Of a stretch of 64,000 bases of DNA, positions 1 to 64,000 are shown piece after piece (the first letter of the stretch is position 1; every line of letters starts with the position of its first letter). Made by a program: the position numbers and the translations under genes. This stretch comes from Agreia bicolorata. GTDB lineage: Bacteria; Actinomycetota; Actinomycetes; Actinomycetales; Microbacteriaceae. The stretch covers positions 620,001-684,000 of the forward strand of contig NZ_JYFC01000001.1 of assembly GCF_000938265.1 (NCBI RefSeq), in the 5' to 3' direction. The notes beneath the pieces are model-generated. The model was not told the DNA's origin. It searched no databases and worked only from the letters and a program-made list of their open reading frames with translations.

Positions 1-453
1 GCTGCGCAGCTCGGCCGCGAGCTCGGTGAGCTGCCGCATGGTGCCGAGCGACGGATTGACCTGCCGATAGCTCGATACTGCATAGCCGCCATCGGAGTTC
101 TCGCTCGGCGCGAGGAACAGGGGCATCAGGTGCAGATAGGTGAGGCCGAGCTCGACGAAATACGGGATGCGATCGCGGATTCCCGAGAGATCCCCGGCAT
201 ACAGATCGACATAGCAAACGCCTCCCAGCATGCGGTTCGACAGAAACCAGTCGGGTTCGGCGTCGCGCTTCTCGTCGAGCCGACGCAGATCGGCCGGGCG
301 CGCCTGCCACGACTCGGTCAGCTCACGAACGAGGGATGCGAGATGCTCGGCGACCACAGGCGAGTCGCCGTAGATGCGGGTGAAGAGAGATTCGAGTCGA
401 GGAAACTCAGCATCCAGTCGCCGCTGGAACTCCCGCTCGTGCCCTGTCGTCAT
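1..453 (-). CDS. Amylosucrase (GH13), N-terminal part
   Basis: First 151 codons of a gene running off the left edge. The protein has an N-terminal helical region, then LGGVCYVDLYAGDL (about residues 76-89), a stretch reading LTYLHLMPLF (104-113) and SDGGYAVSSYR (120-130). This arrangement is typical of amylosucrase (GH13 subfamily 4) at the entry to the (beta/alpha)8 barrel. Family members split sucrose and transfer glucose onto an alpha-1,4-glucan, or isomerise or hydrolyse sucrose. The ATG at 453 is preceded by a good GGGAGAG ribosome site. The gene is divergent from the hydrolase at 514, with a 60-base shared promoter region. The catalytic residues lie outside the window, so a related sucrose-active GH13 enzyme is not excluded. 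Confidence 0.85.
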   Translation of the reverse strand, partial: MTTGHEREFQRRLDAEFPRLESLFTRIYGDSPVVAEHLASLVRELTESWQARPADLRRLDEKRDAEPDWFLSNRMLGGVCYVDLYAGDLSGIRDRIPYFVELGLTYLHLMPLFLAPSENSDGGYAVSSYRQVNPSLGTMRQLTELAAELRS

Positions 454-501
454 CGTCTCTCCCTTGCACACACTGGCAGCACTCTATCGATCACTCCTTA
501 G

Positions 502-507
502 TACCCT
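502..507 (+). promoter_or_regulatory. -10 hexamer, probable leaderless start
   Basis: TACCCT ends six bases before the ATG at 514 and no Shine-Dalgarno sequence lies between, so transcription probably begins at or next to the start codon. Confidence 0.4.
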
Positions 508-513
508 CTAATA

Positions 514-1506
514 ATGAGTGCGTCGCGCCGGTATGAACCTCAGACGAATTCCTCCACCGAGGTCACGGTCGATCGGGTCTACGACGGAGACCTCTATGTG
601 CGCGTCAGCACCATCGGCAAGACCGGCGACCGGCCGTTCGTACTCGTTCCCGGAATCGGGGTGTCGAGCAACTACTTCGAACGTCTGGCGCCGAACCTCA
701 ATCGATTCGGACCCGTGCACGCGCTCGATCTGCCGGGATTCGCGGGCGTTCCGCATCCGCGTTCGGCCCTGAGCATCCGGGGCTATGCCGATCTGGTTGG
801 TCGGGTCATCGACGAATTCGGGCTCGTCGATCCGATCGTCGTCGGCCATTCCATGGGCACTCAGATCGTCAGCGACCTCGCATCGCGTCGGCCCGAGATC
901 ACGACGCTGGTGCTGATCGGCCCCGTGGTCGACCCGGCGGAGCGGCGCATCCCCGCGCAGGCCGTGCGCTTTCTGCAGTCCGCCTGGCACGAACCCGGGC
1001 GGGTCAAGTTCTTGGCCGTCAGTTCCTACCTGCTCTGCGGCTTCAAGTGGTTCTTCCGGGTGCTGCCGCGCATGATCAGCTTTCCCCTCGAAGAACGGCT
1101 GCCCCTGATTCAGGCGAACACGCTGGTGATCCGCGGCGAGCATGACGCGGTCGCGCCACGAGACTGGGTCACCCGCGTTGGACGACTCCTGCCCCACTCG
1201 CGCAGCTGGGAGATGCCGGACTCCGCGCATTCGGTCATGCACGCGCACGCCGAGGAGGTGGCGCGTCTCTGCGTGGCGTTCGCCGAACATCCGGGAACAG
1301 ACGACGACACGCTGCGCACCTACGATCTTTCGGCCGACGACATTCCCGACGACGAAGACGAGAAAGCGCCAGCGGATGCCGCCCAGTCGATCGCGGGTCG
1401 GCTGACCGAGACGGTCGGAATTCTCGCCGACGACGACGAGACCATCGCTCGCGGCAAAACCATGCACGCCGAGTCGATGAACGACTCCGACAAAACATCT
1501 CGCTAA
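514..1506 (+). CDS. Alpha/beta-hydrolase fold protein
   Basis: A 330-residue serine hydrolase of the alpha/beta-hydrolase superfamily. The oxyanion region is VLVPGIGVSS (43-52), the nucleophile elbow is GHSMG (111-115, Ser113), the acid lies in RGEHDAVAP (Asp211) and the base is His239 in PDSAHS. The C-terminal 70 residues after about 260 are acidic and look disordered. There is no signal peptide, so it should be cytoplasmic. The substrate cannot be told from sequence; esterase, lactonase and haloperoxidase-like activities all share this fold. The start has no ribosome site but has a -10 hexamer six bases upstream. It ends against a bidirectional hairpin shared with ndh. Confidence 0.85.
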   Translation: MSASRRYEPQTNSSTEVTVDRVYDGDLYVRVSTIGKTGDRPFVLVPGIGVSSNYFERLAPNLNRFGPVHALDLPGFAGVPHPRSALSIRGYADLVGRVIDEFGLVDPIVVGHSMGTQIVSDLASRRPEITTLVLIGPVVDPAERRIPAQAVRFLQSAWHEPGRVKFLAVSSYLLCGFKWFFRVLPRMISFPLEERLPLIQANTLVIRGEHDAVAPRDWVTRVGRLLPHSRSWEMPDSAHSVMHAHAEEVARLCVAFAEHPGTDDDTLRTYDLSADDIPDDEDEKAPADAAQSIAGRLTETVGILADDDETIARGKTMHAESMNDSDKTSR

Positions 1507-1509
1507 CAA

Positions 1510-1545
1510 CGAAGCGCCCGATCCCTCGTGGGAACGGGCGCTTCG
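1510..1545. terminator. Bidirectional terminator hairpin
   Basis: An 11-bp perfect inverted repeat (CGAAGCGCCCG and its complement) with a 14-base loop, between the convergent stops of the hydrolase and ndh. Confidence 0.7.
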
Positions 1546-1556
1546 AGATGAGACGA

Positions 1557-3032
1557 CTACTTGGTGTCTGCCGGGTCTCCGCCGACCACGACCGGAGCAC
1601 CCTCGGGCGAGGGCAGGCTCTTCTCGGGCGCCTTCTTGGCGGGGGCGCGCTTCGCGGCCGGCTTCTTTGCAGCGGGGGCCGGCTCGGTCGGTGCCGGGGC
1701 CGGTGCGTCGGCCGCGGGGCGAGGACGCGACGCGAACGCCTCGAAGGCAGCACGCGGGGTGACCCGCGCCTCGAGCGATGCGATGTCGCGGCCCAGGAGG
1801 AAGTTAAGAACCCAGTTCCAGATCACGCGGTACTTGCGCTCCCATGTGGGCATCGCGAGACCGTGGTAGCCACGGTGCATGAACCAGGCAGGAAGGCCCT
1901 TGACCGCGATCTTGCCCGACTGGAAAGCTCCAACTCCAAGGCCGAGGCCCGCGACGGCTCCCTGGTTCTTGTGGTTGTACTCCACGAGCTTCTCGCCGCG
2001 CAGCTCAGCGACGATGTTCTTGGCCATCAGTCGACCCTGGCGAACGGCGTGCTGGGCGTTCGGCACGCAGAACCCGCCGACGCCACCGCCCGAGAGGTCG
2101 GGAACGGCGGACACGTCTCCGGCGCCCCAGGCGTCGGCCACGATCTCGTCGGCGGTGCCGACACGAAGGTCGGGGCGAACCTGCAGACGGCCGCGCTCTT
2201 CGATGGGAAGGTCGGTGCCCTTGAGCATCGGGCTCGCCATAACGCCGGCGGTCCAGATGATGGTGTCGGACTCGAAGCTCTCGCCGGTCGACAGCTCGAT
2301 GACACCGCCGACAGCCGATTTCAGCTGGGTGTCGAGGTGGATCTCGGCGCCCCGCTCGGCCAGGTTCTTGATGACCCAGAGACTGGTGGGCAGCGAGACC
2401 TCGGGCATGATGCGGCCCATGGCCTCGATGAGGTGGAAGTGCGTGTCTTCGAACTTGATCTCGGGGTACTGCTTCAGCAGACCGCTCACGAACGAGCGCA
2501 GTTCGGCGAAGATCTCGATGCCGGCGAAGCCGCCGCCGACGACGACGACGGTCAGCAGTCGGTCGCGCTCGGGGCCGGCAGGCAGGCCTGCCGCCTTGTC
2601 CATGTTGGTCAGGATGCGGTCGCGGATGGCGACGGCCTCTTCGATGGTCTTGAGGCCGATGGCCTCGTCGGCGACACCCGGAATCGGGAACGTGCGCGAG
2701 ACGGAACCGGCGGTGACGACGATCTGGTCGTAGGCGAACTCGTAGGGCTCACCGATGTTCGGCGTGATCGTCGCGGTCTTCGACGCGTGGTCGATTCCGG
2801 TGACTTTCGCGGCCACGATGGCGGTCTTCTTGAGGTGGCGGCGCAGCGGTACGATCGCGTGGCGGGGCTCGATGGAACCGGCGGCGACCTCAGGAAGGAA
2901 CGGCTGGTAGGTCATGTAGGGAAGCGGGTCGACCACGGTGACCTCGGCCTCGCCGGGCCGGAGCCATTTCTCGAGTTTCCATGCGGTGTAGAAACCGGCG
3001 TAACCGCCGCCGACGATCAAGATTTTGGGCAC
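1557..3032 (-). CDS. ndh: Type II NADH dehydrogenase (NDH-2)
   Basis: A 491-residue FAD-dependent pyridine-nucleotide oxidoreductase of the NDH-2 family. It passes electrons from NADH to menaquinone at the inner face of the membrane without pumping protons. The FAD-binding GGGYAG is at 8-13 and the NADH-binding GGGFAG at 166-171. VTAGS at 106-110 and WGAGDVSAVPD further on fit the family's second FAD contact. The last 50 residues are Ala/Pro/Lys-rich and lie beyond the conserved enzyme, as in many actinobacterial NDH-2s. Start is GTG, with AGGAG about ten bases upstream. It is the last gene of the eno-ftsB-DUF501-S8 unit, 38 bases after the S8 stop. Confidence 0.9.
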   Translation of the reverse strand: MPKILIVGGGYAGFYTAWKLEKWLRPGEAEVTVVDPLPYMTYQPFLPEVAAGSIEPRHAIVPLRRHLKKTAIVAAKVTGIDHASKTATITPNIGEPYEFAYDQIVVTAGSVSRTFPIPGVADEAIGLKTIEEAVAIRDRILTNMDKAAGLPAGPERDRLLTVVVVGGGFAGIEIFAELRSFVSGLLKQYPEIKFEDTHFHLIEAMGRIMPEVSLPTSLWVIKNLAERGAEIHLDTQLKSAVGGVIELSTGESFESDTIIWTAGVMASPMLKGTDLPIEERGRLQVRPDLRVGTADEIVADAWGAGDVSAVPDLSGGGVGGFCVPNAQHAVRQGRLMAKNIVAELRGEKLVEYNHKNQGAVAGLGLGVGAFQSGKIAVKGLPAWFMHRGYHGLAMPTWERKYRVIWNWVLNFLLGRDIASLEARVTPRAAFEAFASRPRPAADAPAPAPTEPAPAAKKPAAKRAPAKKAPEKSLPSPEGAPVVVGGDPADTK

Positions 3033-3070
3033 AGTGAAAGCTCTCCTAGGGGGAAGGTGTTGTAGTTAAT

Positions 3071-4337
3071 CTACTCCCTGCGCCGCACGCGCCGAACATG
3101 CACCACTGCTGCTGTGACGATCATCGCGAGAAGCATCAGGAACACGGAGATCACTGCGATGGGAATTCCGTTCATCGTCAGCTTAGCAACGCTCGGCCAC
3201 CAGGATGCCGTCGGCTGAGCGGTCTTCGCCGGGTCGTCGGTCTCGGGTGCCGCGATCGGTTTCGGGCCCGCGCCCGAGGCATCCGGTGACGGCCTATATG
3301 TTGCAACCCAGTCTTTGAGCGATCCCATTGGATTCGCGGTCACCGGCGGAACGTCGGCGGTGACCGCGGCCTCGGCATTGATGAGGCCGTAGCCGTAGAT
3401 AGGACCGGGAACAGGATCGCCCTTGGGCGTGGCAGTGCTGACGATGCGGTTGATGACGCCGGCCACGTCGAGGTCGGGATGCGCCGCGCGAACGAGTGCG
3501 ACGAGTCCAGACACGATGGGGGGTGGCCCCGCTCGTTCCCGCCCATCTCACGTAGCCGCCCCCGGGGACGACCCCCACCAGCTGTTCACTGGGCGCGGCG
3601 ACGGCGATCGTGATGCCCTGGCTCGACGCATCGAAGCTCGCGTCACCGCTACGATCAACGCCGGCAACGGTCAGTACACCAGGAATGGTGGCCGGTGCTC
3701 CGACCTCGGTCGTTCCGCTTCCGCGATTGCCCGCCGCAGCCACGACGACCACGTCGTGATCAGCAGCGTAAAGAAATGCGTCGTCCCAGCTCGTAGGCCA
3801 GTCGAGGCTGTTACGAGTGAGTGACATGTTGATCACATCCGCGCCGTTGTCTACCGCCCAGCGCACCGCGTTCGCGATCTGGTCATCCGTGCCGACGACC
3901 CCGGTGCCCAGGGCAACGCTTATGGAGAGGAGCGATGCCTCAGGGGCCACGCCGATGACACCGTCGTTCGCCCCGGTACCGCGGCCCGCGATGAGCGAGC
4001 CCACCATGGTTCCGTGCTGGTTCTCGTCGCCGACCGGTGTCTGGCCATTGGGCGAGCCCACGCCGGACACGTCTGTTCCCCCGGTGACGACGCCCGCCAG
4101 GTCGGCAACGGATCCGTCGACGCCGGTGTCGATCACGGCGACAGTCACGCCCGCGCCGCGCGTGGTGTTCCACGCCGCCTGAACGCCATAGTCTGCGAGC
4201 CAGTATTCGGCGTTGCGCACCGTGTCGGCCTGCGCCGTGGGCACAGGGCCGACTGGAGCCGCGGCGAGGATGCCTGTGGCCAGGGCCGCCGAGACCGCCA
4301 CGACCCGAAGGCGCGGAGCGACCCGGCGCCGGGTCAC
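3071..4337 (-). pseudogene. S8 (mycosin-like) serine peptidase, frameshifted
   Basis: Subtilisin-family secreted peptidase with a signal peptide (about 1-38), Asp70 in VIDTG, His108 in QHGTM and Ser269 in GTSGATP, so the triad is complete. Right after GATP the frame breaks at a run of six C (plus strand G 3518-3523). Removing one base gives ATPIVSGLVAL and restores a single 421-residue protein. The downstream part carries the expected helix, a Pro-rich linker and a C-terminal transmembrane segment with a basic tail (VRRVRRRE), the layout of mycosin-type membrane-anchored peptidases. No type VII secretion genes are nearby. The GTG start overlaps the DUF501 stop (GTGA). Whether the break is real or a sequencing error is open. 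Confidence 0.8.
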
Positions 4338-4852
4338 GCGCTCGCCTCGTAGTCGATGCACTCGCACACGAGGGGCGACCAACGTCCGCGCTCGAGCGCG
4401 AGATCGCCGATGGGATTCACTCCGGGGCCCGCGGCCAGCGCATGCCCCGCGAGGGCGTGAAGACATTTCACCCGCACGGGCATGCCGCCGGCGGAGACGC
4501 CCGCGATCTCGGGGACGACCTCGATGCCCTCCCGATCGGCGATGTACGACGCGTGCGCCGACTCGTACTGCTGACGCAGGGAGTCGTCGTTCGGCAGCAG
4601 ATCTTGGAACTCAGCCATCACCTGGGTCGCTTCAAGAGCCGACATGGCGGCGGTCGCGGCGGGGTGGCTCAGGTAGTAGAGAGTGGGAAAGGGGGTTCCG
4701 TCTTCGAGCCGGGGTTTGGTCGCGACGACGGTCGGCGCCCCGCAGACGCAGCGTGCGGCGATACCGATCACGTTGCGCGCCGGGCGCCCGAGCTGCGCCG
4801 AGACGGTCGCGACGTCTTTCTCGGAGGGCGGGTCGAACGGGGGTGTCGTCAC
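4334..4852 (-). CDS. DUF501 family protein
   Basis: A 172-residue cytoplasmic protein of the actinobacterial DUF501 family, function unknown. Conserved cysteines occur in ARCVCGAP, KCLHALAGHALAAG and the C-terminal CECIDYEASA, so metal binding is possible. The family is usually encoded immediately after the FtsB/DivIC-like gene, as here. The GTG start overlaps the ftsB stop as GTGA, and its own stop overlaps the next GTG the same way, so three genes are translationally coupled. The longer upstream reading frame into ftsB has no family match, and I reject it as the start. Confidence 0.85.
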   Translation of the reverse strand: MTTPPFDPPSEKDVATVSAQLGRPARNVIGIAARCVCGAPTVVATKPRLEDGTPFPTLYYLSHPAATAAMSALEATQVMAEFQDLLPNDDSLRQQYESAHASYIADREGIEVVPEIAGVSAGGMPVRVKCLHALAGHALAAGPGVNPIGDLALERGRWSPLVCECIDYEASA

Positions 4853-5400
4853 TGAATGGTTCCGGATTTCTGGAGTTCTTCGGGCGTCTGAATGCTGAGT
4901 CCGGCCTGGACTCCGGAGGAGAAGATCGCGCCGAGCCAGTCGACCTTGGTGTTCTGGAGGTCGGTGGTCACGGGGGCGTTGTCGACCGGTGCGGTGGGCG
5001 CCTGGTCGTCGATCACCAGGAAACTCGTCTCGCCGGGCATCACGAAGTACAGCCTGTCTCTGGCCTGTGCCTTGATATAAGCCGGGTCGCTCCACCGAGC
5101 GACCTGCGAGTCGAGCTGGGCGTTCTGGGTCTGCTTGTCGGTCACAGCCTGCTGCAGTGCCGCGAGTTGCTGCCTCTGCTCGATATACAGACGAAGACCG
5201 GGAGCGAGAACGACCACGAACACCACGAGCACTCCGAGGATCACGAAGGTGAGACCCGAGACTCGAAAGCTGTACTTCTGAGACGACGTGCCGCGGGAAC
5301 GCGGAATGCGCGCACCCCGGGGGGCACGCGCATTCCGAGGCTTCGGCGCGTCGTCCGACGAAGCGGCCCTGACGGGCGCGCCCAGTGTCGGCTTGCGCAT
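4849..5400 (-). CDS. ftsB: Septum formation initiator, FtsB/DivIC-like
   Basis: A 183-residue bitopic membrane protein. It has a basic, Arg/Pro-rich cytoplasmic N-terminus (1-45), one transmembrane helix (about 48-68) and an extracytoplasmic coiled coil (about 71-101, rich in Gln/Leu). The family signature follows, around WSDPAYIKAQARDRLYFVMPGE (about 103-124). FtsB/DivIC pairs with FtsL and FtsQ/DivIB in the divisome and helps activate septal peptidoglycan synthesis. It lies 25 bases after eno, the usual actinobacterial order. The ATG at 5400 is chosen because the basic extension is common in this phylum. Confidence 0.88.
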   Translation of the reverse strand: MRKPTLGAPVRAASSDDAPKPRNARAPRGARIPRSRGTSSQKYSFRVSGLTFVILGVLVVFVVVLAPGLRLYIEQRQQLAALQQAVTDKQTQNAQLDSQVARWSDPAYIKAQARDRLYFVMPGETSFLVIDDQAPTAPVDNAPVTTDLQNTKVDWLGAIFSSGVQAGLSIQTPEELQKSGTIQ

Positions 5401-5425
5401 CGAGCGCCTTTCGTTCGGTGGAGCC

Positions 5426-7266
<1,841 letters not shown>

Positions 7267-7270
7267 TAGA

Positions 7271-8932
7271 TTACCGGGCCTTCACGACCTGCACCGGGTC
7301 CGTGCGGGGCGTCGCGGCGACCTCGTCGGCGCTCACGGCGACGATCATGTCGGCTGGCTTGTCCGACATCTGCTCGAGAGCCGTCTTGGTTCCCAGCGGC
7401 TTGGCCGGCAGGAAGGCGATGGCGATCACGGTGATGATCGCCAGCGGAATGGCCAGCATAAACACGTCTCCGATCGCGTGCCCGTAGGCGGACTCGACGA
7501 TCACACGCACCGGAGCCGGAAGGGTGCTGAGGTTGGGGATGGCTCCCCCACTCAGGCCTTGCGCCGCTTGGGCGCCCGCCGCACCGAGCCCGGTCAGGCC
7601 ATCCTTCACGAATTGAGCAACCTGAGTGCCGAGAACCGCACCCATGACGGACACGCCGATGGTGCCTCCGAGGCTGCGGAAGAACGCGACCGAGGCGCTG
7701 GCCACGCCCAGCTGGCGCGGGTCGACGGAGTTCTGCACGACGAGAACCAGATTCTGCATGACCATGCCGACGCCGGAGCCCATGATGAACATAAAGACGG
7801 CGACGAGAACGTAGCTCGTGTCGTAGCGCAGGGTCGACATGAGCGAAACGCCGATGGTCAGCAGGATCGACCCCACAACCATGTATCGCTTCCATTTTCC
7901 GGTGCGGCTGATCAGCTGCCCAACGACGGTCGACGCGACGAGCACACCGCCGATCATCGGGATCGTCAGCAGTCCGGACTCGGTCGGAGTGGCGCCCCGG
8001 GCGAGTTGCATGTACTGGCCGAGAAAGACGCTGGTGCCGAACATGGCCACACCCACGGAGATGCTGGCGACGACCGCGAGCGTGAACGTGCGGTTCGTGA
8101 AGAGAGTCATCGGAATGATGGGCTCCTTCACAGTGAGTTCGACCCACACGGCGAGGCCGAGCAGCACAACGCTGCCGCCCACCATGAGGTAGGTCTGCCA
8201 CGAGTTCCACTCGAAGTTGTTGCCCGCGAGCGTGACCCAGATGAGAAGCAGAGAGACGCCGGCCGCGATCAGGACTGCGCCCAGGTAGTCGATGGTGACC
8301 TTCTTGCGCACCTTGGGCAGCTTCAGAGTGAACTGCAGCACAATGATGGCGGCGACGGCGAACGGAACAGCGATATAGAAGTTCCAGCGCCATCCGATCG
8401 AGTCTGTGACGATGCCTCCGACCAGCGGACCACCGACGGTGGCGACGGCCATGACCGCACCGAGCAGCCCCATGTACTTTCCGCGCTCCCGAGGGCTGAT
8501 TATGTCGGCCATCACGACCTGCACCAGCGCCGTCAGTCCACCGGCACCGAGACCCTGGAGCACACGGAACAAGATCAGCGTTCCCGTGTCTTGAGAGAAG
8601 CCCGCCAGGATCGATCCGAGCGTGAAGATGACGAGCGAGATCTGAATGAGCAGCTTGCGGTTCGTGAGGTCGGCGAGCTTGCCCCAGATGGGCGTCGACA
8701 CCGTGGTGGCGAGCAAGGTGGCCGTGACCACCCAGGTGAAGGCGGCCTGATTGCCGTTGAGGTCGCCGATGATCTTGGGCAACGAGCTCGACACGACGGT
8801 CGAGGCGAGCATCGCCACGAACATGCCGAGCAGAAGACCCGACAGAGCCTGCAGCGTCTGCCGCGAAGTCATGACGGGCCGGGCCGGCACGGCAACGCCG
8901 TTTCTGGCCTCGGCGGTGGAATGAGTGGACAT
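7271..8932 (-). CDS. MFS multidrug exporter, DHA2 (14-TM) family
   Basis: A 553-residue inner-membrane proton antiporter. It has about 14 hydrophobic segments and the DHA2 motifs: GKLADLTNRK in the first cytoplasmic loop, RVLQGLGAGGLTALVQ in TM4 (motif B), and GPLVGGIVTDSIGWRWNFYIAVPF in TM5 (motif C, about residues 165-188). Relatives export dyes and drugs (EmrB/QacA type). The ATG follows GGAGCCCC. It is transcribed together with the downstream marR. A perfect inverted repeat lies at the predicted promoter. Confidence 0.92.
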   Translation of the reverse strand: MSTHSTAEARNGVAVPARPVMTSRQTLQALSGLLLGMFVAMLASTVVSSSLPKIIGDLNGNQAAFTWVVTATLLATTVSTPIWGKLADLTNRKLLIQISLVIFTLGSILAGFSQDTGTLILFRVLQGLGAGGLTALVQVVMADIISPRERGKYMGLLGAVMAVATVGGPLVGGIVTDSIGWRWNFYIAVPFAVAAIIVLQFTLKLPKVRKKVTIDYLGAVLIAAGVSLLLIWVTLAGNNFEWNSWQTYLMVGGSVVLLGLAVWVELTVKEPIIPMTLFTNRTFTLAVVASISVGVAMFGTSVFLGQYMQLARGATPTESGLLTIPMIGGVLVASTVVGQLISRTGKWKRYMVVGSILLTIGVSLMSTLRYDTSYVLVAVFMFIMGSGVGMVMQNLVLVVQNSVDPRQLGVASASVAFFRSLGGTIGVSVMGAVLGTQVAQFVKDGLTGLGAAGAQAAQGLSGGAIPNLSTLPAPVRVIVESAYGHAIGDVFMLAIPLAIITVIAIAFLPAKPLGTKTALEQMSDKPADMIVAVSADEVAATPRTDPVQVVKAR

Positions 8933-8977
8933 GGGGCTCCTGAACGAGAAAACTCCTCACCGCTCATCGATGAGGAG

Positions 8978-8999
8978 AAAGTTGACTTGCATCAACTTT
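8978..8999. promoter_or_regulatory. MarR-type operator at the exporter promoter
   Basis: Perfect inverted repeat AAAGTTGA-N6-TCAACTTT. On the minus strand a promoter TTGCGT-N17-TAAAGT can be read whose -10 overlaps this repeat, so binding would block the exporter-marR unit. The size and symmetry fit a MarR dimer. Confidence 0.65.
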
Positions 9000-9021
9000 A
9001 GCAAACTGGTTGATATAACGC

Positions 9022-9051
9022 AACGACCCCCGGATTTCTCCGAGGGTCGTT
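9022..9051 (-). terminator. Terminator hairpin after second marR
   Basis: Thirteen-base arms (AACGACCCCCGGA and near-complement, one mismatch) with a four-base loop, 26 bases beyond the marR stop at 9077. The run of T expected downstream is weak. Confidence 0.55.
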
Positions 9052-9076
9052 ACAGAAGCCGGTCTACAGGGGGCGA

Positions 9077-9520
9077 TCAGGCGGCGACAACCTCGCTGCG
9101 CACGGCGATGCTGCATTCCAGAAGGTCGACAGTGCGCTGAAGCACGGCGACATCGTCGGGGTCGAGCTCTTCGAAGAGGGGCTCGAGAGCCGAACCGAGG
9201 CGGTCGCGCCAGTCGGCCAGCGCGCGCTGCCCCTTGGGCGCAACGGCGATCTGCCACGCACGCGCATCGGTGCTGTCTGCGATGCGCTTGATCCACTCGA
9301 GCTCGTTGAGATTCGCAACGATCTTAGTCATGGTGGGCTGGCTGACCCGGCTGTGCTTGGCGAGCTCGCCGAGCCGCATCGGGCCGAAAGAGGTGAGCAC
9401 GCTGAGCGTGCGCCACGTGGCAGGAGACGTGGAATCGCCAGTGGCCTGCGCGGCAAGGCGGGTGAGACGGTGGGTGACCGATACGAGGTCGCCGAGAATT
9501 GTGCTGAGTTCGCTGTTCAC
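9077..9520 (-). CDS. MarR-family transcriptional regulator
   Basis: A 147-residue winged-helix protein with a helix-turn-helix around LGELAKHSRVSQPTMTKIVANL and wing IADSTDARAW, which replaces the usual DPxDGR core. It is encoded 28 bases after hisS on the same strand. The gap holds its own promoter: TACAAT lies seven bases before the GTG, and a small perfect palindrome surrounds it. There is no Shine-Dalgarno sequence, which predicts a leaderless autoregulated message. The target is unknown; the divergently placed exporter region beyond the terminator is a candidate. Confidence 0.82.
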   Translation of the reverse strand: MNSELSTILGDLVSVTHRLTRLAAQATGDSTSPATWRTLSVLTSFGPMRLGELAKHSRVSQPTMTKIVANLNELEWIKRIADSTDARAWQIAVAPKGQRALADWRDRLGSALEPLFEELDPDDVAVLQRTVDLLECSIAVRSEVVAA

Positions 9521-9527
9521 TTGATTT

Positions 9528-9545
9528 ATTGTATAGCCCAGCTAT
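9528..9545 (-). promoter_or_regulatory. Promoter and palindromic operator of marR
   Basis: -10 hexamer TACAAT (minus strand, 9533-9528), seven bases from the GTG. Overlapping its upstream end is the palindrome ATAGC-N3-GCTAT (9533-9545), just outside the hisS stop codon. Confidence 0.55.
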
Positions 9546-9548
9546 GGT

Positions 9549-10832
9549 CTACCGCCCCAGAGCCCGGAATTTCAGGTCGGCGACGCTCTCGACGTCGGGC
9601 AGCACGGTCGCCACGCGGGTGAACCCGGCGTCGGCGAGTCGCTCGAGCTGAAGCTTGGCGTTCTTGGCCTTGCGCTCGAGCCGCACCCGAGCACCGGATG
9701 CGATCAGCTCGGTCTTCAGCGACTGCATCAGCACCGCAGGTGCCGCGGCGTCATGAAGCACAACGACGGAGTCTGCCGCCTGCTCATCTGGCAGATCGAC
9801 GAGATCGACGATGCGCTCAAACCCGATCGAGAATCCGACGGCGGGAACATCCGTTCCGAGGAATCGGCCGATCATTCCGTCGTAGCGCCCGCCACCACCG
9901 AGCGAGAATGCGAAGTCGGGGTGAGCGATCTCGAAAATAGTGCCCGTGTAATAGCCCATACCCCGAACCAGGAACGGGTCGAATCGAATGCGTCCGGCAT
10001 CCACCGCGTCACCGATCGACGCGAGCTCGGCGATCACGTCTGAGTCGACGCCCTCGGGCAGCGCACGCGCGATCGCGTCGTGCCCGAACGGGCGCGCGGC
10101 GCCATCCTGCGGCCGCAAAAAGAACGACTCGAGGGCATCTGTCGCCTCGGCCAGCTGTGGCGTCTTGCTTCGCAACTCTTCGATGACTCCCGCGGTGCCG
10201 ATCTTGTCGATCTTGTCGATGACGATGAGAACGAAATCGTGCTGATCTGCCGGAAAACCGAAGAGCTCGAGCATGCCGATGAGCAACCGGCGATCGTTGA
10301 TGCGCACCGTGGATCCCTGCAGGCCGAGCGCATCCAATGTGGAGAGCGTCGCGGAGATCAACTCGACCTCGGCGAGAGCGGAGGCATCGCCGATGATGTC
10401 GATGTCGCACTGCATGAACTGGCGGTAGCGACCCTTCTGCGGACGCTCGGCGCGCCAAACAGGCGCGATCTGAACGCTGCGGAATACGGCCGGAAGCTCC
10501 GCCCGGTGAGTGGCGTAGAAGCGCGCGAGCGGAACAGTGAGGTCGAAGCGCAGGCCCAGGTCAGCGAGCGCTTGCGCGTCGTTGCTCTCTGCAGCCGCGT
10601 CGAGATCGCTTCTCTCGATGCCCCGCCTCAGCACGCTGAACGACAGCTTCTCGTTGTCTCCACCCAGGCCCGAGTGCAGGCGCTGGATGTCTTCCATCAC
10701 CGGCGTCTCGATCTCGTCGAACCCGTGCGCCGAGTAACTGCGTCGGATCACGCCAAGCGCGTGCTCCCTCTTGGCCTTCTCGCCGGGGAGGAAATCGCGC
10801 ATGCCACGGGGAGGGGTTACTGCAGAAGCCAT
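9549..10832 (-). CDS. hisS: Histidyl-tRNA synthetase
   Basis: A 427-residue class II aminoacyl-tRNA synthetase. Motif 2 runs FRSVQIAPVWRAERPQKGRYRQFMQ..DID, motif 3 is near SIGFERI, and the histidine-specific stretch LVRGMGYYTGTIFEI is present with SLGGGGRYDGMIG. A C-terminal anticodon-binding domain follows (VVVLHD.. onward). It attaches histidine to tRNA-His in the cytoplasm. It begins nine bases after the mazG stop, so it is probably co-transcribed. Confidence 0.97.
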   Translation of the reverse strand: MASAVTPPRGMRDFLPGEKAKREHALGVIRRSYSAHGFDEIETPVMEDIQRLHSGLGGDNEKLSFSVLRRGIERSDLDAAAESNDAQALADLGLRFDLTVPLARFYATHRAELPAVFRSVQIAPVWRAERPQKGRYRQFMQCDIDIIGDASALAEVELISATLSTLDALGLQGSTVRINDRRLLIGMLELFGFPADQHDFVLIVIDKIDKIGTAGVIEELRSKTPQLAEATDALESFFLRPQDGAARPFGHDAIARALPEGVDSDVIAELASIGDAVDAGRIRFDPFLVRGMGYYTGTIFEIAHPDFAFSLGGGGRYDGMIGRFLGTDVPAVGFSIGFERIVDLVDLPDEQAADSVVVLHDAAAPAVLMQSLKTELIASGARVRLERKAKNAKLQLERLADAGFTRVATVLPDVESVADLKFRALGR

Positions 10833-10841
10833 TGTTCGATT

Positions 10842-11540
10842 CTATTGATCGCGGGCAGAGGTCTCTGCCTCGCGGATCTCGCTCTGCAGATCACGCAGCG
10901 TCGACCTGAGGGCGCGCTCCGCGTCGAGACCCCGAGCCTTGGCCGACGCGACGATCGCCAGGAGCAACCCGCCGAGCTCGTCTTCGGTCTGCATGGGGAT
11001 CGTCTCGATCGCATCCTTGTCGAGCACTCCGACCTTCTGGGCACGCCCGATGACCTTGTCGGCGAGCGCGAGGGCCGGCATGCCCTGAGGGATACCGTCG
11101 AGCACGCTCGTGCGCCCGGGCTTCTCGACCGCCTTCAGATCGTCCCAGACAGCGACGACATCGTCGGCCGTATGGGCGACGGCTTCGCCGAACACATGCG
11201 GATGCCGGCCGACCATCTTGGCCGTCATGCGCTCGGCTACGACCTCGATATCGAAGTCTTCACCGGGCGTGTGCGCGGCCAGGTCGGCGTGGAACAGCAC
11301 CTGATAGAGCACGTCACCGAGCTCTTCGATGATGTCGTCGCGCGTTCCGGATTCAAGCGCCTCGACCAGCTCATAGCTCTCTTCGATGAGGTACTGCACC
11401 AGCGAGGCATGCGTCTGTTCCGCATCCCAAGGGCACCCGCCGGGGGCGCGAAGCTGCGCGACCACCCGCACGAGTTCGTCGAGCCTCGAGTCTGGAACGT
11501 CGGGCTGCTGCGGTGCATGGGAGAAGGGGGAATTGGTCAC
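10842..11540 (-). CDS. mazG: Nucleoside triphosphate pyrophosphohydrolase MazG
   Basis: About 232 residues. MazG all-alpha NTP pyrophosphohydrolase with the metal-binding pattern CPWDAEQTHASL..LIEESYELVEALE (EExxE plus a downstream ELGDVLYQVLFHA with E and D). It hydrolyses non-canonical or stress-related NTPs to NMP and pyrophosphate. The GTG at 11540 is preferred because GGAGG lies five bases upstream; a GTG at 11555 and a longer frame to 11597 are possible but lack a ribosome site. It forms a unit with hisS. Confidence 0.9.
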   Translation of the reverse strand: MTNSPFSHAPQQPDVPDSRLDELVRVVAQLRAPGGCPWDAEQTHASLVQYLIEESYELVEALESGTRDDIIEELGDVLYQVLFHADLAAHTPGEDFDIEVVAERMTAKMVGRHPHVFGEAVAHTADDVVAVWDDLKAVEKPGRTSVLDGIPQGMPALALADKVIGRAQKVGVLDKDAIETIPMQTEDELGGLLLAIVASAKARGLDAERALRSTLRDLQSEIREAETSARDQ

Positions 11541-11606
11541 GGGGGCCTCCGTCACCAACTCTAATCGCGGCATCCACATTGCCAGATTCGATGCCACTGA
11601 TGAACA

Positions 11607-12476
11607 TCAGCGCGACTTTACCCGCGTAGCGATGAGCATGGTGCTGGTCGCAGCTACAGCAGCAACGATCCATGTGATGGCCTGCATCGCCCAGAACGGA
11701 CCGTCTGCGAGATCGCGCGCTGGGGTGGTGAGATTCGACTCGGCGAACACGAGCGTGGAGTTCATCAGCGCGTGGGCCCACGCCGCCGGCCACATCGACG
11801 ACGACATGATGCGAGCCGCCGAGAGCACGAAGCCGATGATGAGCAGATCCACGCTCGTCGCAGCGACGTCGCGGAGCGAGAAGTCACCGCTCGACGCGTA
11901 ACCGAGGGTGAGCGGGAGATGCCACAGCGCCCAGAGCACCGCTATGAGCGCGCTCGCGCGGACTGCTCCCAGCGGTGCGAGGGTGGTCTGCAGCGCGCCG
12001 CGCCAGCCGATCTCCTCGCCCGTGACCGTAAGCAGCCCGAGCAGGGCGAACGGCAGGATGAGCGGAAGCAGAGTCCACGCCTCGGGTGAGGGCTGCCATG
12101 CCACCACGCCGATGGCAACACCCAGGCAGGTCGAAACAGCCGGAATGACAAGGAATACTCCGAGCATGACGGCCCAGGTGCCCGCGATGCGCCGCGATGC
12201 GAACGGGCGGATTCCGACCCACCTCACGAACGAGGCGCGACGGCGGGCGAGCAGGTGGGCGGCGAGCGCTGAGAGAGCTGGCGCCCAGGAGAGCAGCGGG
12301 ACCGTCGCGTTGAACGAATCGGCGTCAGCACCTGTCAGCCACAGTGGGGCCATCACCGCAGTCGTGATGGCGGCCAGTACGCCGAGGAACCAGGCGAACG
12401 TTCGACGTGCGACGAGATCGAGACCGCCGCCTACCGGGGCCGCGGGTAGCGTCGGGGCAGGGACATGATGATTCAC
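11607..12476 (-). CDS. CPBP-family intramembrane metalloprotease
   Basis: A 289-residue polytopic membrane protein of the CAAX-protease/bacteriocin-processing (CPBP, Abi) family. Motif 1 is GEEIGWRG (153-160, Glu154/Glu155), motif 2 is LWALWHLP (181-188, His186) and motif 3 is WAHALMNST with His and Asn near the C-terminus. All putative glutamate and metal-site residues are intact. The start is the GTG at 12476, preceded by GAGGAG at ideal spacing. It is the last of three same-strand genes after the NarL-type two-component system, 97 bases beyond the response regulator, so that system may control it. The substrate is unknown. Confidence 0.87.
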   Translation of the reverse strand: MNHHVPAPTLPAAPVGGGLDLVARRTFAWFLGVLAAITTAVMAPLWLTGADADSFNATVPLLSWAPALSALAAHLLARRRASFVRWVGIRPFASRRIAGTWAVMLGVFLVIPAVSTCLGVAIGVVAWQPSPEAWTLLPLILPFALLGLLTVTGEEIGWRGALQTTLAPLGAVRASALIAVLWALWHLPLTLGYASSGDFSLRDVAATSVDLLIIGFVLSAARIMSSSMWPAAWAHALMNSTLVFAESNLTTPARDLADGPFWAMQAITWIVAAVAATSTMLIATRVKSR

Positions 12477-12573
12477 TGTGCTCTCCTCAGTCGCGGTGGC
12501 GCGTACCGCCGCCGCCAAGAAGAGCCTCTCGTGCGGCGGCACCGCGCGTATCGCCCCGCAGGACGGTTCTATA

Positions 12574-13233
12574 TCACCCCCGAGGGTGAGCGACGAGCCC
12601 GTTCTCGTAGGCGAAGATCACGGCGTGCACGCGGTCGCGTAAGCCGAGCTTCATCAACACGGCGCGCACGTGCGTCTTCACGGTGTCGTAGGCGAGGTGG
12701 AGCCGCTCGCCGATCTCGGCGTTCGAACATCCGGTGGCGAGGAGGCCAAGAATCTCTACTTCTCGGGGCGTCAGTGGCGCGAGCACACTGAAGTCCGCCG
12801 TCGGCGCCCGTCGGACGTGCTCGATGACGGCAGTGACAATGTGCGGCGCAAGCACTGAACTCCCGTTCGCAACATCGCAGATGGCCGCGATGAGTGCCTC
12901 GGGCCGCGTGTCTTTCGTGAGAAAGCCGCTCGCTCCGGCGCGCAGCGCGCCGACGACGAGGTCGTCGGCGTCAAAGGTGGTGAGAACGAGCACGCGAGTA
13001 GACGGAGACAGGCGCGCGACCTTCGCGGTGGTCCGGATGCCATCGAGTCTCGGCATTCGAATGTCCATGAGCATGACATCAACCTGGCGCGCACGGAGTG
13101 CCCCGATAGCCTCCAGCCCGTCACCTGCCTCGCCTACGACGTCGATGCGGGGGTCGGCACGGAGCACCGTTGCGAGGGATGCACGCAGCAGTTCCTGATC
13201 GTCGACGAGCAAGACCCGAACGGGCGCCGTCAC
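12574..13233 (-). CDS. Response regulator, NarL/LuxR type
   Basis: A 219-residue DNA-binding response regulator. The receiver domain (1-120) has acidic pocket Asp11/Asp12, phospho-acceptor Asp57 (LMDIRMP) and lysine in FLTKDT. The C-terminal LuxR helix-turn-helix is LTPREVEILGLLATGCSNAEIGERLHLAYDTVKTHV. The GTG start overlaps the kinase stop as GTGA, so the pair is coupled. It is the partner of the kinase at 13230. Confidence 0.93.
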   Translation of the reverse strand: MTAPVRVLLVDDQELLRASLATVLRADPRIDVVGEAGDGLEAIGALRARQVDVMLMDIRMPRLDGIRTTAKVARLSPSTRVLVLTTFDADDLVVGALRAGASGFLTKDTRPEALIAAICDVANGSSVLAPHIVTAVIEHVRRAPTADFSVLAPLTPREVEILGLLATGCSNAEIGERLHLAYDTVKTHVRAVLMKLGLRDRVHAVIFAYENGLVAHPRG

Positions 13234-14399
13234 TGGGTGGCCCCTGCTGTTGGGCTGATCCGTGCGGGAACCGTGGCGCGCAGGCACCAACCCTCGGTGT
13301 TCCGCTCGACATCGAACGCGCCGCCCGCGGCGCTGACACGTTCGGCAAGGGAGATCAAGCCGGATCCCGCGTCCGCGCTCGACCGCCGTCCCGCGCCGCC
13401 GTCGTCGCCCACCTCGAGGGTTGCAGCGGTGGCCGACCATGTCAGGCGGACCTTCACAGCCACGGGCGCTTCCAGGTGCCGAAGCGTATTCGTGATGCCC
13501 TCCTGCGCGACGCGCACAAGCGCTAGCTCAGCATCTGAGGTGAGCACTCCGCGTGGACCCTTCTCGACAAGGTTCACGACGTGCAGAGGTGTCGACGCCG
13601 CCTCGACGAGCGAGGGCAGCGCGTCGAGGGTCGGAACGATGGCTGTACCGGACGGGGCTGCATCGAGTACCCGCAACATCGCACGTAGATCCGCGAGCGC
13701 CTCACGGCCCGTGTCTGCGATGTGTCTGATCGCCTGGCGGGTGGCGTCGTCACGGATGCCAATCCGGGCTGCCTCGGCCTGAGCGACCATGAGCGCGAGA
13801 GAGTGTCCAATGGCATCGTGAAGGTCGCGGCGGATATTCGCTCGCTCGGCGAGACGGGCAGCAGCCAGACGAACCCCCTCATCAGCCTCGGATTCTTCGC
13901 GGCGGACCCTGGTATGCCGGGCCGCCAGCCAGACGCCGACGACGATCACGAGCAGCACCGCCGCCTCCAGCAGTTGCAAGCCTGCGGCGGTGGCATCGGC
14001 AAGCCGTGTGATGGCAAGGCTCTCCGCCAATACGACACCGATGACGCCCGTGGCGAGCGCGAGGCGGGGTCTTGGTGGCGCGGCCGTGGTTGTCACCCTC
14101 CACGATACGAGCAGGAAACATCCTGCAGACGGCAGCAGAACGCCGGTCGACCACCCGGGCATCGGTACGACCGCGAGGACGACCATCGCGCTCGAGGCGA
14201 CCGCGAACGCTCGGATCCCGCGGCGCCCCGCGATATGGAGGGCGAGGTGAAGCGTCACTGCGGCGAGCACGACGCCGCCGACGACGACCGTCGACGATCC
14301 GGCCTGCATCATCGCAACGACCACAAGCGCGCTCGCCAGCCCGAGGACGGGCTGGCAGACCTGGGCCACTCGGCGCCACGCATCCCACCGACCCATCAT
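13230..14399 (-). CDS. Sensor histidine kinase, HisKA_3 type
   Basis: A 389-residue membrane kinase. About six hydrophobic segments (16-160) come first, without an obvious extracellular sensor domain. The HisKA_3 dimerisation helix follows with phospho-acceptor His194 (RRDLHDAIGHS), then a GHKL ATPase with N-box QEGITNTLRH and G-boxes GDDGGAG and GSGLISLAERV. The short loops suggest a signal sensed in or at the membrane, as in DesK/LiaS-like kinases. It is transcribed ahead of its regulator. Confidence 0.9.
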   Translation of the reverse strand: MMGRWDAWRRVAQVCQPVLGLASALVVVAMMQAGSSTVVVGGVVLAAVTLHLALHIAGRRGIRAFAVASSAMVVLAVVPMPGWSTGVLLPSAGCFLLVSWRVTTTAAPPRPRLALATGVIGVVLAESLAITRLADATAAGLQLLEAAVLLVIVVGVWLAARHTRVRREESEADEGVRLAAARLAERANIRRDLHDAIGHSLALMVAQAEAARIGIRDDATRQAIRHIADTGREALADLRAMLRVLDAAPSGTAIVPTLDALPSLVEAASTPLHVVNLVEKGPRGVLTSDAELALVRVAQEGITNTLRHLEAPVAVKVRLTWSATAATLEVGDDGGAGRRSSADAGSGLISLAERVSAAGGAFDVERNTEGWCLRATVPARISPTAGATQ

Positions 14400-14480
14400 G
14401 AGTCAATCGTGCCACCGTCCGATAGGCGCCGCCTCGCCCTGCAGGGTGAGCGCCGCGCGTCGCCGCGACTGCTGTGCAAA

Positions 14481-17400
14481 CTACTCGGCGGGCGCAACTA
14501 CCGAAGCGGGGAACAGCGCCGTGAGCACTCCCTTTGTCCAATCGATGAGAGCGGCGTCTTCGAGAACGGCGCCATCGACGACGGGCAGCGGAATAGAGAC
14601 GGCCCCCGCCTGGGCGAAGTACTTGGCGTCGGGGTACATGCGACGCATGCGCACCTGGATGGAGTCCGGCAGATCGGCGGGCGCCAGGCGAAGATTCGAG
14701 CCCATGGTCACGACCTCGCCGAGGCCCGACTTCTGAGCCTGGCGGCGCAGACGCGATACGGCGACGAGGTTCGCCACCTGGGCCGGCGGCTCGCCGTAGC
14801 GGTCGGTCAACTCCTCGATGACCAGATCGATCTGCTCGTCGTTCGACGTGGGTGAGCTCGCCGTGGAGAGCTTCTGGTAGGCCTCGAGGCGAAGCCGCTC
14901 GCTGTCGACGTAGTCATCGGGAATGTGCGCATCCACCGGCAACTCGAGCCTGAGCTCGGTCTGCCCCTCGGCGACGTCTCCACGGAACGTCGACACGGCC
15001 TCGCCGATCATGCGCAGGTAGAGGTCGAAGCCGACGCCGGCGATGTGCCCGGACTGCTCGCCGCCAAGGAGATTTCCGGCACCTCTGATCTCGAGGTCTT
15101 TGAGAGCGACCTGGATGCCCGAGCCGAGCTCGTTGTTGGCTGCCAGAGTGGTGAGTCGGTCGTTCGCGAGATCGGTGAGCGGCTTGTGCTCGTCGTAGAG
15201 CAGATAGGCATAGGCGCGTTCGCGGCCTCGGCCCACCCGCCCTCGCAACTGATGCAGCTGGCTGAGGCCGTACTTGTCGGCCCGGTCGACGATGAGGGTG
15301 TTGGCGTTCGCGATGTCGAGCCCCGTCTCGATGATCGTGGTCGACACGAGCACGTCGAACTTGCGCTCCCAGAAATCGACGATCACCTGTTCGAGCTGGT
15401 GCTCACCGAGCTGGCCGTGGGCCACCCCGACGCGCGCCTCGGGCACCAGTTCAGCCAGCTGCGCGGCCACCTTGTTGATGCTCGAGACCCGGTTGTGCAC
15501 GAAGAAGACCTGGCCCTCGCGCAGCAGTTCTCGCCGAATCGCCGCGCCCACCTGTTTGTCGGAGTACGGACCGACGAAGGTGAGGATCGGGTGCCGGTCT
15601 TCGGGCGGGGTCGCCAGCGTCGACATCTCGCGGATGCCGGTGACGGCCATCTCGAGCGTTCGGGGAATGGGGGTGGCGCTCATCGAGAGGATGTCGACGT
15701 TCGTCTTGAGCTTCTTCAGCGCATCTTTGTGCTCGACGCCGAAGCGCTGCTCTTCGTCGATGATCATGAGGCCCAGGTCTTTGAACCCGATGTTCTCGGA
15801 CAGCAGGCGGTGCGTAGCGATGACCACGTCGACCGTGCCGTCTTTCATGCCGGCAATCGTCTCCTTCGACTCCTTTTCTGTCTGGAATCTGCTCAGAGGG
15901 CGAAGGTGCACGGGGAACCCGGCGAAACGCTCCTGGAACGTCTCGAGGTGCTGACGCACCAGAAGTGTTGTCGGAACGAGCACGGCGACCTGCTTGCCGT
16001 CTTGCACCGCCTTGAATGCCGCGCGCACCGCGACCTCGGTCTTTCCGAAGCCGACGTCGCCCGAGAGGAGTCTGTCCATCGGAATGGGCCGCTCCATGTC
16101 GGCCTTCACTTCGTCGATCACGGTGAGCTGGTCGGGCGTCTCGGCGAACGGGAAGGCCTCTTCGAGCTCGCGTTGCCAGGGTGTGTCGGGACCGAACGCG
16201 TGCCCCTTCGACGCCATGCGCGCCGAGTAGAGCTTCACCAGCTCGACCGCGATGTCGCGCACGGCCTTGCGGGCCTTGCCCTTTGCTGCTGACCAGTCAC
16301 TGCCGCCCATCTTCGACAGCCCAGGCGCCTCGCCGCCGACGTAGCGCGACAGCAGATCGAGCTGATCGGTGGGCACGTAGAGCTTGTCGCCGGGATAGCC
16401 GCGCTTCGAGGGCGCGTACTCGATGACGAGATACTCGCGTGTGGTCTTGATGGGGTTGCGGCCGCCCGACTTGACCTCGCGCTGAGTGAGCTCGATGAAT
16501 TTGCCGATGCCGTGGGTGGTGTGAACGACGTAGTCGCCCTGCTTCAGCTGCAGCGGGTCGACGACATTGCGTCGCCGCGAGGCGAGCTTCTTGACCTGGC
16601 GGGAGTCATAGCCGACGGTTCGACCGTAGAATTCGGACTCCGCGATGAGCGCGAGTTTGATCTCAGGCAATTGGAAGCCGTGGTCGACCGTGGCCTTGAG
16701 GAGATAGGCGATGCCGGGCTCCGCATCGGCCGGGAAGAGCTCGACGACGCGAGCCGCGATCTCGTTCTCGGCCAGAACATCGGCGGCCCGCTCGACGAGC
16801 CCCGCGCCCTGGGCGACGACGGCGACAGTCCAGCCGTCGGCGACGAGACCGCGCACGTGCTCGATGGCGCCGTCGACGTTGCCCTGAAAGCTCGGCACCG
16901 GATCGGCCTCGATGCGCACCGTGAGGTGTTCTTCGATGTCGCGATGCTCCGGCAGTACTTCGATGAGGCCGTCGGCAGATCCCGGGGCGGACTGGAACGT
17001 CGAAAGAGTCCACCACGCGCGGTCGGTTCCAGCCGCAGCACGCAGCTCGTTGAGAGTGATGAACTCTCCGCTGGTCAGGTCGATCGGCGCTTCGGCTCCG
17101 GCGGTCGCGGCAGTCCACGCCGCCGCGAGGAACTCCCGGTTCGTCTCGGCCAGGCTCACTGCACGACTGGCGACCTTCTCCGGCGAGAGCACGGCGATGG
17201 CCGACCCCTTCGGCAGATAGTGCGCAACGGTGACAAGCCTGTCGAGGAGGGCCGGCGCAAGAGACTCCATGCCCTCGACCGGGATTCCCTCGGCGATCTT
17301 GGCGAGCAGCGCGGCGATGCTCGGAAACTCGTGCTGCATCTCTCTGGCGCGCTGGCGCACCGCGTCGGAGAGGAGGAGTTCGCGGCTGGGCGGAAGGTCG

Positions 17401-18083
17401 ACCGCGGCGACCGGGGTGTCGAGGGACCGTTGGTCGGCCACGGAGAAGGCCCGGATGGATTCGACCTCGTCTCCGAAGAAGTCGACCCGGTAGGGGTGCT
17501 CGGCAATGGGCGGAAAAACATCGAGAATGCCGCCTCTCACCGCATACTCGCCCCGGCGAGTGACCATGTCGACGCGCGAGTAGGCAAGATTCACCAGGTC
17601 GAGCGACAGCCGGGAGAGATCGTATCCACGCCCGCCCGTGACCAGGTGGATGGGTTCGAGGTCGGCGAGGTTGTCGGCAAGGGGCTGGAGCGCAGCGCGC
17701 ACCGAGGCTACGACAACGATCGGCTTCTCACCGCTCCAGGTAGAGAGCCGGCGCAGCGCGTCGATTCTCTTTCCGACGATCTCAGCGCTCGGGCTGAGAC
17801 GTTCGTGCGGCAGCGTCTCCCACGCGGGGAACTCGACGATCTCGGCCTCGGGGGCCATAGAGGCGAGGGTTCCCCTGAGCATCTCGGACTCGCGCCCGGT
17901 GGCAGTGACCACGAGCAGTGCCTGAGGTAGACCATTCGCCCCGCGCTGGTCGAGCAGGCCCGCGAGCAGTGGCGCGCGAAGCCCTTCTGTCAGGGAGAAA
18001 TCGACATCGCGCGCCGCATAGGCGAGGGCGTTATCGAACGTGGAGGCGCGCGAAAGCGCGTGAGTCAAGCCCTGGAGGATCAC
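14481..18083 (-). CDS. mfd: Transcription-repair coupling factor Mfd
   Basis: A 1200-residue Mfd. It has an N-terminal UvrB-like module, the CarD-like RNA-polymerase interaction domain (KQGDYVVHTTHGIGKFIELTQRE), and a RecG-like motor with Walker A SGDVGFGKTEVAVRAAF, DEEQ box IDEEQRFGVEHK and motif VSTTIIETGLDIANANTLIVDRAD. The C-terminal TRCF domain follows. It dislodges stalled RNA polymerase and recruits UvrA to the template strand. The GTG start has no ribosome site but TAAGCT lies six bases upstream. It is divergent from the small membrane protein at 18176. Confidence 0.98.
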   Translation of the reverse strand: MILQGLTHALSRASTFDNALAYAARDVDFSLTEGLRAPLLAGLLDQRGANGLPQALLVVTATGRESEMLRGTLASMAPEAEIVEFPAWETLPHERLSPSAEIVGKRIDALRRLSTWSGEKPIVVVASVRAALQPLADNLADLEPIHLVTGGRGYDLSRLSLDLVNLAYSRVDMVTRRGEYAVRGGILDVFPPIAEHPYRVDFFGDEVESIRAFSVADQRSLDTPVAAVDLPPSRELLLSDAVRQRAREMQHEFPSIAALLAKIAEGIPVEGMESLAPALLDRLVTVAHYLPKGSAIAVLSPEKVASRAVSLAETNREFLAAAWTAATAGAEAPIDLTSGEFITLNELRAAAGTDRAWWTLSTFQSAPGSADGLIEVLPEHRDIEEHLTVRIEADPVPSFQGNVDGAIEHVRGLVADGWTVAVVAQGAGLVERAADVLAENEIAARVVELFPADAEPGIAYLLKATVDHGFQLPEIKLALIAESEFYGRTVGYDSRQVKKLASRRRNVVDPLQLKQGDYVVHTTHGIGKFIELTQREVKSGGRNPIKTTREYLVIEYAPSKRGYPGDKLYVPTDQLDLLSRYVGGEAPGLSKMGGSDWSAAKGKARKAVRDIAVELVKLYSARMASKGHAFGPDTPWQRELEEAFPFAETPDQLTVIDEVKADMERPIPMDRLLSGDVGFGKTEVAVRAAFKAVQDGKQVAVLVPTTLLVRQHLETFQERFAGFPVHLRPLSRFQTEKESKETIAGMKDGTVDVVIATHRLLSENIGFKDLGLMIIDEEQRFGVEHKDALKKLKTNVDILSMSATPIPRTLEMAVTGIREMSTLATPPEDRHPILTFVGPYSDKQVGAAIRRELLREGQVFFVHNRVSSINKVAAQLAELVPEARVGVAHGQLGEHQLEQVIVDFWERKFDVLVSTTIIETGLDIANANTLIVDRADKYGLSQLHQLRGRVGRGRERAYAYLLYDEHKPLTDLANDRLTTLAANNELGSGIQVALKDLEIRGAGNLLGGEQSGHIAGVGFDLYLRMIGEAVSTFRGDVAEGQTELRLELPVDAHIPDDYVDSERLRLEAYQKLSTASSPTSNDEQIDLVIEELTDRYGEPPAQVANLVAVSRLRRQAQKSGLGEVVTMGSNLRLAPADLPDSIQVRMRRMYPDAKYFAQAGAVSIPLPVVDGAVLEDAALIDWTKGVLTALFPASVVAPAE

Positions 18084-18089
18084 CGTCCA

Positions 18090-18095
18090 AGCTTA
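18090..18095 (-). promoter_or_regulatory. -10 hexamer of mfd, probable leaderless start
   Basis: TAAGCT on the minus strand, six bases before the GTG of mfd, with no Shine-Dalgarno sequence between. Confidence 0.45.
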
Positions 18096-18175
18096 CGCGG
18101 GCCCGCCGACAGGCACCCCTGGCGCCGGTAGAGTTCCTAGCGACCCACTCCGCCCGAACCGTTCCGAGGATCCCC

Positions 18176-18744
18176 GTGTCTCACGTTCCCCCCATCGAAC
18201 CATCCGAGCCGGCTCGCGACGAGCGCCCGCGGCCCCGCTTTGGCGAGTATTCGCCGCCGTCGCAGACGCCCCCTGTCGAGGCCTCTCAGCCTCAACCCTT
18301 CGCTGCATCGACGTTCACACCGTCGTCAGCCGTCTTCCACAACGCTCCCGCCGAACCACGAAGACGCTTGGAGTCGTGGCCTTCATCGTGTCACTCGTGG
18401 TGCTCGTGTTCGCCCTCGTGCTCTCGGTCGTTGCCGGGCTCGCGTTCGCGCCCCTCTTCGGCCAGGCCGTCACTGACGGAGGCACGATCGATCAGACGGC
18501 GATCTCTGAAGACGACCCCGGCGTAGCGGCATTCGGCATGCTGGCCTCTGCATACTTCATCGGCGGAACGCTGCTCGGCCTCTGGGCGCTCGCGCAGGGC
18601 ATCGTCGCCACCGTCACCAAGCGCGGTCGGGCATTCGGAATAGTCGCCATGGCCCTGGCCGTGGCAACGCCCGTGATCTCGTTCGTCGTCTTTTACGCCG
18701 TGACCTTCGCCTCGGCGCCGGAGATCTTCAGCAAGATCGGTTGA
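18176..18744 (+). pseudogene. DUF4190-like Pro-rich two-TM protein, frameshifted
   Basis: The first 60 or so codons from the GTG at 18176 give a Pro/Ser-rich, hydrophilic N-terminus ending ..FHNAPAEPR. The frame then has to change by a one-base loss near 18345-18375 to reach KTLGVVAFIVSLVVLV and two transmembrane helices (..YFIGGTLLGLWALAQGIVATVTKRGRAFGIVAMALAVATPVISFVVFYAV). This Pro-rich head plus KTLGVVAF-type start of helix 1 is the usual layout of DUF4190-like actinobacterial membrane proteins. Supplying one base gives 189 residues. Alternatively only the 122-residue part from the GTG at 18376 is made. Function unknown. Confidence 0.6.
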
Positions 18745-18762
18745 CGTTGAGAGCGCGATGCA

Positions 18763-19347
18763 TCAGGCGGGTGAGTGGAACTGCTGCTGGGCGGCCGTGA
18801 GACCGTCGTCGGCGATCTTCTCGACCGCGTCTGCGGCATCCACCAGAAGATTCGGCAGGGCCTGGCGCTCGGTGCCGGAGAAGTCGCGCAGCACGAAGTC
18901 GGCCGCATCCATACGACCGGGCGGGCGGCCGACTCCTACCCGCACGCGAATGAAATCGGGCGTTCCGGCCGCGCTGATGATGTCACGGATGCCGTTGTGG
19001 CCCCCGGGGCCGCCCCCTGACTTCAGCCGAACGGTGTCGAAGGGGATGTCGAGTTCGTCGTGCACCACGATCAGATGAGACGGCTCGAGGCTGTAGAAGT
19101 TGAGAAGCTGCGACACCGGGCCGCCCGAATTGTTCATGAACGAATTGGGCTTGGCCAGAATCAGCTTCGGCCCTCCCGGGCGCAGGAAACCCTCAGCAAC
19201 CGTGGAGTTCGTCTTGTGTTTGCCGAACTTCGCACCGATTCGTGCGGCCAGTTCGGCGAGGACCATCTGGCCCACATTGTGCCTGTTGCCAGCGTAGCCG
19301 GGCCCGGGATTCCCGAGCCCGGCTACGAGCCAGACGTTGTCAGACAG
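18763..19347 (-). CDS. pth: Peptidyl-tRNA hydrolase
   Basis: A 194-residue Pth that recycles peptidyl-tRNA released from stalled ribosomes. In frame, the sequence reads SDNVWLVAGLGNPGPGY..NRHNVGQM, giving Asn13 and catalytic His23, then FMNNSG and VVHDELD (Asp). No ATG, GTG or TTG precedes GLGNPG in this frame; the codon in the expected position is CTG at 19347-19345. The next usable starts (GTG or ATG within NVGQM) would delete Asn13 and His23, so a CTG start is the simplest reading. It is four bases after the L25 stop, so it is coupled to that gene. Confidence 0.9.
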   Translation of the reverse strand: MSDNVWLVAGLGNPGPGYAGNRHNVGQMVLAELAARIGAKFGKHKTNSTVAEGFLRPGGPKLILAKPNSFMNNSGGPVSQLLNFYSLEPSHLIVVHDELDIPFDTVRLKSGGGPGGHNGIRDIISAAGTPDFIRVRVGVGRPPGRMDAADFVLRDFSGTERQALPNLLVDAADAVEKIADDGLTAAQQQFHSPA

Positions 19348-19351
19348 TGAA

Positions 19352-19975
19352 CTACTCAGCCGTCTCGGGCGATCCCGTGGCCTCGTCGCCCGAGCTCAGC
19401 GAGTCGCCGAGGTCGGCCTCTTCCGGAACGGTGACGTTGATGACGAGCAGCTCCGGGTCGCTGACCAGCGTGGCGCCCTCGGGCAGAACGACATCCTTGG
19501 CAAGGATCTGGGTGCCCTCGACGGCGCCCTCGATGTCGACGATGATGCGCTCCGGGATGCTGATGGCCAGCACCTCTACGAGCAGCGTGTTCTCGTCGAG
19601 CGACGCCAGCGTGCCGGCAAACGACTCGCCTTCGACGTGGATCGGAACCTCGACCTGAACCTTCTCGCCCTTACGCAGGACGATGAGGTCGATGTGCTCG
19701 ATGATCTGCAGAACCGGGTCCTTCTGCACGTCCTTCACAAGGGCGGCCTGAGCGGTGCCTTCGATGTCGAGGTCGAGCACGGCGTTCGCCTTGCGCAGGA
19801 TCAGCGCGACCTGGTGACCGGGAAGCGTGATGTGCACGGGCTCGGTTCCGTGGCCGTAGAGAACGGCGGGGATCTTGCCGACGGCGCGGATCTTGCGGGC
19901 AGCGCCCTTGCCGAACGAGGTACGAACCTCGGCTACAACGTTGTTGTCGTTCTGGGCTTCTTTTTTGTCAGCCAT
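19352..19975 (-). CDS. rplY: 50S ribosomal protein L25/general stress protein Ctc
   Basis: A 207-residue two-domain L25 (Ctc/TL5 type). The N-terminal 5S-rRNA-binding domain (about 1-95, RTSFGKGAARKIRAVGKIPAVLYGHG) is followed by the TL5 C-terminal beta domain (about 100-190) and an acidic tail. It binds 5S rRNA in the central protuberance. The ATG follows AAGGAG. It is upstream of pth, a frequent bacterial pairing. Confidence 0.96.
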   Translation of the reverse strand: MADKKEAQNDNNVVAEVRTSFGKGAARKIRAVGKIPAVLYGHGTEPVHITLPGHQVALILRKANAVLDLDIEGTAQAALVKDVQKDPVLQIIEHIDLIVLRKGEKVQVEVPIHVEGESFAGTLASLDENTLLVEVLAISIPERIIVDIEGAVEGTQILAKDVVLPEGATLVSDPELLVINVTVPEEADLGDSLSSGDEATGSPETAE

Positions 19976-20170
19976 GAGAGTGCTCCTTGGCGAGCCGCGA
20001 GGCCCGCATCGTTAGTGTCAATGATTCAACTCGACCGCGTATTGCGAGAGGAAAGACCCAGTTCTTGCGTGCCTCATCCACCGCGTCGATAACGGATGCT
20101 TTTCGAGCGCCTTGACTGCGCGCCGAACGGCATCCCTCGCCGAAGTTCAGTGGCCAGTGTACACGGCAGG

Positions 20171-21100
20171 TCAGCGCGCCGCTCGTCGCGCCCTGGCAGA
20201 AGATGCGGCCGCTCCGATCATGGCCACACCGAGGACGGCCGCGAATCCGATCGCAACGAGGGTGGATGCTCCGATCGCGACGTCAGTGGACACCTGACCC
20301 AACGATCGAGATATGCCGATCAGCACCACGGGAAGGAGCCCCGCCACACCGACGAGAAGGATGAGCGTGCCGATGATCATCGAACCGACCGAGCTCCACG
20401 CCGACGTGAGAACAACGCCGCCCAGGACGACGGATCCTGCCAGGAGAATGAGCAGTGAGCCCACGTCGATCGACTGACTGCCGCCGTACGATCCGGCCGC
20501 ACGCTGCAGTGCGGTCGATCCGACGCTGACCAGCGCGAGGCCGCCCGCGGTCGCCACGACGGCCACGATGATGGAGACGAGTGCCCGCGCTCCGCGGGAG
20601 CGAGCTGCACCCGAGCGTGCGGCGATCACACGCGCAAGCGCGGACGCCAGGAGTACGACGCCGACGACGAGCAGGAGGCCGGACTGGGCCCAGAGACCGA
20701 GCGTGGCGGGCGCCGCGCGCCCGAACCCTGGCACGAACTGCGACACCCAGCTAGCAACACCAGGGTCGATCACGAATGCCGCGCCGGTCACTGTGACGAT
20801 GATTCCGCCGATCAGCTGTCCGGCTGCGGAGAGCAACCCTGACAGCACCACAACGACGAACAGCACCAGGCCGGCGAGGGCAAGAAGAATCGCACCGAGA
20901 TCGGATTCGGTGCGAGCCTGCACCAAAGTCTGCGAGTAGGAGCGCCCTCCTCCAGAGATCACGAAGAACAGGGCCGGCACCGTGATGATCAGTCCGATCA
21001 GAGAACTGACCACTCTGGCGACGACTGAGCCTCCCCCGGATCTAGATCCCCGGGCGGGTGGCTCTTGGAAGTCGGATGCGGAGAAGATTCGCTGAGACAT
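20171..21100 (-). CDS. Polytopic membrane protein, unknown function
   Basis: A 309-residue protein with a short hydrophilic N-terminus (MSQRIFSASDFQEPPARG) and about seven or eight hydrophobic helices with small Gly/Ala/Val-rich loops. The C-terminal tail is basic (SSARARRAAR). I recognise no catalytic or transport motif. It stands alone on the minus strand; the DMT exporter upstream ends 12 bases before its start, so co-transcription is possible. The 195 bases between it and rplY hold only the rplY upstream region. Confidence 0.65.
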   Translation of the reverse strand: MSQRIFSASDFQEPPARGSRSGGGSVVARVVSSLIGLIITVPALFFVISGGGRSYSQTLVQARTESDLGAILLALAGLVLFVVVVLSGLLSAAGQLIGGIIVTVTGAAFVIDPGVASWVSQFVPGFGRAAPATLGLWAQSGLLLVVGVVLLASALARVIAARSGAARSRGARALVSIIVAVVATAGGLALVSVGSTALQRAAGSYGGSQSIDVGSLLILLAGSVVLGGVVLTSAWSSVGSMIIGTLILLVGVAGLLPVVLIGISRSLGQVSTDVAIGASTLVAIGFAAVLGVAMIGAAASSARARRAAR

Positions 21101-21112
21101 GCAGCGATCCTG

Positions 21113-22003
21113 TCAGCCCGTGACCGCTACCGCCACCCGCCTGGCTCGAGTACTCGCGTAGAGCACCCCGCCCACGACGAACACTCCGGCGATCAGTTCG
21201 ACGATATCGATGACCTCTCCGAACGCCAACCACGACGCGAGCACACCCACCACGGGCACGAGCATCGAGAACGGTGCGACCACGCTCGAGGGATTGCGCT
21301 TCAGGAGTCCGCCCCAGATTCCGTAGCCCACGAGCGTTGCGATGAGCACAACGTAGAGGAGCCCGAACAGCGACGGCAGCGCGTCGAGTGTGAACATCGT
21401 GCCGAGGCTGTCACCGATGCGTTGCGGCCCCTCGACCAGGAGCGCGAGCGCGAGCATCGGCACCGGCGGCACCACCGACATCCAGAGCGTGAGACGGAAC
21501 GGATTCGGTGCCTCGGCCTTGCGCGTCGAGACGTTCCCGATCGCCCAGCCGAGCGCGCCACAGAGGGTCAGGATGACGGGCAGCAGCGCGGCCACCTGGG
21601 CCCTGTGCACCGCGATCGCCGCGAGCCCGAGCACGGCGACGGCGATGCCGATCGCCTGTCGCTGCGTGATCCGCTCACGCAGCCAGATTCCCGCAATCAA
21701 CACGGTGAACGGGGCGGATGCCTGCAGCACGAGTGATGCGAGTCCGCTCGGCATCCCGGCGGCCATACCCGCGTAGAGGAAGGCGAACTGGAGCAGGCCG
21801 ATGCCGAATCCGACACCGAGCAGCCAGCGTAGCTTGACGGCCGGGCGTGGCACGAAGAGCACCGTCGGAACGGCGATCAACGCGAATCGCAATGCCACGA
21901 GGAAGAAGGGCGGGAAGTGCTCGAGGGCCAGCGCGGTGGCGGGAAAGTTCACTCCCCAGCACACGGCGACAAGCACGGCGAGGAGTCGATCGCGAGGGGA
22001 CAT
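21113..22003 (-). CDS. EamA/DMT-family transporter
   Basis: A 296-residue inner-membrane protein with ten predicted helices in two EamA repeats. The first starts LLAVLVAVCWGVNFPATALAL and contains RFALIAVPTVLF; the second starts ILTLCGALGWAIGNVSTRKA. The family exports amino acids or metabolites (RhaT/YdcZ/EamA group). It is divergent from a LysR gene at 22075, the classic arrangement in which the regulator controls the exporter. The ATG at 22003 is used. Confidence 0.9.
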   Translation of the reverse strand: MSPRDRLLAVLVAVCWGVNFPATALALEHFPPFFLVALRFALIAVPTVLFVPRPAVKLRWLLGVGFGIGLLQFAFLYAGMAAGMPSGLASLVLQASAPFTVLIAGIWLRERITQRQAIGIAVAVLGLAAIAVHRAQVAALLPVILTLCGALGWAIGNVSTRKAEAPNPFRLTLWMSVVPPVPMLALALLVEGPQRIGDSLGTMFTLDALPSLFGLLYVVLIATLVGYGIWGGLLKRNPSSVVAPFSMLVPVVGVLASWLAFGEVIDIVELIAGVFVVGGVLYASTRARRVAVAVTG

Positions 22004-22034
22004 GTGCCCATCGTGGACGAATCATCACTGAAGG

Positions 22035-22068
22035 GCAATTGCACCCGATCGCATCGACTTTGTAGTCT
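22035..22068 (+). promoter_or_regulatory. Promoter of lysR with small palindrome
   Basis: -35-like TTGCAC (22039-22044) and -10-like TAGTCT (22063-22068, spacer 18) end six bases before the ATG of lysR. The perfect palindrome GCAATTGC (22035-22042) overlaps the -35 and could be part of the LysR site for the divergent pair. Confidence 0.4.
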
Positions 22069-22074
22069 GCCTTC

Positions 22075-22986
22075 ATGGATATTAATCAGCTCGCCCTGTT
22101 GCGCGAGCTTGCCGAACGAGGCAGCGTCACCGAGGTGGCCTATGCCCTGGGCAAAACGCCGAGCGCCGTGTCGCAGCAGTTGCGCACTCTGCAGCGACAG
22201 ATGGGCACCGTCCTGGTCGAACGAGTCGGTCGCGGGGTGCGTCTCACCGACGCCGGGCACGCCCTGGCCGAGAGCTCGGTGCGGGTGGCGACAGCCATCG
22301 CCGAGGCCGAGGCGACCTGGAGCGCCTTCCAGGGCGGCGCATCCGGAACCGTGCGCATGGCGATCTTCTACTCGGCCGCAGAACTCCTGGTGCCCGGGCT
22401 TCTCACCCGCATGCGCGCGCACCCAGGCATCGCGATGGAGATCTCGGACCGCGACGTCTCTCAAGACGACTTCGCCGCGCTCACGAGCGACTTCGACGTC
22501 GTGGTCGCTCATCGCTCTGACGATGTGCTGCCACCGGACCGCGAGCGCCTCACTGTCGTGCCCCTCTTGAGAGAGCCTCTCGACGTGGCCCTGCCACTCG
22601 ATCATCCGCTTGCCTCCCGGCCGCGCGTCTCCCCCGCCGATGTGATCGGCGAGGACTGGATCGGGGTTCCGGTCGACTTTCCCCTCGACCGCGTTCTGCA
22701 GGCGATGTCGGCTCAGGCCGGGGTTGCCGCCAAAGTAGTGCACCGCACAACGCATCTGCCTCTCACCGAGAAACTGGTCGCGGCAGGTCACGGCGTCGCC
22801 CTGCTGCCTCGCCACACCTCACTCGAACGGGCATCCGGGCGCTACGTGCTTCGGCCGCTCACCGATCTTCGGGCCGGCCGGCGCATCGAGGTTCTCATGC
22901 GCCCCGACCGGGCGGCCAGGCGCGCCGTGAGTCTCGTTCTCGACGAGCTGCTGGCGGAGGCAGGGCTCGCGAACGCGGAGGAATGA
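22075..22986 (+). CDS. LysR-family transcriptional regulator
   Basis: A 303-residue LysR regulator. The N-terminal winged helix is ELAERGSVTEVAYALGKTPSAVSQQLRTLQRQMGTVLVER (about 12-50), followed by a linker helix and a periplasmic-binding-like effector domain from about residue 90. It probably senses a small molecule and controls the divergent EamA exporter. The start ATG has no ribosome site but a -10 hexamer six bases upstream. Confidence 0.9.
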   Translation: MDINQLALLRELAERGSVTEVAYALGKTPSAVSQQLRTLQRQMGTVLVERVGRGVRLTDAGHALAESSVRVATAIAEAEATWSAFQGGASGTVRMAIFYSAAELLVPGLLTRMRAHPGIAMEISDRDVSQDDFAALTSDFDVVVAHRSDDVLPPDRERLTVVPLLREPLDVALPLDHPLASRPRVSPADVIGEDWIGVPVDFPLDRVLQAMSAQAGVAAKVVHRTTHLPLTEKLVAAGHGVALLPRHTSLERASGRYVLRPLTDLRAGRRIEVLMRPDRAARRAVSLVLDELLAEAGLANAEE

Positions 22987-23122
22987 TCAGGAGAACCCGA
23001 CAGTGTCGACCAGTTCCTCGTCATCGACAAAAGATAACAACCTTCACTCCAGTGGTGCCGGTGACGGAGCCACCCCGTTGGCTACGCTGTAAGCGACAGA
23101 CCAACACCTAGGAGACCAGACA

Positions 23123-24589
23123 GTGTCAGACACTTCAAGTTCGACGGCCACCGCCAACATCGGCGTGGTCGGACTCGCCGTGATGGGGTCCAACCTCGCC
23201 CGCAACCTCGCCAGCCGCGAGGGCAACACGGTCGCCGTGTACAACCGCTCCCCCGAGCGCACCGACCTCCTCACCTCGGAACACCCCGAGGCCGAGTTCG
23301 TGGCGTCGAAGACGATCGAGGAGTTCGTGGCCTCACTGCAGAAGCCGCGCACCGCGATCATCATGGTGCAGGCCGGTAAGGGCACCGACGCCGTGATCAG
23401 CCAGCTCTCCGACCTCTTCGAAGAGGGCGACATCATCGTCGATGGCGGCAACGCACTCTTCACCGACACCATCCGGCGCGAGAAGGCGGCGCGCGAGCGC
23501 GGCCTCAACTTCGTCGGCGCCGGAATCTCCGGCGGCGAGGAGGGCGCCCTCAACGGGCCGAGCATCATGCCCGGCGGCTCCGCCGAGGCCTACGAGACCC
23601 TCGGCCCGATCCTGGCGTCTATCGCGGCCGTCGCCGAGGGCGAGCCGTGCGTGACCCACGTCGGAACCGACGGTGCGGGCCACTTCGTCAAGATGATCCA
23701 CAACGGCATCGAGTACGCCGACATGCAGCTCATCGCCGAGGCCTACGACCTGATCCGCCGCGGAACGGGCTACACCCCCGCCCAGATCGCCGACGTCTTC
23801 GCCGAGTGGAACAAGGGAGAGCTCGAGAGCTACCTCATCGAGATCACCGCCGAGGTGCTGCGCCAGGTCGACGCCGAGACCGGCCGCCCGCTCGTCGACG
23901 TGATCCTCGACCAGGCCGGCTCGAAGGGAACCGGCGTGTGGACCGTTCAGACCGCGCTCGACCTCGGCATTCCTGTGTCGGGCATCGCCGAAGCCGTCTT
24001 CGCCCGGGCTCTCTCGTCCAAGCCCGCGCAGCGTGCCGCATCCAGCAGCCTGCCCGGCCCGAGCGAGACCGTGGCTGTCGACGACCCGGCCGCCTTCATC
24101 GAAGATGTGCGTAAGGCGCTCTACGCGTCGAAGATCATCGCCTACTCGCAGGGCTTCGACGCCATCGTCGCCGGCGCCGAGCATTACGGCTGGGACATCA
24201 AGAAGGGCGAGATCGCCAAGATCTGGCGAGGCGGCTGCATCATCCGTGCCCGCTTCCTCAACCGCATCACCGAGGCGTACGCCGAGAACCCGGGCCTCGT
24301 CGCCCTGGTCACCGCGCCGTACTTCACCGAGGCGATCGCCGGCACGCAGGATGCCTGGCGCCGGGTCGTCGTGAGCGCCGTGCAGGCCGGAATCCCGACC
24401 CCCGCGTTCTCGTCGTCGCTCGCCTACTACGACGGCCTGCGCGCAGACCGCCTGCCGGCGTCGATCGTTCAGGGACAGCGCGACTTCTTCGGCGCACACA
24501 CCTACAAGCGCGTCGACAAGGAGGGCACGTTCCACACCCTCTGGTCGGGCGACCGCACCGAGATCGAGTCCGAGGGCTCGTCGCACTAG
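23123..24589 (+). CDS. gnd: 6-phosphogluconate dehydrogenase (decarboxylating)
   Basis: A 488-residue pentose-phosphate-pathway enzyme producing ribulose 5-phosphate, CO2 and NADPH. The Rossmann motif is GVVGLAVMGSNLARN. The substrate signature is DGGNALFTDT, followed by GAGISGGEEGALNGPSIMPGG. The catalytic region is FVKMIHNGIEYADMQLIAE (Lys and Glu), and the C-terminal 6PGDH helical domain includes KIWRGGCIIRARFL. Length fits the long, dimeric class. The GTG follows AGGAG at good spacing. A strong terminator ends it. Confidence 0.98.
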   Translation: MSDTSSSTATANIGVVGLAVMGSNLARNLASREGNTVAVYNRSPERTDLLTSEHPEAEFVASKTIEEFVASLQKPRTAIIMVQAGKGTDAVISQLSDLFEEGDIIVDGGNALFTDTIRREKAARERGLNFVGAGISGGEEGALNGPSIMPGGSAEAYETLGPILASIAAVAEGEPCVTHVGTDGAGHFVKMIHNGIEYADMQLIAEAYDLIRRGTGYTPAQIADVFAEWNKGELESYLIEITAEVLRQVDAETGRPLVDVILDQAGSKGTGVWTVQTALDLGIPVSGIAEAVFARALSSKPAQRAASSSLPGPSETVAVDDPAAFIEDVRKALYASKIIAYSQGFDAIVAGAEHYGWDIKKGEIAKIWRGGCIIRARFLNRITEAYAENPGLVALVTAPYFTEAIAGTQDAWRRVVVSAVQAGIPTPAFSSSLAYYDGLRADRLPASIVQGQRDFFGAHTYKRVDKEGTFHTLWSGDRTEIESEGSSH

Positions 24590-24594
24590 CGCAC

Positions 24595-24645
24595 ACGAAA
24601 AACGCCCGGGCCTGCTGTGCGGCAGGCCCGGGGCGTTTTTCGTTT
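24595..24645. terminator. Strong bidirectional terminator
   Basis: Long GC-rich hairpin with an A-run on the left arm and T-run on the right (AAAAACGCCCGGGCCTGC and near-complement), between convergent gnd and the ABC importer genes. Confidence 0.85.
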
Positions 24646-25425
24646 CTAGAGAACCTTCGAAAGGAACGCCTTCGTGCGGTCCTGCTGCGGGTTCGTGAGC
24701 ACCTCGCGAGGCTCGCCCCGTTCGACCACGACGCCGCCGTCCATAAAGACCAGCGAATCGGCCACTTCGCGTGCGAACCCCATCTCGTGGGTCACGACGA
24801 TCATGGTCATGCCGTCTTTCGCGAGCTGCTTCATCACGTCGAGCACCTCGCCGACCAGCTCGGGGTCGAGCGCCGATGTGGGCTCGTCGAAGAGCATTAG
24901 CTTCGGATCCATGGCCAGGGCCCGGGCGATCGCCACCCGCTGCTGCTGCCCACCCGAGAGCGACGCCGGGTAGGCCTTCGCCTTCTCCGCCAGTCCGACC
25001 CGGGCGAGCAGCTCGAGGGCGCGCGCAGACGCCGCAGCGCGACTCTGTCGCTTGACCTGCAGCGGCGCCTCCATGATGTTCTCGAGCACGGTCAGGTGGG
25101 GAAACAGATTGAAGCGCTGGAACACCATGCCGATGTCCTTGCGCTGCGCCGCTGCCTCCTTGGGCTTCAACTCGTAGATCTTGTCGCCGCGCTGACGGTA
25201 GCCGATCAGTTCGCCGTCGACAGTGAGCCGGCCGCCGTCGACCTTTTCGAGGTGGTTGATGCAGCGCAGGAACGTGGACTTGCCCGAGCCGGACGGCCCG
25301 ATGACGCACACGACCTCGCCGCGATTCACTGTCAGCGAGATGTCTCTCAAGACGGTGTGCGACCCGAACGACTTCACGATGCGGTCGGCGATCACCATGG
25401 GGGTGGATGCGATGGGTTCGGTCAC
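24646..25425 (-). CDS. Amino-acid-type ABC importer, ATPase
   Basis: A 259-residue GlnQ/HisP-type ATPase. Walker A is GPSGSGKST, the Q-loop is [11 protein letters not shown], the signature is LSGGQQQR, Walker B is [14 protein letters not shown] and the switch His is VVTHEMGF. It powers uptake with the permease and binding protein encoded upstream. Its GTG start overlaps the permease stop as GTGA. The polar amino acid transport (PAAT) class is clear; the actual substrate is not. Confidence 0.95.
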
Positions 25426-26387
25426 GAGGATCGGCCTTCCGTCGGGGTGCCCGGTTGCGCGGTGATCGGAGCCGTCGGCGTCGCGCCGACGAGAGGGGTG
25501 GGATTCTCCTCGCCCGGCCCCACGTCGACGAACCGCGATCCGCGTGCGAAGCGTCGCTCGAGAAAGTACTGTCCGATCATCAACAAAGACGTGAAGAACA
25601 GGTACCAGATCGAGGCCACGATGAGCAGTGGAATGGGATTGAATGTCTCGGCCGAGATGTCACGGGAGCGCGTGTAGAGGTCGGTCGACAACGGCACTGC
25701 GGTGACGAGCGAGGTCGTCTTCAGCATCGAGATCACCTCGTTACCGGTGGGCGGAATGATCACTCGCATCGACTGCGGAATGACGATGCGACGCATGGTC
25801 TGCGACCACGACATGCCGAGCGCTGTCGACGCCTCGCTCTGCCCGGGGTCGACGGAGAGCATTCCTGCTCGCACGATCTCCGCCATGTATGCAGCCTCGT
25901 TGAGCGCGAGGCCGATCACGGCGAGCCAGAACACGCTGATGGCGTCCTGCGTCGTCCAGCTGAACAGCGTCTCCGAGGTGAACGGAACACCGACCGAGAT
26001 CGTCTTGTAGATCGTGGCGAGCAGGCCCCAGAACACGAGTTGCACATACACCGGCGTGCCGCGGAAGAGCCAGAGATAGGCCCAGGCCACCGACTTCAGC
26101 ACCGGGTTGGGAGAGAGCCTCATCACGGCGAGAAGGGTGCCGAGCACGATCGCGCCCACCATGGCCAGCACGGTCAGCTCGAGAGTGACCAGCGCGGCCT
26201 GCGAGATGCGCATGTCGAACAGGTACTTGCCGACGGCCGGCCAGTCGTACGCCGGTCGGAAGAACGCCGCGTCAACGACGAACAGCACAACGATGAGGAT
26301 CACGACAACGGCGAAGATGTTGCGCCCCGGGTGCCGGAGCGGGATCGCGACGATCCGCTCCGGCTGGTCGGTGGTGGAAGTGGACAC
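25422..26387 (-). CDS. Amino-acid-type ABC importer, permease
   Basis: A 321-residue membrane subunit of the HisM/GlnP class. It has about five helices and the EAA loop ([25 protein letters not shown]) that contacts the ATPase. The N-terminal extension carries one further helix, and the C-terminus is a hydrophilic Pro-rich tail. The GTG at 26387 has GGAG eight bases upstream and lies five bases after the binding-protein stop; a longer frame into that gene is rejected. Confidence 0.93.
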
Positions 26388-26392
26388 GAGGG

Positions 26393-27283
26393 CTACTCCG
26401 TGGCGCCGTTGATGTCGATCTTGTCGATCGCGCCCTGCTCGACGCCCCACTTGCTGAGGATGTCCTTGTAGGTTCCGTCATCCATCAACGACTGCAGTGC
26501 AGCCTGAAGCGCCTCGCCGAGCCCGGAGTCCTTCGCAATCGGCATGCCGTAGAGGAAGACCGAGTAGACGTCGCCGGCGGTCTCGAGCTTGCCGCCCGAC
26601 TGCGCGACCGCGTACTGCGTCACGGGAGAGTCTGCCGACATGGCGTCGGCTCGACCCAGGGTGACGGCCGCGGTGGCGTCGTCCTGGGTGTCGTAGCCGA
26701 GCAGAGAGATCGGCTCCTTGCCCGCCGCGACGCACGCAGCACTCTTGGCAGGGCCGTCGTCCAGCTGCTCGGTCGTGCCGTTCTGTACGGCCAGCTTGAT
26801 GCCGCAGGCCGATTCGGGGTCGACGGTCTTGCCCGCCGGCGCGGCCCACTGGATACCGGCCGTGTAGTAGTCGATCATGTCGACCTGCTGCTGGCGTTCC
26901 TTCGTGTCGAAGAACGACGACAGCCCCATGTCGTACTTGCCGCCGGTGATCGACGGAATGATGTTGTCGAACTTCGCGATCTGGTAGTCGGTCGTCAGGC
27001 CGAGCTTGGCCGCCATGGCGTCGGCGAGCTCGATCTCCCACCCCGTGGGGTTTCCGTCGGCGTCCTTGAATTCGTTCGGCGCATAGGTCGCGTCCGTGCC
27101 GATGACGAGCTTGCCGGCCGATGCCACGTCTTTGGGAAGCAGCTTCGCGGCCGCGTCGTCCTTCGCGACGGCGGGCGCCGTTCCGCTGGATGCCGGAGTC
27201 GTGGGCGCGTTGTTGACGCAGCCCGTGAGCAGCAGGGCCGCACTGGCCAGCAGCGCGATAGGGACGAGTCTGATCGATTTCAT
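26393..27283 (-). CDS. Amino-acid-type ABC importer, lipoprotein binding protein
   Basis: A 296-residue extracytoplasmic solute-binding protein. The lipoprotein signal ends LLLTGC, with lipidated Cys22. An Ala/Thr-rich linker is followed by the SBP_bac_3 fold: GKLVIGTDATYAPNEFKD.., GWEIELADAMAAKLGL.. and later AVTLGRADAMSADSPV. It captures the substrate and delivers it to the permease. Two cysteines (ESACGIK and SAACVAAG) could form a disulfide. The ATG follows GAGGC. Confidence 0.94.
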   Translation of the reverse strand: MKSIRLVPIALLASAALLLTGCVNNAPTTPASSGTAPAVAKDDAAAKLLPKDVASAGKLVIGTDATYAPNEFKDADGNPTGWEIELADAMAAKLGLTTDYQIAKFDNIIPSITGGKYDMGLSSFFDTKERQQQVDMIDYYTAGIQWAAPAGKTVDPESACGIKLAVQNGTTEQLDDGPAKSAACVAAGKEPISLLGYDTQDDATAAVTLGRADAMSADSPVTQYAVAQSGGKLETAGDVYSVFLYGMPIAKDSGLGEALQAALQSLMDDGTYKDILSKWGVEQGAIDKIDINGATE

Positions 27284-27333
27284 TGGAGCCTCATTCGGTG
27301 TTGATTTCGGTGATGGTGCGGGTGATGACGGGT

Positions 27334-28983
27334 CTAGAAAACCTGGCGGCCCCGCACCCAGGTCTCGCGGGTGCGGGTCTCGGAGATGAGTTCGGCGGGC
27401 GAGGCGAAGGGGTCACGGTCGACGACAACCAGGTCAGCGTCGAATCCCTCGGCTACGCGTCCGCCGACGTCGTGGCCATTGATGCGCGCTGACCCCGACG
27501 TGTACGACGCGAGTGCCTGCTCGAGGGTGAGCGCCTGGGCGGGATAGAAGGCCTGGGGCGTGTAGTCGGCGTCGTCGGGCGGAAGCGTGCGGTTGACCGC
27601 GACGTGCAGGGCTGCCCAGGGATCGGGCGTCGTCACGGGCCAGTCGCTGCCGGATGCGAGGTGTGCACCCGCATCCGCCAGATCGGCGAACGGATACTGC
27701 CACGCCGCACGCTCGTCTCCGAGCACCGGCAGATTGAGCTCGACCATCTGCGGCTCGAAGCTCGCCCACAGCGTCTGCAGGTTCGCGGTGATGTCGAACT
27801 CGGCGAAGCGAGGGATGTCATGCGGATGAACCACCTGCACGTGGGCGATGTGGTGCCGGTTGACGCTCGGCCCGTTGCGCCTGCGCGCCTCGGCGAACGC
27901 ATCCAGAGCCTCACGCACGGCGCGATCGCCAATAGCGTGGAAGTGAACCTGGAAGGCGAGCGCGTCGAGTGCAGCGACATAGTCGCCGAGCACAGCAGGG
28001 TCGACGAACGACAGCCCCGACCCGAGCCCGTCTGCGCCGCATCGGCATCCGGCCGGCACGACATACGGGTCGATCATGGCTGCCGTCTGGTTCTCGGGAA
28101 TGCCGTCCTGCATGATCTTGATGCTTGACGCCGTGAAACGTTCGTGCGCGAGCTGATCGCGTCGCGCGACGAGCTCGGCAATCTGTTCGGCGCCTCTGTT
28201 GCGATCCCACCAGAGCGCCGCCACGACGCGGGCGGTGAGGTCTCCGTTCTTCGCGGCGCGCAGGTACACGTCGCCGGTGTCGCTGTGGTTGCCGTAGTCG
28301 CCCACGATGGCGTCCTGCCAGCCGGTGACACCGACCGAGTGCAGGTAGTGCTGGGCCGTCAGAAGAGCCGAATAGTTGTCCTCGTCCGTGTCCTCGGGCA
28401 CAAAACGGGAGACGAGGAGCCTGGCACCCTCCTGCAATACGCCGCTCGGAGATCCGTCGGCGTGCCGCTCGATGCGGCCGTCCGCCGGATCGGGCGTGTT
28501 CCTGTCGATTGCGGCGAGCTCGAGCGCCCGGGTCGACACCCAGGCGGCGTGGTGATCGCGGCTCGCAAGGAACACCGGTCGTGCGCCCACTACGGTGTCG
28601 AGGTCGGATGCCTGCGGCACGTCCCCGGGGAACGCCGCGAGCTGCCATCCCCCGCCCAGAATCCAGGGCAGGTCGGGATTGGCCTCGGCGTAGGAGCGGA
28701 TGATGGAGAGATATTCGTCTCGCGTCGACGCCGGCGACAGATCACAGCGCATCCGTTCGAGTCCACCCTCGATGGGGTGGACGTGGGCGTCGGTGAAGCC
28801 CGGCAGAAGGAGGCCTCCTTCGAGATCAACCGTTCGGGTGCCAGCGCCGATCAGGGCGTCGATATCTGACGCCACTCCGACAATGCTGTTACCCGAGACG
28901 GCCACTCGTGTCGATGCGGGAAGCAACCGCCTGCCGTCGAACACCGAGCCGTTCTCGAAGACAATGTCTGCCTGTGCTGTCAC
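27334..28983 (-). CDS. YtcJ-like amidohydrolase (Amidohydro_3)
   Basis: About 549 residues. A metal-dependent amidohydrolase of the YtcJ group. An N-terminal beta segment (ADIVFENGSVFDG) is followed by the metal-site HxH in LPGFTDAHVHPIEGG. A further motif is IMQDGIPENQTAAMIDPY, the barrel histidines are in FQVHFHAIGDRAV and HHIAHVQVVHPHD, and the closing motif is SGSDWPVTTPDPWAALHVAV. Such enzymes hydrolyse amide or carbamate bonds. The GTG at 28983 has GGAGG upstream. It is 50 bases ahead of the binding-protein gene, so the enzyme and the importer probably act on the same compound. Confidence 0.88.
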   Translation of the reverse strand: MTAQADIVFENGSVFDGRRLLPASTRVAVSGNSIVGVASDIDALIGAGTRTVDLEGGLLLPGFTDAHVHPIEGGLERMRCDLSPASTRDEYLSIIRSYAEANPDLPWILGGGWQLAAFPGDVPQASDLDTVVGARPVFLASRDHHAAWVSTRALELAAIDRNTPDPADGRIERHADGSPSGVLQEGARLLVSRFVPEDTDEDNYSALLTAQHYLHSVGVTGWQDAIVGDYGNHSDTGDVYLRAAKNGDLTARVVAALWWDRNRGAEQIAELVARRDQLAHERFTASSIKIMQDGIPENQTAAMIDPYVVPAGCRCGADGLGSGLSFVDPAVLGDYVAALDALAFQVHFHAIGDRAVREALDAFAEARRRNGPSVNRHHIAHVQVVHPHDIPRFAEFDITANLQTLWASFEPQMVELNLPVLGDERAAWQYPFADLADAGAHLASGSDWPVTTPDPWAALHVAVNRTLPPDDADYTPQAFYPAQALTLEQALASYTSGSARINGHDVGGRVAEGFDADLVVVDRDPFASPAELISETRTRETWVRGRQVF

Positions 28984-29103
28984 TTGTGGAGCCCTCCGAT
29001 ATCCAGAGCATAACTCACTCATAGCGACGGAATCAGTGCCGTAATGAAGTGTTTACAACCTGTATCCGCAGGCTGCGCAACCGAGTGAGAGACTAGACGA
29101 CAC

Positions 29104-29472
29104 ATGTCCTCCTACTCAGACGAACCAGAGCTCTCCGGCTACGTTCCACACGGCGAACGGCCTCTGCGTAGCGTGCGCATGCGCCGCGCGATGCGCATCG
29201 TCGTGATCGTCGGACTCATCTGCCTCGTGCTGCCCGGAATTCTCACGACGGCGAGCTTCAGCCATGCCACAGCGGAGCGCGCGTGCGCGATCATCGCCCC
29301 GTACCAAGACCCCTCGACGCAGGGATCGTCGGCTCACTTCGAGTTATTCGGAAAGGGCGGCCTCGGCTGGCAGTGCTACACGGTCGGCGCGTACGGCGGC
29401 GACCGCAACGTCGCACCGCTCGGCCTGTTTCCCTCGATTCCCACCCGGCCTGAGCCAGGGCAGCCGACCTAG
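29104..29472 (+). CDS. Small single-TM protein, unknown
   Basis: A 122-residue protein with a hydrophilic N-terminus (1-28) and one transmembrane or signal-anchor helix (about 29-52, IVVIVGLICLVLPGILTTASF). The extracytoplasmic part has two cysteines (RACAII and WQCYTV) that could pair. I know of no function. Its TAG stop overlaps the stop of the mycoredoxin gene on the other strand by two bases. Confidence 0.6.
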   Translation: MSSYSDEPELSGYVPHGERPLRSVRMRRAMRIVVIVGLICLVLPGILTTASFSHATAERACAIIAPYQDPSTQGSSAHFELFGKGGLGWQCYTVGAYGGDRNVAPLGLFPSIPTRPEPGQPT

Positions 29473-29723
29473 CCCAGCCGCGTGACGACCTCGTGAGCGG
29501 AGGGGTTGGTCGCGCTTGTACCGTCGGGGAAGATCACCGTCGGAACCGTCTGATTTCCGCCGTTCAGCGACGCCACCAACTCGGCGGTTCCGTCGACCTC
29601 TTCGATATTGACCTCGGTATAGCCGATGCCCTGCTTGTCGAGCTGGCTTTTGAGCCGTGAGCAGTAGCCGCACCAGGTCGTGGAGAACATGGTGATGGTG
29701 CCGGCTTCGGGAATGTAGTCCAT
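29469..29723 (-). CDS. Mycoredoxin (glutaredoxin-like protein)
   Basis: An 84-residue thioredoxin-fold protein with redox motif CGYC (18-21) after MFSTTW, cis-proline motif QTVPTVIFPDG and C-terminal helix NPSAHEVVTRLG. This is the actinobacterial mycoredoxin-1 type, which reduces mixed disulfides with mycothiol. Length is normal for the family. It is the downstream neighbour of prs on the same strand but separated by 27 bases; co-transcription with prs is unclear. Confidence 0.9.
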   Translation of the reverse strand: MDYIPEAGTITMFSTTWCGYCSRLKSQLDKQGIGYTEVNIEEVDGTAELVASLNGGNQTVPTVIFPDGTSATNPSAHEVVTRLG

Positions 29724-29750
29724 GCCTACGAGCCTACGCTCGAAAAACGA

Positions 29751-30728
29751 TCAGGCATCCCCGTCGAACATGCTCGTCACAGAGCCGTCTTCGAAGACCT
29801 CGTGGATGGCGCGCGCGATCAGCGGAGCGATCGGCAGGATCGTGAGCTTGTCGAATCGCTTCTCGACCGGCAGCGGAAGAGTGTCTGTGACCACGACGGA
29901 GTCGATGAAGTCGGACTGCAGGATCTCGGTGGCCGGGTCGGAGAACACAGCGTGGGTCGCCGCGACGACGACGCTCAAAGCACCCGCCTTCTTCAGCGCT
30001 TCAGATGCAGCCACAATGGTTCGACCGGTATCGATCAGGTCATCGACGAGCAGGCAGACCCGGCCGCTGACGTCACCCACGATCTCGTGCACGGAGACCT
30101 GGTTGGGAACGAGCGGGTCGCGACGCTTGTGGATGATCGCCAGTGGCACTCCGAGCTTGTCGCTCCAGATGTCGGCGACACGCACGCGACCCATGTCGGG
30201 CGACACCACGGTGAGCATCGAGGGGTCGAGCTCGGTGCGCATGTGGGCGAGAAGCACGGGCATTGCGAAAAGATGGTCGACGGGCCCGTCGAAGAATCCT
30301 TGGATCTGCGCGGCGTGCAGATCGACCGACATGATGCGGTCGGCGCCGGCTGCCTTGAAGAGATCGGCGACAAGGCGGGCCGAGATCGGCTCGCGCCCGC
30401 GGCCCTTCTTGTCTTGGCGCGCGTAGGGATAGAACGGAGCGACGACGGTGATGCGCTTGGCCGACGCGCGCTTCAGTGCATCGACCATGATGAGCTGCTC
30501 CATGAGCCACTCATTGATCGGCGCCGTGTGCGACTGGATGACGAAGACGTCCGCACCGCGCACGCTGTCGTCGTAGCGCACGTAGAGCTCACCGTTGGCG
30601 AATGTACGCGCATCGGTGGGGAGCAGGTCGGTTCCGAGCGCCGCAGCGACGTCGATGGCCAGCTGCGGGTGTGCACGACCGGATGCAACCAGAAGGCGCT
30701 TCTCCCCGGTGGAGGTGATGTCCGACAA
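29751..30728 (-). CDS. prs: Ribose-phosphate pyrophosphokinase
   Basis: About 325 residues. Makes PRPP from ribose 5-phosphate and ATP, feeding purine, pyrimidine, His and Trp synthesis. Motifs: LLVASGRAHPQLA at the N-terminus, FYPYARQDKKGRGREPISARL (flexible loop), VDLHAAQIQGFF, and the PRPP-binding loop LLVDDLIDTGRT. The TTG at 30728 is chosen because GGAG lies six bases upstream and gives the standard length; an in-frame GTG at 30740 has no ribosome site. The start lies just inside the glmU stop region, so the two are coupled. Confidence 0.95.
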   Translation of the reverse strand: MSDITSTGEKRLLVASGRAHPQLAIDVAAALGTDLLPTDARTFANGELYVRYDDSVRGADVFVIQSHTAPINEWLMEQLIMVDALKRASAKRITVVAPFYPYARQDKKGRGREPISARLVADLFKAAGADRIMSVDLHAAQIQGFFDGPVDHLFAMPVLLAHMRTELDPSMLTVVSPDMGRVRVADIWSDKLGVPLAIIHKRRDPLVPNQVSVHEIVGDVSGRVCLLVDDLIDTGRTIVAASEALKKAGALSVVVAATHAVFSDPATEILQSDFIDSVVVTDTLPLPVEKRFDKLTILPIAPLIARAIHEVFEDGSVTSMFDGDA

Positions 30729-30729
30729 A

Positions 30730-32187
30730 TTAGTCTCCACTCTGTTCTGATGCACTCTTCGGTTCTGATGCACTCTGGTCGGCAGCGATCGCCGCGGCGG
30801 TTCCCGGTCGATTGGTGGCGACCCACCCCTCGAGGTTGCGCTGCGGAGCAACGTTGATGGCCAAGGCTCCGGCGGGCACGTCCTTGCGAACGACCGTTCC
30901 GGCACCCGTGTAGGCTCCGTCGCCAATTCTAACGGGGGCGACGAACACGTTGTGCGATCCCGTGCGCACATGCGAACCGACGATCGTCTTGTTCTTGTTG
31001 ACACCGTCATAGTTGGCCGTGATGGTTCCGGCGCCGACATTGGATGCAACCCCGACCGTGGTGTCGCCTATGTACGAGAGGTGCGGAACCTTGCTGCCGG
31101 CACCGATCGTGGAGTTCTTCGTCTCGACGAACGTGCCGATCTTGCCGCCGGCCTCGAGGATCGAGTTCGGGCGCAGATAAGCGAAGGGGCCGACGCTGGC
31201 ACCGGCACCGATGACCGACAGGGTCGCATCCGTTCGTTTGACCACGGCACCCTCGCCGATTTCACAGTCGACGAGCGTCGTATCGGGGCCGATGACGGCG
31301 CCGGTCGCGATCACCGTAGCCCCACGGATCTGCGAGCCGGGGAGGATCTCGACGTCGTTGGCGATGGTCGCCTTGAGATCGATCCAGGTGGTGGCCGGGT
31401 CTTGCACCGTGACGCCCGCGAGCTGCCATCCGCGCACGATAAGTGCGTTGAGTTTGGCCGCCGCGACGCTCAGCTGGGCGCGGTCGTTGATTCCCTCGAC
31501 CAGCCAGGGTTCCGAGACCGGAACCGCTGCGACCTCAGAACCTGCCGCTCGAAGCAGACCCACCACGTCGGTGAGGTATTTCTCTCCCTGGGAGTTCTGC
31601 GTGTCGAGCGAGGCGAGCGTGTCGCGCAGCTCGGAGAGCCCGAACAGGTAGACGCCCGCGTTGATCTCGGCGATCGCGAGTTCGGACTCCGATGCATCGC
31701 GGTGCTCGACGATGCGCTCGAGGCGGCCGTCGCCGTCGCGCACGATGCGTCCGTAGCCGGTGGCGTCGTCGAGAAAGGCGGAGAGAAGGGTGGCCGAGGA
31801 TGCGCCTGCCCGGTGCGATTCGATCAGCGCGGTGAGTGTGGCCGCATCGAGCAGGGGCACGTCGCCGTTGACGACGAGCACCTCGCCGGTGAAGTCGGAA
31901 GGCAGCGCCGCGACGGCCTGCTCGACCGCGCGGCCGGTTCCCGGAATCTCGTCTTGATCGACGATCATGCCTCCGGGCAGCTGCTCGTCGATGACCTCGG
32001 CGAGCTGGTCGCGTTCGTGACGTACGACGGCGACCGTGTACGCGGCATCCATCTCACGCGCCGTCGCGAGCACGTGGCTCACGATCGGGATGCCCGCGAG
32101 CGTGTGCAGCAGCTTGGGAGTGGCGGACTTCATTCGCGTGCCCTGGCCTGCCGCCAGGATCACGATGGCCAGGTGGGAATCGGTCAA
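30730..32187 (-). CDS. glmU: Bifunctional GlmU (GlcN-1-P acetyltransferase/uridylyltransferase)
   Basis: A 485-residue enzyme making UDP-GlcNAc for the cell wall. The N-terminal pyrophosphorylase domain starts AIVILAAGQGTRMKSATPKLLH. The C-terminal left-handed beta helix carries repeated hexapeptides (IRGATVIATGAVIGPDTTL) and the acetyl-CoA site GVNKNKTIVGSHVRTGSHN. The start codon is TTG (32187), with GGAG very close upstream. The extreme C-terminus contains an 18-base tandem duplication giving SASE twice. Confidence 0.96.
   Translation of the reverse strand: MTDSHLAIVILAAGQGTRMKSATPKLLHTLAGIPIVSHVLATAREMDAAYTVAVVRHERDQLAEVIDEQLPGGMIVDQDEIPGTGRAVEQAVAALPSDFTGEVLVVNGDVPLLDAATLTALIESHRAGASSATLLSAFLDDATGYGRIVRDGDGRLERIVEHRDASESELAIAEINAGVYLFGLSELRDTLASLDTQNSQGEKYLTDVVGLLRAAGSEVAAVPVSEPWLVEGINDRAQLSVAAAKLNALIVRGWQLAGVTVQDPATTWIDLKATIANDVEILPGSQIRGATVIATGAVIGPDTTLVDCEIGEGAVVKRTDATLSVIGAGASVGPFAYLRPNSILEAGGKIGTFVETKNSTIGAGSKVPHLSYIGDTTVGVASNVGAGTITANYDGVNKNKTIVGSHVRTGSHNVFVAPVRIGDGAYTGAGTVVRKDVPAGALAINVAPQRNLEGWVATNRPGTAAAIAADQSASEPKSASEQSGD
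30744..30776. repeat. Short tandem repeat in glmU 3' end
   Basis: GTTCTGATGCACTCT occurs twice with an 18-base period, in frame, inside the poorly conserved GlmU tail. Confidence 0.7.
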
Positions 32188-32319
32188 TGCTCTGCTCCGG
32201 TTTCTGGCTGCGGCACGGCGTCCATCGTCGACCGCGGTGCGGTTTGCGTCGCCTCAACGATACCGGCAGCGGGCTCGCCGATGCTGCACGCGAGCGGTGC
32301 ACCTGCAGCCTGCGCACGG

Positions 32320-32325
32320 CATACT
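32320..32325 (+). promoter_or_regulatory. -10 hexamer, probable leaderless start
   Basis: CATACT ends six bases before the ATG at 32332, without a Shine-Dalgarno sequence between. Confidence 0.4.
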
Positions 32326-32331
32326 TGCGCT

Positions 32332-33141
32332 ATGACGCGAGGATGGGGGCCATTGGCCATGACGCTCGGCGTGCTACTTCTGGCCGGATGCTCGGCAGAC
32401 GCGGGCACACCTACGCCGAGCCCGTCGGCGAGCGGGTCGCAAGACGGCGCGGCCACTGACAACACCCGGCCCGTGCTCGCCCCCGGCACCACCGCCGCGA
32501 CCGGCGCTTTCGTCGACACCGGCGCCGTCACGGGTGCCGTCACGGGCTCGGTCGCCCTACGGGTGAACGACACGGGAGTCTTCGAACTCGTCGTCAACGA
32601 TCTCGTCGTGAGCGACGGCACCGCCGTGCAGTTCACCCTCACGGCCGATGCGCTACAGCCCGATGAACAGTGCCTCGATTCCGATTGGCGATTCGGTCTC
32701 GGGCAGGCGGATGCGGGCCACGATCCCGCCGCCGAACTGGTCTTCCCGATCGGCGGCAGCGACGGCATCGGCCAGGGCGACCTCTCGTTCATCCGAGAAG
32801 TGGTCGTGACCCGCGCTGCCGCCGGCGGAGCCCCAGACAAGGCCTGCCCCATTCCGATCGTCTCGCATGCCCCGCTGGCATGGAATACCCCCGACATGCG
32901 ACCGGGGCTCGACGTGGTCGATGAGGGACCGGCGACCGGAGCCATGGGCGTCGTGACTCTCGACGGCGGCGATCCGCTCTCGTACACCGTCGCCCAGGGA
33001 GACACCCTCGCGGCCGTGGCTGAACGCTTCGGCATCGCTCTCGACGACCTCTTCTACCTCAATCCGAGGCGGTCGCCGAACCCCGAGGACGCGCACGCAT
33101 TCACGGGCGAGGTACTCAACCTGTCGCGCTCTAACCGCTGA
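32332..33141 (+). CDS. LysM-domain lipoprotein
   Basis: A 269-residue secreted lipoprotein: signal peptide with lipobox LLAGC (Cys20), then a Ser/Thr/Pro-rich linker. A middle domain of unknown type (about 70-205, with Cys in EQCLDSD and KACPIP) follows. The C-terminal LysM module (SYTVAQGDTLAAVAERFGIALDDLFYLNP.., about the last 50 residues) should bind peptidoglycan. The upstream part of the long open frame overlaps glmU and is rejected; the ATG is set by the lipobox. A hairpin terminator follows. Confidence 0.85.
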   Translation: MTRGWGPLAMTLGVLLLAGCSADAGTPTPSPSASGSQDGAATDNTRPVLAPGTTAATGAFVDTGAVTGAVTGSVALRVNDTGVFELVVNDLVVSDGTAVQFTLTADALQPDEQCLDSDWRFGLGQADAGHDPAAELVFPIGGSDGIGQGDLSFIREVVVTRAAAGGAPDKACPIPIVSHAPLAWNTPDMRPGLDVVDEGPATGAMGVVTLDGGDPLSYTVAQGDTLAAVAERFGIALDDLFYLNPRRSPNPEDAHAFTGEVLNLSRSNR

Positions 33142-33169
33142 CGTCGGCCGGCATTCACCCGGTGCTCGG

Positions 33170-33210
33170 ACGCTCCGGGGGCGGGCGGGGCGCGCGAAAG
33201 CCCGGAGCGT
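33170..33210 (+). terminator. Hairpin after LysM lipoprotein
   Basis: Perfect 10-bp inverted repeat ACGCTCCGGG / CCCGGAGCGT with a 21-base loop, 29 bases past the stop. Confidence 0.5.
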
Positions 33211-33258
33211 GCCCGTGCGAGCATTCCGAAAGGGCTCCGGGGCGATCTCGATGTGCGA

Positions 33259-33337
33259 TGCTCGTTCCTCGCGCCGCTGCTCGATCGGCGCGCATTCCTG
33301 AGTTGGTCGTGTGGGTCGCCCTTCGACAGGCTCAGGG
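33259..33337. repeat. Dispersed repeat, copy A (left of HNH gene)
   Basis: Two modules: TGCTCGTTCCTCGCG..GCTCGATCGGCGC (33259-33291) and CCCTTCGACAGGCTCAGGG (33319-33337). Both recur at 34813-34893, and the second again at 36360. Confidence 0.75.
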
Positions 33338-33380
33338 GGGGCCGCTTGCGGTCGTATCGAGACCCCGGGTGTCGTGGTGG

Positions 33381-34682
33381 TTAGAAGGGGCAGTCGGCGA
33401 GGTCCTCCTCCATTGTCGTCGCGGCTACGGCTGCTGCTGCCTTCATGAGGGCTTGGGGTGCGGCTTGCATGCGTCCTTCGGGCCGGATCGTGTAGACGTG
33501 TCCGGCGGGTGAGGTCGCTGTGAGGGTGTCGTCTCCGTTCTGAACGAACTCCCACCTGGTGTGGTGCTTCACCCGGTGGTGACCCGCGCTCAGGGGTGCC
33601 AGGTTTTCTGGGATGGTGTCTCCGCCGTAGGCGTGGTCTTCGGTGTGGTCCATGTCTGCCTGCTCCGCGGGGACCGTGCAGCCCGGGAACACGCATTCCG
33701 GGTGCACCAGCCTGGCATGGTCGATCATCGCTGCCGTGGGGCGGTAGTCCCTGGGGTCGGTGTTGAGGATGCGTCCCGTGATGGGGTCGGTGAGGATGCG
33801 CCGCCACGATGTGGCGTCGGCGGTGAGTTGGGCGGCGGTGGCGGGGTCGATGGGGCCGTAGCCGCGGAGGATCGCCGCCTCTTCACCCACACCCAGCAAC
33901 GTCATCGCGGGAACCATGACGTGCACCCTGCCGCGAATACCCCGGGTGGCGCCGGGGATGGATGGTTCCCCGTTGAGGAGCAGGTCGGTGAGGACGTCGA
34001 CCTTGAGGTGTCCCATGCTCCGCGGGTCACCTGCAGTCTTGAGTCCGGCGGCGAGGCGGACGGCGCGGTCTGCGATGGCGTGGATCTCCGGTGCCGGGGC
34101 GAACAGGGTGAGGGAGGCCATGCCATCCGCTGCCGGATCGACATAGATGCGCCGCGTCGCGGCAGCTTTCTCTGCTCGTTCCACGGCAGTGGATGGTTGG
34201 GCGAGCTCGACCTCTTGACGGGCCTTCTTCTCCAGTTGTCGAGGATTCACCTCAACAGCCAGGGAAGCGAGCCTCGTGTCGTACGTAGCCAGGGCGTCAC
34301 CCTCGAGGCCTTCGGCATGCTTCACGATGACCTCGGCGTGCTCCCACGACAGTCGCCCCGAGGAAACCGCGGCCAGAGTCGCGGGAAGCCGGTCGACGAG
34401 GGCGGTGCTGGTATCGACCAAGGTGGCGGTGCGGTGTTCGGTGCGGCGAGTCAGGAGCGCGAGTTCGGTGACGAGCTCGATCCTCTCGACCCGGGCCGAT
34501 GACCACACGGGCCCGGCGGTGGACATGTCGACCGGGGCTTGCCGGTGGAGGCGGCGGGCAGCCTCGGTGACGCGTCTGGCCCTGACCGCAGACAGGCGGG
34601 CTATCTGCGTGTCAAGGGCGGCGACCTGATCGAGTGCGACCGTGTACGGGTCAGGCTCGAGGAGCGGGATGGTGTTTGACAT
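33381..34682 (-). CDS. DUF222-HNH endonuclease (13E12-type)
   Basis: A 433-residue protein with an N-terminal helical DUF222 domain (about 10-310) and a C-terminal HNH nuclease: C-V-F-P-G-C-T (zinc or structural Cys), DMDHTEDHAYGGDT and NLAPLSAGHHRVKHH. Family members are multi-copy in Microbacteriaceae, and in Mycobacterium tuberculosis they lie inside REP13E12 repeated elements. Here the gene is flanked on both sides by the same short repeats. The ATG at 34682 is preferred; a TTG four codons upstream is also open. The natural function is unknown; a mobile or selfish role is an inference. Confidence 0.88.
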   Translation of the reverse strand: MSNTIPLLEPDPYTVALDQVAALDTQIARLSAVRARRVTEAARRLHRQAPVDMSTAGPVWSSARVERIELVTELALLTRRTEHRTATLVDTSTALVDRLPATLAAVSSGRLSWEHAEVIVKHAEGLEGDALATYDTRLASLAVEVNPRQLEKKARQEVELAQPSTAVERAEKAAATRRIYVDPAADGMASLTLFAPAPEIHAIADRAVRLAAGLKTAGDPRSMGHLKVDVLTDLLLNGEPSIPGATRGIRGRVHVMVPAMTLLGVGEEAAILRGYGPIDPATAAQLTADATSWRRILTDPITGRILNTDPRDYRPTAAMIDHARLVHPECVFPGCTVPAEQADMDHTEDHAYGGDTIPENLAPLSAGHHRVKHHTRWEFVQNGDDTLTATSPAGHVYTIRPEGRMQAAPQALMKAAAAVAATTMEEDLADCPF

Positions 34683-34812
34683 ACGAGAAGTCAAACAGTG
34701 ACCACCGACATTGACTCCGAGTTAGCATTCAATACTTGATCAGGCAAAACGGCTGTGGATAAGTGGGGGAACTATGGCACTGTGGAGGAGTGGATGTGGC
34801 CTCGTCGGCGAG

Positions 34813-34921
34813 CCCCTCGACAGGCTCAGGGAACGAGGGAACGGGGTCTCGATACGCGGTGCTCGTTCCTCGCGACCGCTACTCGATCGGCGCAGTCTCG
34901 CGACCGCCACTCGACCAGCGC
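34813..34921. repeat. Dispersed repeat, copy B (right of HNH gene)
   Basis: Contains the same two modules as copy A in swapped order: CCCCTCGACAGGCTCAGGG (34813-34831) and TGCTCGTTCCTCGCGACCGC..GATCGGCGC (34860-34893), then a partial second copy of the latter to 34921. Confidence 0.75.
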
Positions 34922-34943
34922 GGGTGGCGCCGGGCAACTCGCG

Positions 34944-35465
34944 TCAGCAGCCGCCGCCGATCTGCTCGGAGTCGAGAGGCCAGCGAATATCGAGCACATC
35001 GCCAGGCTGCACCTCGAGGTAGTCCGAGCAACGGAAGTTCACCCTGACCACGTCATCGACCTGCAGGTTGAACCGTGACGCGATGGCCAGCACCTGATCT
35101 TGGTTGGCCACCGTGTACGTGTACTCGTAGTCGCTGACAGGCACCGCAGTGCCCGTGGCGAACGGCTGCGATCCCGAGTCGCTGACCAAGGGCGTCGTAG
35201 CTGTGTTGCCGCCGTCGGTCTGCCCGCCCATGGCGTTCGGTGGAACCGGCGGCGCCGGCGGCTCCGGTGAGGGCGCAGGTTCCGGCTCGGCGACAGGAGT
35301 CGGCGTGGGAGTCGGCGCAGGCGTCGGCGTCACCGTGACGGCGGGAGCGCTCTGAGTGACCGTAACGGTCGGCGCAGGAGCCGGTGCGGGAACGCAGGCC
35401 GTGAGGCCCAGCACCACCGTGAGAGAAAGAAGAGCGAATCGCGGTCGGCGCGAGGCGTGGGTCAT
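34944..35465 (-). CDS. LysM-domain lipoprotein
   Basis: A 173-residue lipoprotein. The signal peptide ends LGLTAC (lipid Cys24). A long Pro/Thr/Val/Glu linker (about 25-90) looks disordered and could span the cell wall. A C-terminal LysM-like module follows (YTYTVANQDQVLAIASRFNLQVDDVVRVN..LEVQPGDVLDI, about 113-165), with Cys pairs that may form a disulfide. The ATG at 35465 is chosen because the signal peptide starts there. It is convergent with the other LysM lipoprotein across the HNH gene. Confidence 0.82.
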   Translation of the reverse strand: MTHASRRPRFALLSLTVVLGLTACVPAPAPAPTVTVTQSAPAVTVTPTPAPTPTPTPVAEPEPAPSPEPPAPPVPPNAMGGQTDGGNTATTPLVSDSGSQPFATGTAVPVSDYEYTYTVANQDQVLAIASRFNLQVDDVVRVNFRCSDYLEVQPGDVLDIRWPLDSEQIGGGC

Positions 35466-35506
35466 GAGTTCATTCTGCACGCCGCTGTGCCGATCGTCAC
35501 GCACTG

Positions 35507-36298
35507 TCAATCAGAGACGGGCTCGATCACGCCGACGGGTTCACGTTTCTCGGCCTGGAACCGATCCTCGGTGCGCCCGAACGCCCAGTAGCCCGAGAGC
35601 GACAGCTGCGTGCGCGTGACTCCGCGATGCTTGAACACGTCGCGCAACTGCTTCATGGCGCCGCGCTCTCCGTGGGCGAATACGTGAACGCGCCCCGGGA
35701 GCCAGGAATATTGCGCCACGGCATCGGCCAGAAGCGTCGTCTCCCCCGCCGCGCGGTCGCCGCGCAGGAGCCAGCGAACCTCGACGCCCGCGGGCGCCCG
35801 AAGGTCGAGCACATCGGCGTCGGCGTAGGTCTCGATGAACGCGACGCCCCGCGCGGTGGCGGGAAGGGCATCCAGAGCCGACGCGATCGCGGGAAGCGCC
35901 GACTCGTCGCCGGCGAGCAGATGCCAGTCGGCGGTGGGATCGGGCGCGTAGCCCCCGCCGGGGCCGGAGACGCTGGCGACATCGCCCGGCTTCGCGGCGG
36001 CAGCCCAAGGCCCCGCGAGACCCTCGTCTCCGTGCACCACGAAGTCGATCGAGATCGTCTTGTCTGCCGAGTTCACCTCGCGCACGGTGTAGGTGCGGGT
36101 GACCTGGTGTCCGTCGATATCGGTGAACAGCATCTTCACGTACTTGTCGGTCTTGTCGTTGCTCTCGAACTCGTCGAAACCGGCTCCCCCGAGAACGATC
36201 CGCACGAGGTGTGGCGACAGCCTCTCGGTGCGGACGACGGAGAGCATGATTTGGACGCGCGGCTTGCGGGCACCGGCGGCGGGAGCAGTGGTGGACAT
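35507..36298 (-). CDS. Siderophore-interacting protein (ferric reductase)
   Basis: A 263-residue FAD-binding SIP-family protein (ViuB/YqjH type). Key parts are FAD-contact RTYTVREVN, FVVHGDEGLAGPWAAAAKPGD, and the C-terminal NAD(P)H-like SIP domain (HLLAGDESALPAIASALDALP.., GYWAFGRTED). It reduces ferric siderophores in the cytoplasm to release iron. An iron box lies just upstream, fitting repression when iron is ample. The ATG at 36298 gives family length; the longer upstream frame is rejected. No siderophore importer genes are adjacent. Confidence 0.92.
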   Translation of the reverse strand: MSTTAPAAGARKPRVQIMLSVVRTERLSPHLVRIVLGGAGFDEFESNDKTDKYVKMLFTDIDGHQVTRTYTVREVNSADKTISIDFVVHGDEGLAGPWAAAAKPGDVASVSGPGGGYAPDPTADWHLLAGDESALPAIASALDALPATARGVAFIETYADADVLDLRAPAGVEVRWLLRGDRAAGETTLLADAVAQYSWLPGRVHVFAHGERGAMKQLRDVFKHRGVTRTQLSLSGYWAFGRTEDRFQAEKREPVGVIEPVSD

Positions 36299-36323
36299 AG
36301 AACGACCTAACCTAGAAAAGAAC

Positions 36324-36342
36324 TTAGGTAAGCCTAACAACG
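36324..36342 (-). promoter_or_regulatory. DtxR/IdeR-type iron box
   Basis: TTAGGTAAGCCTAACAACG matches 14 of the first 15 positions of the DtxR consensus TTAGGTTAGCCTAACCTAA. It lies 26 bases upstream of the siderophore-interacting protein start. Confidence 0.75.
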
Positions 36343-36359
36343 AGAGAAGGAGGCGCGCC

Positions 36360-36400
36360 CCCTTCGACAGGCTCAGGGAACGATATCCGTTCCCTGAGCC
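36360..36400. terminator. Repeat-derived hairpin terminator
   Basis: Third copy of CCCTTCGACAGGCTCAGGG (36360-36378). Its right half and the following bases form a perfect 13-bp inverted repeat, GGCTCAGGGAACG (36370-36382) with its complement at 36388-36400 and a 5-base loop. It lies seven bases beyond the apnO-like stop. Confidence 0.65.
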
Positions 36401-36407
36401 CGACTGT

Positions 36408-37265
36408 CTAGCGCTCGATCTTGTCGAGGTGCAGCATCTTCGCGAGGTTCTTGTCGAGCTCCTCATCGGTGAAGACCTTCTTCCAGTCCTCCTTGATGAT
36501 GGCGCCGCGACCGTAGTCCATGGCGATGAGGCAGGCGTCGCTGAACGGGTTGTCGCCCTTGAGCGTGTTCGCCAGGGCGACCTGCGTGTGGCCGAGCAGG
36601 ATGGCGCGGGCCGCGGGCTCGGGGACGCCCATCGTGTTCACGGCCTCGTCGAGCGACTCCTTAAGCAGCGCACCGATCATGCAGGCGATGGTCTCGACCA
36701 GGGTGGGCTCGAGCTGGGCGAGCTGCTTGACCGTTGTCCAGTGCACGTCGCCGACCGGCGCGAAAATCGCGCGCACGACCTGCTCGACCTGGGCCTTCTT
36801 CGACTCGTCGTCGCTCTCGATCGCGGCGATCGCATCCTGCAGCGCGGCGATTCCGCCGAAGGTGTCGGCGTACTCCTCGGGCGTGTGGCGCTCGACGAAG
36901 ATCGACGGGTGGCACGGGTGCGTCACGGCTTCGATCACGTCGTCGCGACGGGTGAGCAGACCCGCGTAGGCGGCAGCGGGGTCGAGGGTGAGCACTACGG
37001 CGCCGCTCTTCATCTGTGGAACCACGTCGGCCGACACGGCCTTCAGTGCAAGGTCGGGAACAGCGAGCACCACGACATCGGCGTCCTTGACAGCCGTCGG
37101 GGTGTCGGTGAGCACGCGGCCGGTCGCCGTGACGCGCTCCTGTCCTGCGGGCGAGACCTCGCTGTAGTACACGGTGTAGTCGGTCTTGACGAGGTTGTTG
37201 GACACGCGCATGCCCATCTTGCCGCCCGCGCCGATGACGGCGATGGTGAGGTTGTCAGTAGACAT
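36408..37265 (-). CDS. apnO: D-apionate oxidoisomerase-like dehydrogenase
   Basis: A 285-residue NAD(P)-dependent enzyme of the 6-phosphogluconate-dehydrogenase-like superfamily. It has Rossmann motif GAGGKMG (12-18), the segment THPCHPSIF, and a C-terminal all-helical PGDH_C-type domain with TVKQLAQLEPTLVETIACMIG. The characterised family member ApnO oxidises D-apionate with migration of a hydroxymethyl group, giving 3-oxo-isoapionate. The neighbouring genes supply each later step of that route. It is the last gene of the operon; its ATG overlaps the preceding stop by 11 bases and has AAGGAG. An alternative is a dehydrogenase for another branched or four-carbon sugar acid. Confidence 0.6.
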   Translation of the reverse strand: MSTDNLTIAVIGAGGKMGMRVSNNLVKTDYTVYYSEVSPAGQERVTATGRVLTDTPTAVKDADVVVLAVPDLALKAVSADVVPQMKSGAVVLTLDPAAAYAGLLTRRDDVIEAVTHPCHPSIFVERHTPEEYADTFGGIAALQDAIAAIESDDESKKAQVEQVVRAIFAPVGDVHWTTVKQLAQLEPTLVETIACMIGALLKESLDEAVNTMGVPEPAARAILLGHTQVALANTLKGDNPFSDACLIAMDYGRGAIIKEDWKKVFTDEELDKNLAKMLHLDKIER

Positions 37266-38055
37266 TCTTGCTCCTTAGATATGCGAGGTTGTGGTCGTTC
37301 CAGTCGTTCTCCAGCTGCACTGTCTGGTCGATCGTGTCGTGCAGGGGAAGCCAGTGTTCGATCACCTGGTTGATGCCGCGCTCGTTCGGGCGCACGGTCT
37401 CGAGCAGGTAGTCGTAGTCGAGGAGGCCCGTGCCGAGCGGGGCGCCCTCCAGAGTGAAGCCCACCCAGCCGCCGCGCCGGGTGAAGGCGAAGTCCTTCAC
37501 ATGGATGTTCTTGACGTAGGGCGCCGTGCGGGCGATCACGTCTCGCGGGTTCTCGAGCGCGGCCACGCTGTTCGCCGGGTCGAGGCATATGCCCAGCCGG
37601 GAATGCGCGACCTGCTCGACGAGCGAGACCAGGTCGGTCGACGAGACCTGCTCGTAGGTCTCGAGGGCCAGGTCGACCCCGGCATCGCCGTAGGCGTCGA
37701 GAACCTGCCGCAGCTGCGCTTCGGCCTCGACGAGAGTGGGTCGCGACGTGGGCGAGAAGAGCATGCTGCGCACCACGGATGCGTCGAGCCGGGTCGCGAG
37801 GTCGAGATACGTCTCGAGGTGGTCGGGAGTCACGCCCTTCGTGCCGAGCTCGAGGGTGATCCCGAGCTCGCGGGCGAGGTCGGCAAGGCGTGAGACCTCG
37901 TCGCGACTCAGGTCTTCGATCGGTGCGTAGTCGCAGAACTGGAACAGCTCGACGTCCAGCTCCGCCGAGCGGCGGAGCATGTCGAAGGCGTCGAGCCGAC
38001 GCGGCGCGAGTTCCGAGTGCTGCCAGAAGAAGGCGTACGAGCCGAGGCCGATCAC
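37255..38055 (-). CDS. oiaC: PF01261 TIM barrel, 3-oxo-isoapionate decarboxylase-like
   Basis: A 266-residue sugar-phosphate isomerase/epimerase-type (AP_endonuc_2) barrel. Putative metal ligands lie in LALETYEQVSS (Glu), GICLDPANS (Asp) and NIHVKDF (His), with FTLEGAPLGTGLLDY near the C-terminus. In the D-apionate pathway the OiaC step removes CO2 from 3-oxo-isoapionate to give L-erythrulose, and I recall OiaC as belonging to this superfamily. In erythritol pathways the same fold serves as an epimerase (EryC/LerI), so the assignment depends on the ApnO-like neighbour. The GTG start overlaps the upstream stop as GTGA. Confidence 0.5.
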   Translation of the reverse strand: MIGLGSYAFFWQHSELAPRRLDAFDMLRRSAELDVELFQFCDYAPIEDLSRDEVSRLADLARELGITLELGTKGVTPDHLETYLDLATRLDASVVRSMLFSPTSRPTLVEAEAQLRQVLDAYGDAGVDLALETYEQVSSTDLVSLVEQVAHSRLGICLDPANSVAALENPRDVIARTAPYVKNIHVKDFAFTRRGGWVGFTLEGAPLGTGLLDYDYLLETVRPNERGINQVIEHWLPLHDTIDQTVQLENDWNDHNLAYLRSKNVY

Positions 38056-38798
38056 GCTCGGGCCGCCGCTTCGTCGAGAACGCGACCCAACGCATCCGTG
38101 TCGTGGGCGAATCGGCCGAGGAAGATGCCGTCGACCTCGCCGCCGAGCTCGGCCAGCAGGCCGGGGCCGGCGCTGCCGCCGTAGATCACGGCGCTGTTCG
38201 GGCGATCCGCGACGGCGGCGTGCAGCCGCGCACAGACGGACCGCACGTAGGCGGGCGCCGCGGGCTCAGCAGCACCGATCGCCCAGACGGGTTCGTAGGC
38301 GACGATGACGCGGCCCGCGGGTGCGCCGTCGAGCGCCGAGTCGAGCTGGCGCAGACACTCCGTGGCGGCATCCTCGGGAGTCGAGCGCGTCTTCTCGCCC
38401 ACGCACAGCACGGGGGCGAGACCGTTGCGGAGAGCAGCGGAGGTCTTCTTCGCCACGATCTCGTCGGTCTCACCGAACAGGGCGCGGCGCTCTGCGTGAC
38501 CCACCTCGACGACGCGGGCGCCGACCTCGGCGAGCTCGACGCCGCTGACCTCGCCGGTGAACGCTCCCGCATCCTCCGTCGCCAGGTCCTGCGCGCCGAC
38601 GAGCACGGGTGTGCCCTCGAGAACACCGACGCTCGCAGCGAGCGACACGAAGCCCGGAATGACGAAGACCTCGACCGAGCCGTCCTGCACAGCCGGATGG
38701 CGGCGCGCAAGTTCACCGACCTTCGAGATCCAGTCGAGAGTCTGCGCGTGCCCGAAGTACATCTTCAGGCTCACGCCGACGAGGGTGGGGGAGGTCAT
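38052..38798 (-). CDS. eryH: Triosephosphate-isomerase homologue (EryH-like)
   Basis: A 248-residue TIM-family protein with Lys12 (VSLKMYFG), catalytic His in VEVGHAERRALFGE, catalytic Glu in VIVAYEPVWAIG and phosphate loop YGGSAGPG. All essential residues are kept, but the N-terminus (SLKMYFGH rather than NWKMN) marks the tetrulose-phosphate branch. EryH/TpiA2 converts L-erythrulose 1-phosphate to D-erythrulose 4-phosphate. The ATG shares one base with the rpiB-like stop (TGATG). An ordinary glycolytic TpiA is unlikely in this catabolic operon. Confidence 0.75.
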   Translation of the reverse strand: MTSPTLVGVSLKMYFGHAQTLDWISKVGELARRHPAVQDGSVEVFVIPGFVSLAASVGVLEGTPVLVGAQDLATEDAGAFTGEVSGVELAEVGARVVEVGHAERRALFGETDEIVAKKTSAALRNGLAPVLCVGEKTRSTPEDAATECLRQLDSALDGAPAGRVIVAYEPVWAIGAAEPAAPAYVRSVCARLHAAVADRPNSAVIYGGSAGPGLLAELGGEVDGIFLGRFAHDTDALGRVLDEAAARA

Positions 38799-39268
38799 CA
38801 GCAGGAGCCCGTGGCCTCGTACTCCGAGAGCACGGCGACCTTCTCGGCGCTCGCGCTGGAGTCGTCGAAGCGGTAGGTCAGCCACTCGCGGACGAGGCGG
38901 CGGGCGAGCTCGATTCCGATGACGCGCTGGCCCATGGTGAGCACCTGGGCGTTGTTCGAGAGGATCAGTCGCTCGACCGAGAAGCTGTCATGGGCGACGG
39001 ATGCGCGGATTCCCGCGACCTTGCCGGCGGCCATTGCGACACCGATTCCCGTGCCGCAGAAGAGCAGCGCACGGTCGGCCTCGCCGGCCGCGACGAGCTC
39101 GCCGGCCGCGACACCGATCTTGGGATAGGCGGTGTGGCCGTGGGCGTCGACGCCGATGTCGGTGACGCTCTCGACGAGGTCACTCGCCTCGAGATCCTTC
39201 TTCAGGATCTCCTTGTAGTCGAATCCCGCGTCATCGCAGCCGATGACGATGCGAAGCTTGTCAGTCAT
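38798..39268 (-). CDS. eryI: RpiB-family isomerase (EryI-like)
   Basis: A 156-residue RpiB/LacAB-family sugar-phosphate isomerase: [28 protein letters not shown], the catalytic-Cys loop [22 protein letters not shown] and [15 protein letters not shown]. EryI members isomerise D-erythrulose 4-phosphate to D-erythrose 4-phosphate, which enters the pentose phosphate pathway. Ribose 5-phosphate isomerase activity is the alternative; context favours the tetrose role. The ATG overlaps the kinase stop as ATGA. Confidence 0.75.
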
Positions 39269-41004
39269 TTCTCTCCTTCAATGGTGCCGGCCAGGACGGC
39301 GGCGATGGATTGCACGATGAGGCCGAACGAGTAGGCGCCGGCGTCTACAGTGCCGAGGCTCTTCTCCGCGTGCGGACGCGCGCGGCCCATACGAGGAAGC
39401 AGATCGGCCGTTGCCGCCGCGGCTGCCGTCGCCGCGTCGGCCGCGCTCTTCCACGCATCCGCCAAGGCGGCTCCCCCGCCGATCTCTCGGGCGAGAGTGT
39501 CGCGGAAGGGCACGAGAGCGTCGACCATCGTCTTGTCACCCACCTCGGCCTTGCCGAACGACATGATGCCGTCGACCGCGGCCGTGACTCCGACGCACAC
39601 CGACTCGGCCGCCGGTCTGCCCTCGTCACCCAGCGCGTCGCCGACCGCCGACAGGGCGACGCCCCAGAGCGCTCCCGACGTGCCGCCGGCCTTGTTGGCC
39701 CAGGCGTTCGCCGACAGCTCGAGCAGGGTATGGGCCCCGGCTCCCAGGGCGAGCGCCTCGGATGCCGCGGCCGATGCGGCCCGCGCGCCCCGCTGCATCC
39801 CGATGCCGTGATCGCCGTCGCCGGCCACCGCATCAATGCGGCCCAGCTCGTCGACGTTCTCGTCGACGACCCTCGCGATCGCCTCGATCGCTCGGGCAAC
39901 GACTGCGGCAGTCTCTTTCGACGCATCGTCGGCCTCGGGGATCACGAGCGCCTCGGCTGCTTCAACCTCGCTCGGGTCGAGCTGCTGCACGGAACCGACT
40001 GAACCCTTGCGGTAGGCGGGAGTGTCTGCCGGGGCGCGCCAGAAGCGTTCGAGTTCGTCGTCGAGCCAGAACAGCGTGAGCGAGGCACCCGCCATGTCGA
40101 AGCTGGTGACGAGCTCACCCACTTCGGGGTCGACGATCTCGAGGCCGGCGTTCTGAAGCAGAGCGGCGATGCTGCGGTAGACGACGAACAGCTCCTCGTA
40201 CTTCACCGACCCGAGACCGTTGAGGATCACGCCCACCCGCTGGCCCTCGGGCGAGAGGATGCCGTCGGGCAGCTCGGCGAGAAGCGAATCGACAAAAAGG
40301 CGTGCGAGTTCGTCGGCCGTGGGTACGTCGGTCTCGTCGATGCCCGGCTCGCCATGGATGCCCATTCCCACGGCCATACGACCTTGGGGAACCGTGAAGA
40401 GGGGCGCGTCAGCACCCGGCAGTGTGCAGCCGGAGAAGGCCACGCCGACGGAGCGAGTACGCTCGTTCGCCAGCTCGGCGACGCGCACGACCTCGTCGAG
40501 CGGGTATCCCTCCTCTGCGGCCGCAGCGGCCGCCTTGAACACGGTGAAGTCGCCGGCGATGCCGCGTCGTTTGTGCTTCTCGGCGATGGGAGCCGATGAA
40601 ATGTCGTCGGTCACGACCACGGTGCGTGTCGGAATGCCCGCCGCGTTCAGTTTCTGCTCGGCCTGGGTGAAGTGCAGCACGTCTCCGGCGTAGTTGCCGT
40701 AGCTGAGCAGCACCCCTCCCCCGCGATTCGCGGCGGTTGCGACCGACTCGACCTGCTGGGCCGAGGGCGACGCGAACAGATTGCCCATGGCCGCGCCGTG
40801 GGCAAGCCCTTGCCCGACGATGCCACCGAACGCCGGGTAGTGGCCCGAGCCGCCTCCGATGACGAGGGCGACGGTGCCGTTTGGAGTGCGCGTGCTGCGC
40901 ACCACGCCGCCAGCGACTCGACGAACCTGATTGGAGTTGGCAGCGACGAAGCCGTCGATCATTTCATCGGCGAATTCGGTCGGATCGTTGAAGAGGCGAG
41001 TCAT
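39265..41004 (-). CDS. lerK: DAK-family kinase (L-erythrulose or dihydroxyacetone kinase)
   Basis: A 579-residue ATP-dependent kinase with DhaK and DhaL domains fused. DhaK (about 1-335) has [21 protein letters not shown] and [12 protein letters not shown], whose His covalently holds the keto-sugar. DhaL (about 375-579) has [15 protein letters not shown] for Mg-ATP. The family includes dihydroxyacetone kinases and the tetrulose kinases LerK and DerK. The tetrose-phosphate isomerases directly downstream favour L-erythrulose as substrate. It follows the transporter gene by 34 bases. Confidence 0.75.
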
Positions 41005-41038
41005 CTGAGAGCTCCTGGGATTCTGTACATCGACATGA

Positions 41039-42439
41039 TCAGTGGACGATTGCCGGGGCCTTCGCGTCGGGATTGAAGGAGCCGTCCTTCTTTCCCCGAT
41101 GCGAGAGCACGACCATCAGCACCGCCGAGAGCAGCAAGAAGAAGCCCACGATCGCCATCGGCACGAAGTACTGCGGCTCTCCCGCTGAGTCCTTAGTGAG
41201 GTCTGCGACGGCGCCCGTGATGTAGGGGGCGCCGAAACCGGCCAGGTTTCCAACTGTGTTGATCAGCGCGACGCCTGCCGCGGCGGCGACGCCGGTGAGG
41301 AACTGGGTGGGAAGGGTCCAGAAGTTCGGCAGCACGGCGAAGATTGCCATGGCGGTGATCGCGATGACGGCGATTGTGGCCACAGGCGATCCGGCGAACA
41401 GGGCCAGGGGAATCGTGAGAGCGCCGATGACAGCGGGGCCTGCGATGTGCCAGGTCTTGAGTCCGCGCTTCGAGACGTCCTTGGTCCACAGCCACAGCGC
41501 GATTGCAGCCGGAATGTAAGGAACGGCCGTGATGAGGCCCTTCTCGAACACGTTGTACTCGGTGCCGTAGAGCTCCTGGAAACCGTTGATGATCGTCGGC
41601 AGGAAGAAGGCCAGCGTGTAGAGGCCGTAGATGAAGCCGAAGTAGATGAACGCGAGAATCCAGACGCGACCGCTGGTGAAGGCCTGCATAAAACCACCGC
41701 GCTGCTTGCCGGCGGTGACGGCCTGTAGCGACTCGGTCTTGGTCTTCTCTGCCGCGAGCTCCTCGGTGAGCCAGACCTGCTCCTCCTTGGTGAGCCACTT
41801 GGCATCGCTGGGCTTGTCCTTGAGATAGAACCAGGCCACGACACCGATGATGATCGCCGGAGCGCCGACGCCGAGGAACATGACCCGCCAGCCCTCGAGG
41901 CCGAAGAGTCCGTGCGCGCCGATGAGCAGGCCGGCCAGGGGTGCGCCGATCACGGTCGTGAGGGGCTGCGCCAGGTAGAAGAGGGCGAGGATCTTGCCGC
42001 GGTGTCGCGCGGGCACCCACAGGCTGAGAAAGAGGATGGCTCCGGGGAAGAATCCGGCCTCGGCCACACCGAGAACGAAGCGCAGGATGGCGAGCTGCTC
42101 GAAGTTGCCGACCCAGGTGAAGAGAACCGCGACGATTCCCCAGGTGACCATGATGCGCGACAGCCAGCGGCGTGCACCGAAGCGGGCCAGCGCCAGGTTC
42201 GACGGAACCTCGAGCAGGATGTAGCCGATGAAGAAGACGCCCGAAGCGAATCCAACCTGGGTGACTGTGAGAGCCAGGTCGTCGTTCATGCCGTTCGGCG
42301 CGGCGAAGCCGATGGCCGATCGGTCGAGGTAGTTGATGAAGAACATAAAGGCCACGAACGGCACGAGCCGCCACGCAACCTTCTTGATCGTTGATTTCTC
42401 GATGGCTGAGACAGGTGTCTCCGCGCGGGTGCTGGTCAT
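41039..42439 (-). CDS. MFS anion:cation symporter (ACS family)
   Basis: A 466-residue, 12-helix transporter. The ACS signature FFINYLDRSAIGFAAP lies in TM1, and GYILLEVPSNLALARFGARRWLSRIM and ILRFVLGVAEAGFFPGAILFLSLWVP follow. ACS proteins import organic anions such as glucarate, galactonate and tartrate. An acid substrate fits D-apionate and would let the operon skip the sugar-oxidation steps. First gene of the operon; the ATG at 42439 has AAGGAG. The in-frame extension to 42529 runs through the operator region and is rejected. Confidence 0.88.
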   Translation of the reverse strand: MTSTRAETPVSAIEKSTIKKVAWRLVPFVAFMFFINYLDRSAIGFAAPNGMNDDLALTVTQVGFASGVFFIGYILLEVPSNLALARFGARRWLSRIMVTWGIVAVLFTWVGNFEQLAILRFVLGVAEAGFFPGAILFLSLWVPARHRGKILALFYLAQPLTTVIGAPLAGLLIGAHGLFGLEGWRVMFLGVGAPAIIIGVVAWFYLKDKPSDAKWLTKEEQVWLTEELAAEKTKTESLQAVTAGKQRGGFMQAFTSGRVWILAFIYFGFIYGLYTLAFFLPTIINGFQELYGTEYNVFEKGLITAVPYIPAAIALWLWTKDVSKRGLKTWHIAGPAVIGALTIPLALFAGSPVATIAVIAITAMAIFAVLPNFWTLPTQFLTGVAAAAGVALINTVGNLAGFGAPYITGAVADLTKDSAGEPQYFVPMAIVGFFLLLSAVLMVVLSHRGKKDGSFNPDAKAPAIVH

Positions 42440-42502
42440 TGATAACTCCTTTGTCAAGTCAATTTCGGTTGCTCTGCTCGGTAGACGAAACATGGTTCCT
42501 TG

Positions 42503-42532
42503 CAACCGGTTGACCAATTTGACAACCATATC
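42503..42532. promoter_or_regulatory. Palindromic operator of the tetrose/apionate operon
   Basis: Perfect 10-base palindrome CAACCGGTTG (42503-42512) overlaps a looser one, GGTTGAC..GACAACC. It lies about 65 bases upstream of the transporter start. Read from the minus strand it contains TTGGTCAACC, resembling GntR-type half sites. Confidence 0.45.
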
Positions 42533-42627
42533 GCCCCCTCGGAGCTACGCGCAAGCGGCAGTCCGAGCATCGTTTGCGCACGCTTCGCCGGGTGTTTGCC
42601 GGGAATTCCGCCGGAGCCGCCCGCATC

Positions 42628-42663
42628 CGTTGCACGGAGTGCGTCGTTGCACGTAGTGTAACG
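42628..42663 (+). promoter_or_regulatory. tetR promoter with tandem operator repeats
   Basis: CGTTGCAC-N3-GTGTAACG (42645-42663, one mismatch) preceded 17 bases upstream by a weaker copy CGTTGCAC-N3-GTGCGTCG (42628-42646). A promoter TTGCAC-N18-TAGTGT (-10 at 42654-42659) lies inside, seven bases before the GTG of tetR. Confidence 0.55.
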
Positions 42664-42666
42664 ACC

Positions 42667-43299
42667 GTGACTGCCGAGCCCGTTGTGATGGATCGTCGCG
42701 CCGAGCTGAAAGCGCGGCACCGCGAGGCCATTCTCGACGCTGCGGACTCGCTGATTCTCGAGAGAGGCAAGGCCCGATTCAGCGTCGACGAGCTCGCCGA
42801 ACGCGCCGACATAGCCCGCCGCACCGTCTTCAATCACTTCTCTTCGCTCGACGACGTGATCATGACCAGCTGCACGCGCACCCTCAACCGCGCAGTCGAC
42901 GAATTTCTCGCCGTCACGAGCGTCACCCCATCGAGCCACGGCACCAGCGCGGCGCTCTTCGCCGAGATCACCACGGCGGTCAAGGCTATGGATCTGCCCA
43001 GTCTGATCTCGTACTTCTTCGGCCTTCTCGACGGCGATGACGCCCGTGCAGAGAATGCCGACGGCGTGTTCATGCGGTCGACCGAAGCTCTTACAGTCGA
43101 ACTCGCCCGGCGAAGCGGTGTCGATGAGTTCGAGGTCGCGATCCTGGTGAGCACGCTGATGAACGGCATCGCGGCGATCGCTCGGCACTGGATGGTCCAG
43201 GCGGACGGCATCCTCGACGCAGATTCGAGGAGCCTCTGGGACAGCCTGCTCGACCGCTTCGTCCGAATCGTCCGCGACGGATACTCCACCTCGAGCTGA
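42667..43299 (+). CDS. TetR-family transcriptional regulator
   Basis: A 210-residue TetR repressor. The helix-turn-helix is LILERGKARFSVDELAERADIARRTVFNHFSSLDDV (about 36-70), followed by a ligand-binding helical domain. The GTG at 42667 lacks a ribosome site but has a -10 seven bases upstream; an ATG at 42688 is the alternative. It precedes the MMPL exporter gene by 93 bases on the same strand, so it likely controls itself and the exporter. Control of the divergent operon is also possible. Confidence 0.87.
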   Translation: MTAEPVVMDRRAELKARHREAILDAADSLILERGKARFSVDELAERADIARRTVFNHFSSLDDVIMTSCTRTLNRAVDEFLAVTSVTPSSHGTSAALFAEITTAVKAMDLPSLISYFFGLLDGDDARAENADGVFMRSTEALTVELARRSGVDEFEVAILVSTLMNGIAAIARHWMVQADGILDADSRSLWDSLLDRFVRIVRDGYSTSS

Positions 43300-43392
43300 G
43301 TCCCGCTCCCTCTTTCCCCCTCTCTCTTCCCAACGATGCGATGCGAGACTCCTCCCCCGTCACCCGCTCATTTCAGAAAGAAGCTGAGGAAC

Positions 43393-45927
43393 ATGGCATC
43401 CCTTCTCTACCGACTCGGTCGGTTCTCCGCCCGACGAGCCTGGCTCGTCATCGTTGCATGGGTGGTGATCCTCGGACTCGCGGGCGGCGCCTTCGCGCTC
43501 TTCGGAGGCACCCTCACCTCAGCCGTGAGCATTCCGGGCACGGCCACGCAGAAGGTCAGCGACGAACTCGCAGAGAAGTTCCCCGCTGCCAGCGGTGGGC
43601 GTGGCACGGTGGTCTTCACCACCACCGATGATTCGGCGTTCACCGACGCTCAGAAGACCGCCATCGGCACGCTTCTGAACGACGCGACAAAGCTCGACGA
43701 TGTGAAGGCGACGACGAACCCCTTCGACACCCAGGCGAAGATCGACAGCTCCGCCCAGCAGGTCATCGATGGGCGGCAGAAGATCGCCGACGCCACCGCG
43801 CAGCTCGAGCTGGGACAACAGCAGCTCGATGCGGCCAAGGCGCAGGCGGCGACAGGACAGCAGCAACTCGACGCCGCCAAGGCGCAGGCTGAGGCCGCAG
43901 GCCAGCTCGACGCCGCCCAGGCGCAGCTCGACGCGCAACAGGCTCAGATCGATGCCGGCAACGCCCAGATCGCGTCCCAGCAGGCGACGCTCGACTCGAA
44001 CCGAGCCGAGCTCGAGAAGCAGACCAAGACGCTCGAAGACGGCTCGCAGCTTCTCGACCTGTCCGCCAATATTCGGCAGGTCTCATCAGACGGCACCACC
44101 GCCGTAGGCACCGTGCAGTTCGACAAGTCACTCAACCTCGTTCCAGCCGAAGCGAAAGAGGCCGTCGTCGCGGCCATGAACGATGCGAAGATCGACGGCG
44201 TTTCAGTCGAGGTATCGAACGACATCGCGGCAACCATCCCCGAGGTTCTCGGCCCGGGTGAGATCGCCGGTGTCATCTTCGCCGCCATCGTGCTGTTTGT
44301 GATGCTGGGAACCCTGATCGGTGCGAGCCTTCCGTTGATCAACGCGATCATCGGAGTGGGCGTGGGTGTGCTCGTATCGCTCGCCCTGTCGGGCACCGTC
44401 ACGATGCTCTCCATCACGCCCGTGCTGGGTGTGATGCTCGGGCTCGCTGTCGGAATCGACTATTCGCTATTCATCCTCAACCGACACCGAACCCAACTGC
44501 GCTCGGGCCTCGAGCTGCAGGAATCCATCGGCCTGGCCAACGGAACCTCCGGCAACGCCGTGGTCTTTGCAGGCTCGACCGTGCTAATCGCGCTGCTCGC
44601 GCTCAACCTCACAGGGATCCCCTTCCTGGGACTCATGGGAACCGTGGGTGCGGTCTGTGTGTTCGTCGCCATCCTGATCGCGATCACCCTGACCCCGGCC
44701 TTCCTTCGGCTGGCCGGCATGCGCATCCTCAACAAGAAGGCCCGAGCCAAGGTCGGTCACGCCGATCACCAGGCTCGGGTTCCGAACAAGCCGATGAACA
44801 CCCTGCGTGCCGTGGTCACCGTGGTGGCCGGAATCGCCGTGCTGCTCGTTGTGGCACTGCCCGCGCTCTCGATGCGACTCGGCCTGCCGGCCGGCTCCTC
44901 CGAACCGGTCGACTCGAGCGCCTACAAGGCGTACAAGCTGGTAGACGACAAGTTCGGTGCCGGCGTCAATGGCCCGCTGATCGTCGTTGCCGACCTCGAC
45001 AAGGCGATCACAGACGATGAGCTTGTGAGCGAGCAGGCACGCATCGGCACCCTGCTGAAGGCCGAGAACGATGTCGTCGCCGTGGCCCCGATCGGTGCCA
45101 GCGACGACGACATGCTGCTGGCCTTCCAGGTCGTTCCCAAGGAGGGCCCCACCAGCGAGTCGACCGAGCAGCTGGTGCGCGACCTTCGAGGCCTCACCAT
45201 CGACGGTGTGGCAGAGCTCGGCGTCGCCGGCAACGCCTCGGGCAACATCGACGTGAGCGAGAAACTCGCCGATGCCCTACCGCTCTACCTGACGGTCGTT
45301 GTGGGACTCTCCCTGATCATCCTGATCCTCGTGTTCAGGTCGATTCTTGTGCCGATCACCGCGACGGCCGGCTTCGTGTTGTCTCTGTTCGCGGCATTCG
45401 GCGGCATCACGGCTGTCTTCCAGTGGGGCTGGCTGGGAGCCGTCTTCGGGGTGCACGATCCGGGCCCCATTCTGAGCTTCCTTCCGATCCTTGTGGTCGG
45501 GGTGCTGTTCGGGCTGGCGATGGACTACCAGCTGTTCCTGGTGAGCGGCATGCGCGAGTCGTATGCGCACGGCGCTCCGGCCCGACTGGCGGTTCAGCGT
45601 GGAGTTCACGCCGGACGCACGGTGGTCATAGCCGCCGCACTCATCATGATCAGTGTGTTCGGAGGCTTCGTCTTCTCCAACTCAGTCATGATCCAGTCGA
45701 TCGGCCTCGGCCTCGCCCTCGGTGTGCTGGTCGACGCGTTCGTGGTGCGACTGCTGATCATTCCTGCGGTGATGCACCTGCTCGGCAAGGCGGCCTGGTG
45801 GCTGCCGAAGTGGCTCGACCGCATCCTGCCCGATGTCGACGTCGAGGGTGCATCTCTTCAGCGCAAACACCCGGTCCAAGCTCACGGAGCCGCTGCTCCG
45901 GAGCACGCTGAGGCGGCCACCGCCTAG
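43393..45927 (+). CDS. MMPL/RND-family exporter with extracellular coiled coil
   Basis: An 844-residue membrane exporter with two MMPL halves. TM1 is at about 18-38. A first extracytoplasmic region contains a long Gln/Ala/Asp-rich coiled coil (about 115-222, with GQQQLDAAKAQA repeated at 141 and 155). A TM2-6 block (GVGVGVLVSLAL.., LGVMLGLAVGIDYSLFIL), a second extracytoplasmic region and a second TM block (VVGVLFGLAMDYQLFLVSGMRE) follow. The paired GIDYS and AMDYQ motifs hold the proton-relay Asp-Tyr residues of MmpL proteins. Substrates may be drugs or lipids. It is encoded after tetR. Confidence 0.9.
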   Translation: MASLLYRLGRFSARRAWLVIVAWVVILGLAGGAFALFGGTLTSAVSIPGTATQKVSDELAEKFPAASGGRGTVVFTTTDDSAFTDAQKTAIGTLLNDATKLDDVKATTNPFDTQAKIDSSAQQVIDGRQKIADATAQLELGQQQLDAAKAQAATGQQQLDAAKAQAEAAGQLDAAQAQLDAQQAQIDAGNAQIASQQATLDSNRAELEKQTKTLEDGSQLLDLSANIRQVSSDGTTAVGTVQFDKSLNLVPAEAKEAVVAAMNDAKIDGVSVEVSNDIAATIPEVLGPGEIAGVIFAAIVLFVMLGTLIGASLPLINAIIGVGVGVLVSLALSGTVTMLSITPVLGVMLGLAVGIDYSLFILNRHRTQLRSGLELQESIGLANGTSGNAVVFAGSTVLIALLALNLTGIPFLGLMGTVGAVCVFVAILIAITLTPAFLRLAGMRILNKKARAKVGHADHQARVPNKPMNTLRAVVTVVAGIAVLLVVALPALSMRLGLPAGSSEPVDSSAYKAYKLVDDKFGAGVNGPLIVVADLDKAITDDELVSEQARIGTLLKAENDVVAVAPIGASDDDMLLAFQVVPKEGPTSESTEQLVRDLRGLTIDGVAELGVAGNASGNIDVSEKLADALPLYLTVVVGLSLIILILVFRSILVPITATAGFVLSLFAAFGGITAVFQWGWLGAVFGVHDPGPILSFLPILVVGVLFGLAMDYQLFLVSGMRESYAHGAPARLAVQRGVHAGRTVVIAAALIMISVFGGFVFSNSVMIQSIGLGLALGVLVDAFVVRLLIIPAVMHLLGKAAWWLPKWLDRILPDVDVEGASLQRKHPVQAHGAAAPEHAEAATA

Positions 45928-45931
45928 CACC

Positions 45932-45990
45932 CCCACGAGAAAGCCCCGCCACCCGCCCTTATGGGCAGGGTGGCGGGGCTTTCTCGTGGG
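45932..45990. terminator. Strong terminator after MMPL exporter
   Basis: Very stable hairpin: CCACGAGAAAGCCCCGCC and complement on the outside, with an inner GCCC-TTAT-GGGC loop. Confidence 0.85.
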
Positions 45991-46032
45991 CACGGTAGAC
46001 CCTTCCATCAAACCTGGCGCTTGACACATTGC

Positions 46033-46038
46033 TAACCT
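46033..46038 (+). promoter_or_regulatory. -10 hexamer, probable leaderless start
   Basis: TAACCT ends six bases before the GTG at 46045, without a Shine-Dalgarno sequence between. Confidence 0.4.
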
Positions 46039-46044
46039 GAGCGT

Positions 46045-46788
46045 GTGCCCGCCTTTCCCGATCGACCCGCCACCGACGAGATCAGTGCGGCCCTGAGTTC
46101 TGTCGCCAGCGGCACCGCCGTCTCGGCGGTCGCCAAGCGTCTGCTCGATCTGTTCATGGGCGGAGACATCGCGCCCGGCACGCGGCTCCCGCCCGAACGA
46201 CAGCTTGCCGCGGCCCTCGGAATCGGTCGATCGGCCGTGCGCGAGGCACTCGCGGCGCTCGAGATCCTGGGCATCGTCGATGTGCGGCCCGGCAGCGGCA
46301 CGTATCTTCGCGGCTCCGTCTCGGAGCTGCTTCCCGAGACACTCAGCTGGGGACTCATGCTCGGCGAGCCGCGCACGCGCGAATTGATCGAGGTGCGCGG
46401 CGCACTCGAGGTCTTCGCCACAGAGCTCGCGGCACGCCGTATGCCCGACGAGGCGTTGACACGACTCGGTCAGCACCTCGCCGCGATGAAAGAAGCCGGC
46501 GACAATCACACGCGCTTCATCGAGGCAGACCTCAAGTTCCACCTCGAGATCGCGCGAGGCGTCGACAATTCGGTGCTCGTCACTCTGCTGCAGAGCATCC
46601 GTTCGCTTCTGCGCATCTGGGTCGAGCGAGGACTGCACGATTCGGGCGACGCCGACCAGGCCTACGACGAGCACGTCGCCGTGCATGAAGCGCTGCTCTC
46701 GCGCGACCCCGAGGCCGCGGCCTCGGCCATGCGCGCGCATATGGTGACGGCGACCGAGCGTCTGCTTCGAACTCTGCCGGCCGCCTGA
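46045..46788 (+). CDS. GntR/FadR-family transcriptional regulator
   Basis: A 247-residue FadR-subfamily regulator. The winged helix is GTRLPPERQLAAALGIGRSAVREALAALEILGIVDVRPGSGTYL (about 45-90), and a C-terminal FCD ligand domain (about 110-235) has metal-type His/Asp residues in DLKFHLEIARG and EHVAVHEALLSRD. Its stop overlaps the ATG of the cardiolipin synthase gene (TGATG), so the two are expressed together. The effector is unknown; FCD proteins usually sense organic acids. Confidence 0.88.
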   Translation: MPAFPDRPATDEISAALSSVASGTAVSAVAKRLLDLFMGGDIAPGTRLPPERQLAAALGIGRSAVREALAALEILGIVDVRPGSGTYLRGSVSELLPETLSWGLMLGEPRTRELIEVRGALEVFATELAARRMPDEALTRLGQHLAAMKEAGDNHTRFIEADLKFHLEIARGVDNSVLVTLLQSIRSLLRIWVERGLHDSGDADQAYDEHVAVHEALLSRDPEAAASAMRAHMVTATERLLRTLPAA

Positions 46789-48260
46789 TGGCACGAACGA
46801 CCTGGCGCTCGATTCTCAAGGTGTTTCCGACCATCATCCTGGTCGTCGATATCATCATCCGCATCGGCGCCGTCGTCACAGTTCCTCGCAACCGACGCCC
46901 CAGTTCGGCCATGGCCTGGCTTCTCGCCATCTTCATCTCGCCCATCCCCGGCAGCCTCCTCTACCTTCTGCTCGGAAGCTCACGGCTGCCGAAAGACCGA
47001 CGCGACAAACAGCGCGAAGTCAACGCGTTCATCCTCGACGCGGCGGAGCCCCTCGGCGGCGCCACGACGACAATCGCCGATCCCCCGTGGTTCGGTTCCG
47101 TCGTGCATCTCAACCGCACCCTGGGGGCGATGCCCCTCATCGCGGGCAACACGGCCACCTTGCTGCCCGACTACGAGGCGTCGATCCAAGCGATGACCGA
47201 CGCCGTCGCATCCGCAACCCAGTACGTGCACGTCGAGTTCTACATTCTGGGACGCGATGACACGACCGGTGGGTTTTTCGACGCCCTGAAGTCTGCTCAC
47301 GAGCGCGGCGTCACCGTGCGCGTGCTCTACGACCACTGGGCGACCATGCGCAACCCGCGGGGACGCTCCACACGCGCCTGGCTTCGCGAGAACGGTATCT
47401 CGTTCGAGGAGATGCTGCCGTTCCGGCCCTGGCAGGGAAACTGGCGTCGGCCAGACCTGCGCAATCACCGCAAGATCGTGGTCGTCGACGGCCACATCGC
47501 GTTCACGGGCTCGCAGAACATGATCGACGCCAGCTACAACAAGCGCGGCAACATCCGCCGCGGTCTCAAGTGGAAAGACCTGATGGTGCGGCTCGAGGGC
47601 CCGGCCGCCCTCGGTCTGGATGCGCTGTTCGTGACCGACTGGTACAGCGAGACGGGCGACATCGTCGAGGCCGACGACTCACGAGCCACGCCGGTGACGT
47701 CGCCCGACAGCATCGAATGCCAGGTCGTTCCGAGCGGACCGGGATTCGACGGCGAGAACAACCTGCGCCTCTTCAATGCCCTCGTCTATGGCGCGCAGGA
47801 GCGCCTGATCATCGCGAGCCCCTACTTCGTGCCCGACGATTCGATGCTCTACGCCATCACCACCGCCGCCGAACGCGGCGTCGACGTGCAACTCTTCGCC
47901 TGCGCCGTGGCAGACCAGTACGTGGTCTACCACGCCCAGCGCTCGTACTACGAGACGCTGCTGCGCTCCGGCGTGCGCATCTTCCTCTACCAGGAGCCGA
48001 CCGTGCTGCACTCGAAGCACTTCACTGTTGACGACGACGTGGCCGTGGTGGGCTCGAGCAACATGGATATGCGCTCGTTCAGTCTGAACTTCGAAGTCTC
48101 GCTGATGGTGCGCAGCGCCGCGTTCGTCGAACAGCTGCGCGACATTGAAGACGGCTACCGCGAGAAGTCGCGCGAGATCACGCTTGAGCAGTGGATCGCG
48201 CGCCCAGCCGTGGCCCAGGCTCTCGATACGGTCGCCCGCCTCACAGCGGCCGTGCAGTAG
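46788..48260 (+). CDS. cls: Cardiolipin synthase (phospholipase D family)
   Basis: A 490-residue membrane enzyme. Two N-terminal helices (about 8-28 and 38-60) precede two PLD domains with complete HKD motifs: NHRKIVVVDGHIAFTGSQN and LHSKHFTVDDDVAVVGSSNMD. The linking segment YVHVEFYILGRDD is typical of the family. It condenses two phosphatidylglycerols to cardiolipin and glycerol. The start overlaps the FadR-type regulator stop. Many actinobacteria use a CDP-alcohol-type enzyme instead, so this may be an additional PLD-type activity. Confidence 0.9.
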   Translation: MARTTWRSILKVFPTIILVVDIIIRIGAVVTVPRNRRPSSAMAWLLAIFISPIPGSLLYLLLGSSRLPKDRRDKQREVNAFILDAAEPLGGATTTIADPPWFGSVVHLNRTLGAMPLIAGNTATLLPDYEASIQAMTDAVASATQYVHVEFYILGRDDTTGGFFDALKSAHERGVTVRVLYDHWATMRNPRGRSTRAWLRENGISFEEMLPFRPWQGNWRRPDLRNHRKIVVVDGHIAFTGSQNMIDASYNKRGNIRRGLKWKDLMVRLEGPAALGLDALFVTDWYSETGDIVEADDSRATPVTSPDSIECQVVPSGPGFDGENNLRLFNALVYGAQERLIIASPYFVPDDSMLYAITTAAERGVDVQLFACAVADQYVVYHAQRSYYETLLRSGVRIFLYQEPTVLHSKHFTVDDDVAVVGSSNMDMRSFSLNFEVSLMVRSAAFVEQLRDIEDGYREKSREITLEQWIARPAVAQALDTVARLTAAVQ

Positions 48261-48269
48261 GGCGCCGAA

Positions 48270-49841
48270 TCAGTTCAGCGGGCCGAGCCGCGACTCGGCC
48301 GCGTCGCGTACCGCTCCGCGTCGAACGAGGGATGCGACGGCCTCGATCTCGGGTGACAGAAAGCGGTCGGGCCCGGGCCCCTCGACCTCGCCGCGCACGA
48401 GGTCGACCACGGCGGCAGAGCCTGCACTGGGCTTGAGTGGCGCGCGTAGGTCGAGTGCTCGCGACGCCGTCATGACCTCGATGGCGACCACGCGGCTCAG
48501 CCCGTCGATCGCGGTTCGAAGCTTGCGTGCCCCCGCCCAGCCCATCGACACGTGATCCTCCTGCATCGCCGACGAGGGAATCGAATCGACCGACGACGGC
48601 ACGGCGAGGCGCTTGAGTTCGGAGACGATGCCCGCTGCCGTGTACTGCGCGATCATAAGTCCGCTGTCGACTCCCGCGTCGTGGGCGAGGAACGCGGGGA
48701 GTCCGTGGCTTCTGGCCGGGTCGAGCATACGGTCGGTGCGGCGCTCCGACATGCTTGCCACGTCTGCGACGACGATGGCCAGAAAATCGAGCACGTAGGC
48801 CACGGGCGCCCCGTGGAAGTTGCCGTTCGACTCGACCCGCCCGTCCACGGTGACAACAGGGTTGTCGACGGCCGAGGCGAGTTCTCGGCCTGCCACGAGC
48901 TCGGCGTGGTCGACCGTGTCTCGAGCGGCGCCGTGCACCTGCGGCGAACAGCGCAACGAATAGGCATCCTGCACGACCGTGTGGGTGGACGGCCGATGAC
49001 TCTCGACGATCGGCGACCCCGCGAGCATCGCGCGTAGATTCGACGCCGACAGAGCCTGGCCGTGCTGGGGACGCAGGGCCTGCAGATCGGCAGCGAACAC
49101 GGCGTCGGTGCCGAGCAGAGCTTCGACACTCATCGCTACCGCGATATCGGCGCTCGTCAGCAGCATCCGCAGGTCGTGGATGGCGAGGCTCAGCTGGCCG
49201 AGCATTCCGTCAGTGCCGTTGATCAAAGCGAGGCCCTCCTTCTCGGCGAGCACAACGGGCTCGATCCTCTCAGCTTTAAGGGCGTCGGCGGCGGCCATCG
49301 CCACGCCGTTCGCGTCGCGCACCTCGCCCTCCCCCATCAACGCGAGGGCGCAGTGCGCGAGAGGCGCCAGGTCGCCCGAGCAGCCGAGCGAGCCGTACTC
49401 GCGCACGATCGGGGTGATGCCTGCGTTCAGCAGTGCGACGTAGCTCTCGACGGTCGCGAGACGAATTCCGGTGCGCCCCGTGAGCAGGGTCGAAATGCGC
49501 AGCAGCATCAGGCTGCGAATCACCTCGCGCTCGACCTCGGGGCCCGAGCCCGCCGCGTGGGATCTTACGAGGCTGCGCTGCAGCTGTGCGCGCTGCTCGC
49601 CGGCGATGAAAGTCGAGGCGAGCGCACCGAAGCCGGTCGAGATGCCGTAGTGCGGCGCGGTGTCCGCGGCCAGCGCGTCGATGATGGCGCGACTCGTTTC
49701 GACCGCCTCACGAGCCTGGTCGTCGATCTCCACGCGGGCGTCGTGTCGCGCGACGGCAACGACGTCGCCGATGGCGAGGGGCCCCGTACCCACGCACACA
49801 ACGGTCGAGATCGGCTGTTCGGTCAGAGGCTGCGTGGTCAT
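48270..49841 (-). CDS. hutH: Histidine ammonia-lyase
   Basis: A 523-residue MIO-dependent lyase producing urocanate and ammonia from histidine. Tyr65 (HYGISTGFGALAS) is the expected catalytic base. The MIO site reads GSLGCSGDLAPLAH (150-163), i.e. Cys154-Ser155-Gly156 in place of the common Ala-Ser-Gly. Further motifs are LINGTDGMLGQL, QDAYSLRCSPQVHGA and SNGNFHGAPVAYVLD. No other hut genes are nearby. It is divergent from an IclR gene across a perfect palindrome, so it is probably controlled by that regulator. Confidence 0.93.
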   Translation of the reverse strand: MTTQPLTEQPISTVVCVGTGPLAIGDVVAVARHDARVEIDDQAREAVETSRAIIDALAADTAPHYGISTGFGALASTFIAGEQRAQLQRSLVRSHAAGSGPEVEREVIRSLMLLRISTLLTGRTGIRLATVESYVALLNAGITPIVREYGSLGCSGDLAPLAHCALALMGEGEVRDANGVAMAAADALKAERIEPVVLAEKEGLALINGTDGMLGQLSLAIHDLRMLLTSADIAVAMSVEALLGTDAVFAADLQALRPQHGQALSASNLRAMLAGSPIVESHRPSTHTVVQDAYSLRCSPQVHGAARDTVDHAELVAGRELASAVDNPVVTVDGRVESNGNFHGAPVAYVLDFLAIVVADVASMSERRTDRMLDPARSHGLPAFLAHDAGVDSGLMIAQYTAAGIVSELKRLAVPSSVDSIPSSAMQEDHVSMGWAGARKLRTAIDGLSRVVAIEVMTASRALDLRAPLKPSAGSAAVVDLVRGEVEGPGPDRFLSPEIEAVASLVRRGAVRDAAESRLGPLN

Positions 49842-49891
49842 GAGGCAAGTCGACCGCAGACGACCGGATGTTCGAGGGCCGAATCGAGCGA

Positions 49892-49915
49892 AACTGTCTC
49901 GTATACGAGACAGTT
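49892..49915. promoter_or_regulatory. 24-bp perfect palindrome, probable IclR operator
   Basis: Half-site AACTGTCTCGTA followed directly by its exact reverse complement. It is centred in the 78-base gap between hutH and iclR and ends four bases before the iclR ATG. Confidence 0.75.
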
Positions 49916-49919
49916 GGGT

Positions 49920-50702
49920 ATGACGATCGAGTCCGGAGTTCCCGCCGCTAGCGCGACATTACGCATTCTCAGCTACCTGTCCGCGCAGAGCCGACCCGTT
50001 CCTGCCGCCACTCTGGCCTCGAGCCTGTCGCTCCCCCGCTCATCGGTCTACAAGCTGCTGGGCGTGCTCGTGGATGCCGGATTCGTTCTGCACGTCGCCG
50101 AGACCCGGCGTTACGGCCTCGGAATCGCGGCATTCGAGCTGGGTTCGGGCTTCGCCAGACAGGAACCGTTGGCCCGACTGGGCCACCCGGTGCTGGCGCT
50201 TCTCGTCGACCGGATCGCCGAGAGCGCTCATCTCGCTGTGCCACACGGTCGCGACGTTCTCTACCTCATCGAAGAACGGGCTCCTCGCCGTCCGGCGCTC
50301 GTCAGCGACGTGGGCGTGCGGCTGCCGTCGCATCTCACGGCCAGCGGTATCGCCATGCTCGCCGCGATGCCCGCCGCCCAGGTGCGCGCCCTGTTTCCCG
50401 ATGCGTCGGCATTCACTCAGCGTGGCGAGGAGACCGGACCGCGGACATATGGCCGCCTCCGTCGCATCCTCACCGAAACCCGCACCCGCGGCTTCGCGGT
50501 CGAAGACCAGACGATCACCCCCGGGCTCGCCTCGATCGCGGTCGCGGTCATCGACCACGCGGGATGGCCCGCGTCGGCGATCGCGGTGACGTTCGAGCGC
50601 GGCGCGCACGACGAGCAGAGCCGCGCCCGACTCGCGGAGGAGACCACGAGGCACGCACGCGAACTGTCACGGCGCATCGGAGGAGCGCCTCCGTCGGGGT
50701 GA
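49920..50702 (+). CDS. IclR-family regulator, probable control of hutH
   Basis: A 260-residue IclR protein. The N-terminal winged helix is ASATLRILSYLSAQSRPVPAATLASSLSLPRSSVYKLLGVLVDAG (about 10-55), and the C-terminal effector domain runs through RLPSHLTASGIAMLAAMPAAQVRAL and VEDQTITPGLASIAVAVID. The ATG at 49920 is the first of the family-like sequence; the very long upstream frame is antisense to hutH. IclR-type HutR proteins regulate histidine use in corynebacteria, which supports the pairing. Confidence 0.87.
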   Translation: MTIESGVPAASATLRILSYLSAQSRPVPAATLASSLSLPRSSVYKLLGVLVDAGFVLHVAETRRYGLGIAAFELGSGFARQEPLARLGHPVLALLVDRIAESAHLAVPHGRDVLYLIEERAPRRPALVSDVGVRLPSHLTASGIAMLAAMPAAQVRALFPDASAFTQRGEETGPRTYGRLRRILTETRTRGFAVEDQTITPGLASIAVAVIDHAGWPASAIAVTFERGAHDEQSRARLAEETTRHARELSRRIGGAPPSG

Positions 50703-50717
50703 CGGCCGTCGCCGGGT

Positions 50718-51284
50718 CTACGACGAGGCGGTGCGCCGCATCCTGTCGAAGGTGTCGCGAAGCAGCGCGGCCAGAGGCTCGCTGTTCGGCGAGCTCAGCC
50801 AGCGGCCGATCGACACGCTGAAGACGGTGGCTGTGAGGTGCGCCGCGAGCATCGCGTCGACCGGATCGGTGCCGCGCTCTTCGAAGCCGCGTCGCAAGGA
50901 GTCGACCAGGGCGGCAGGCATGCGCAGCTGCCGTTCGCGCAGTCCGTCGTCGGACTGGATGATCTGATGGCGGGCGATGTAGTAGCTCTTCTCCCGCGAG
51001 AATTGTGCCGCCGCGACTGCGTCGAATCCGTCGGCGACGATCTGCATGGGGCCGAGCGATGCTGGAGCCTCGGCGATGATGCGCGCGGCCTGTTCCGGAA
51101 CGGCGTGCTCCTCGGCGAAGAGGGCGTCGCGCTTGTCAGCGAAGTGCCGGAAGAAGGTGCGCGTCGACAGTCCCGCGCGTTCCGCGATCTGGGGGACGGT
51201 CGTGGCCGCGAATCCCTGCTCGACGAAGAGCTCGAACGCTGCGCGCTCGAGCCGCCCACGCGCATCCGGTTGCCATCGTGCCAT
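50718..51284 (-). CDS. TetR-family transcriptional regulator
   Basis: A 188-residue TetR repressor: helix-turn-helix ELFVEQGFAATTVPQIAERAGLSTRTFFRHFADKRDALF (about 16-54), then an all-helical ligand domain. The ATG at 51284 has TACACT six bases upstream and no ribosome site; the longer frame to 51341 runs through the operators and is rejected. It is divergent from the MDR oxidoreductase with two matched palindromes between them. Confidence 0.88.
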   Translation of the reverse strand: MARWQPDARGRLERAAFELFVEQGFAATTVPQIAERAGLSTRTFFRHFADKRDALFAEEHAVPEQAARIIAEAPASLGPMQIVADGFDAVAAAQFSREKSYYIARHQIIQSDDGLRERQLRMPAALVDSLRRGFEERGTDPVDAMLAAHLTATVFSVSIGRWLSSPNSEPLAALLRDTFDRMRRTASS

Positions 51285-51290
51285 CACCCC

Positions 51291-51296
51291 AGTGTA
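51291..51296 (-). promoter_or_regulatory. -10 hexamer of tetR, probable leaderless start
   Basis: TACACT on the minus strand ends six bases before the ATG at 51284; the first operator palindrome begins one base further upstream. Confidence 0.45.
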
Positions 51297-51297
51297 G

Positions 51298-51348
51298 TGA
51301 TGGCAGGGCATGCCATCATGTGTATTCTGATGACACATCATGTCATTA
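51298..51348. promoter_or_regulatory. Twin TetR operators
   Basis: Two 21-base palindromes with the same form: TGATGGCA-N5-TGCCATCA (51298-51318, perfect) and TGATGACA-N5-TGTCATTA (51328-51348, one mismatch). Their starts are 30 bases apart, about three helical turns. Confidence 0.75.
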
Positions 51349-51376
51349 CTGACGCATCATGCAGAGGATTCCGCCC

Positions 51377-52504
51377 ATGCCCACAAATTCCGCCGCGTAT
51401 CTCACCGCCCCCTACGCCGACTTGACCGTCGCTGAGGCGCCCTACACCTCTGCCGCGACCGGCGAGCTGGTGATCCGCGCACGCGCCCTCGCCGTGAATC
51501 CCCTCGATGAGATCAAGCAGTCCACCGGAAACGTGATGTACGGATGGCTGCCCAGCCCCGCGGTACTCGGCGAGGATGTCGCGGGCGAGGTCGTGGAGGT
51601 CGGTGCGGGCGTGTCCGGCTTCGCGGTGGGCGACCGCGTCATCGCCTATGCCGTGGGCATGGAGAAGAACCGCAACCACGCCGCGGAGGGCGCCTTCCAG
51701 CTGTTCACCGTCGTGCAGGCGCAATTGACCGCGCGTATCCCCGATGACTTGTCGTTCGAGAACGCCGTCGTACTCCCCCTCGCCATCTCGACGGCCGCGT
51801 CCGCCCTGTTCCAGAACGACCAGCTCGGCCTGCGGCATCCGAATCGCACGGCCCAGACCGACGCAGACGCGAACGCGGCCGAATGGGTGGTCGTCTGGGG
51901 TGGTGCGACGAGCGTCGGAAGCAATGCCATCCAGCTCGCCGTCGCGGCCGGCTACTCCGTGATCACGACGGCGTCGCCGCACAACCACGACCGGATGCGG
52001 GCGCTCGGGGCCCGGCACGTCGTCGACTACCGCAGCGGGTCGGCCGTGCGAGAGGTCGTCACCCTCGTCGATGGTCGCCCTGTGGCCGGTGTCCTCGCGA
52101 TCGGAACGGGGTCTGCCGAGCCGGCCCTGTCGATCGCCGTCGAGACCGGCGCCCGCCGAGTCAGCCTCGCCAGCCCCTCGGTGTCGATGAGCAGCCTTCC
52201 CCGTCGTCGTGCGCCGCTGGCGCTCGCGCGATTCGGGCTGCGGATGCTCTCGCGCACCGTGCCGCTGATGATCCGCAGCCGCGTTCGGGGAATCCGCACC
52301 CGCTTCGTCTGGGGCAGCTCGTTGATGACCAACGAGGTGGGCCCCATGCTGTGGGGACGGTTCCTCCCTGAAGCGCTCGCCGCGGGCCGCTACGTGACGG
52401 CGCCGAGGGCGGAGGTCGTGGGAACGGGACTCGAGAGCATCCAGCCGGCTCTCGACGCGCTCCGTCGTGGCGCCTCGGCTACGAAGTTCGTGGTCACTCT
52501 GTAA
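51377..52504 (+). CDS. MDR-family oxidoreductase (zinc-independent ADH-like)
   Basis: About 375 residues. A medium-chain dehydrogenase/reductase: GroES-like N-terminal domain with LAVNPLDEIKQSTG and PSPAVLGEDVAGEVVEVGAGVSGFAVGDRV. A Rossmann domain follows with VVVWGGATSVGSNAIQLAVAAGYSVITTASPHN. Zinc-ligand Cys/His residues are missing, placing it with quinone-reductase or enoyl-reductase-like members. The ATG at 51377 has AGAGGA upstream. Divergent TetR control suggests induction by an electrophile or drug-like compound. Confidence 0.87.
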   Translation: MPTNSAAYLTAPYADLTVAEAPYTSAATGELVIRARALAVNPLDEIKQSTGNVMYGWLPSPAVLGEDVAGEVVEVGAGVSGFAVGDRVIAYAVGMEKNRNHAAEGAFQLFTVVQAQLTARIPDDLSFENAVVLPLAISTAASALFQNDQLGLRHPNRTAQTDADANAAEWVVVWGGATSVGSNAIQLAVAAGYSVITTASPHNHDRMRALGARHVVDYRSGSAVREVVTLVDGRPVAGVLAIGTGSAEPALSIAVETGARRVSLASPSVSMSSLPRRRAPLALARFGLRMLSRTVPLMIRSRVRGIRTRFVWGSSLMTNEVGPMLWGRFLPEALAAGRYVTAPRAEVVGTGLESIQPALDALRRGASATKFVVTL

Positions 52505-53443
52505 TCAGGCGTAGCTGTCGAGCGCGGCGAGAAGTCGCGTCACAGAGCTGCCCAGGTTCCAGTCCTTCGACAGCCTCTCGAGTTCGTCGCGCTTCTCGCC
52601 GGATACCGGAGCGAGGCTCGCCCCGACCTGCGCGGGCGTTGGCAGATCGAGGTCACGAACGACTCTCACGACCGTCGGTGCCACGTCGAGGTAGTCGCTC
52701 GCCGCAGTGACTTTCGACCGCACCGACGCGCTCAACGCGCTGTCGGCATCCGTCGCCGCCTCGCGCACAGACTCGAGCGAGCCATATTCGCCCAGCAGCG
52801 TCGCTGCTGTCTTCTCGCCGATGCCGGCCACCCCGGGCAACCCGTCGGAGGCGTCACCCCGGAGGGTCGCGTAGTCGACGTATTGGGAGGGCAGCACTCG
52901 GTATTTGCTCACAATCACCTCGTCGGTGACGAGCTCCAGGTTCTTCATGCCGCGCGCCGTGTAGATGACCCGCACCTCGTGGGCGTCGTCGACGAGCTGG
53001 AACAGATCGCGATCGCCGGTCACCACATCGACAGCCGAGAGAGCGCGACTGGCATATGCGCCGATCACATCGTCGGCCTCGTGATCCTCAGCGCCGACGA
53101 TCGCAATCCGGGCGAGCTCGAGCACCTGACGAATGAGGGGAATCTGCGCCGTCAACCCGTCGGGCACCTCTTCGACGTCAGACCCGTTCGGGGCAGTCTC
53201 GGCGACCCGCTGGGCCTTGTAGCTCGGAAGAAGGTCGACCCGCCACGTCGGGCGCCAGTTGTCGTCCCAGCAGGCGATGAGGTGCGTGGCCTCGAACTCC
53301 GTCGTGAGCCGGGCGATCATGTCGAGCAGCCCGCGGATCGCATTGACCGGGGTGCCGTCGCTTCTCTTGATCGTGTCGGGCACGCCGTAGAACGCGCGGA
53401 AGTACAGCGAGGCGGTGTCGAGCAGCATCAGTCGGTCGGCCAT
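52505..53443 (-). CDS. 5'-3' exonuclease (Pol I N-domain-like, H3TH)
   Basis: A 312-residue stand-alone flap/5'-3' exonuclease: N-terminal LMLLDTASLYFRAFYGVP, acidic cluster VGAEDHEADDVIGAYAS and VVTGDRDLFQLV, and the H3TH DNA-binding segment LRGDASDGLPGVAGIGEKTAATLLGEYGS. It should remove RNA primers or flaps. Its stop abuts the oxidoreductase stop on the other strand with no gap. Full-length polA is separate and outside the window. Confidence 0.93.
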   Translation of the reverse strand: MADRLMLLDTASLYFRAFYGVPDTIKRSDGTPVNAIRGLLDMIARLTTEFEATHLIACWDDNWRPTWRVDLLPSYKAQRVAETAPNGSDVEEVPDGLTAQIPLIRQVLELARIAIVGAEDHEADDVIGAYASRALSAVDVVTGDRDLFQLVDDAHEVRVIYTARGMKNLELVTDEVIVSKYRVLPSQYVDYATLRGDASDGLPGVAGIGEKTAATLLGEYGSLESVREAATDADSALSASVRSKVTAASDYLDVAPTVVRVVRDLDLPTPAQVGASLAPVSGEKRDELERLSKDWNLGSSVTRLLAALDSYA

Positions 53444-53452
53444 GCTCGATCA

Positions 53453-53557
53453 TCACACAGTCAGCGGCCGAATAACGAGCGTCGCGGCCGCGGCCTTCGC
53501 GAGCTTGTGCGGGTCGGCGAAAGTTTCAACAGTGGCGTAGATATCGATCATGGGCAT
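53453..53557 (-). pseudogene. Truncated tautomerase-like gene, 34 codons
   Basis: A short frame with an excellent ribosome site (GAGGAG, seven bases before the ATG) encodes MPMIDIYATVETFADPHKLA and 14 more residues before a stop. The beginning resembles the N-terminus of tautomerase-superfamily proteins (Met, then the catalytic-Pro region and IDIYA..TFADPHKLA). After that the similarity ends abruptly. It looks like the 5' remnant of a gene deleted just upstream of the exonuclease gene. Confidence 0.5.
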
Positions 53558-53577
53558 GGCAAGACTCCTCGGTGGTG

Positions 53578-53606
53578 ATGACAACCGTCACAACGACGAC
53601 TGTCAT
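53578..53606 (-). promoter_or_regulatory. Imperfect 29-base palindrome
   Basis: ATGACAACCGTC-N5-GACGACTGTCAT, arms matching at 10 of 12 positions, about 20 bases upstream of the tautomerase remnant. Probably the operator of the former gene. Confidence 0.45.
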
Positions 53607-53649
53607 AGCCAAGAGTCGGAGGAACACTCGATACGGCGTGTGCCCGGTC

Positions 53650-54678
53650 TCAGAGAACGGAGACCCATCCGAGGGCTTGGGCGATGATCGCCACGGCCAC
53701 GGCGATTCCAGGAATCCACAACGCCGTTGCAAGAAGGACGCCGCGCGCGCTCCTTCTGTTCGCCAATCGCAAGCCGCTCCTGGCTACGGTGGGCGAACCA
53801 GCCCGTGACGTGCCGGCGCTCGATCGCTCGTCGACGTAGTGCCGCGTCTGCCGATCGAGTTTGCGGCGGAGAAGCTCGACGACGGCCAGCAGATCGGCGC
53901 CGACGCGTTCATCCCAGAGCTTCGGCTCGCGGGACATATAAAGATAAGCCGTGCCGTCGACGAGCTCGAGATCGCAGCCGGGTGCGACATCGATCATCAA
54001 CGCGAGGAGATCCGGTGTGAAGATGTACAGCGCGTCGCGCTCGTAGTCGGCGGGACAGTGAAGCGTGAACGACGAGTCGAACTCGATACTGCCGCGGAGC
54101 ACGCGTCCGCCTGAGATGGCGAGCCCGGCCGCGTTGAGAGTGGACGATCGGTTGCTCGTGACCACGAGATGCGGCACCGACGTCGGCAAGGTGAACCTGA
54201 CGAAGGTGAATGAGTTGACGAGGCCGGCCGAGTGATATCCGGAGTCGTCGGGCAGCGAACGAAATCGCGCGGTCTCGACGTCGGAGCCGATCGCGTGGTG
54301 GCGCACGGCGTACCCGCCCGTTCGGGCAAACGGGGTCCCCATCCACGGCGCGGAGTTGCGGCTGCGCCGCTGATGCACGTACCTCATGCCCGACTTCTCG
54401 GCCCACGCCTGCACACGCGCGCCGCGACTCGTGGATCTCACCGCCAAAAAGGTCGAAACGGCGAAAATCACGACGAGAATCGGAACACCGACGAACACGA
54501 TCAGCGCGGTGTACTCGGCCAGCACGAGAGGCAGGCCGACCCCGACCGCGGCGATGACGAGGACGGCGAAGACGACACCGCCCACGATCGCCGCGAGGCC
54601 GCTGCCGGAGAACCCCTGCGTGCGAATGAACCGAGACCACGAAGGCCGATCCCGTAGCCTGCGAGCGCGGCCTGTCAT
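53650..54678 (-). CDS. Membrane protein, unknown function
   Basis: A 342-residue protein with two N-terminal helices (about 26-48 and 56-78), a large soluble middle part (about 95-285) with the GMRYVHQRR..RF..FTFVRFTLP pattern, and a C-terminal helix (about 318-340). The topology resembles DUF3137-like proteins but I cannot confirm family membership. Its ATG overlaps the stop of the small gene at 54675 (ATGA), so the two are coupled. Confidence 0.65.
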   Translation of the reverse strand: MTGRARRLRDRPSWSRFIRTQGFSGSGLAAIVGGVVFAVLVIAAVGVGLPLVLAEYTALIVFVGVPILVVIFAVSTFLAVRSTSRGARVQAWAEKSGMRYVHQRRSRNSAPWMGTPFARTGGYAVRHHAIGSDVETARFRSLPDDSGYHSAGLVNSFTFVRFTLPTSVPHLVVTSNRSSTLNAAGLAISGGRVLRGSIEFDSSFTLHCPADYERDALYIFTPDLLALMIDVAPGCDLELVDGTAYLYMSREPKLWDERVGADLLAVVELLRRKLDRQTRHYVDERSSAGTSRAGSPTVARSGLRLANRRSARGVLLATALWIPGIAVAVAIIAQALGWVSVL

Positions 54679-54893
54679 CGGAACGAGGGCACGATCGCGC
54701 GCGTCGATCCGACCCGATCGCCGACGACGTAGAAGACCGATATGGATGCGACCCCGTCGTCTGCAGGAATCGGCACGGATGCGAGAGTGTCGGCCACGTT
54801 GGAGATATCGCCGACGGTCTCGATGTCTTCGACGTTGAGGGTATTCGCGGCGCGGCCCCAGGTGTTGTCGGATCGCTCGCCCCTGCCCATCAT
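54675..54893 (-). CDS. Small protein, unknown function
   Basis: A 72-residue soluble protein (MMGRGERSDNTWGRAANTL..). The ATG has AAGGA five bases upstream and the stop overlaps the next gene's ATG, which together support expression. No domain recognised. It precedes the membrane protein gene at 53650. Confidence 0.55.
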   Translation of the reverse strand: MMGRGERSDNTWGRAANTLNVEDIETVGDISNVADTLASVPIPADDGVASISVFYVVGDRVGSTRAIVPSFR

Positions 54894-54936
54894 CGTGTTC
54901 CTTCGCTCGTTCGAGTGATGCCCCGCACGCAGACCG

Positions 54937-55446
54937 TCAGGGTGCGGTCAGAGTCCAGAGGTGATCAACCCCGCCCGACACAGCCACCACGGCAATGTCC
55001 CGCGTCAGATCGGATTCGTCGAACAGCTGGGTGGCGCAGGCGTAGACGCCGAACCGCTCGAGGAACCAAGCGCACAGGGGACGCGACGACATGCCCTGCC
55101 AGGTGAAGAAGACTCCCTGCTTCTTGTCTCGGCCCTTGTAGGTCGCCTTCTCGTCTGCGCGCGTCATGTCGACAGGCAACTCGGATGCGATGGCCATGCG
55201 AATGGCGTCGAGGTCCGGCGTGGTTCGGGAGGGGTCCCAGAACAGCCGGATGACAAAACCGGTACCTGACCCACCGGGAGCGCGAAGTCCCGTGTAGGCG
55301 CCGACGAACCGCTCGTCCGCCCGGCTCCAGAGATCATATGCAGCCTGCGCCTGCTTCTTGGCCCCGAAGACCTTCGGTTCGTCGCACAGGGCGAGCATCT
55401 GGTCGGGCGAGGTGAGGCGCGCCGCGATGGCGGAGTAGTCGGTCAC
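54937..55446 (-). CDS. Hypothetical protein
   Basis: A 169-residue soluble protein with no signal peptide, starting at a GTG with AAAGGA upstream; the longer frame to 55602 contains a hairpin and is rejected. It contains a Trp-rich middle and C-terminal part (FVIRLFWDPSRTTPD.., GVFFTWQGMSSRPLCAWFLERFG..). I do not recognise the family. It lies 43 bases upstream of the small gene at 54675 and may share its transcript. Confidence 0.6.
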   Translation of the reverse strand: MTDYSAIAARLTSPDQMLALCDEPKVFGAKKQAQAAYDLWSRADERFVGAYTGLRAPGGSGTGFVIRLFWDPSRTTPDLDAIRMAIASELPVDMTRADEKATYKGRDKKQGVFFTWQGMSSRPLCAWFLERFGVYACATQLFDESDLTRDIAVVAVSGGVDHLWTLTAP

Positions 55447-55494
55447 AAGGTTCCTTTCAGCAAAAGCGGGAGTCGGATCACCGCGGAGGCGGCG

Positions 55495-55524
55495 GGATGC
55501 CGGCTGATGGGGCAGCCGGCATCC
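55495..55524 (-). terminator. Hairpin, 12-bp perfect stem
   Basis: GGATGCCGGCTG, six-base loop, exact complement. Lies in the 280-base gap between the DUF1266-like gene and the gene at 54937; it may be a terminator or a leader structure. Confidence 0.5.
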
Positions 55525-55668
55525 GATGGAGTAAGACGTGCCCAGCCCCATTCGTGACGTGATCCGGTAGAAATTATCCAAGATTCGACGAAGGCAGCGC
55601 ACCTACCGAGAAATCCTCGATTCGATGTTGTAAATCACGCAGAAGTTCGCCGCCGGGCAAAGTCGCAT

Positions 55669-55712
55669 GGGCGAGGTCACGGATCAGTACCGGTACCGGC
55701 GCGACCTCGCCC
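55669..55712 (-). terminator. Terminator hairpin after DUF1266-like gene
   Basis: GGGCGAGGTC and its exact complement around a 24-base loop that includes the palindrome GTACCGGTAC, 17 bases past the stop at 55729. Confidence 0.55.
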
Positions 55713-55728
55713 GCTGTCTCAGCGAATG

Positions 55729-56595
55729 TCACCAGGGCAGGGTGCTCCACGGGCCGCTGTTGCCGCGCCTTGCGTCGAAGAGCTGTCCGTACGCGCGGAT
55801 TCCGTCTTCGTTCTTCTCGATCGCCTTCTCGACAGGCATGCCCTGCTCGACCAGCCTCAGCACACGCCCGAGCAGATAACTGCGCCCGAACTCCTGCCAG
55901 GAGCCGAAGTCACGCCGAGCCTGTTCGCTGATCTCGCGGAGCATCGGGCGGATGTCGTCGCGGCTCGCGAAGCCGAGAGCGACTCCCCAGGTCGCCACCG
56001 CGATCTGCTGGCCCTGCGCATAGCCACGAACGGATTCGATGGTCTCACTTGCGGGAAGCACCACCGTGCGCAGGGCACTCTTCTTCAGGCTCTTCTCGAT
56101 CTCCACGACGGCGTTGATGACGCCCTTGACGTCGCGGCCCGACGCTCCGCGTTCCTTCGCGGCAGCGAGCCATTCGCGCTGAGAGGGGCGCCGCCCGCTG
56201 GTGCGAGCCAGCTCCGCCCTGAGCTCGAACAGCGAGTCGCGAAGCGAGTCGGTGCGGCGTTGCGGCAATTCCTCGATCGTCTCGAGCCAGCTCTGCCGAT
56301 CGGTCAGACCCCACATCGACACCATCGTCGAGCGCAGGGCCTTCGAGTCTCGGATGGTGTGCGCCTCCGGATCGTTCCACTTGCCCTCAGAGGTGACGAT
56401 CTGAATCGCACCCACTGCGAGATCACGCGCCTCATCTCCGCTTGTCGCAAAGTCAGGGCTTGTGGGGATGCGAGCATCGGGAAGGAGATTCAAGCTCACT
56501 GCCACGACCAGGATGCCGGCAGCGATGGCTGCCACCCAGCCCCAGTTCTCGGTCAACCACTGCACGAACTCGTCCAAATTCGGTCCCCACTCCAC
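55729..56595 (-). CDS. DUF1266-like single-TM protein
   Basis: A 288-residue protein with an N-terminal transmembrane helix (about 18-38, GWVAAIAAGILVVAVSLNLL) and a cytoplasmic domain. The domain carries the DUF1266-like pattern: MWGLTDRQSWLETIEEL near 100-115, and IAVATWGVALGFASRDDIRPML..SWQEFGRSYLLGR toward the C-terminus. The function of this family is unknown. It lies 38 bases downstream of tRNA-Gln on the same strand; a common transcript is possible. Confidence 0.7.
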   Translation of the reverse strand: MEWGPNLDEFVQWLTENWGWVAAIAAGILVVAVSLNLLPDARIPTSPDFATSGDEARDLAVGAIQIVTSEGKWNDPEAHTIRDSKALRSTMVSMWGLTDRQSWLETIEELPQRRTDSLRDSLFELRAELARTSGRRPSQREWLAAAKERGASGRDVKGVINAVVEIEKSLKKSALRTVVLPASETIESVRGYAQGQQIAVATWGVALGFASRDDIRPMLREISEQARRDFGSWQEFGRSYLLGRVLRLVEQGMPVEKAIEKNEDGIRAYGQLFDARRGNSGPWSTLPW

Positions 56596-56633
56596 GATCT
56601 ATTGATCACCGGCAATATCGAGACAGCGCAGGC

Positions 56634-56704
56634 TCCGCCTCCAGGACTCGAACCTAGACCTAACAGCTCCAAAGGCTGTCGTGCTGCCATTACACCAAGG
56701 CGGA
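56634..56704 (-). tRNA. tRNA-Gln (UUG)
   Basis: A 71-base cloverleaf on the minus strand: acceptor TCCGCCT/AGGCGGA, D-arm TGGTGTAATGGCAGCA, anticodon stem ACAGC/GCTGT with loop CTTTGGA (anticodon TTG) and T-loop GGTTCGAGTCC. The 3' CCA is not encoded. Confidence 0.93.
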
Positions 56705-56774
56705 CCGCGTGCTCCAAAGAGCACGCATTCACCAATTCTGCCAGACACGAAGCCTGCCGGCGGCCCCCGCCCCA

Positions 56775-56780
56775 CATAAT
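56775..56780 (+). promoter_or_regulatory. -10 hexamer, probable leaderless start
   Basis: CATAAT ends six bases before the GTG at 56787. GGAGG is present but directly abuts the start and is too close to work as a ribosome site. Confidence 0.45.
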
Positions 56781-56786
56781 GGAGGC

Positions 56787-57287
56787 GTGCCAGATGCGAC
56801 TCCCCGAGATTCCGTCGACGGAATCGTCGACGCGTGGGAGCGCGAACGACCCGATCTCGACTTCGCTCCTCTCAAGGTGCTCTCGCGGGTCTGGCGACTA
56901 TCGAGGCACCTCGAACGCACGAGGCGCACGGCCTTCGCCACCAGCGAGCTCGAGTCATGGGAGTTCGACGTGCTCTCCGCGCTCCGCCGAGCCGGCGAAC
57001 CGCACCAACTCAGCCCGAAAGCCTTGCTCGAACAGACCCTCGTCTCATCGGGCACCATGACCAACCGCATCGATCGGATGTCGCGGCGCGGCCTGGTCGA
57101 GCGCCGCACCGATCCGCACGACGGCCGGGGCATCCTCGTCTCGATGACCGACGAGGGCCGCGACCGCGTCGACGGAGCGATCACCGCCCTCGTCACCGCC
57201 GAGGGCGAGCTGCTCGCCAGACTCAGCACATCCGACCAGGAGCGCATCGCCGCACTGCTCCGCAAACTCAGCGTCGACTTCGACTAG
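56787..57287 (+). CDS. MarR-family transcriptional regulator
   Basis: A 166-residue winged-helix regulator: helix-turn-helix LSPKALLEQTLVSSGTMTNRIDRMSRRGLVERRTDPHDGRG with the DPHDGR wing. The GTG at 56787 is preferred because of the -10 hexamer six bases upstream; the extension to 56709 overlaps no family sequence. Its TAG stop is directly followed by the GTG of an exported-protein gene, so the two are co-transcribed. Confidence 0.88.
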   Translation: MPDATPRDSVDGIVDAWERERPDLDFAPLKVLSRVWRLSRHLERTRRTAFATSELESWEFDVLSALRRAGEPHQLSPKALLEQTLVSSGTMTNRIDRMSRRGLVERRTDPHDGRGILVSMTDEGRDRVDGAITALVTAEGELLARLSTSDQERIAALLRKLSVDFD

Positions 57288-58478
57288 GTGGTTCTGCTTA
57301 TTTCTCGTCGTTTTGCCATGCTTACGACTGCCCTCCTCGGCCTCTCCCTTGTGACGACGGTCGTCGGGCCGACCAACCCGGCCAGCGCGCGGGCGGATGC
57401 CGCATCCATCGCCCCGAGGCCAGCCACGGCATCGCCCGCCCCGGCCTTCGACGCCGGATTCATCATCTCCGACGAACTCTTCTACGACGGTGGCGCACTC
57501 GACGCCGACGAGGTGCAGGCGTTCCTCGACGAGCAGGTTCCCGCGTGCGCACCGGGCATCGTATGCCTCGCCGACTACACCCAGCAGACCGTCACGCGCG
57601 CGGGCGACGACGTATGCGGGGCCTACAAGGGCCGCGAATCCGAGACCGGCGCCGAGATCATCGCCAAGGTCGGCCTCGCCTGCGGAATTAGTCAGAAGGC
57701 CTTGCTCGTTCTGCTGCAGAAAGAGCAATCTCTGGTGCGCAACCCGGCCCCGACGTCGGGCGACTTCTCGTTCGCCACGGGCTACGCATGCCCCGACACG
57801 GCCGCGTGCGACGTGGAGTACTCGGGCTTCTACAACCAGGTCTACTGGGCGGCGTGGCAGCTGAAGCGCTACGCGAACCCTCCGGGCACGAGCGAGTTCT
57901 TCACGAGCCGACCGATCGGCCAGCCGAGCCCGATCGCATACAACCCCGATGCATCCTGCGGAAGCGCCGACGTGACGCTCAAGAACATCGCCACGGCTGC
58001 CCTCTACTACTACACGCCGTACCAGCCCAACCCAGCCGCCATCGCCGGCGATGCCGACGCGCCCTGCGGCGCCTTCGGCAACCTCAACTTCTGGAAGTTC
58101 TACTCCGAGTGGTTCGGCGATCCCACGCGCGGCTCGATCACACAGGGTGCGCTCGAAGACGTCTCGATCGTGCGCGGCCGCGTTGTCGCCAAGGGATGGT
58201 CAGTCGATCCCAGCTCGCTGCGGGCCGCGAACTCGGTGCGCATCACTGTCACGGATGCGGCCGGCCGCATCTCGACGACGACGCTGCAGGCCGGCGCCAC
58301 AACGCGCGGCGCTCTGACGGTCAACTCCCTGTCAGGCCTCGATCATGGGTTCAGCGGAGGAACCGCGGTGGGCATGCAGGGCCTCGTGCGCGTGTGCGCG
58401 GCAGCGCTGCCCCTCGACGGCACGTCGTCGAGCGTCGAACCGCTCGGCTGCGCGACGGTGTTCGCGCTAACTCCCTGA
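57288..58478 (+). CDS. Exported protein, unknown function
   Basis: A 396-residue secreted protein. The signal peptide is about 1-37 (MLTTALLGLSLVTTVVG..ASA). The mature region starts with an actinobacterial segment (FDAGFIISDELFYDGGALDADEVQAFLDEQVPAC) followed by paired cysteines and ISQKALLVLLQKEQSLV. A Tyr/Trp-rich part and FWKFYSEWFGDP come next, then a C-terminal beta-rich repeat-like domain (about 285-396). The helix with KEQSLV followed by a Ser/Tyr-rich stretch recalls lysozyme-like folds, but I cannot assign an activity. The GTG starts immediately after the marR stop. Confidence 0.75.
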   Translation: MVLLISRRFAMLTTALLGLSLVTTVVGPTNPASARADAASIAPRPATASPAPAFDAGFIISDELFYDGGALDADEVQAFLDEQVPACAPGIVCLADYTQQTVTRAGDDVCGAYKGRESETGAEIIAKVGLACGISQKALLVLLQKEQSLVRNPAPTSGDFSFATGYACPDTAACDVEYSGFYNQVYWAAWQLKRYANPPGTSEFFTSRPIGQPSPIAYNPDASCGSADVTLKNIATAALYYYTPYQPNPAAIAGDADAPCGAFGNLNFWKFYSEWFGDPTRGSITQGALEDVSIVRGRVVAKGWSVDPSSLRAANSVRITVTDAAGRISTTTLQAGATTRGALTVNSLSGLDHGFSGGTAVGMQGLVRVCAAALPLDGTSSSVEPLGCATVFALTP

Positions 58479-59100
58479 CGTGAACGCAGGCTTGCCCGGT
58501 GTCACGCCAAAAAATCAGCGAATCCGTCGGCGACTCCTGATCTGGCAGGTAGCCCTGGGACAGGTTGACATCACCGAAGAGGAGTTCGCCGAGCTCGTCC
58601 TCGTCTCCTGGCCAGCACGCTGTTTTGGCCGTCACCAGCACGGATCCATTGCCGATGAGCGTGACCATGAGTTCCGAGAAAGGTGTCTGCTTCCGCACGA
58701 TCAGATCCAGTGACTGCGACGCGCCTGAACCCAGCTCCTGCCCTTCGACCTCGTATCCGGCTTCATCGAGGTAGTCGAGCACGCGAGAACCCAGGTCTTC
58801 GCGATCCTCCTCAGGCAGGCGCGTTGTGCGCGTGAAGTCGAAACCGTAGGCGTCGTCATCGCATCCCGCCCCGGACGGCTGCATACCGTACGACCCGATG
58901 TCGGCTTCCCAGGGCCCCTCGTAGATCAGAGCCTGAATGTCATTGGTCACAGTGCGGTACTCGATGTAATGCTGTCTCGCCTGCTCGAAGAGTTCGTCAC
59001 CCGTGGGCACCGGCGGTTCGGGTGCGCAGCCGACGAGGCTCAGTACAAGCGCGACGACCGCGGCGGGAATCCACGTGCGCCGTACACGGTGCCTTGTCAT
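58467..59100 (-). CDS. Small lipoprotein, C-terminal frameshift
   Basis: A lipoprotein with lipobox LSLVGC (Cys25) and a short exported domain holding two Cys pairs (GAGCDDD, TACWPGD). The ATG follows GAGGAG. As written, the frame continues 128 bases into the opposite gene with a nonsense Arg-rich tail. Removing one base from the A run at 58509-58514 gives ..SLIFGVTPGKPAFTSGS and a stop at 58467, a plausible 210-residue protein that overlaps the neighbour by only 12 bases. Function unknown. Confidence 0.72.
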
Positions 59101-59153
59101 CGACGCTCCTCGCTGAACCCACGACTCCTCGAGAGGACCTGACCGGATAAGCG

Positions 59154-62411
<3,258 letters not shown>

Positions 62412-62417
62412 CTGTCG

Positions 62418-62423
62418 AGGTTA
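62418..62423 (-). promoter_or_regulatory. -10 hexamer of ABC-F gene, probable leaderless start
   Basis: TAACCT on the minus strand, six bases before the GTG at 62411, without a ribosome site. Confidence 0.45.
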
Positions 62424-62450
62424 CCCGCGATCAGAGGGTCGCCCCGCCGG

Positions 62451-63803
62451 TCAGCCCAGAAAACGCCTCACGACGGAGTCGATCGCGCGAGCGGTGAGGG
62501 CGATCGATTCGAGGTCGATGTGCTCGTCGTTGCCATGGATGAGATGACGGAAGCGGCCATAATCCCACCGCCTCGACAGAACCGAGAAGCCGTAGGCCCG
62601 CCGCCCCTTCGCACGGTAGAAGCGGGCGTCCGATCCTCCGGCAGCGATGATCGGCAGCGGCACTGCTCCGGGGTACGCCTCGTCGATGACCTCCGCGAGC
62701 ACCTCGAAGAGCGGCGTATCCATGGGCGAGACGTTGGCCGGACTGAACGACGCACCGACGACATCCACGATCTCGATGTGCCGCATCAGGTCACCGAGCG
62801 CCGACATGACATACGCGTCGACCTCCTCTGGAGACACTCCGGGCAGTTGCCTGATGTCGAGGTCGATACTGGCCTCACCCGGGATGACGTTGATGGCGTC
62901 GCCCGCCCTGATCACGTTGGGCGAGATGGTCGTGTGCGTCGTAGCGTGCGCGTAGCCGGCCAGTTCGCCGAGCTCCGGCAGAGCACCGAGGATCTCGGCG
63001 ACGGAGGTGAGCCGGCGCGACACCTCCGGGTCGAGGTCGAGCGCGTCGACGTAGCGCGGCCAGTAGTCGCCGATGACAGCGCGCGGCGCGAAACGCGTGA
63101 GCCGGGTCACGGCTTCGGCCGCGATCACACCGGCGTTCGACGAGCCCCACGGCGCCGAGCCGTGACCGGGGATTCCGCGGATCAGCAGCCGGCGCCGGGC
63201 CAATCCCTTCTCCCCCACCGTCACCGTCACCGAGTGCGGCGTGCCGGCCGAGCCACCGACAGGCACCCCTCCGGACTCGGTGAGCACGTAGTCGGCGTCG
63301 ATGAGTTCGGGGTGGTGCCGCATAAGCCACTCGATGCCGAGGCGGCTGCCACCCTCCTCGTCGGCGACCGCGACGAACACGAGGTCGCCCCGCAAGGCGC
63401 GACCTTCGGATGCGACGGCCCGCGTCGCGACGGCGTAGGCGGCCGTCAAGTAGAGCATGTCGAGCGTTCCGCGACCGTAGAGCTCGTCGCCAACAATATC
63501 TGCGGCGAACGGGTCATGACTCCAACCACCGTGCATCACGGGCACGACGTCGATGTGCCCCACGAGAGCGAGCGATGGTGCGTGAGGATCCGTGCCGGGG
63601 ATGCGCACAACCAGGGTTGCTCGACCGGGCGCCGATTCCACGACGACGGGGTCGACATCGACGCCGTCGAAGAAACGCCGCAAGACGTCTGTGTTCCTGA
63701 TCTCCTGGCCCGACGCGTAGGTTCCGTCGTTCACGCACGCGCTGCGGATGAGCTCGCGCAGCAGCGCGAGAGCCTCGTCGCCGAGGGATGGGGAGTCGAT
63801 CAT
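62451..63803 (-). CDS. M20-family metallopeptidase
   Basis: A 450-residue dizinc hydrolase of the M20/ArgE/DapE/CPG2 group. Metal and catalytic motifs are LVGHIDVVP (His, catalytic Asp), GRGTLDM (bridging Asp) and AVADEEGGS (Glu-Glu). A dimerisation domain follows (GHGSAPWGSSNAGV..) and a C-terminal metal His near HLIHGNDEHI. Substrates could be dipeptides, acyl amino acids or carbamates. The ATG at 63803 has both a GGAG element and TAAGTT six bases upstream. It is 39 bases upstream of the ABC-F gene start. Confidence 0.9.
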   Translation of the reverse strand: MIDSPSLGDEALALLRELIRSACVNDGTYASGQEIRNTDVLRRFFDGVDVDPVVVESAPGRATLVVRIPGTDPHAPSLALVGHIDVVPVMHGGWSHDPFAADIVGDELYGRGTLDMLYLTAAYAVATRAVASEGRALRGDLVFVAVADEEGGSRLGIEWLMRHHPELIDADYVLTESGGVPVGGSAGTPHSVTVTVGEKGLARRRLLIRGIPGHGSAPWGSSNAGVIAAEAVTRLTRFAPRAVIGDYWPRYVDALDLDPEVSRRLTSVAEILGALPELGELAGYAHATTHTTISPNVIRAGDAINVIPGEASIDLDIRQLPGVSPEEVDAYVMSALGDLMRHIEIVDVVGASFSPANVSPMDTPLFEVLAEVIDEAYPGAVPLPIIAAGGSDARFYRAKGRRAYGFSVLSRRWDYGRFRHLIHGNDEHIDLESIALTARAIDSVVRRFLG

Positions 63804-63809
63804 CGCTCC

Positions 63810-63815
63810 AACTTA
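63810..63815 (-). promoter_or_regulatory. -10 hexamer of the M20 gene
   Basis: TAAGTT on the minus strand, six bases before the ATG at 63803. GGAG lies two bases from the start, so leaderless initiation is likely but not certain. Confidence 0.35.
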
Positions 63816-63861
63816 TCGCTCCACGCGGGCGCCATCGTCATGAGGCGGGCCCGAGCCCCGG

Positions 63862-63867
63862 TAGCGT
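63862..63867 (+). promoter_or_regulatory. -10 hexamer of apt, probable leaderless start
   Basis: TAGCGT ends six bases before the ATG at 63874. Confidence 0.35.
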
Positions 63868-63873
63868 GAAGGC

Positions 63874-64000
63874 ATGCCCGCTGAAACAACCGCCGAACTC
63901 ATCGACGCCCACTTGCTCACCGTGCAGGACTTCCCGAGCGAGGGGATCCTCTTCCGCGACGTCACGTCGGTCTACGCGAACGGCGAGGCGTTCGCCTCTG
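63874..64000 (+). CDS. apt: Adenine phosphoribosyltransferase, N-terminal part
   Basis: First 42 codons of a gene running off the right edge. The sequence LTVQDFPSEGILFRDVTSVYANGEAFA matches the start of Apt, where DFPxxGIxFRDxT is the conserved opening. Apt salvages adenine with PRPP to AMP. The PRPP-binding loop lies outside the window. Other phosphoribosyltransferases do not share this exact opening. Confidence 0.8.
   Translation, partial: MPAETTAELIDAHLLTVQDFPSEGILFRDVTSVYANGEAFAS

Follow-up and report, generated by a model that had tools for sequence, protein, structure and literature searches.

A candidate D-apiose regulon in Agreia bicolorata, including a six-gene operon predicted to convert D-apionate to D-erythrose 4-phosphate

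In this study, we asked which compound is degraded by a compact six-gene operon of Agreia bicolorata, found in a 64,000-nucleotide stretch of one contig (the window), and how the cell would come by that compound. Apiose, a branched sugar, occurs in rhamnogalacturonan II and in many plant glycosides. Gene content and context make it quite probable that the operon encodes the later steps of an oxidative D-apiose pathway whose genes belong to a dispersed regulon. On this reading, a widespread actinobacterial family would possess a complete apiose route.

The operon and its predicted enzymes

Six open reading frames, all on the minus strand and tightly packed, occupy positions 36408-42439. Our check of the window reproduced every reading frame and junction of the short-overlap, minus-strand operon described in the initial annotation: counting from the MFS gene, a 34-bp gap is followed by overlaps of 4, 1, 4 and 11 bp. 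The genes encode, in this order, an MFS transporter of the anion:cation-symporter type (41039-42439; MFS_1, 164 bits), predicted to take up D-apionate or a similar acid; a DAK-family kinase (39265-41004; Dak1, 365 bits, and Dak2, 149 bits), a predicted LerK-like L-erythrulose kinase; an RpiB-like protein (38798-39268; LacAB_rpiB, PF02502, 144 bits); a TIM-like protein (38052-38798; TIM, PF00121, 182 bits); a PF01261 barrel (37255-38055; AP_endonuc_2, 64 bits), predicted to be an OiaC-like 3-oxo-isoapionate decarboxylase; and a PGDH_C protein (36408-37265; PGDH_C, PF16896, 190 bits, and NAD_binding_2, 35 bits), predicted to be an ApnO-like D-apionate oxidoisomerase.

In the proposed pathway, in which every substrate is a prediction, the PGDH_C protein (ApnO) would oxidise and rearrange D-apionate to 3-oxo-isoapionate, the barrel (OiaC) would decarboxylate this to L-erythrulose, the DAK protein (LerK) would phosphorylate the L-erythrulose, and the TIM-like and RpiB-like proteins would isomerise the product via D-erythrulose 4-phosphate to D-erythrose 4-phosphate. 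We take LerK, LerI and DerI to be the DAK, TIM-like and RpiB-like proteins, respectively. The route from D-apionate to D-erythrose 4-phosphate had been assigned in the initial annotation (ApnO, OiaC, LerK, LerI/EryH and DerI/EryI), and it appears well supported by homology and context, because ApnO and OiaC genes occur together in 78 of 80 named loci (the best 80 of 409 confirmed), the same gene set is found in Pantoea and Erwinia, and the ApnO candidate is 42% identical to a protein from a Rhizobium cluster that also encodes OiaX, OiaK and lactonase homologues. Nearly all of these 80 loci come from Microbacteriaceae and so are not independent, and several are cut by contig ends; a gene was scored as present by an identity threshold that we set for each protein, together with 35% coverage. 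The five enzyme genes share one locus in 64 of the best 80, and the arrangement is therefore far above chance; the MFS gene is there too in 41.

The pairing of ApnO and OiaC holds where DAK, RpiB and TIM form another gene group of the stretch (L159, L161) and where the fetched stretch lacks all three (L143, L157, L182), and this bears on whether the operon might instead serve erythritol or threitol through LerK, LerI and DerI, with two unrelated genes added. According to passages of two papers, the kinase and isomerases of these reactions act in tetritol catabolism (PMC10733421, PMC12780249), and LerI and DerI, together with LerK, are functional in E. coli (PMC10733421). Against a tetritol operon stand the persistence of the ApnO-OiaC pair apart from the other three genes and the six genes themselves, which include no polyol dehydrogenase; we rejected the idea on the latter ground and consider it highly improbable.

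The kinase and isomerase families fit the D-apionate pathway, with specificity models below cut-off. The kinase scores 751 bits with NF011049 (cut-off 492) and is 64% identical to its Pantoea and Erwinia counterparts. The RpiB-like protein misses the D-erythrulose-4-phosphate isomerase model NF051858 (137 bits, cut-off 240) and exceeds TIGR02133, RPI_actino (184 bits, cut-off 168). We weighed the name ribose-5-phosphate isomerase that goes with the latter and set it aside, because a second RpiB is encoded on contig C18 and rpiB belongs to the ApnO locus in 67 of the best 80 of 409 loci. The TIM-like protein falls below the cut-off of all nine NCBIfam TIM models among the matches listed; it keeps the motifs SLKMY, VGHAERR and AYEPVW, which presumably have catalytic roles, and reads VSLKM where the TIM of contig C19 reads GNWKM. 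Since a second TIM and a DhaK (both C19) and the second RpiB lie elsewhere in the genome, the operon copies are extra paralogues, and we ruled out the operon RpiB and TIM as housekeeping enzymes. The barrel is 49-50% identical to its Pantoea and Erwinia counterparts, and its residues E132, D159, H185 and E233, which we take to be metal ligands, are invariant in 20 of 20 aligned proteins, a comparison among relatives only.

The ApnO candidate is 58% identical to the Pantoea and Erwinia proteins, 42.5% to a Rhizobium protein encoded beside OiaX and OiaK, and 41.6% to PDB 5t57. The initial annotation had named a grouping with threonate-type dehydrogenases as a result that would overturn its assignment. 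No such grouping emerged: the protein carries a C-terminal PGDH_C domain, it is 42% identical to the PGDH_C protein of the Rhizobium cluster with OiaX, and it reaches 23.1 bits with the L-threonate dehydrogenase model NF043037 against a cut-off of 350, so that we rejected a threonate or erythronate dehydrogenase. In a tree of 29 rows (27 chosen by hand out of the 98 ApnO sequences collected, and two PDB chains), 21 rows form a separate clade that includes the window's protein, with support 100/100 and a long branch of 2.51; the Rhizobium, Salipiger and PDB 5t57 proteins lie outside it. A Jiangella row falls inside this clade, and that gene has no OiaC beside it.

Given this separate clade and long branch, it is conceivable that the window's group acts on another branched or tetronic acid than classical ApnO, by the same chemistry and still ending in erythrulose. 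The deep split would fit such a shift, as would three alignment columns in which each group has its own fixed residue; yet this clade (21 rows) and 6 rows from the other group share 44 invariant aligned positions, and ApnL and SDR homologues accompany both (L055 has them with OiaX and OiaK, and many Microbacterium loci with OiaC). We judge a different acid improbable, and D-apionate remains the predicted substrate.

The source of D-apionate

The initial annotation had observed that a lactonase and an apiose dehydrogenase were missing, which is true of the window, but candidates for both lie elsewhere in the genome. Contig C15 holds a D-apionolactonase (ApnL) homologue behind a short-chain dehydrogenase (SDR) gene, both behind the same predicted operator as the operon. 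A reading made from one window is thereby corrected, as likely genes for the missing steps stood elsewhere in the genome. We propose that the SDR would oxidise D-apiose to D-apionolactone and that ApnL would open the lactone to D-apionate, which could thus be made inside the cell or be brought in by the MFS protein.

The only NCBIfam match of the ApnL homologue is NF049900, D-apionate lactonase (E 1e-52; best stretch residues 14-242), but its score of 179 bits is below the equivalog cut-off of 750, which the Salipiger ApnL used as query likewise fails to reach (633 bits). ApnL is 57-79% identical within the genus Agreia and is fast-evolving there. Among 60 genomes, the ApnO query matched in 20 at E 1e-3 or better, of which 13 were strong (E 1e-48 or better); the 7 weak matches (E 2e-5 or worse) were dropped before the comparison with ApnL. 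An ApnL homologue is present in 12 of the 13. The exceptions are G059, with the operon and no ApnL match, and G006, with an ApnL match and no ApnO.

The SDR-ApnL pair stands directly after the operon in many Microbacteriaceae: both genes lie within the fetched stretch in 42 of the best 80 of 409 loci, and of the 43 loci whose SDR match is at least 60%, 38 have the SDR as the next gene after ApnO, starting no more than 215 bp from the ApnO end. D-apiose dehydrogenases are usually of the Gfo/Idh/MocA class, and the Agreia genome offers no clear counterpart of the one in the Salipiger cluster (the best match, 33% across part of the query, is unlinked). What would be new here, besides the predicted operator, is an SDR in place of that enzyme, which we name as a candidate for a new type of apiose dehydrogenase.

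These genes undercut the earlier suggestion that the cell takes up the acid itself for want of them. One might still suppose that the cell takes up only D-apionate made by other organisms and that the SDR-ApnL pair serves something else. The MFS protein, of anion-symporter type, has a D-galactonate transporter model as its best NCBIfam match (263.5 bits, under the cut-off of 395), the Pantoea and Erwinia loci contain no ApnL or SDR match, and G059 keeps the operon without ApnL. On the other side are the presence of ApnL in nearly every genome with a strong ApnO match, the recurrence of SDR and ApnL in the same stretch, and an identical exact 16-mer before both loci of this genome. We rejected uptake alone on the co-occurrence of ApnL and the shared 16-mer, and hold it to be unlikely. 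It is possible that the MFS protein, whose gene is 63-64% identical to the same-position gene of Pantoea and Erwinia and is present in 44 of the best 80 of 409 loci, imports D-apionate alongside internal production. The Pantoea locus has, further on, an SMP-30/gluconolactonase-family gene and ABC transporter genes, which qualifies its lack of ApnL and SDR.

A predicted operator and a FadR-type regulator

The predicted operator ATTGGTCAACCGGTT lies at 42504-42518 on the minus strand, 64 bp upstream of the MFS start codon. Within the 3.92-Mb genome, the 16-mer AAATTGGTCAACCGGT has just two exact copies, one ahead of the operon and one ahead of SDR-ApnL, and all five same-genus genomes that carry the operon retain AATTGGTCAACCGGT at these two positions. 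A scan of the genome allowing up to 2 mismatches found 4 sites, against 2 for the reversed pattern, and the two exact ones alone are clearly above this control. The third site, seen in this genome only, precedes a sugar ABC transporter with an apiosidase-like hydrolase (DUF5060/PF13204/DUF5605) on contig C14; the fourth falls inside an open reading frame. A scan of the region before the operon for promoter or terminator consensus sequences found nothing.

In relatives, too, the operator is found upstream of the operon, mostly with a FadR-type regulator gene next to it. Of the best 80 of 409 loci, 71 could be tested (in the other 9 the first gene is no more than 300 bp from the stretch end), and 55 of these have an exact match to the 15-base core ahead of the first operon gene; with the reversed pattern, 5 of the 71 reach 2 mismatches, and none fewer. 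Across the 60 genomes there were 21 matches, 3 of them in genomes without ApnO, against 5 for the reversed pattern. A FadR homologue of at least 50% identity is found in 69 of the best 80 of 409 loci, and in 59 of these it is divergent and no more than 500 bp from the first operon gene. In the window, a GntR regulator of FadR type (46045-46788, plus strand; GntR, 63.6 bits, and FCD, 98 bits) is predicted to control the operon, from which a TetR and MMPL pair (42574-45927) separates it; no operator was seen before the regulator's own gene. This protein probably binds the operon site, the near-identical SDR-ApnL copy and the third copy on C14, and the short site could be used to seek apiose genes, possibly including glycosidases, across genomes.

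A broader proposal, whose chances we consider evenly balanced, is that Microbacteriaceae and some other actinobacteria share an undescribed D-apiose regulon, in which the OiaC branch would be fed by a divergent lactonase together with an SDR-type D-apiose 1-dehydrogenase that is no orthologue of the Gfo/Idh/MocA enzyme. A FadR-type protein, presumed to act as repressor, would recognise AATTGGTCAACCGGTT and here would also control a sugar importer with a DUF5060/PF13204/DUF5605 apiose-releasing hydrolase.

Comparison with known systems

The enzyme names ApsD, ApnL, ApnO, OiaC, LerK, LerI and DerI reportedly come from Carter et al. (2018, Nat Chem Biol). As in the decarboxylation branch of the oxidative D-apiose pathway, Agreia has candidates for ApnO, OiaC, LerK, LerI and DerI in one operon, and an ApnL homologue behind the operon's predicted operator. 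It differs in being actinobacterial, with genes split over several loci, an SDR for the Gfo/Idh/MocA enzyme, a distant ApnL, and a FadR-type regulator with its operator.

Plasmids of Pantoea sp. At-9b (NC_014841.1) and Erwinia sp. E602 (NZ_CP046581.1) carry MFS, DAK, TIM, barrel and PGDH_C genes in the same order, at 48-64% identity. Unlike the window, they have rpiB divergent upstream, a sugar-binding transcriptional regulator downstream and no operator before the MFS gene (best 5-6 mismatches). The Rhizobium leguminosarum cluster (NZ_CP048281.1) shares the ApnO-like protein and an ApnL homologue (45% identical to Salipiger ApnL), whereas a kinase and the RuBisCO-like OiaX replace OiaC, DAK, TIM and RpiB. 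Its OiaX exceeds NF042437 (782 bits, cut-off 700) and its OiaK homologue falls short (472 bits, cut-off 700); no match to either was listed for the window. The annotated cluster of Rhodobacteraceae strain LCG007, for which growth on D-apiose is reported, likewise has an apiose dehydrogenase, lactonase and oxidoisomerase but uses a 3-oxoisoapionate kinase and phosphate decarboxylase branch of OiaK/OiaX type, as described in a portion of PMC11747546. In E. coli, D-apiose is handled by another route, according to part of PMC13001218. Among the literature matches listed, none dealt with actinobacterial apiose catabolism, and within the collection searched no paper paired apiose with Microbacterium or named an apiose dehydrogenase.

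A binding protein of the type found in the Rhizobium cluster was sought in the Agreia genome, where the best match (32%) is no orthologue. Some relatives of the window have a similar transporter: in L049, L060 and L091, a ribose-type ABC transporter is encoded close to the operon or ApnL, and its binding protein shares about 61% identity with the Rhizobium one; a related transporter is found in 7 of the best 80 of 409 loci.

The operon and its enzyme families

The six open reading frames at 36408-42439 all lie on the minus strand of the window, joined in order by a 34-bp gap and overlaps of 4, 1, 4 and 11 bp, and Pfam confirmed the family of each protein; on all these points the operon agrees with the initial annotation. 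Pathways of this kind are already known. The chemistry of D-apionate oxidoisomerase (ApnO) and 3-oxo-isoapionate decarboxylase (OiaC) reportedly goes back to Carter et al. 2018. The isomerases LerI and DerI, with the kinase LerK, form an established route that converts erythrulose phosphates into D-erythrose 4-phosphate (excerpt of PMC10733421), and an excerpt of PMC11747546 names the enzymes and reports that a strain with the alternative, OiaX-type branch grew on D-apiose. In the open literature we found neither "apiose dehydrogenase" nor "apiose" jointly with "Microbacterium"; subscription papers were outside this scope and may hold an earlier description.

Against NCBIfam models, the DAK protein exceeds the cut-off of the dihydroxyacetone kinase family, RpiB exceeds that of the actinobacterial ribose-5-phosphate isomerase and falls short of the one set for rhizobial D-erythrulose-4-phosphate isomerase, and the TIM-like protein is below cut-off in all nine TIM models listed. 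Membership of the PGDH_C protein in the threonate dehydrogenase group, which would have spoken against ApnO, found no backing (23 bits versus the 350 required by the L-threonate dehydrogenase model). The window spans positions 620001-684000 of contig C1 in a genome of 3.92 Mb and 20 contigs. Contig C19 encodes another TIM as well as a DhaK, and C18 another RpiB; the operon copies are therefore extra. The operon TIM retains SLKMY, VGHAERR and AYEPVW, and reads VSLKM at the position of GNWKM in the C19 TIM.

Candidate lactonase and dehydrogenase genes outside the window

The lactonase and dehydrogenase described as missing have likely candidates elsewhere in the genome. With Salipiger D-apionolactonase (ApnL; NF049900, 633 bits) as query, we located an ApnL homologue at C15:227546-229372 (L087:4547-6373), directly preceded by a short-chain dehydrogenase (SDR) gene (L087:3716-4519) whose most likely role is that of D-apiose 1-dehydrogenase; no clear counterpart of the Salipiger cluster's Gfo/Idh/MocA protein was found in this genome. 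ApnL homologues occur in 13 of 60 relatives, this genome included. ApnO matches at E 1e-3 occur in 20 of the 60, from which 7 weak ones were dropped and 13 strong ones kept, and 12 of the 13 ApnL genomes are among these strong-ApnO genomes (five of the twelve from one genus). The exceptions are G059, with ApnO and no ApnL, and G006, with ApnL and no ApnO. Among the best 80 of 409 confirmed named loci, several of which end at contig ends, SDR and ApnL both fall in the covered stretch of 42, and in 38 of 43 SDR matches the gene starts no more than 215 bp from where ApnO ends; an SDR (61%) accompanies ApnL at the OiaX-type locus L055 too. Within Agreia, ApnL is 57-79% identical, as against 98-99% for ApnO and 90-93% for SDR, a fast divergence.

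A predicted operator and its candidate regulator

The promoters of the operon and of SDR-ApnL have in common AAATTGGTCAACCGGT, present in exactly two copies in the whole genome (composition-based expectation of the exact 15-base core, 0.002); with up to two mismatches there are 4 matches versus 2 for the reversed pattern. All five same-genus genomes with the operon retain AATTGGTCAACCGGT at each of the two promoters. C14 of the A. bicolorata genome carries a third copy, identical over ATTGGTCAACCGGTT, which was not found in the other four same-genus genomes. Behind this copy stand a solute-binding protein gene, one permease gene and a putative second permease gene of a sugar ABC transporter, followed by a DUF5060/PF13204/DUF5605 hydrolase (L190:12327-14321) whose middle domain is apiosidase-like per Pfam and whose layout is presumably not typical of GH140.

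In 55 of the 71 testable named loci an exact core precedes the first operon gene; in 7 it has one mismatch, in 5 it has two, and in 4 it is absent. The reversed pattern gave 5 at two mismatches and none better. Across the 60 relatives, the site with at most one mismatch occurs in 9 of the 13 strong-ApnO genomes versus 3 of the 47 others, and was not found in the strong-ApnO genomes G010, G023, G033 and G036. The locus L143 carries a form with two mismatches. Further copies at L214:2619 (G009) and L213:7458 (G028) lie near transporter genes and putative SMP-30/gluconolactonase-like genes, possibly an alternative lactonase.

A FadR-type regulator gene is present in 69 of the best 80 of 409 loci, divergent and less than 500 bp from the first operon gene in 59 of them, a position from which we infer that its product may read the predicted operator. 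The window's homologue (46045-46788) is separated from the operon by a plus-strand TetR and MMPL gene pair (42574-45927), an arrangement shared by the Agreia loci L107, L108 and L110 and not by Agreia sp. PsM10 (L106).

Conservation of the locus and the possible substrate of its ApnO-like protein

The counterparts of the ApnO-like protein in Agreia sp. PsM10, A. pratensis and Agreia sp. Leaf283 share 99% identity with it. Among the best 80 of 409 loci, ApnO and OiaC are found together in 78, DAK in 65, RpiB in 67, TIM in 71, MFS in 44 and the five enzymes all together in 64; Glycomyces, Dactylosporangium and Jiangella are among the members from outside Microbacteriaceae. Two plasmids of Erwiniaceae have the window's gene order MFS-DAK-TIM-OiaC-ApnO, with rpiB divergent. 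In Pantoea, the operon is followed at L009:13694-15817 by ABC transporter genes and an SMP-30/gluconolactonase-family gene, the latter possibly for a lactone-opening step there. A Rhizobium leguminosarum plasmid encodes a PGDH_C protein 42% identical to the window's, beside an OiaK homologue, a ribose-type ABC transporter, a Gfo/Idh/MocA protein, an ApnL homologue and the annotated OiaX of the apiose pathway.

In a 29-row ApnO tree the window's protein belongs to a clade of 21 rows (support 100/100), comprising OiaC-linked proteins of actinobacteria and Erwiniaceae and that of Jiangella, which has no OiaC beside it. A long branch (2.51) parts this clade from Rhizobium, Salipiger, PDB 5t57 and two OiaX-linked actinobacterial rows. 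The OiaX-linked G033 sits at the base of the 21-row clade with weak support (59/69), and G036, whose neighbour gene encodes an OiaC-like protein (31%), joins the other group on a long branch. An alignment of the 21 rows with six of the other group (5t57, Rhizobium, Salipiger, G033, G154 and G293) has 44 invariant positions, and three aligned positions are fixed differently between the two PGDH_C groups. Together, tree and positions support a single family, in which a different substrate for the window's clade is conceivable.

OiaC was not found in the covered stretch of either Jiangella locus (L147, L177), and ApnO may serve a different use there. The ApnO-like gene of these loci (73-74%) lies beside a putative LacI-like regulator and an SMP-30-like gene. 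Near apionate genes of other loci lie a nucleoside-hydrolase-like gene (PF01156; L049:3903-4943) and a putative one with a similar N-terminus (L060:1675-2565).
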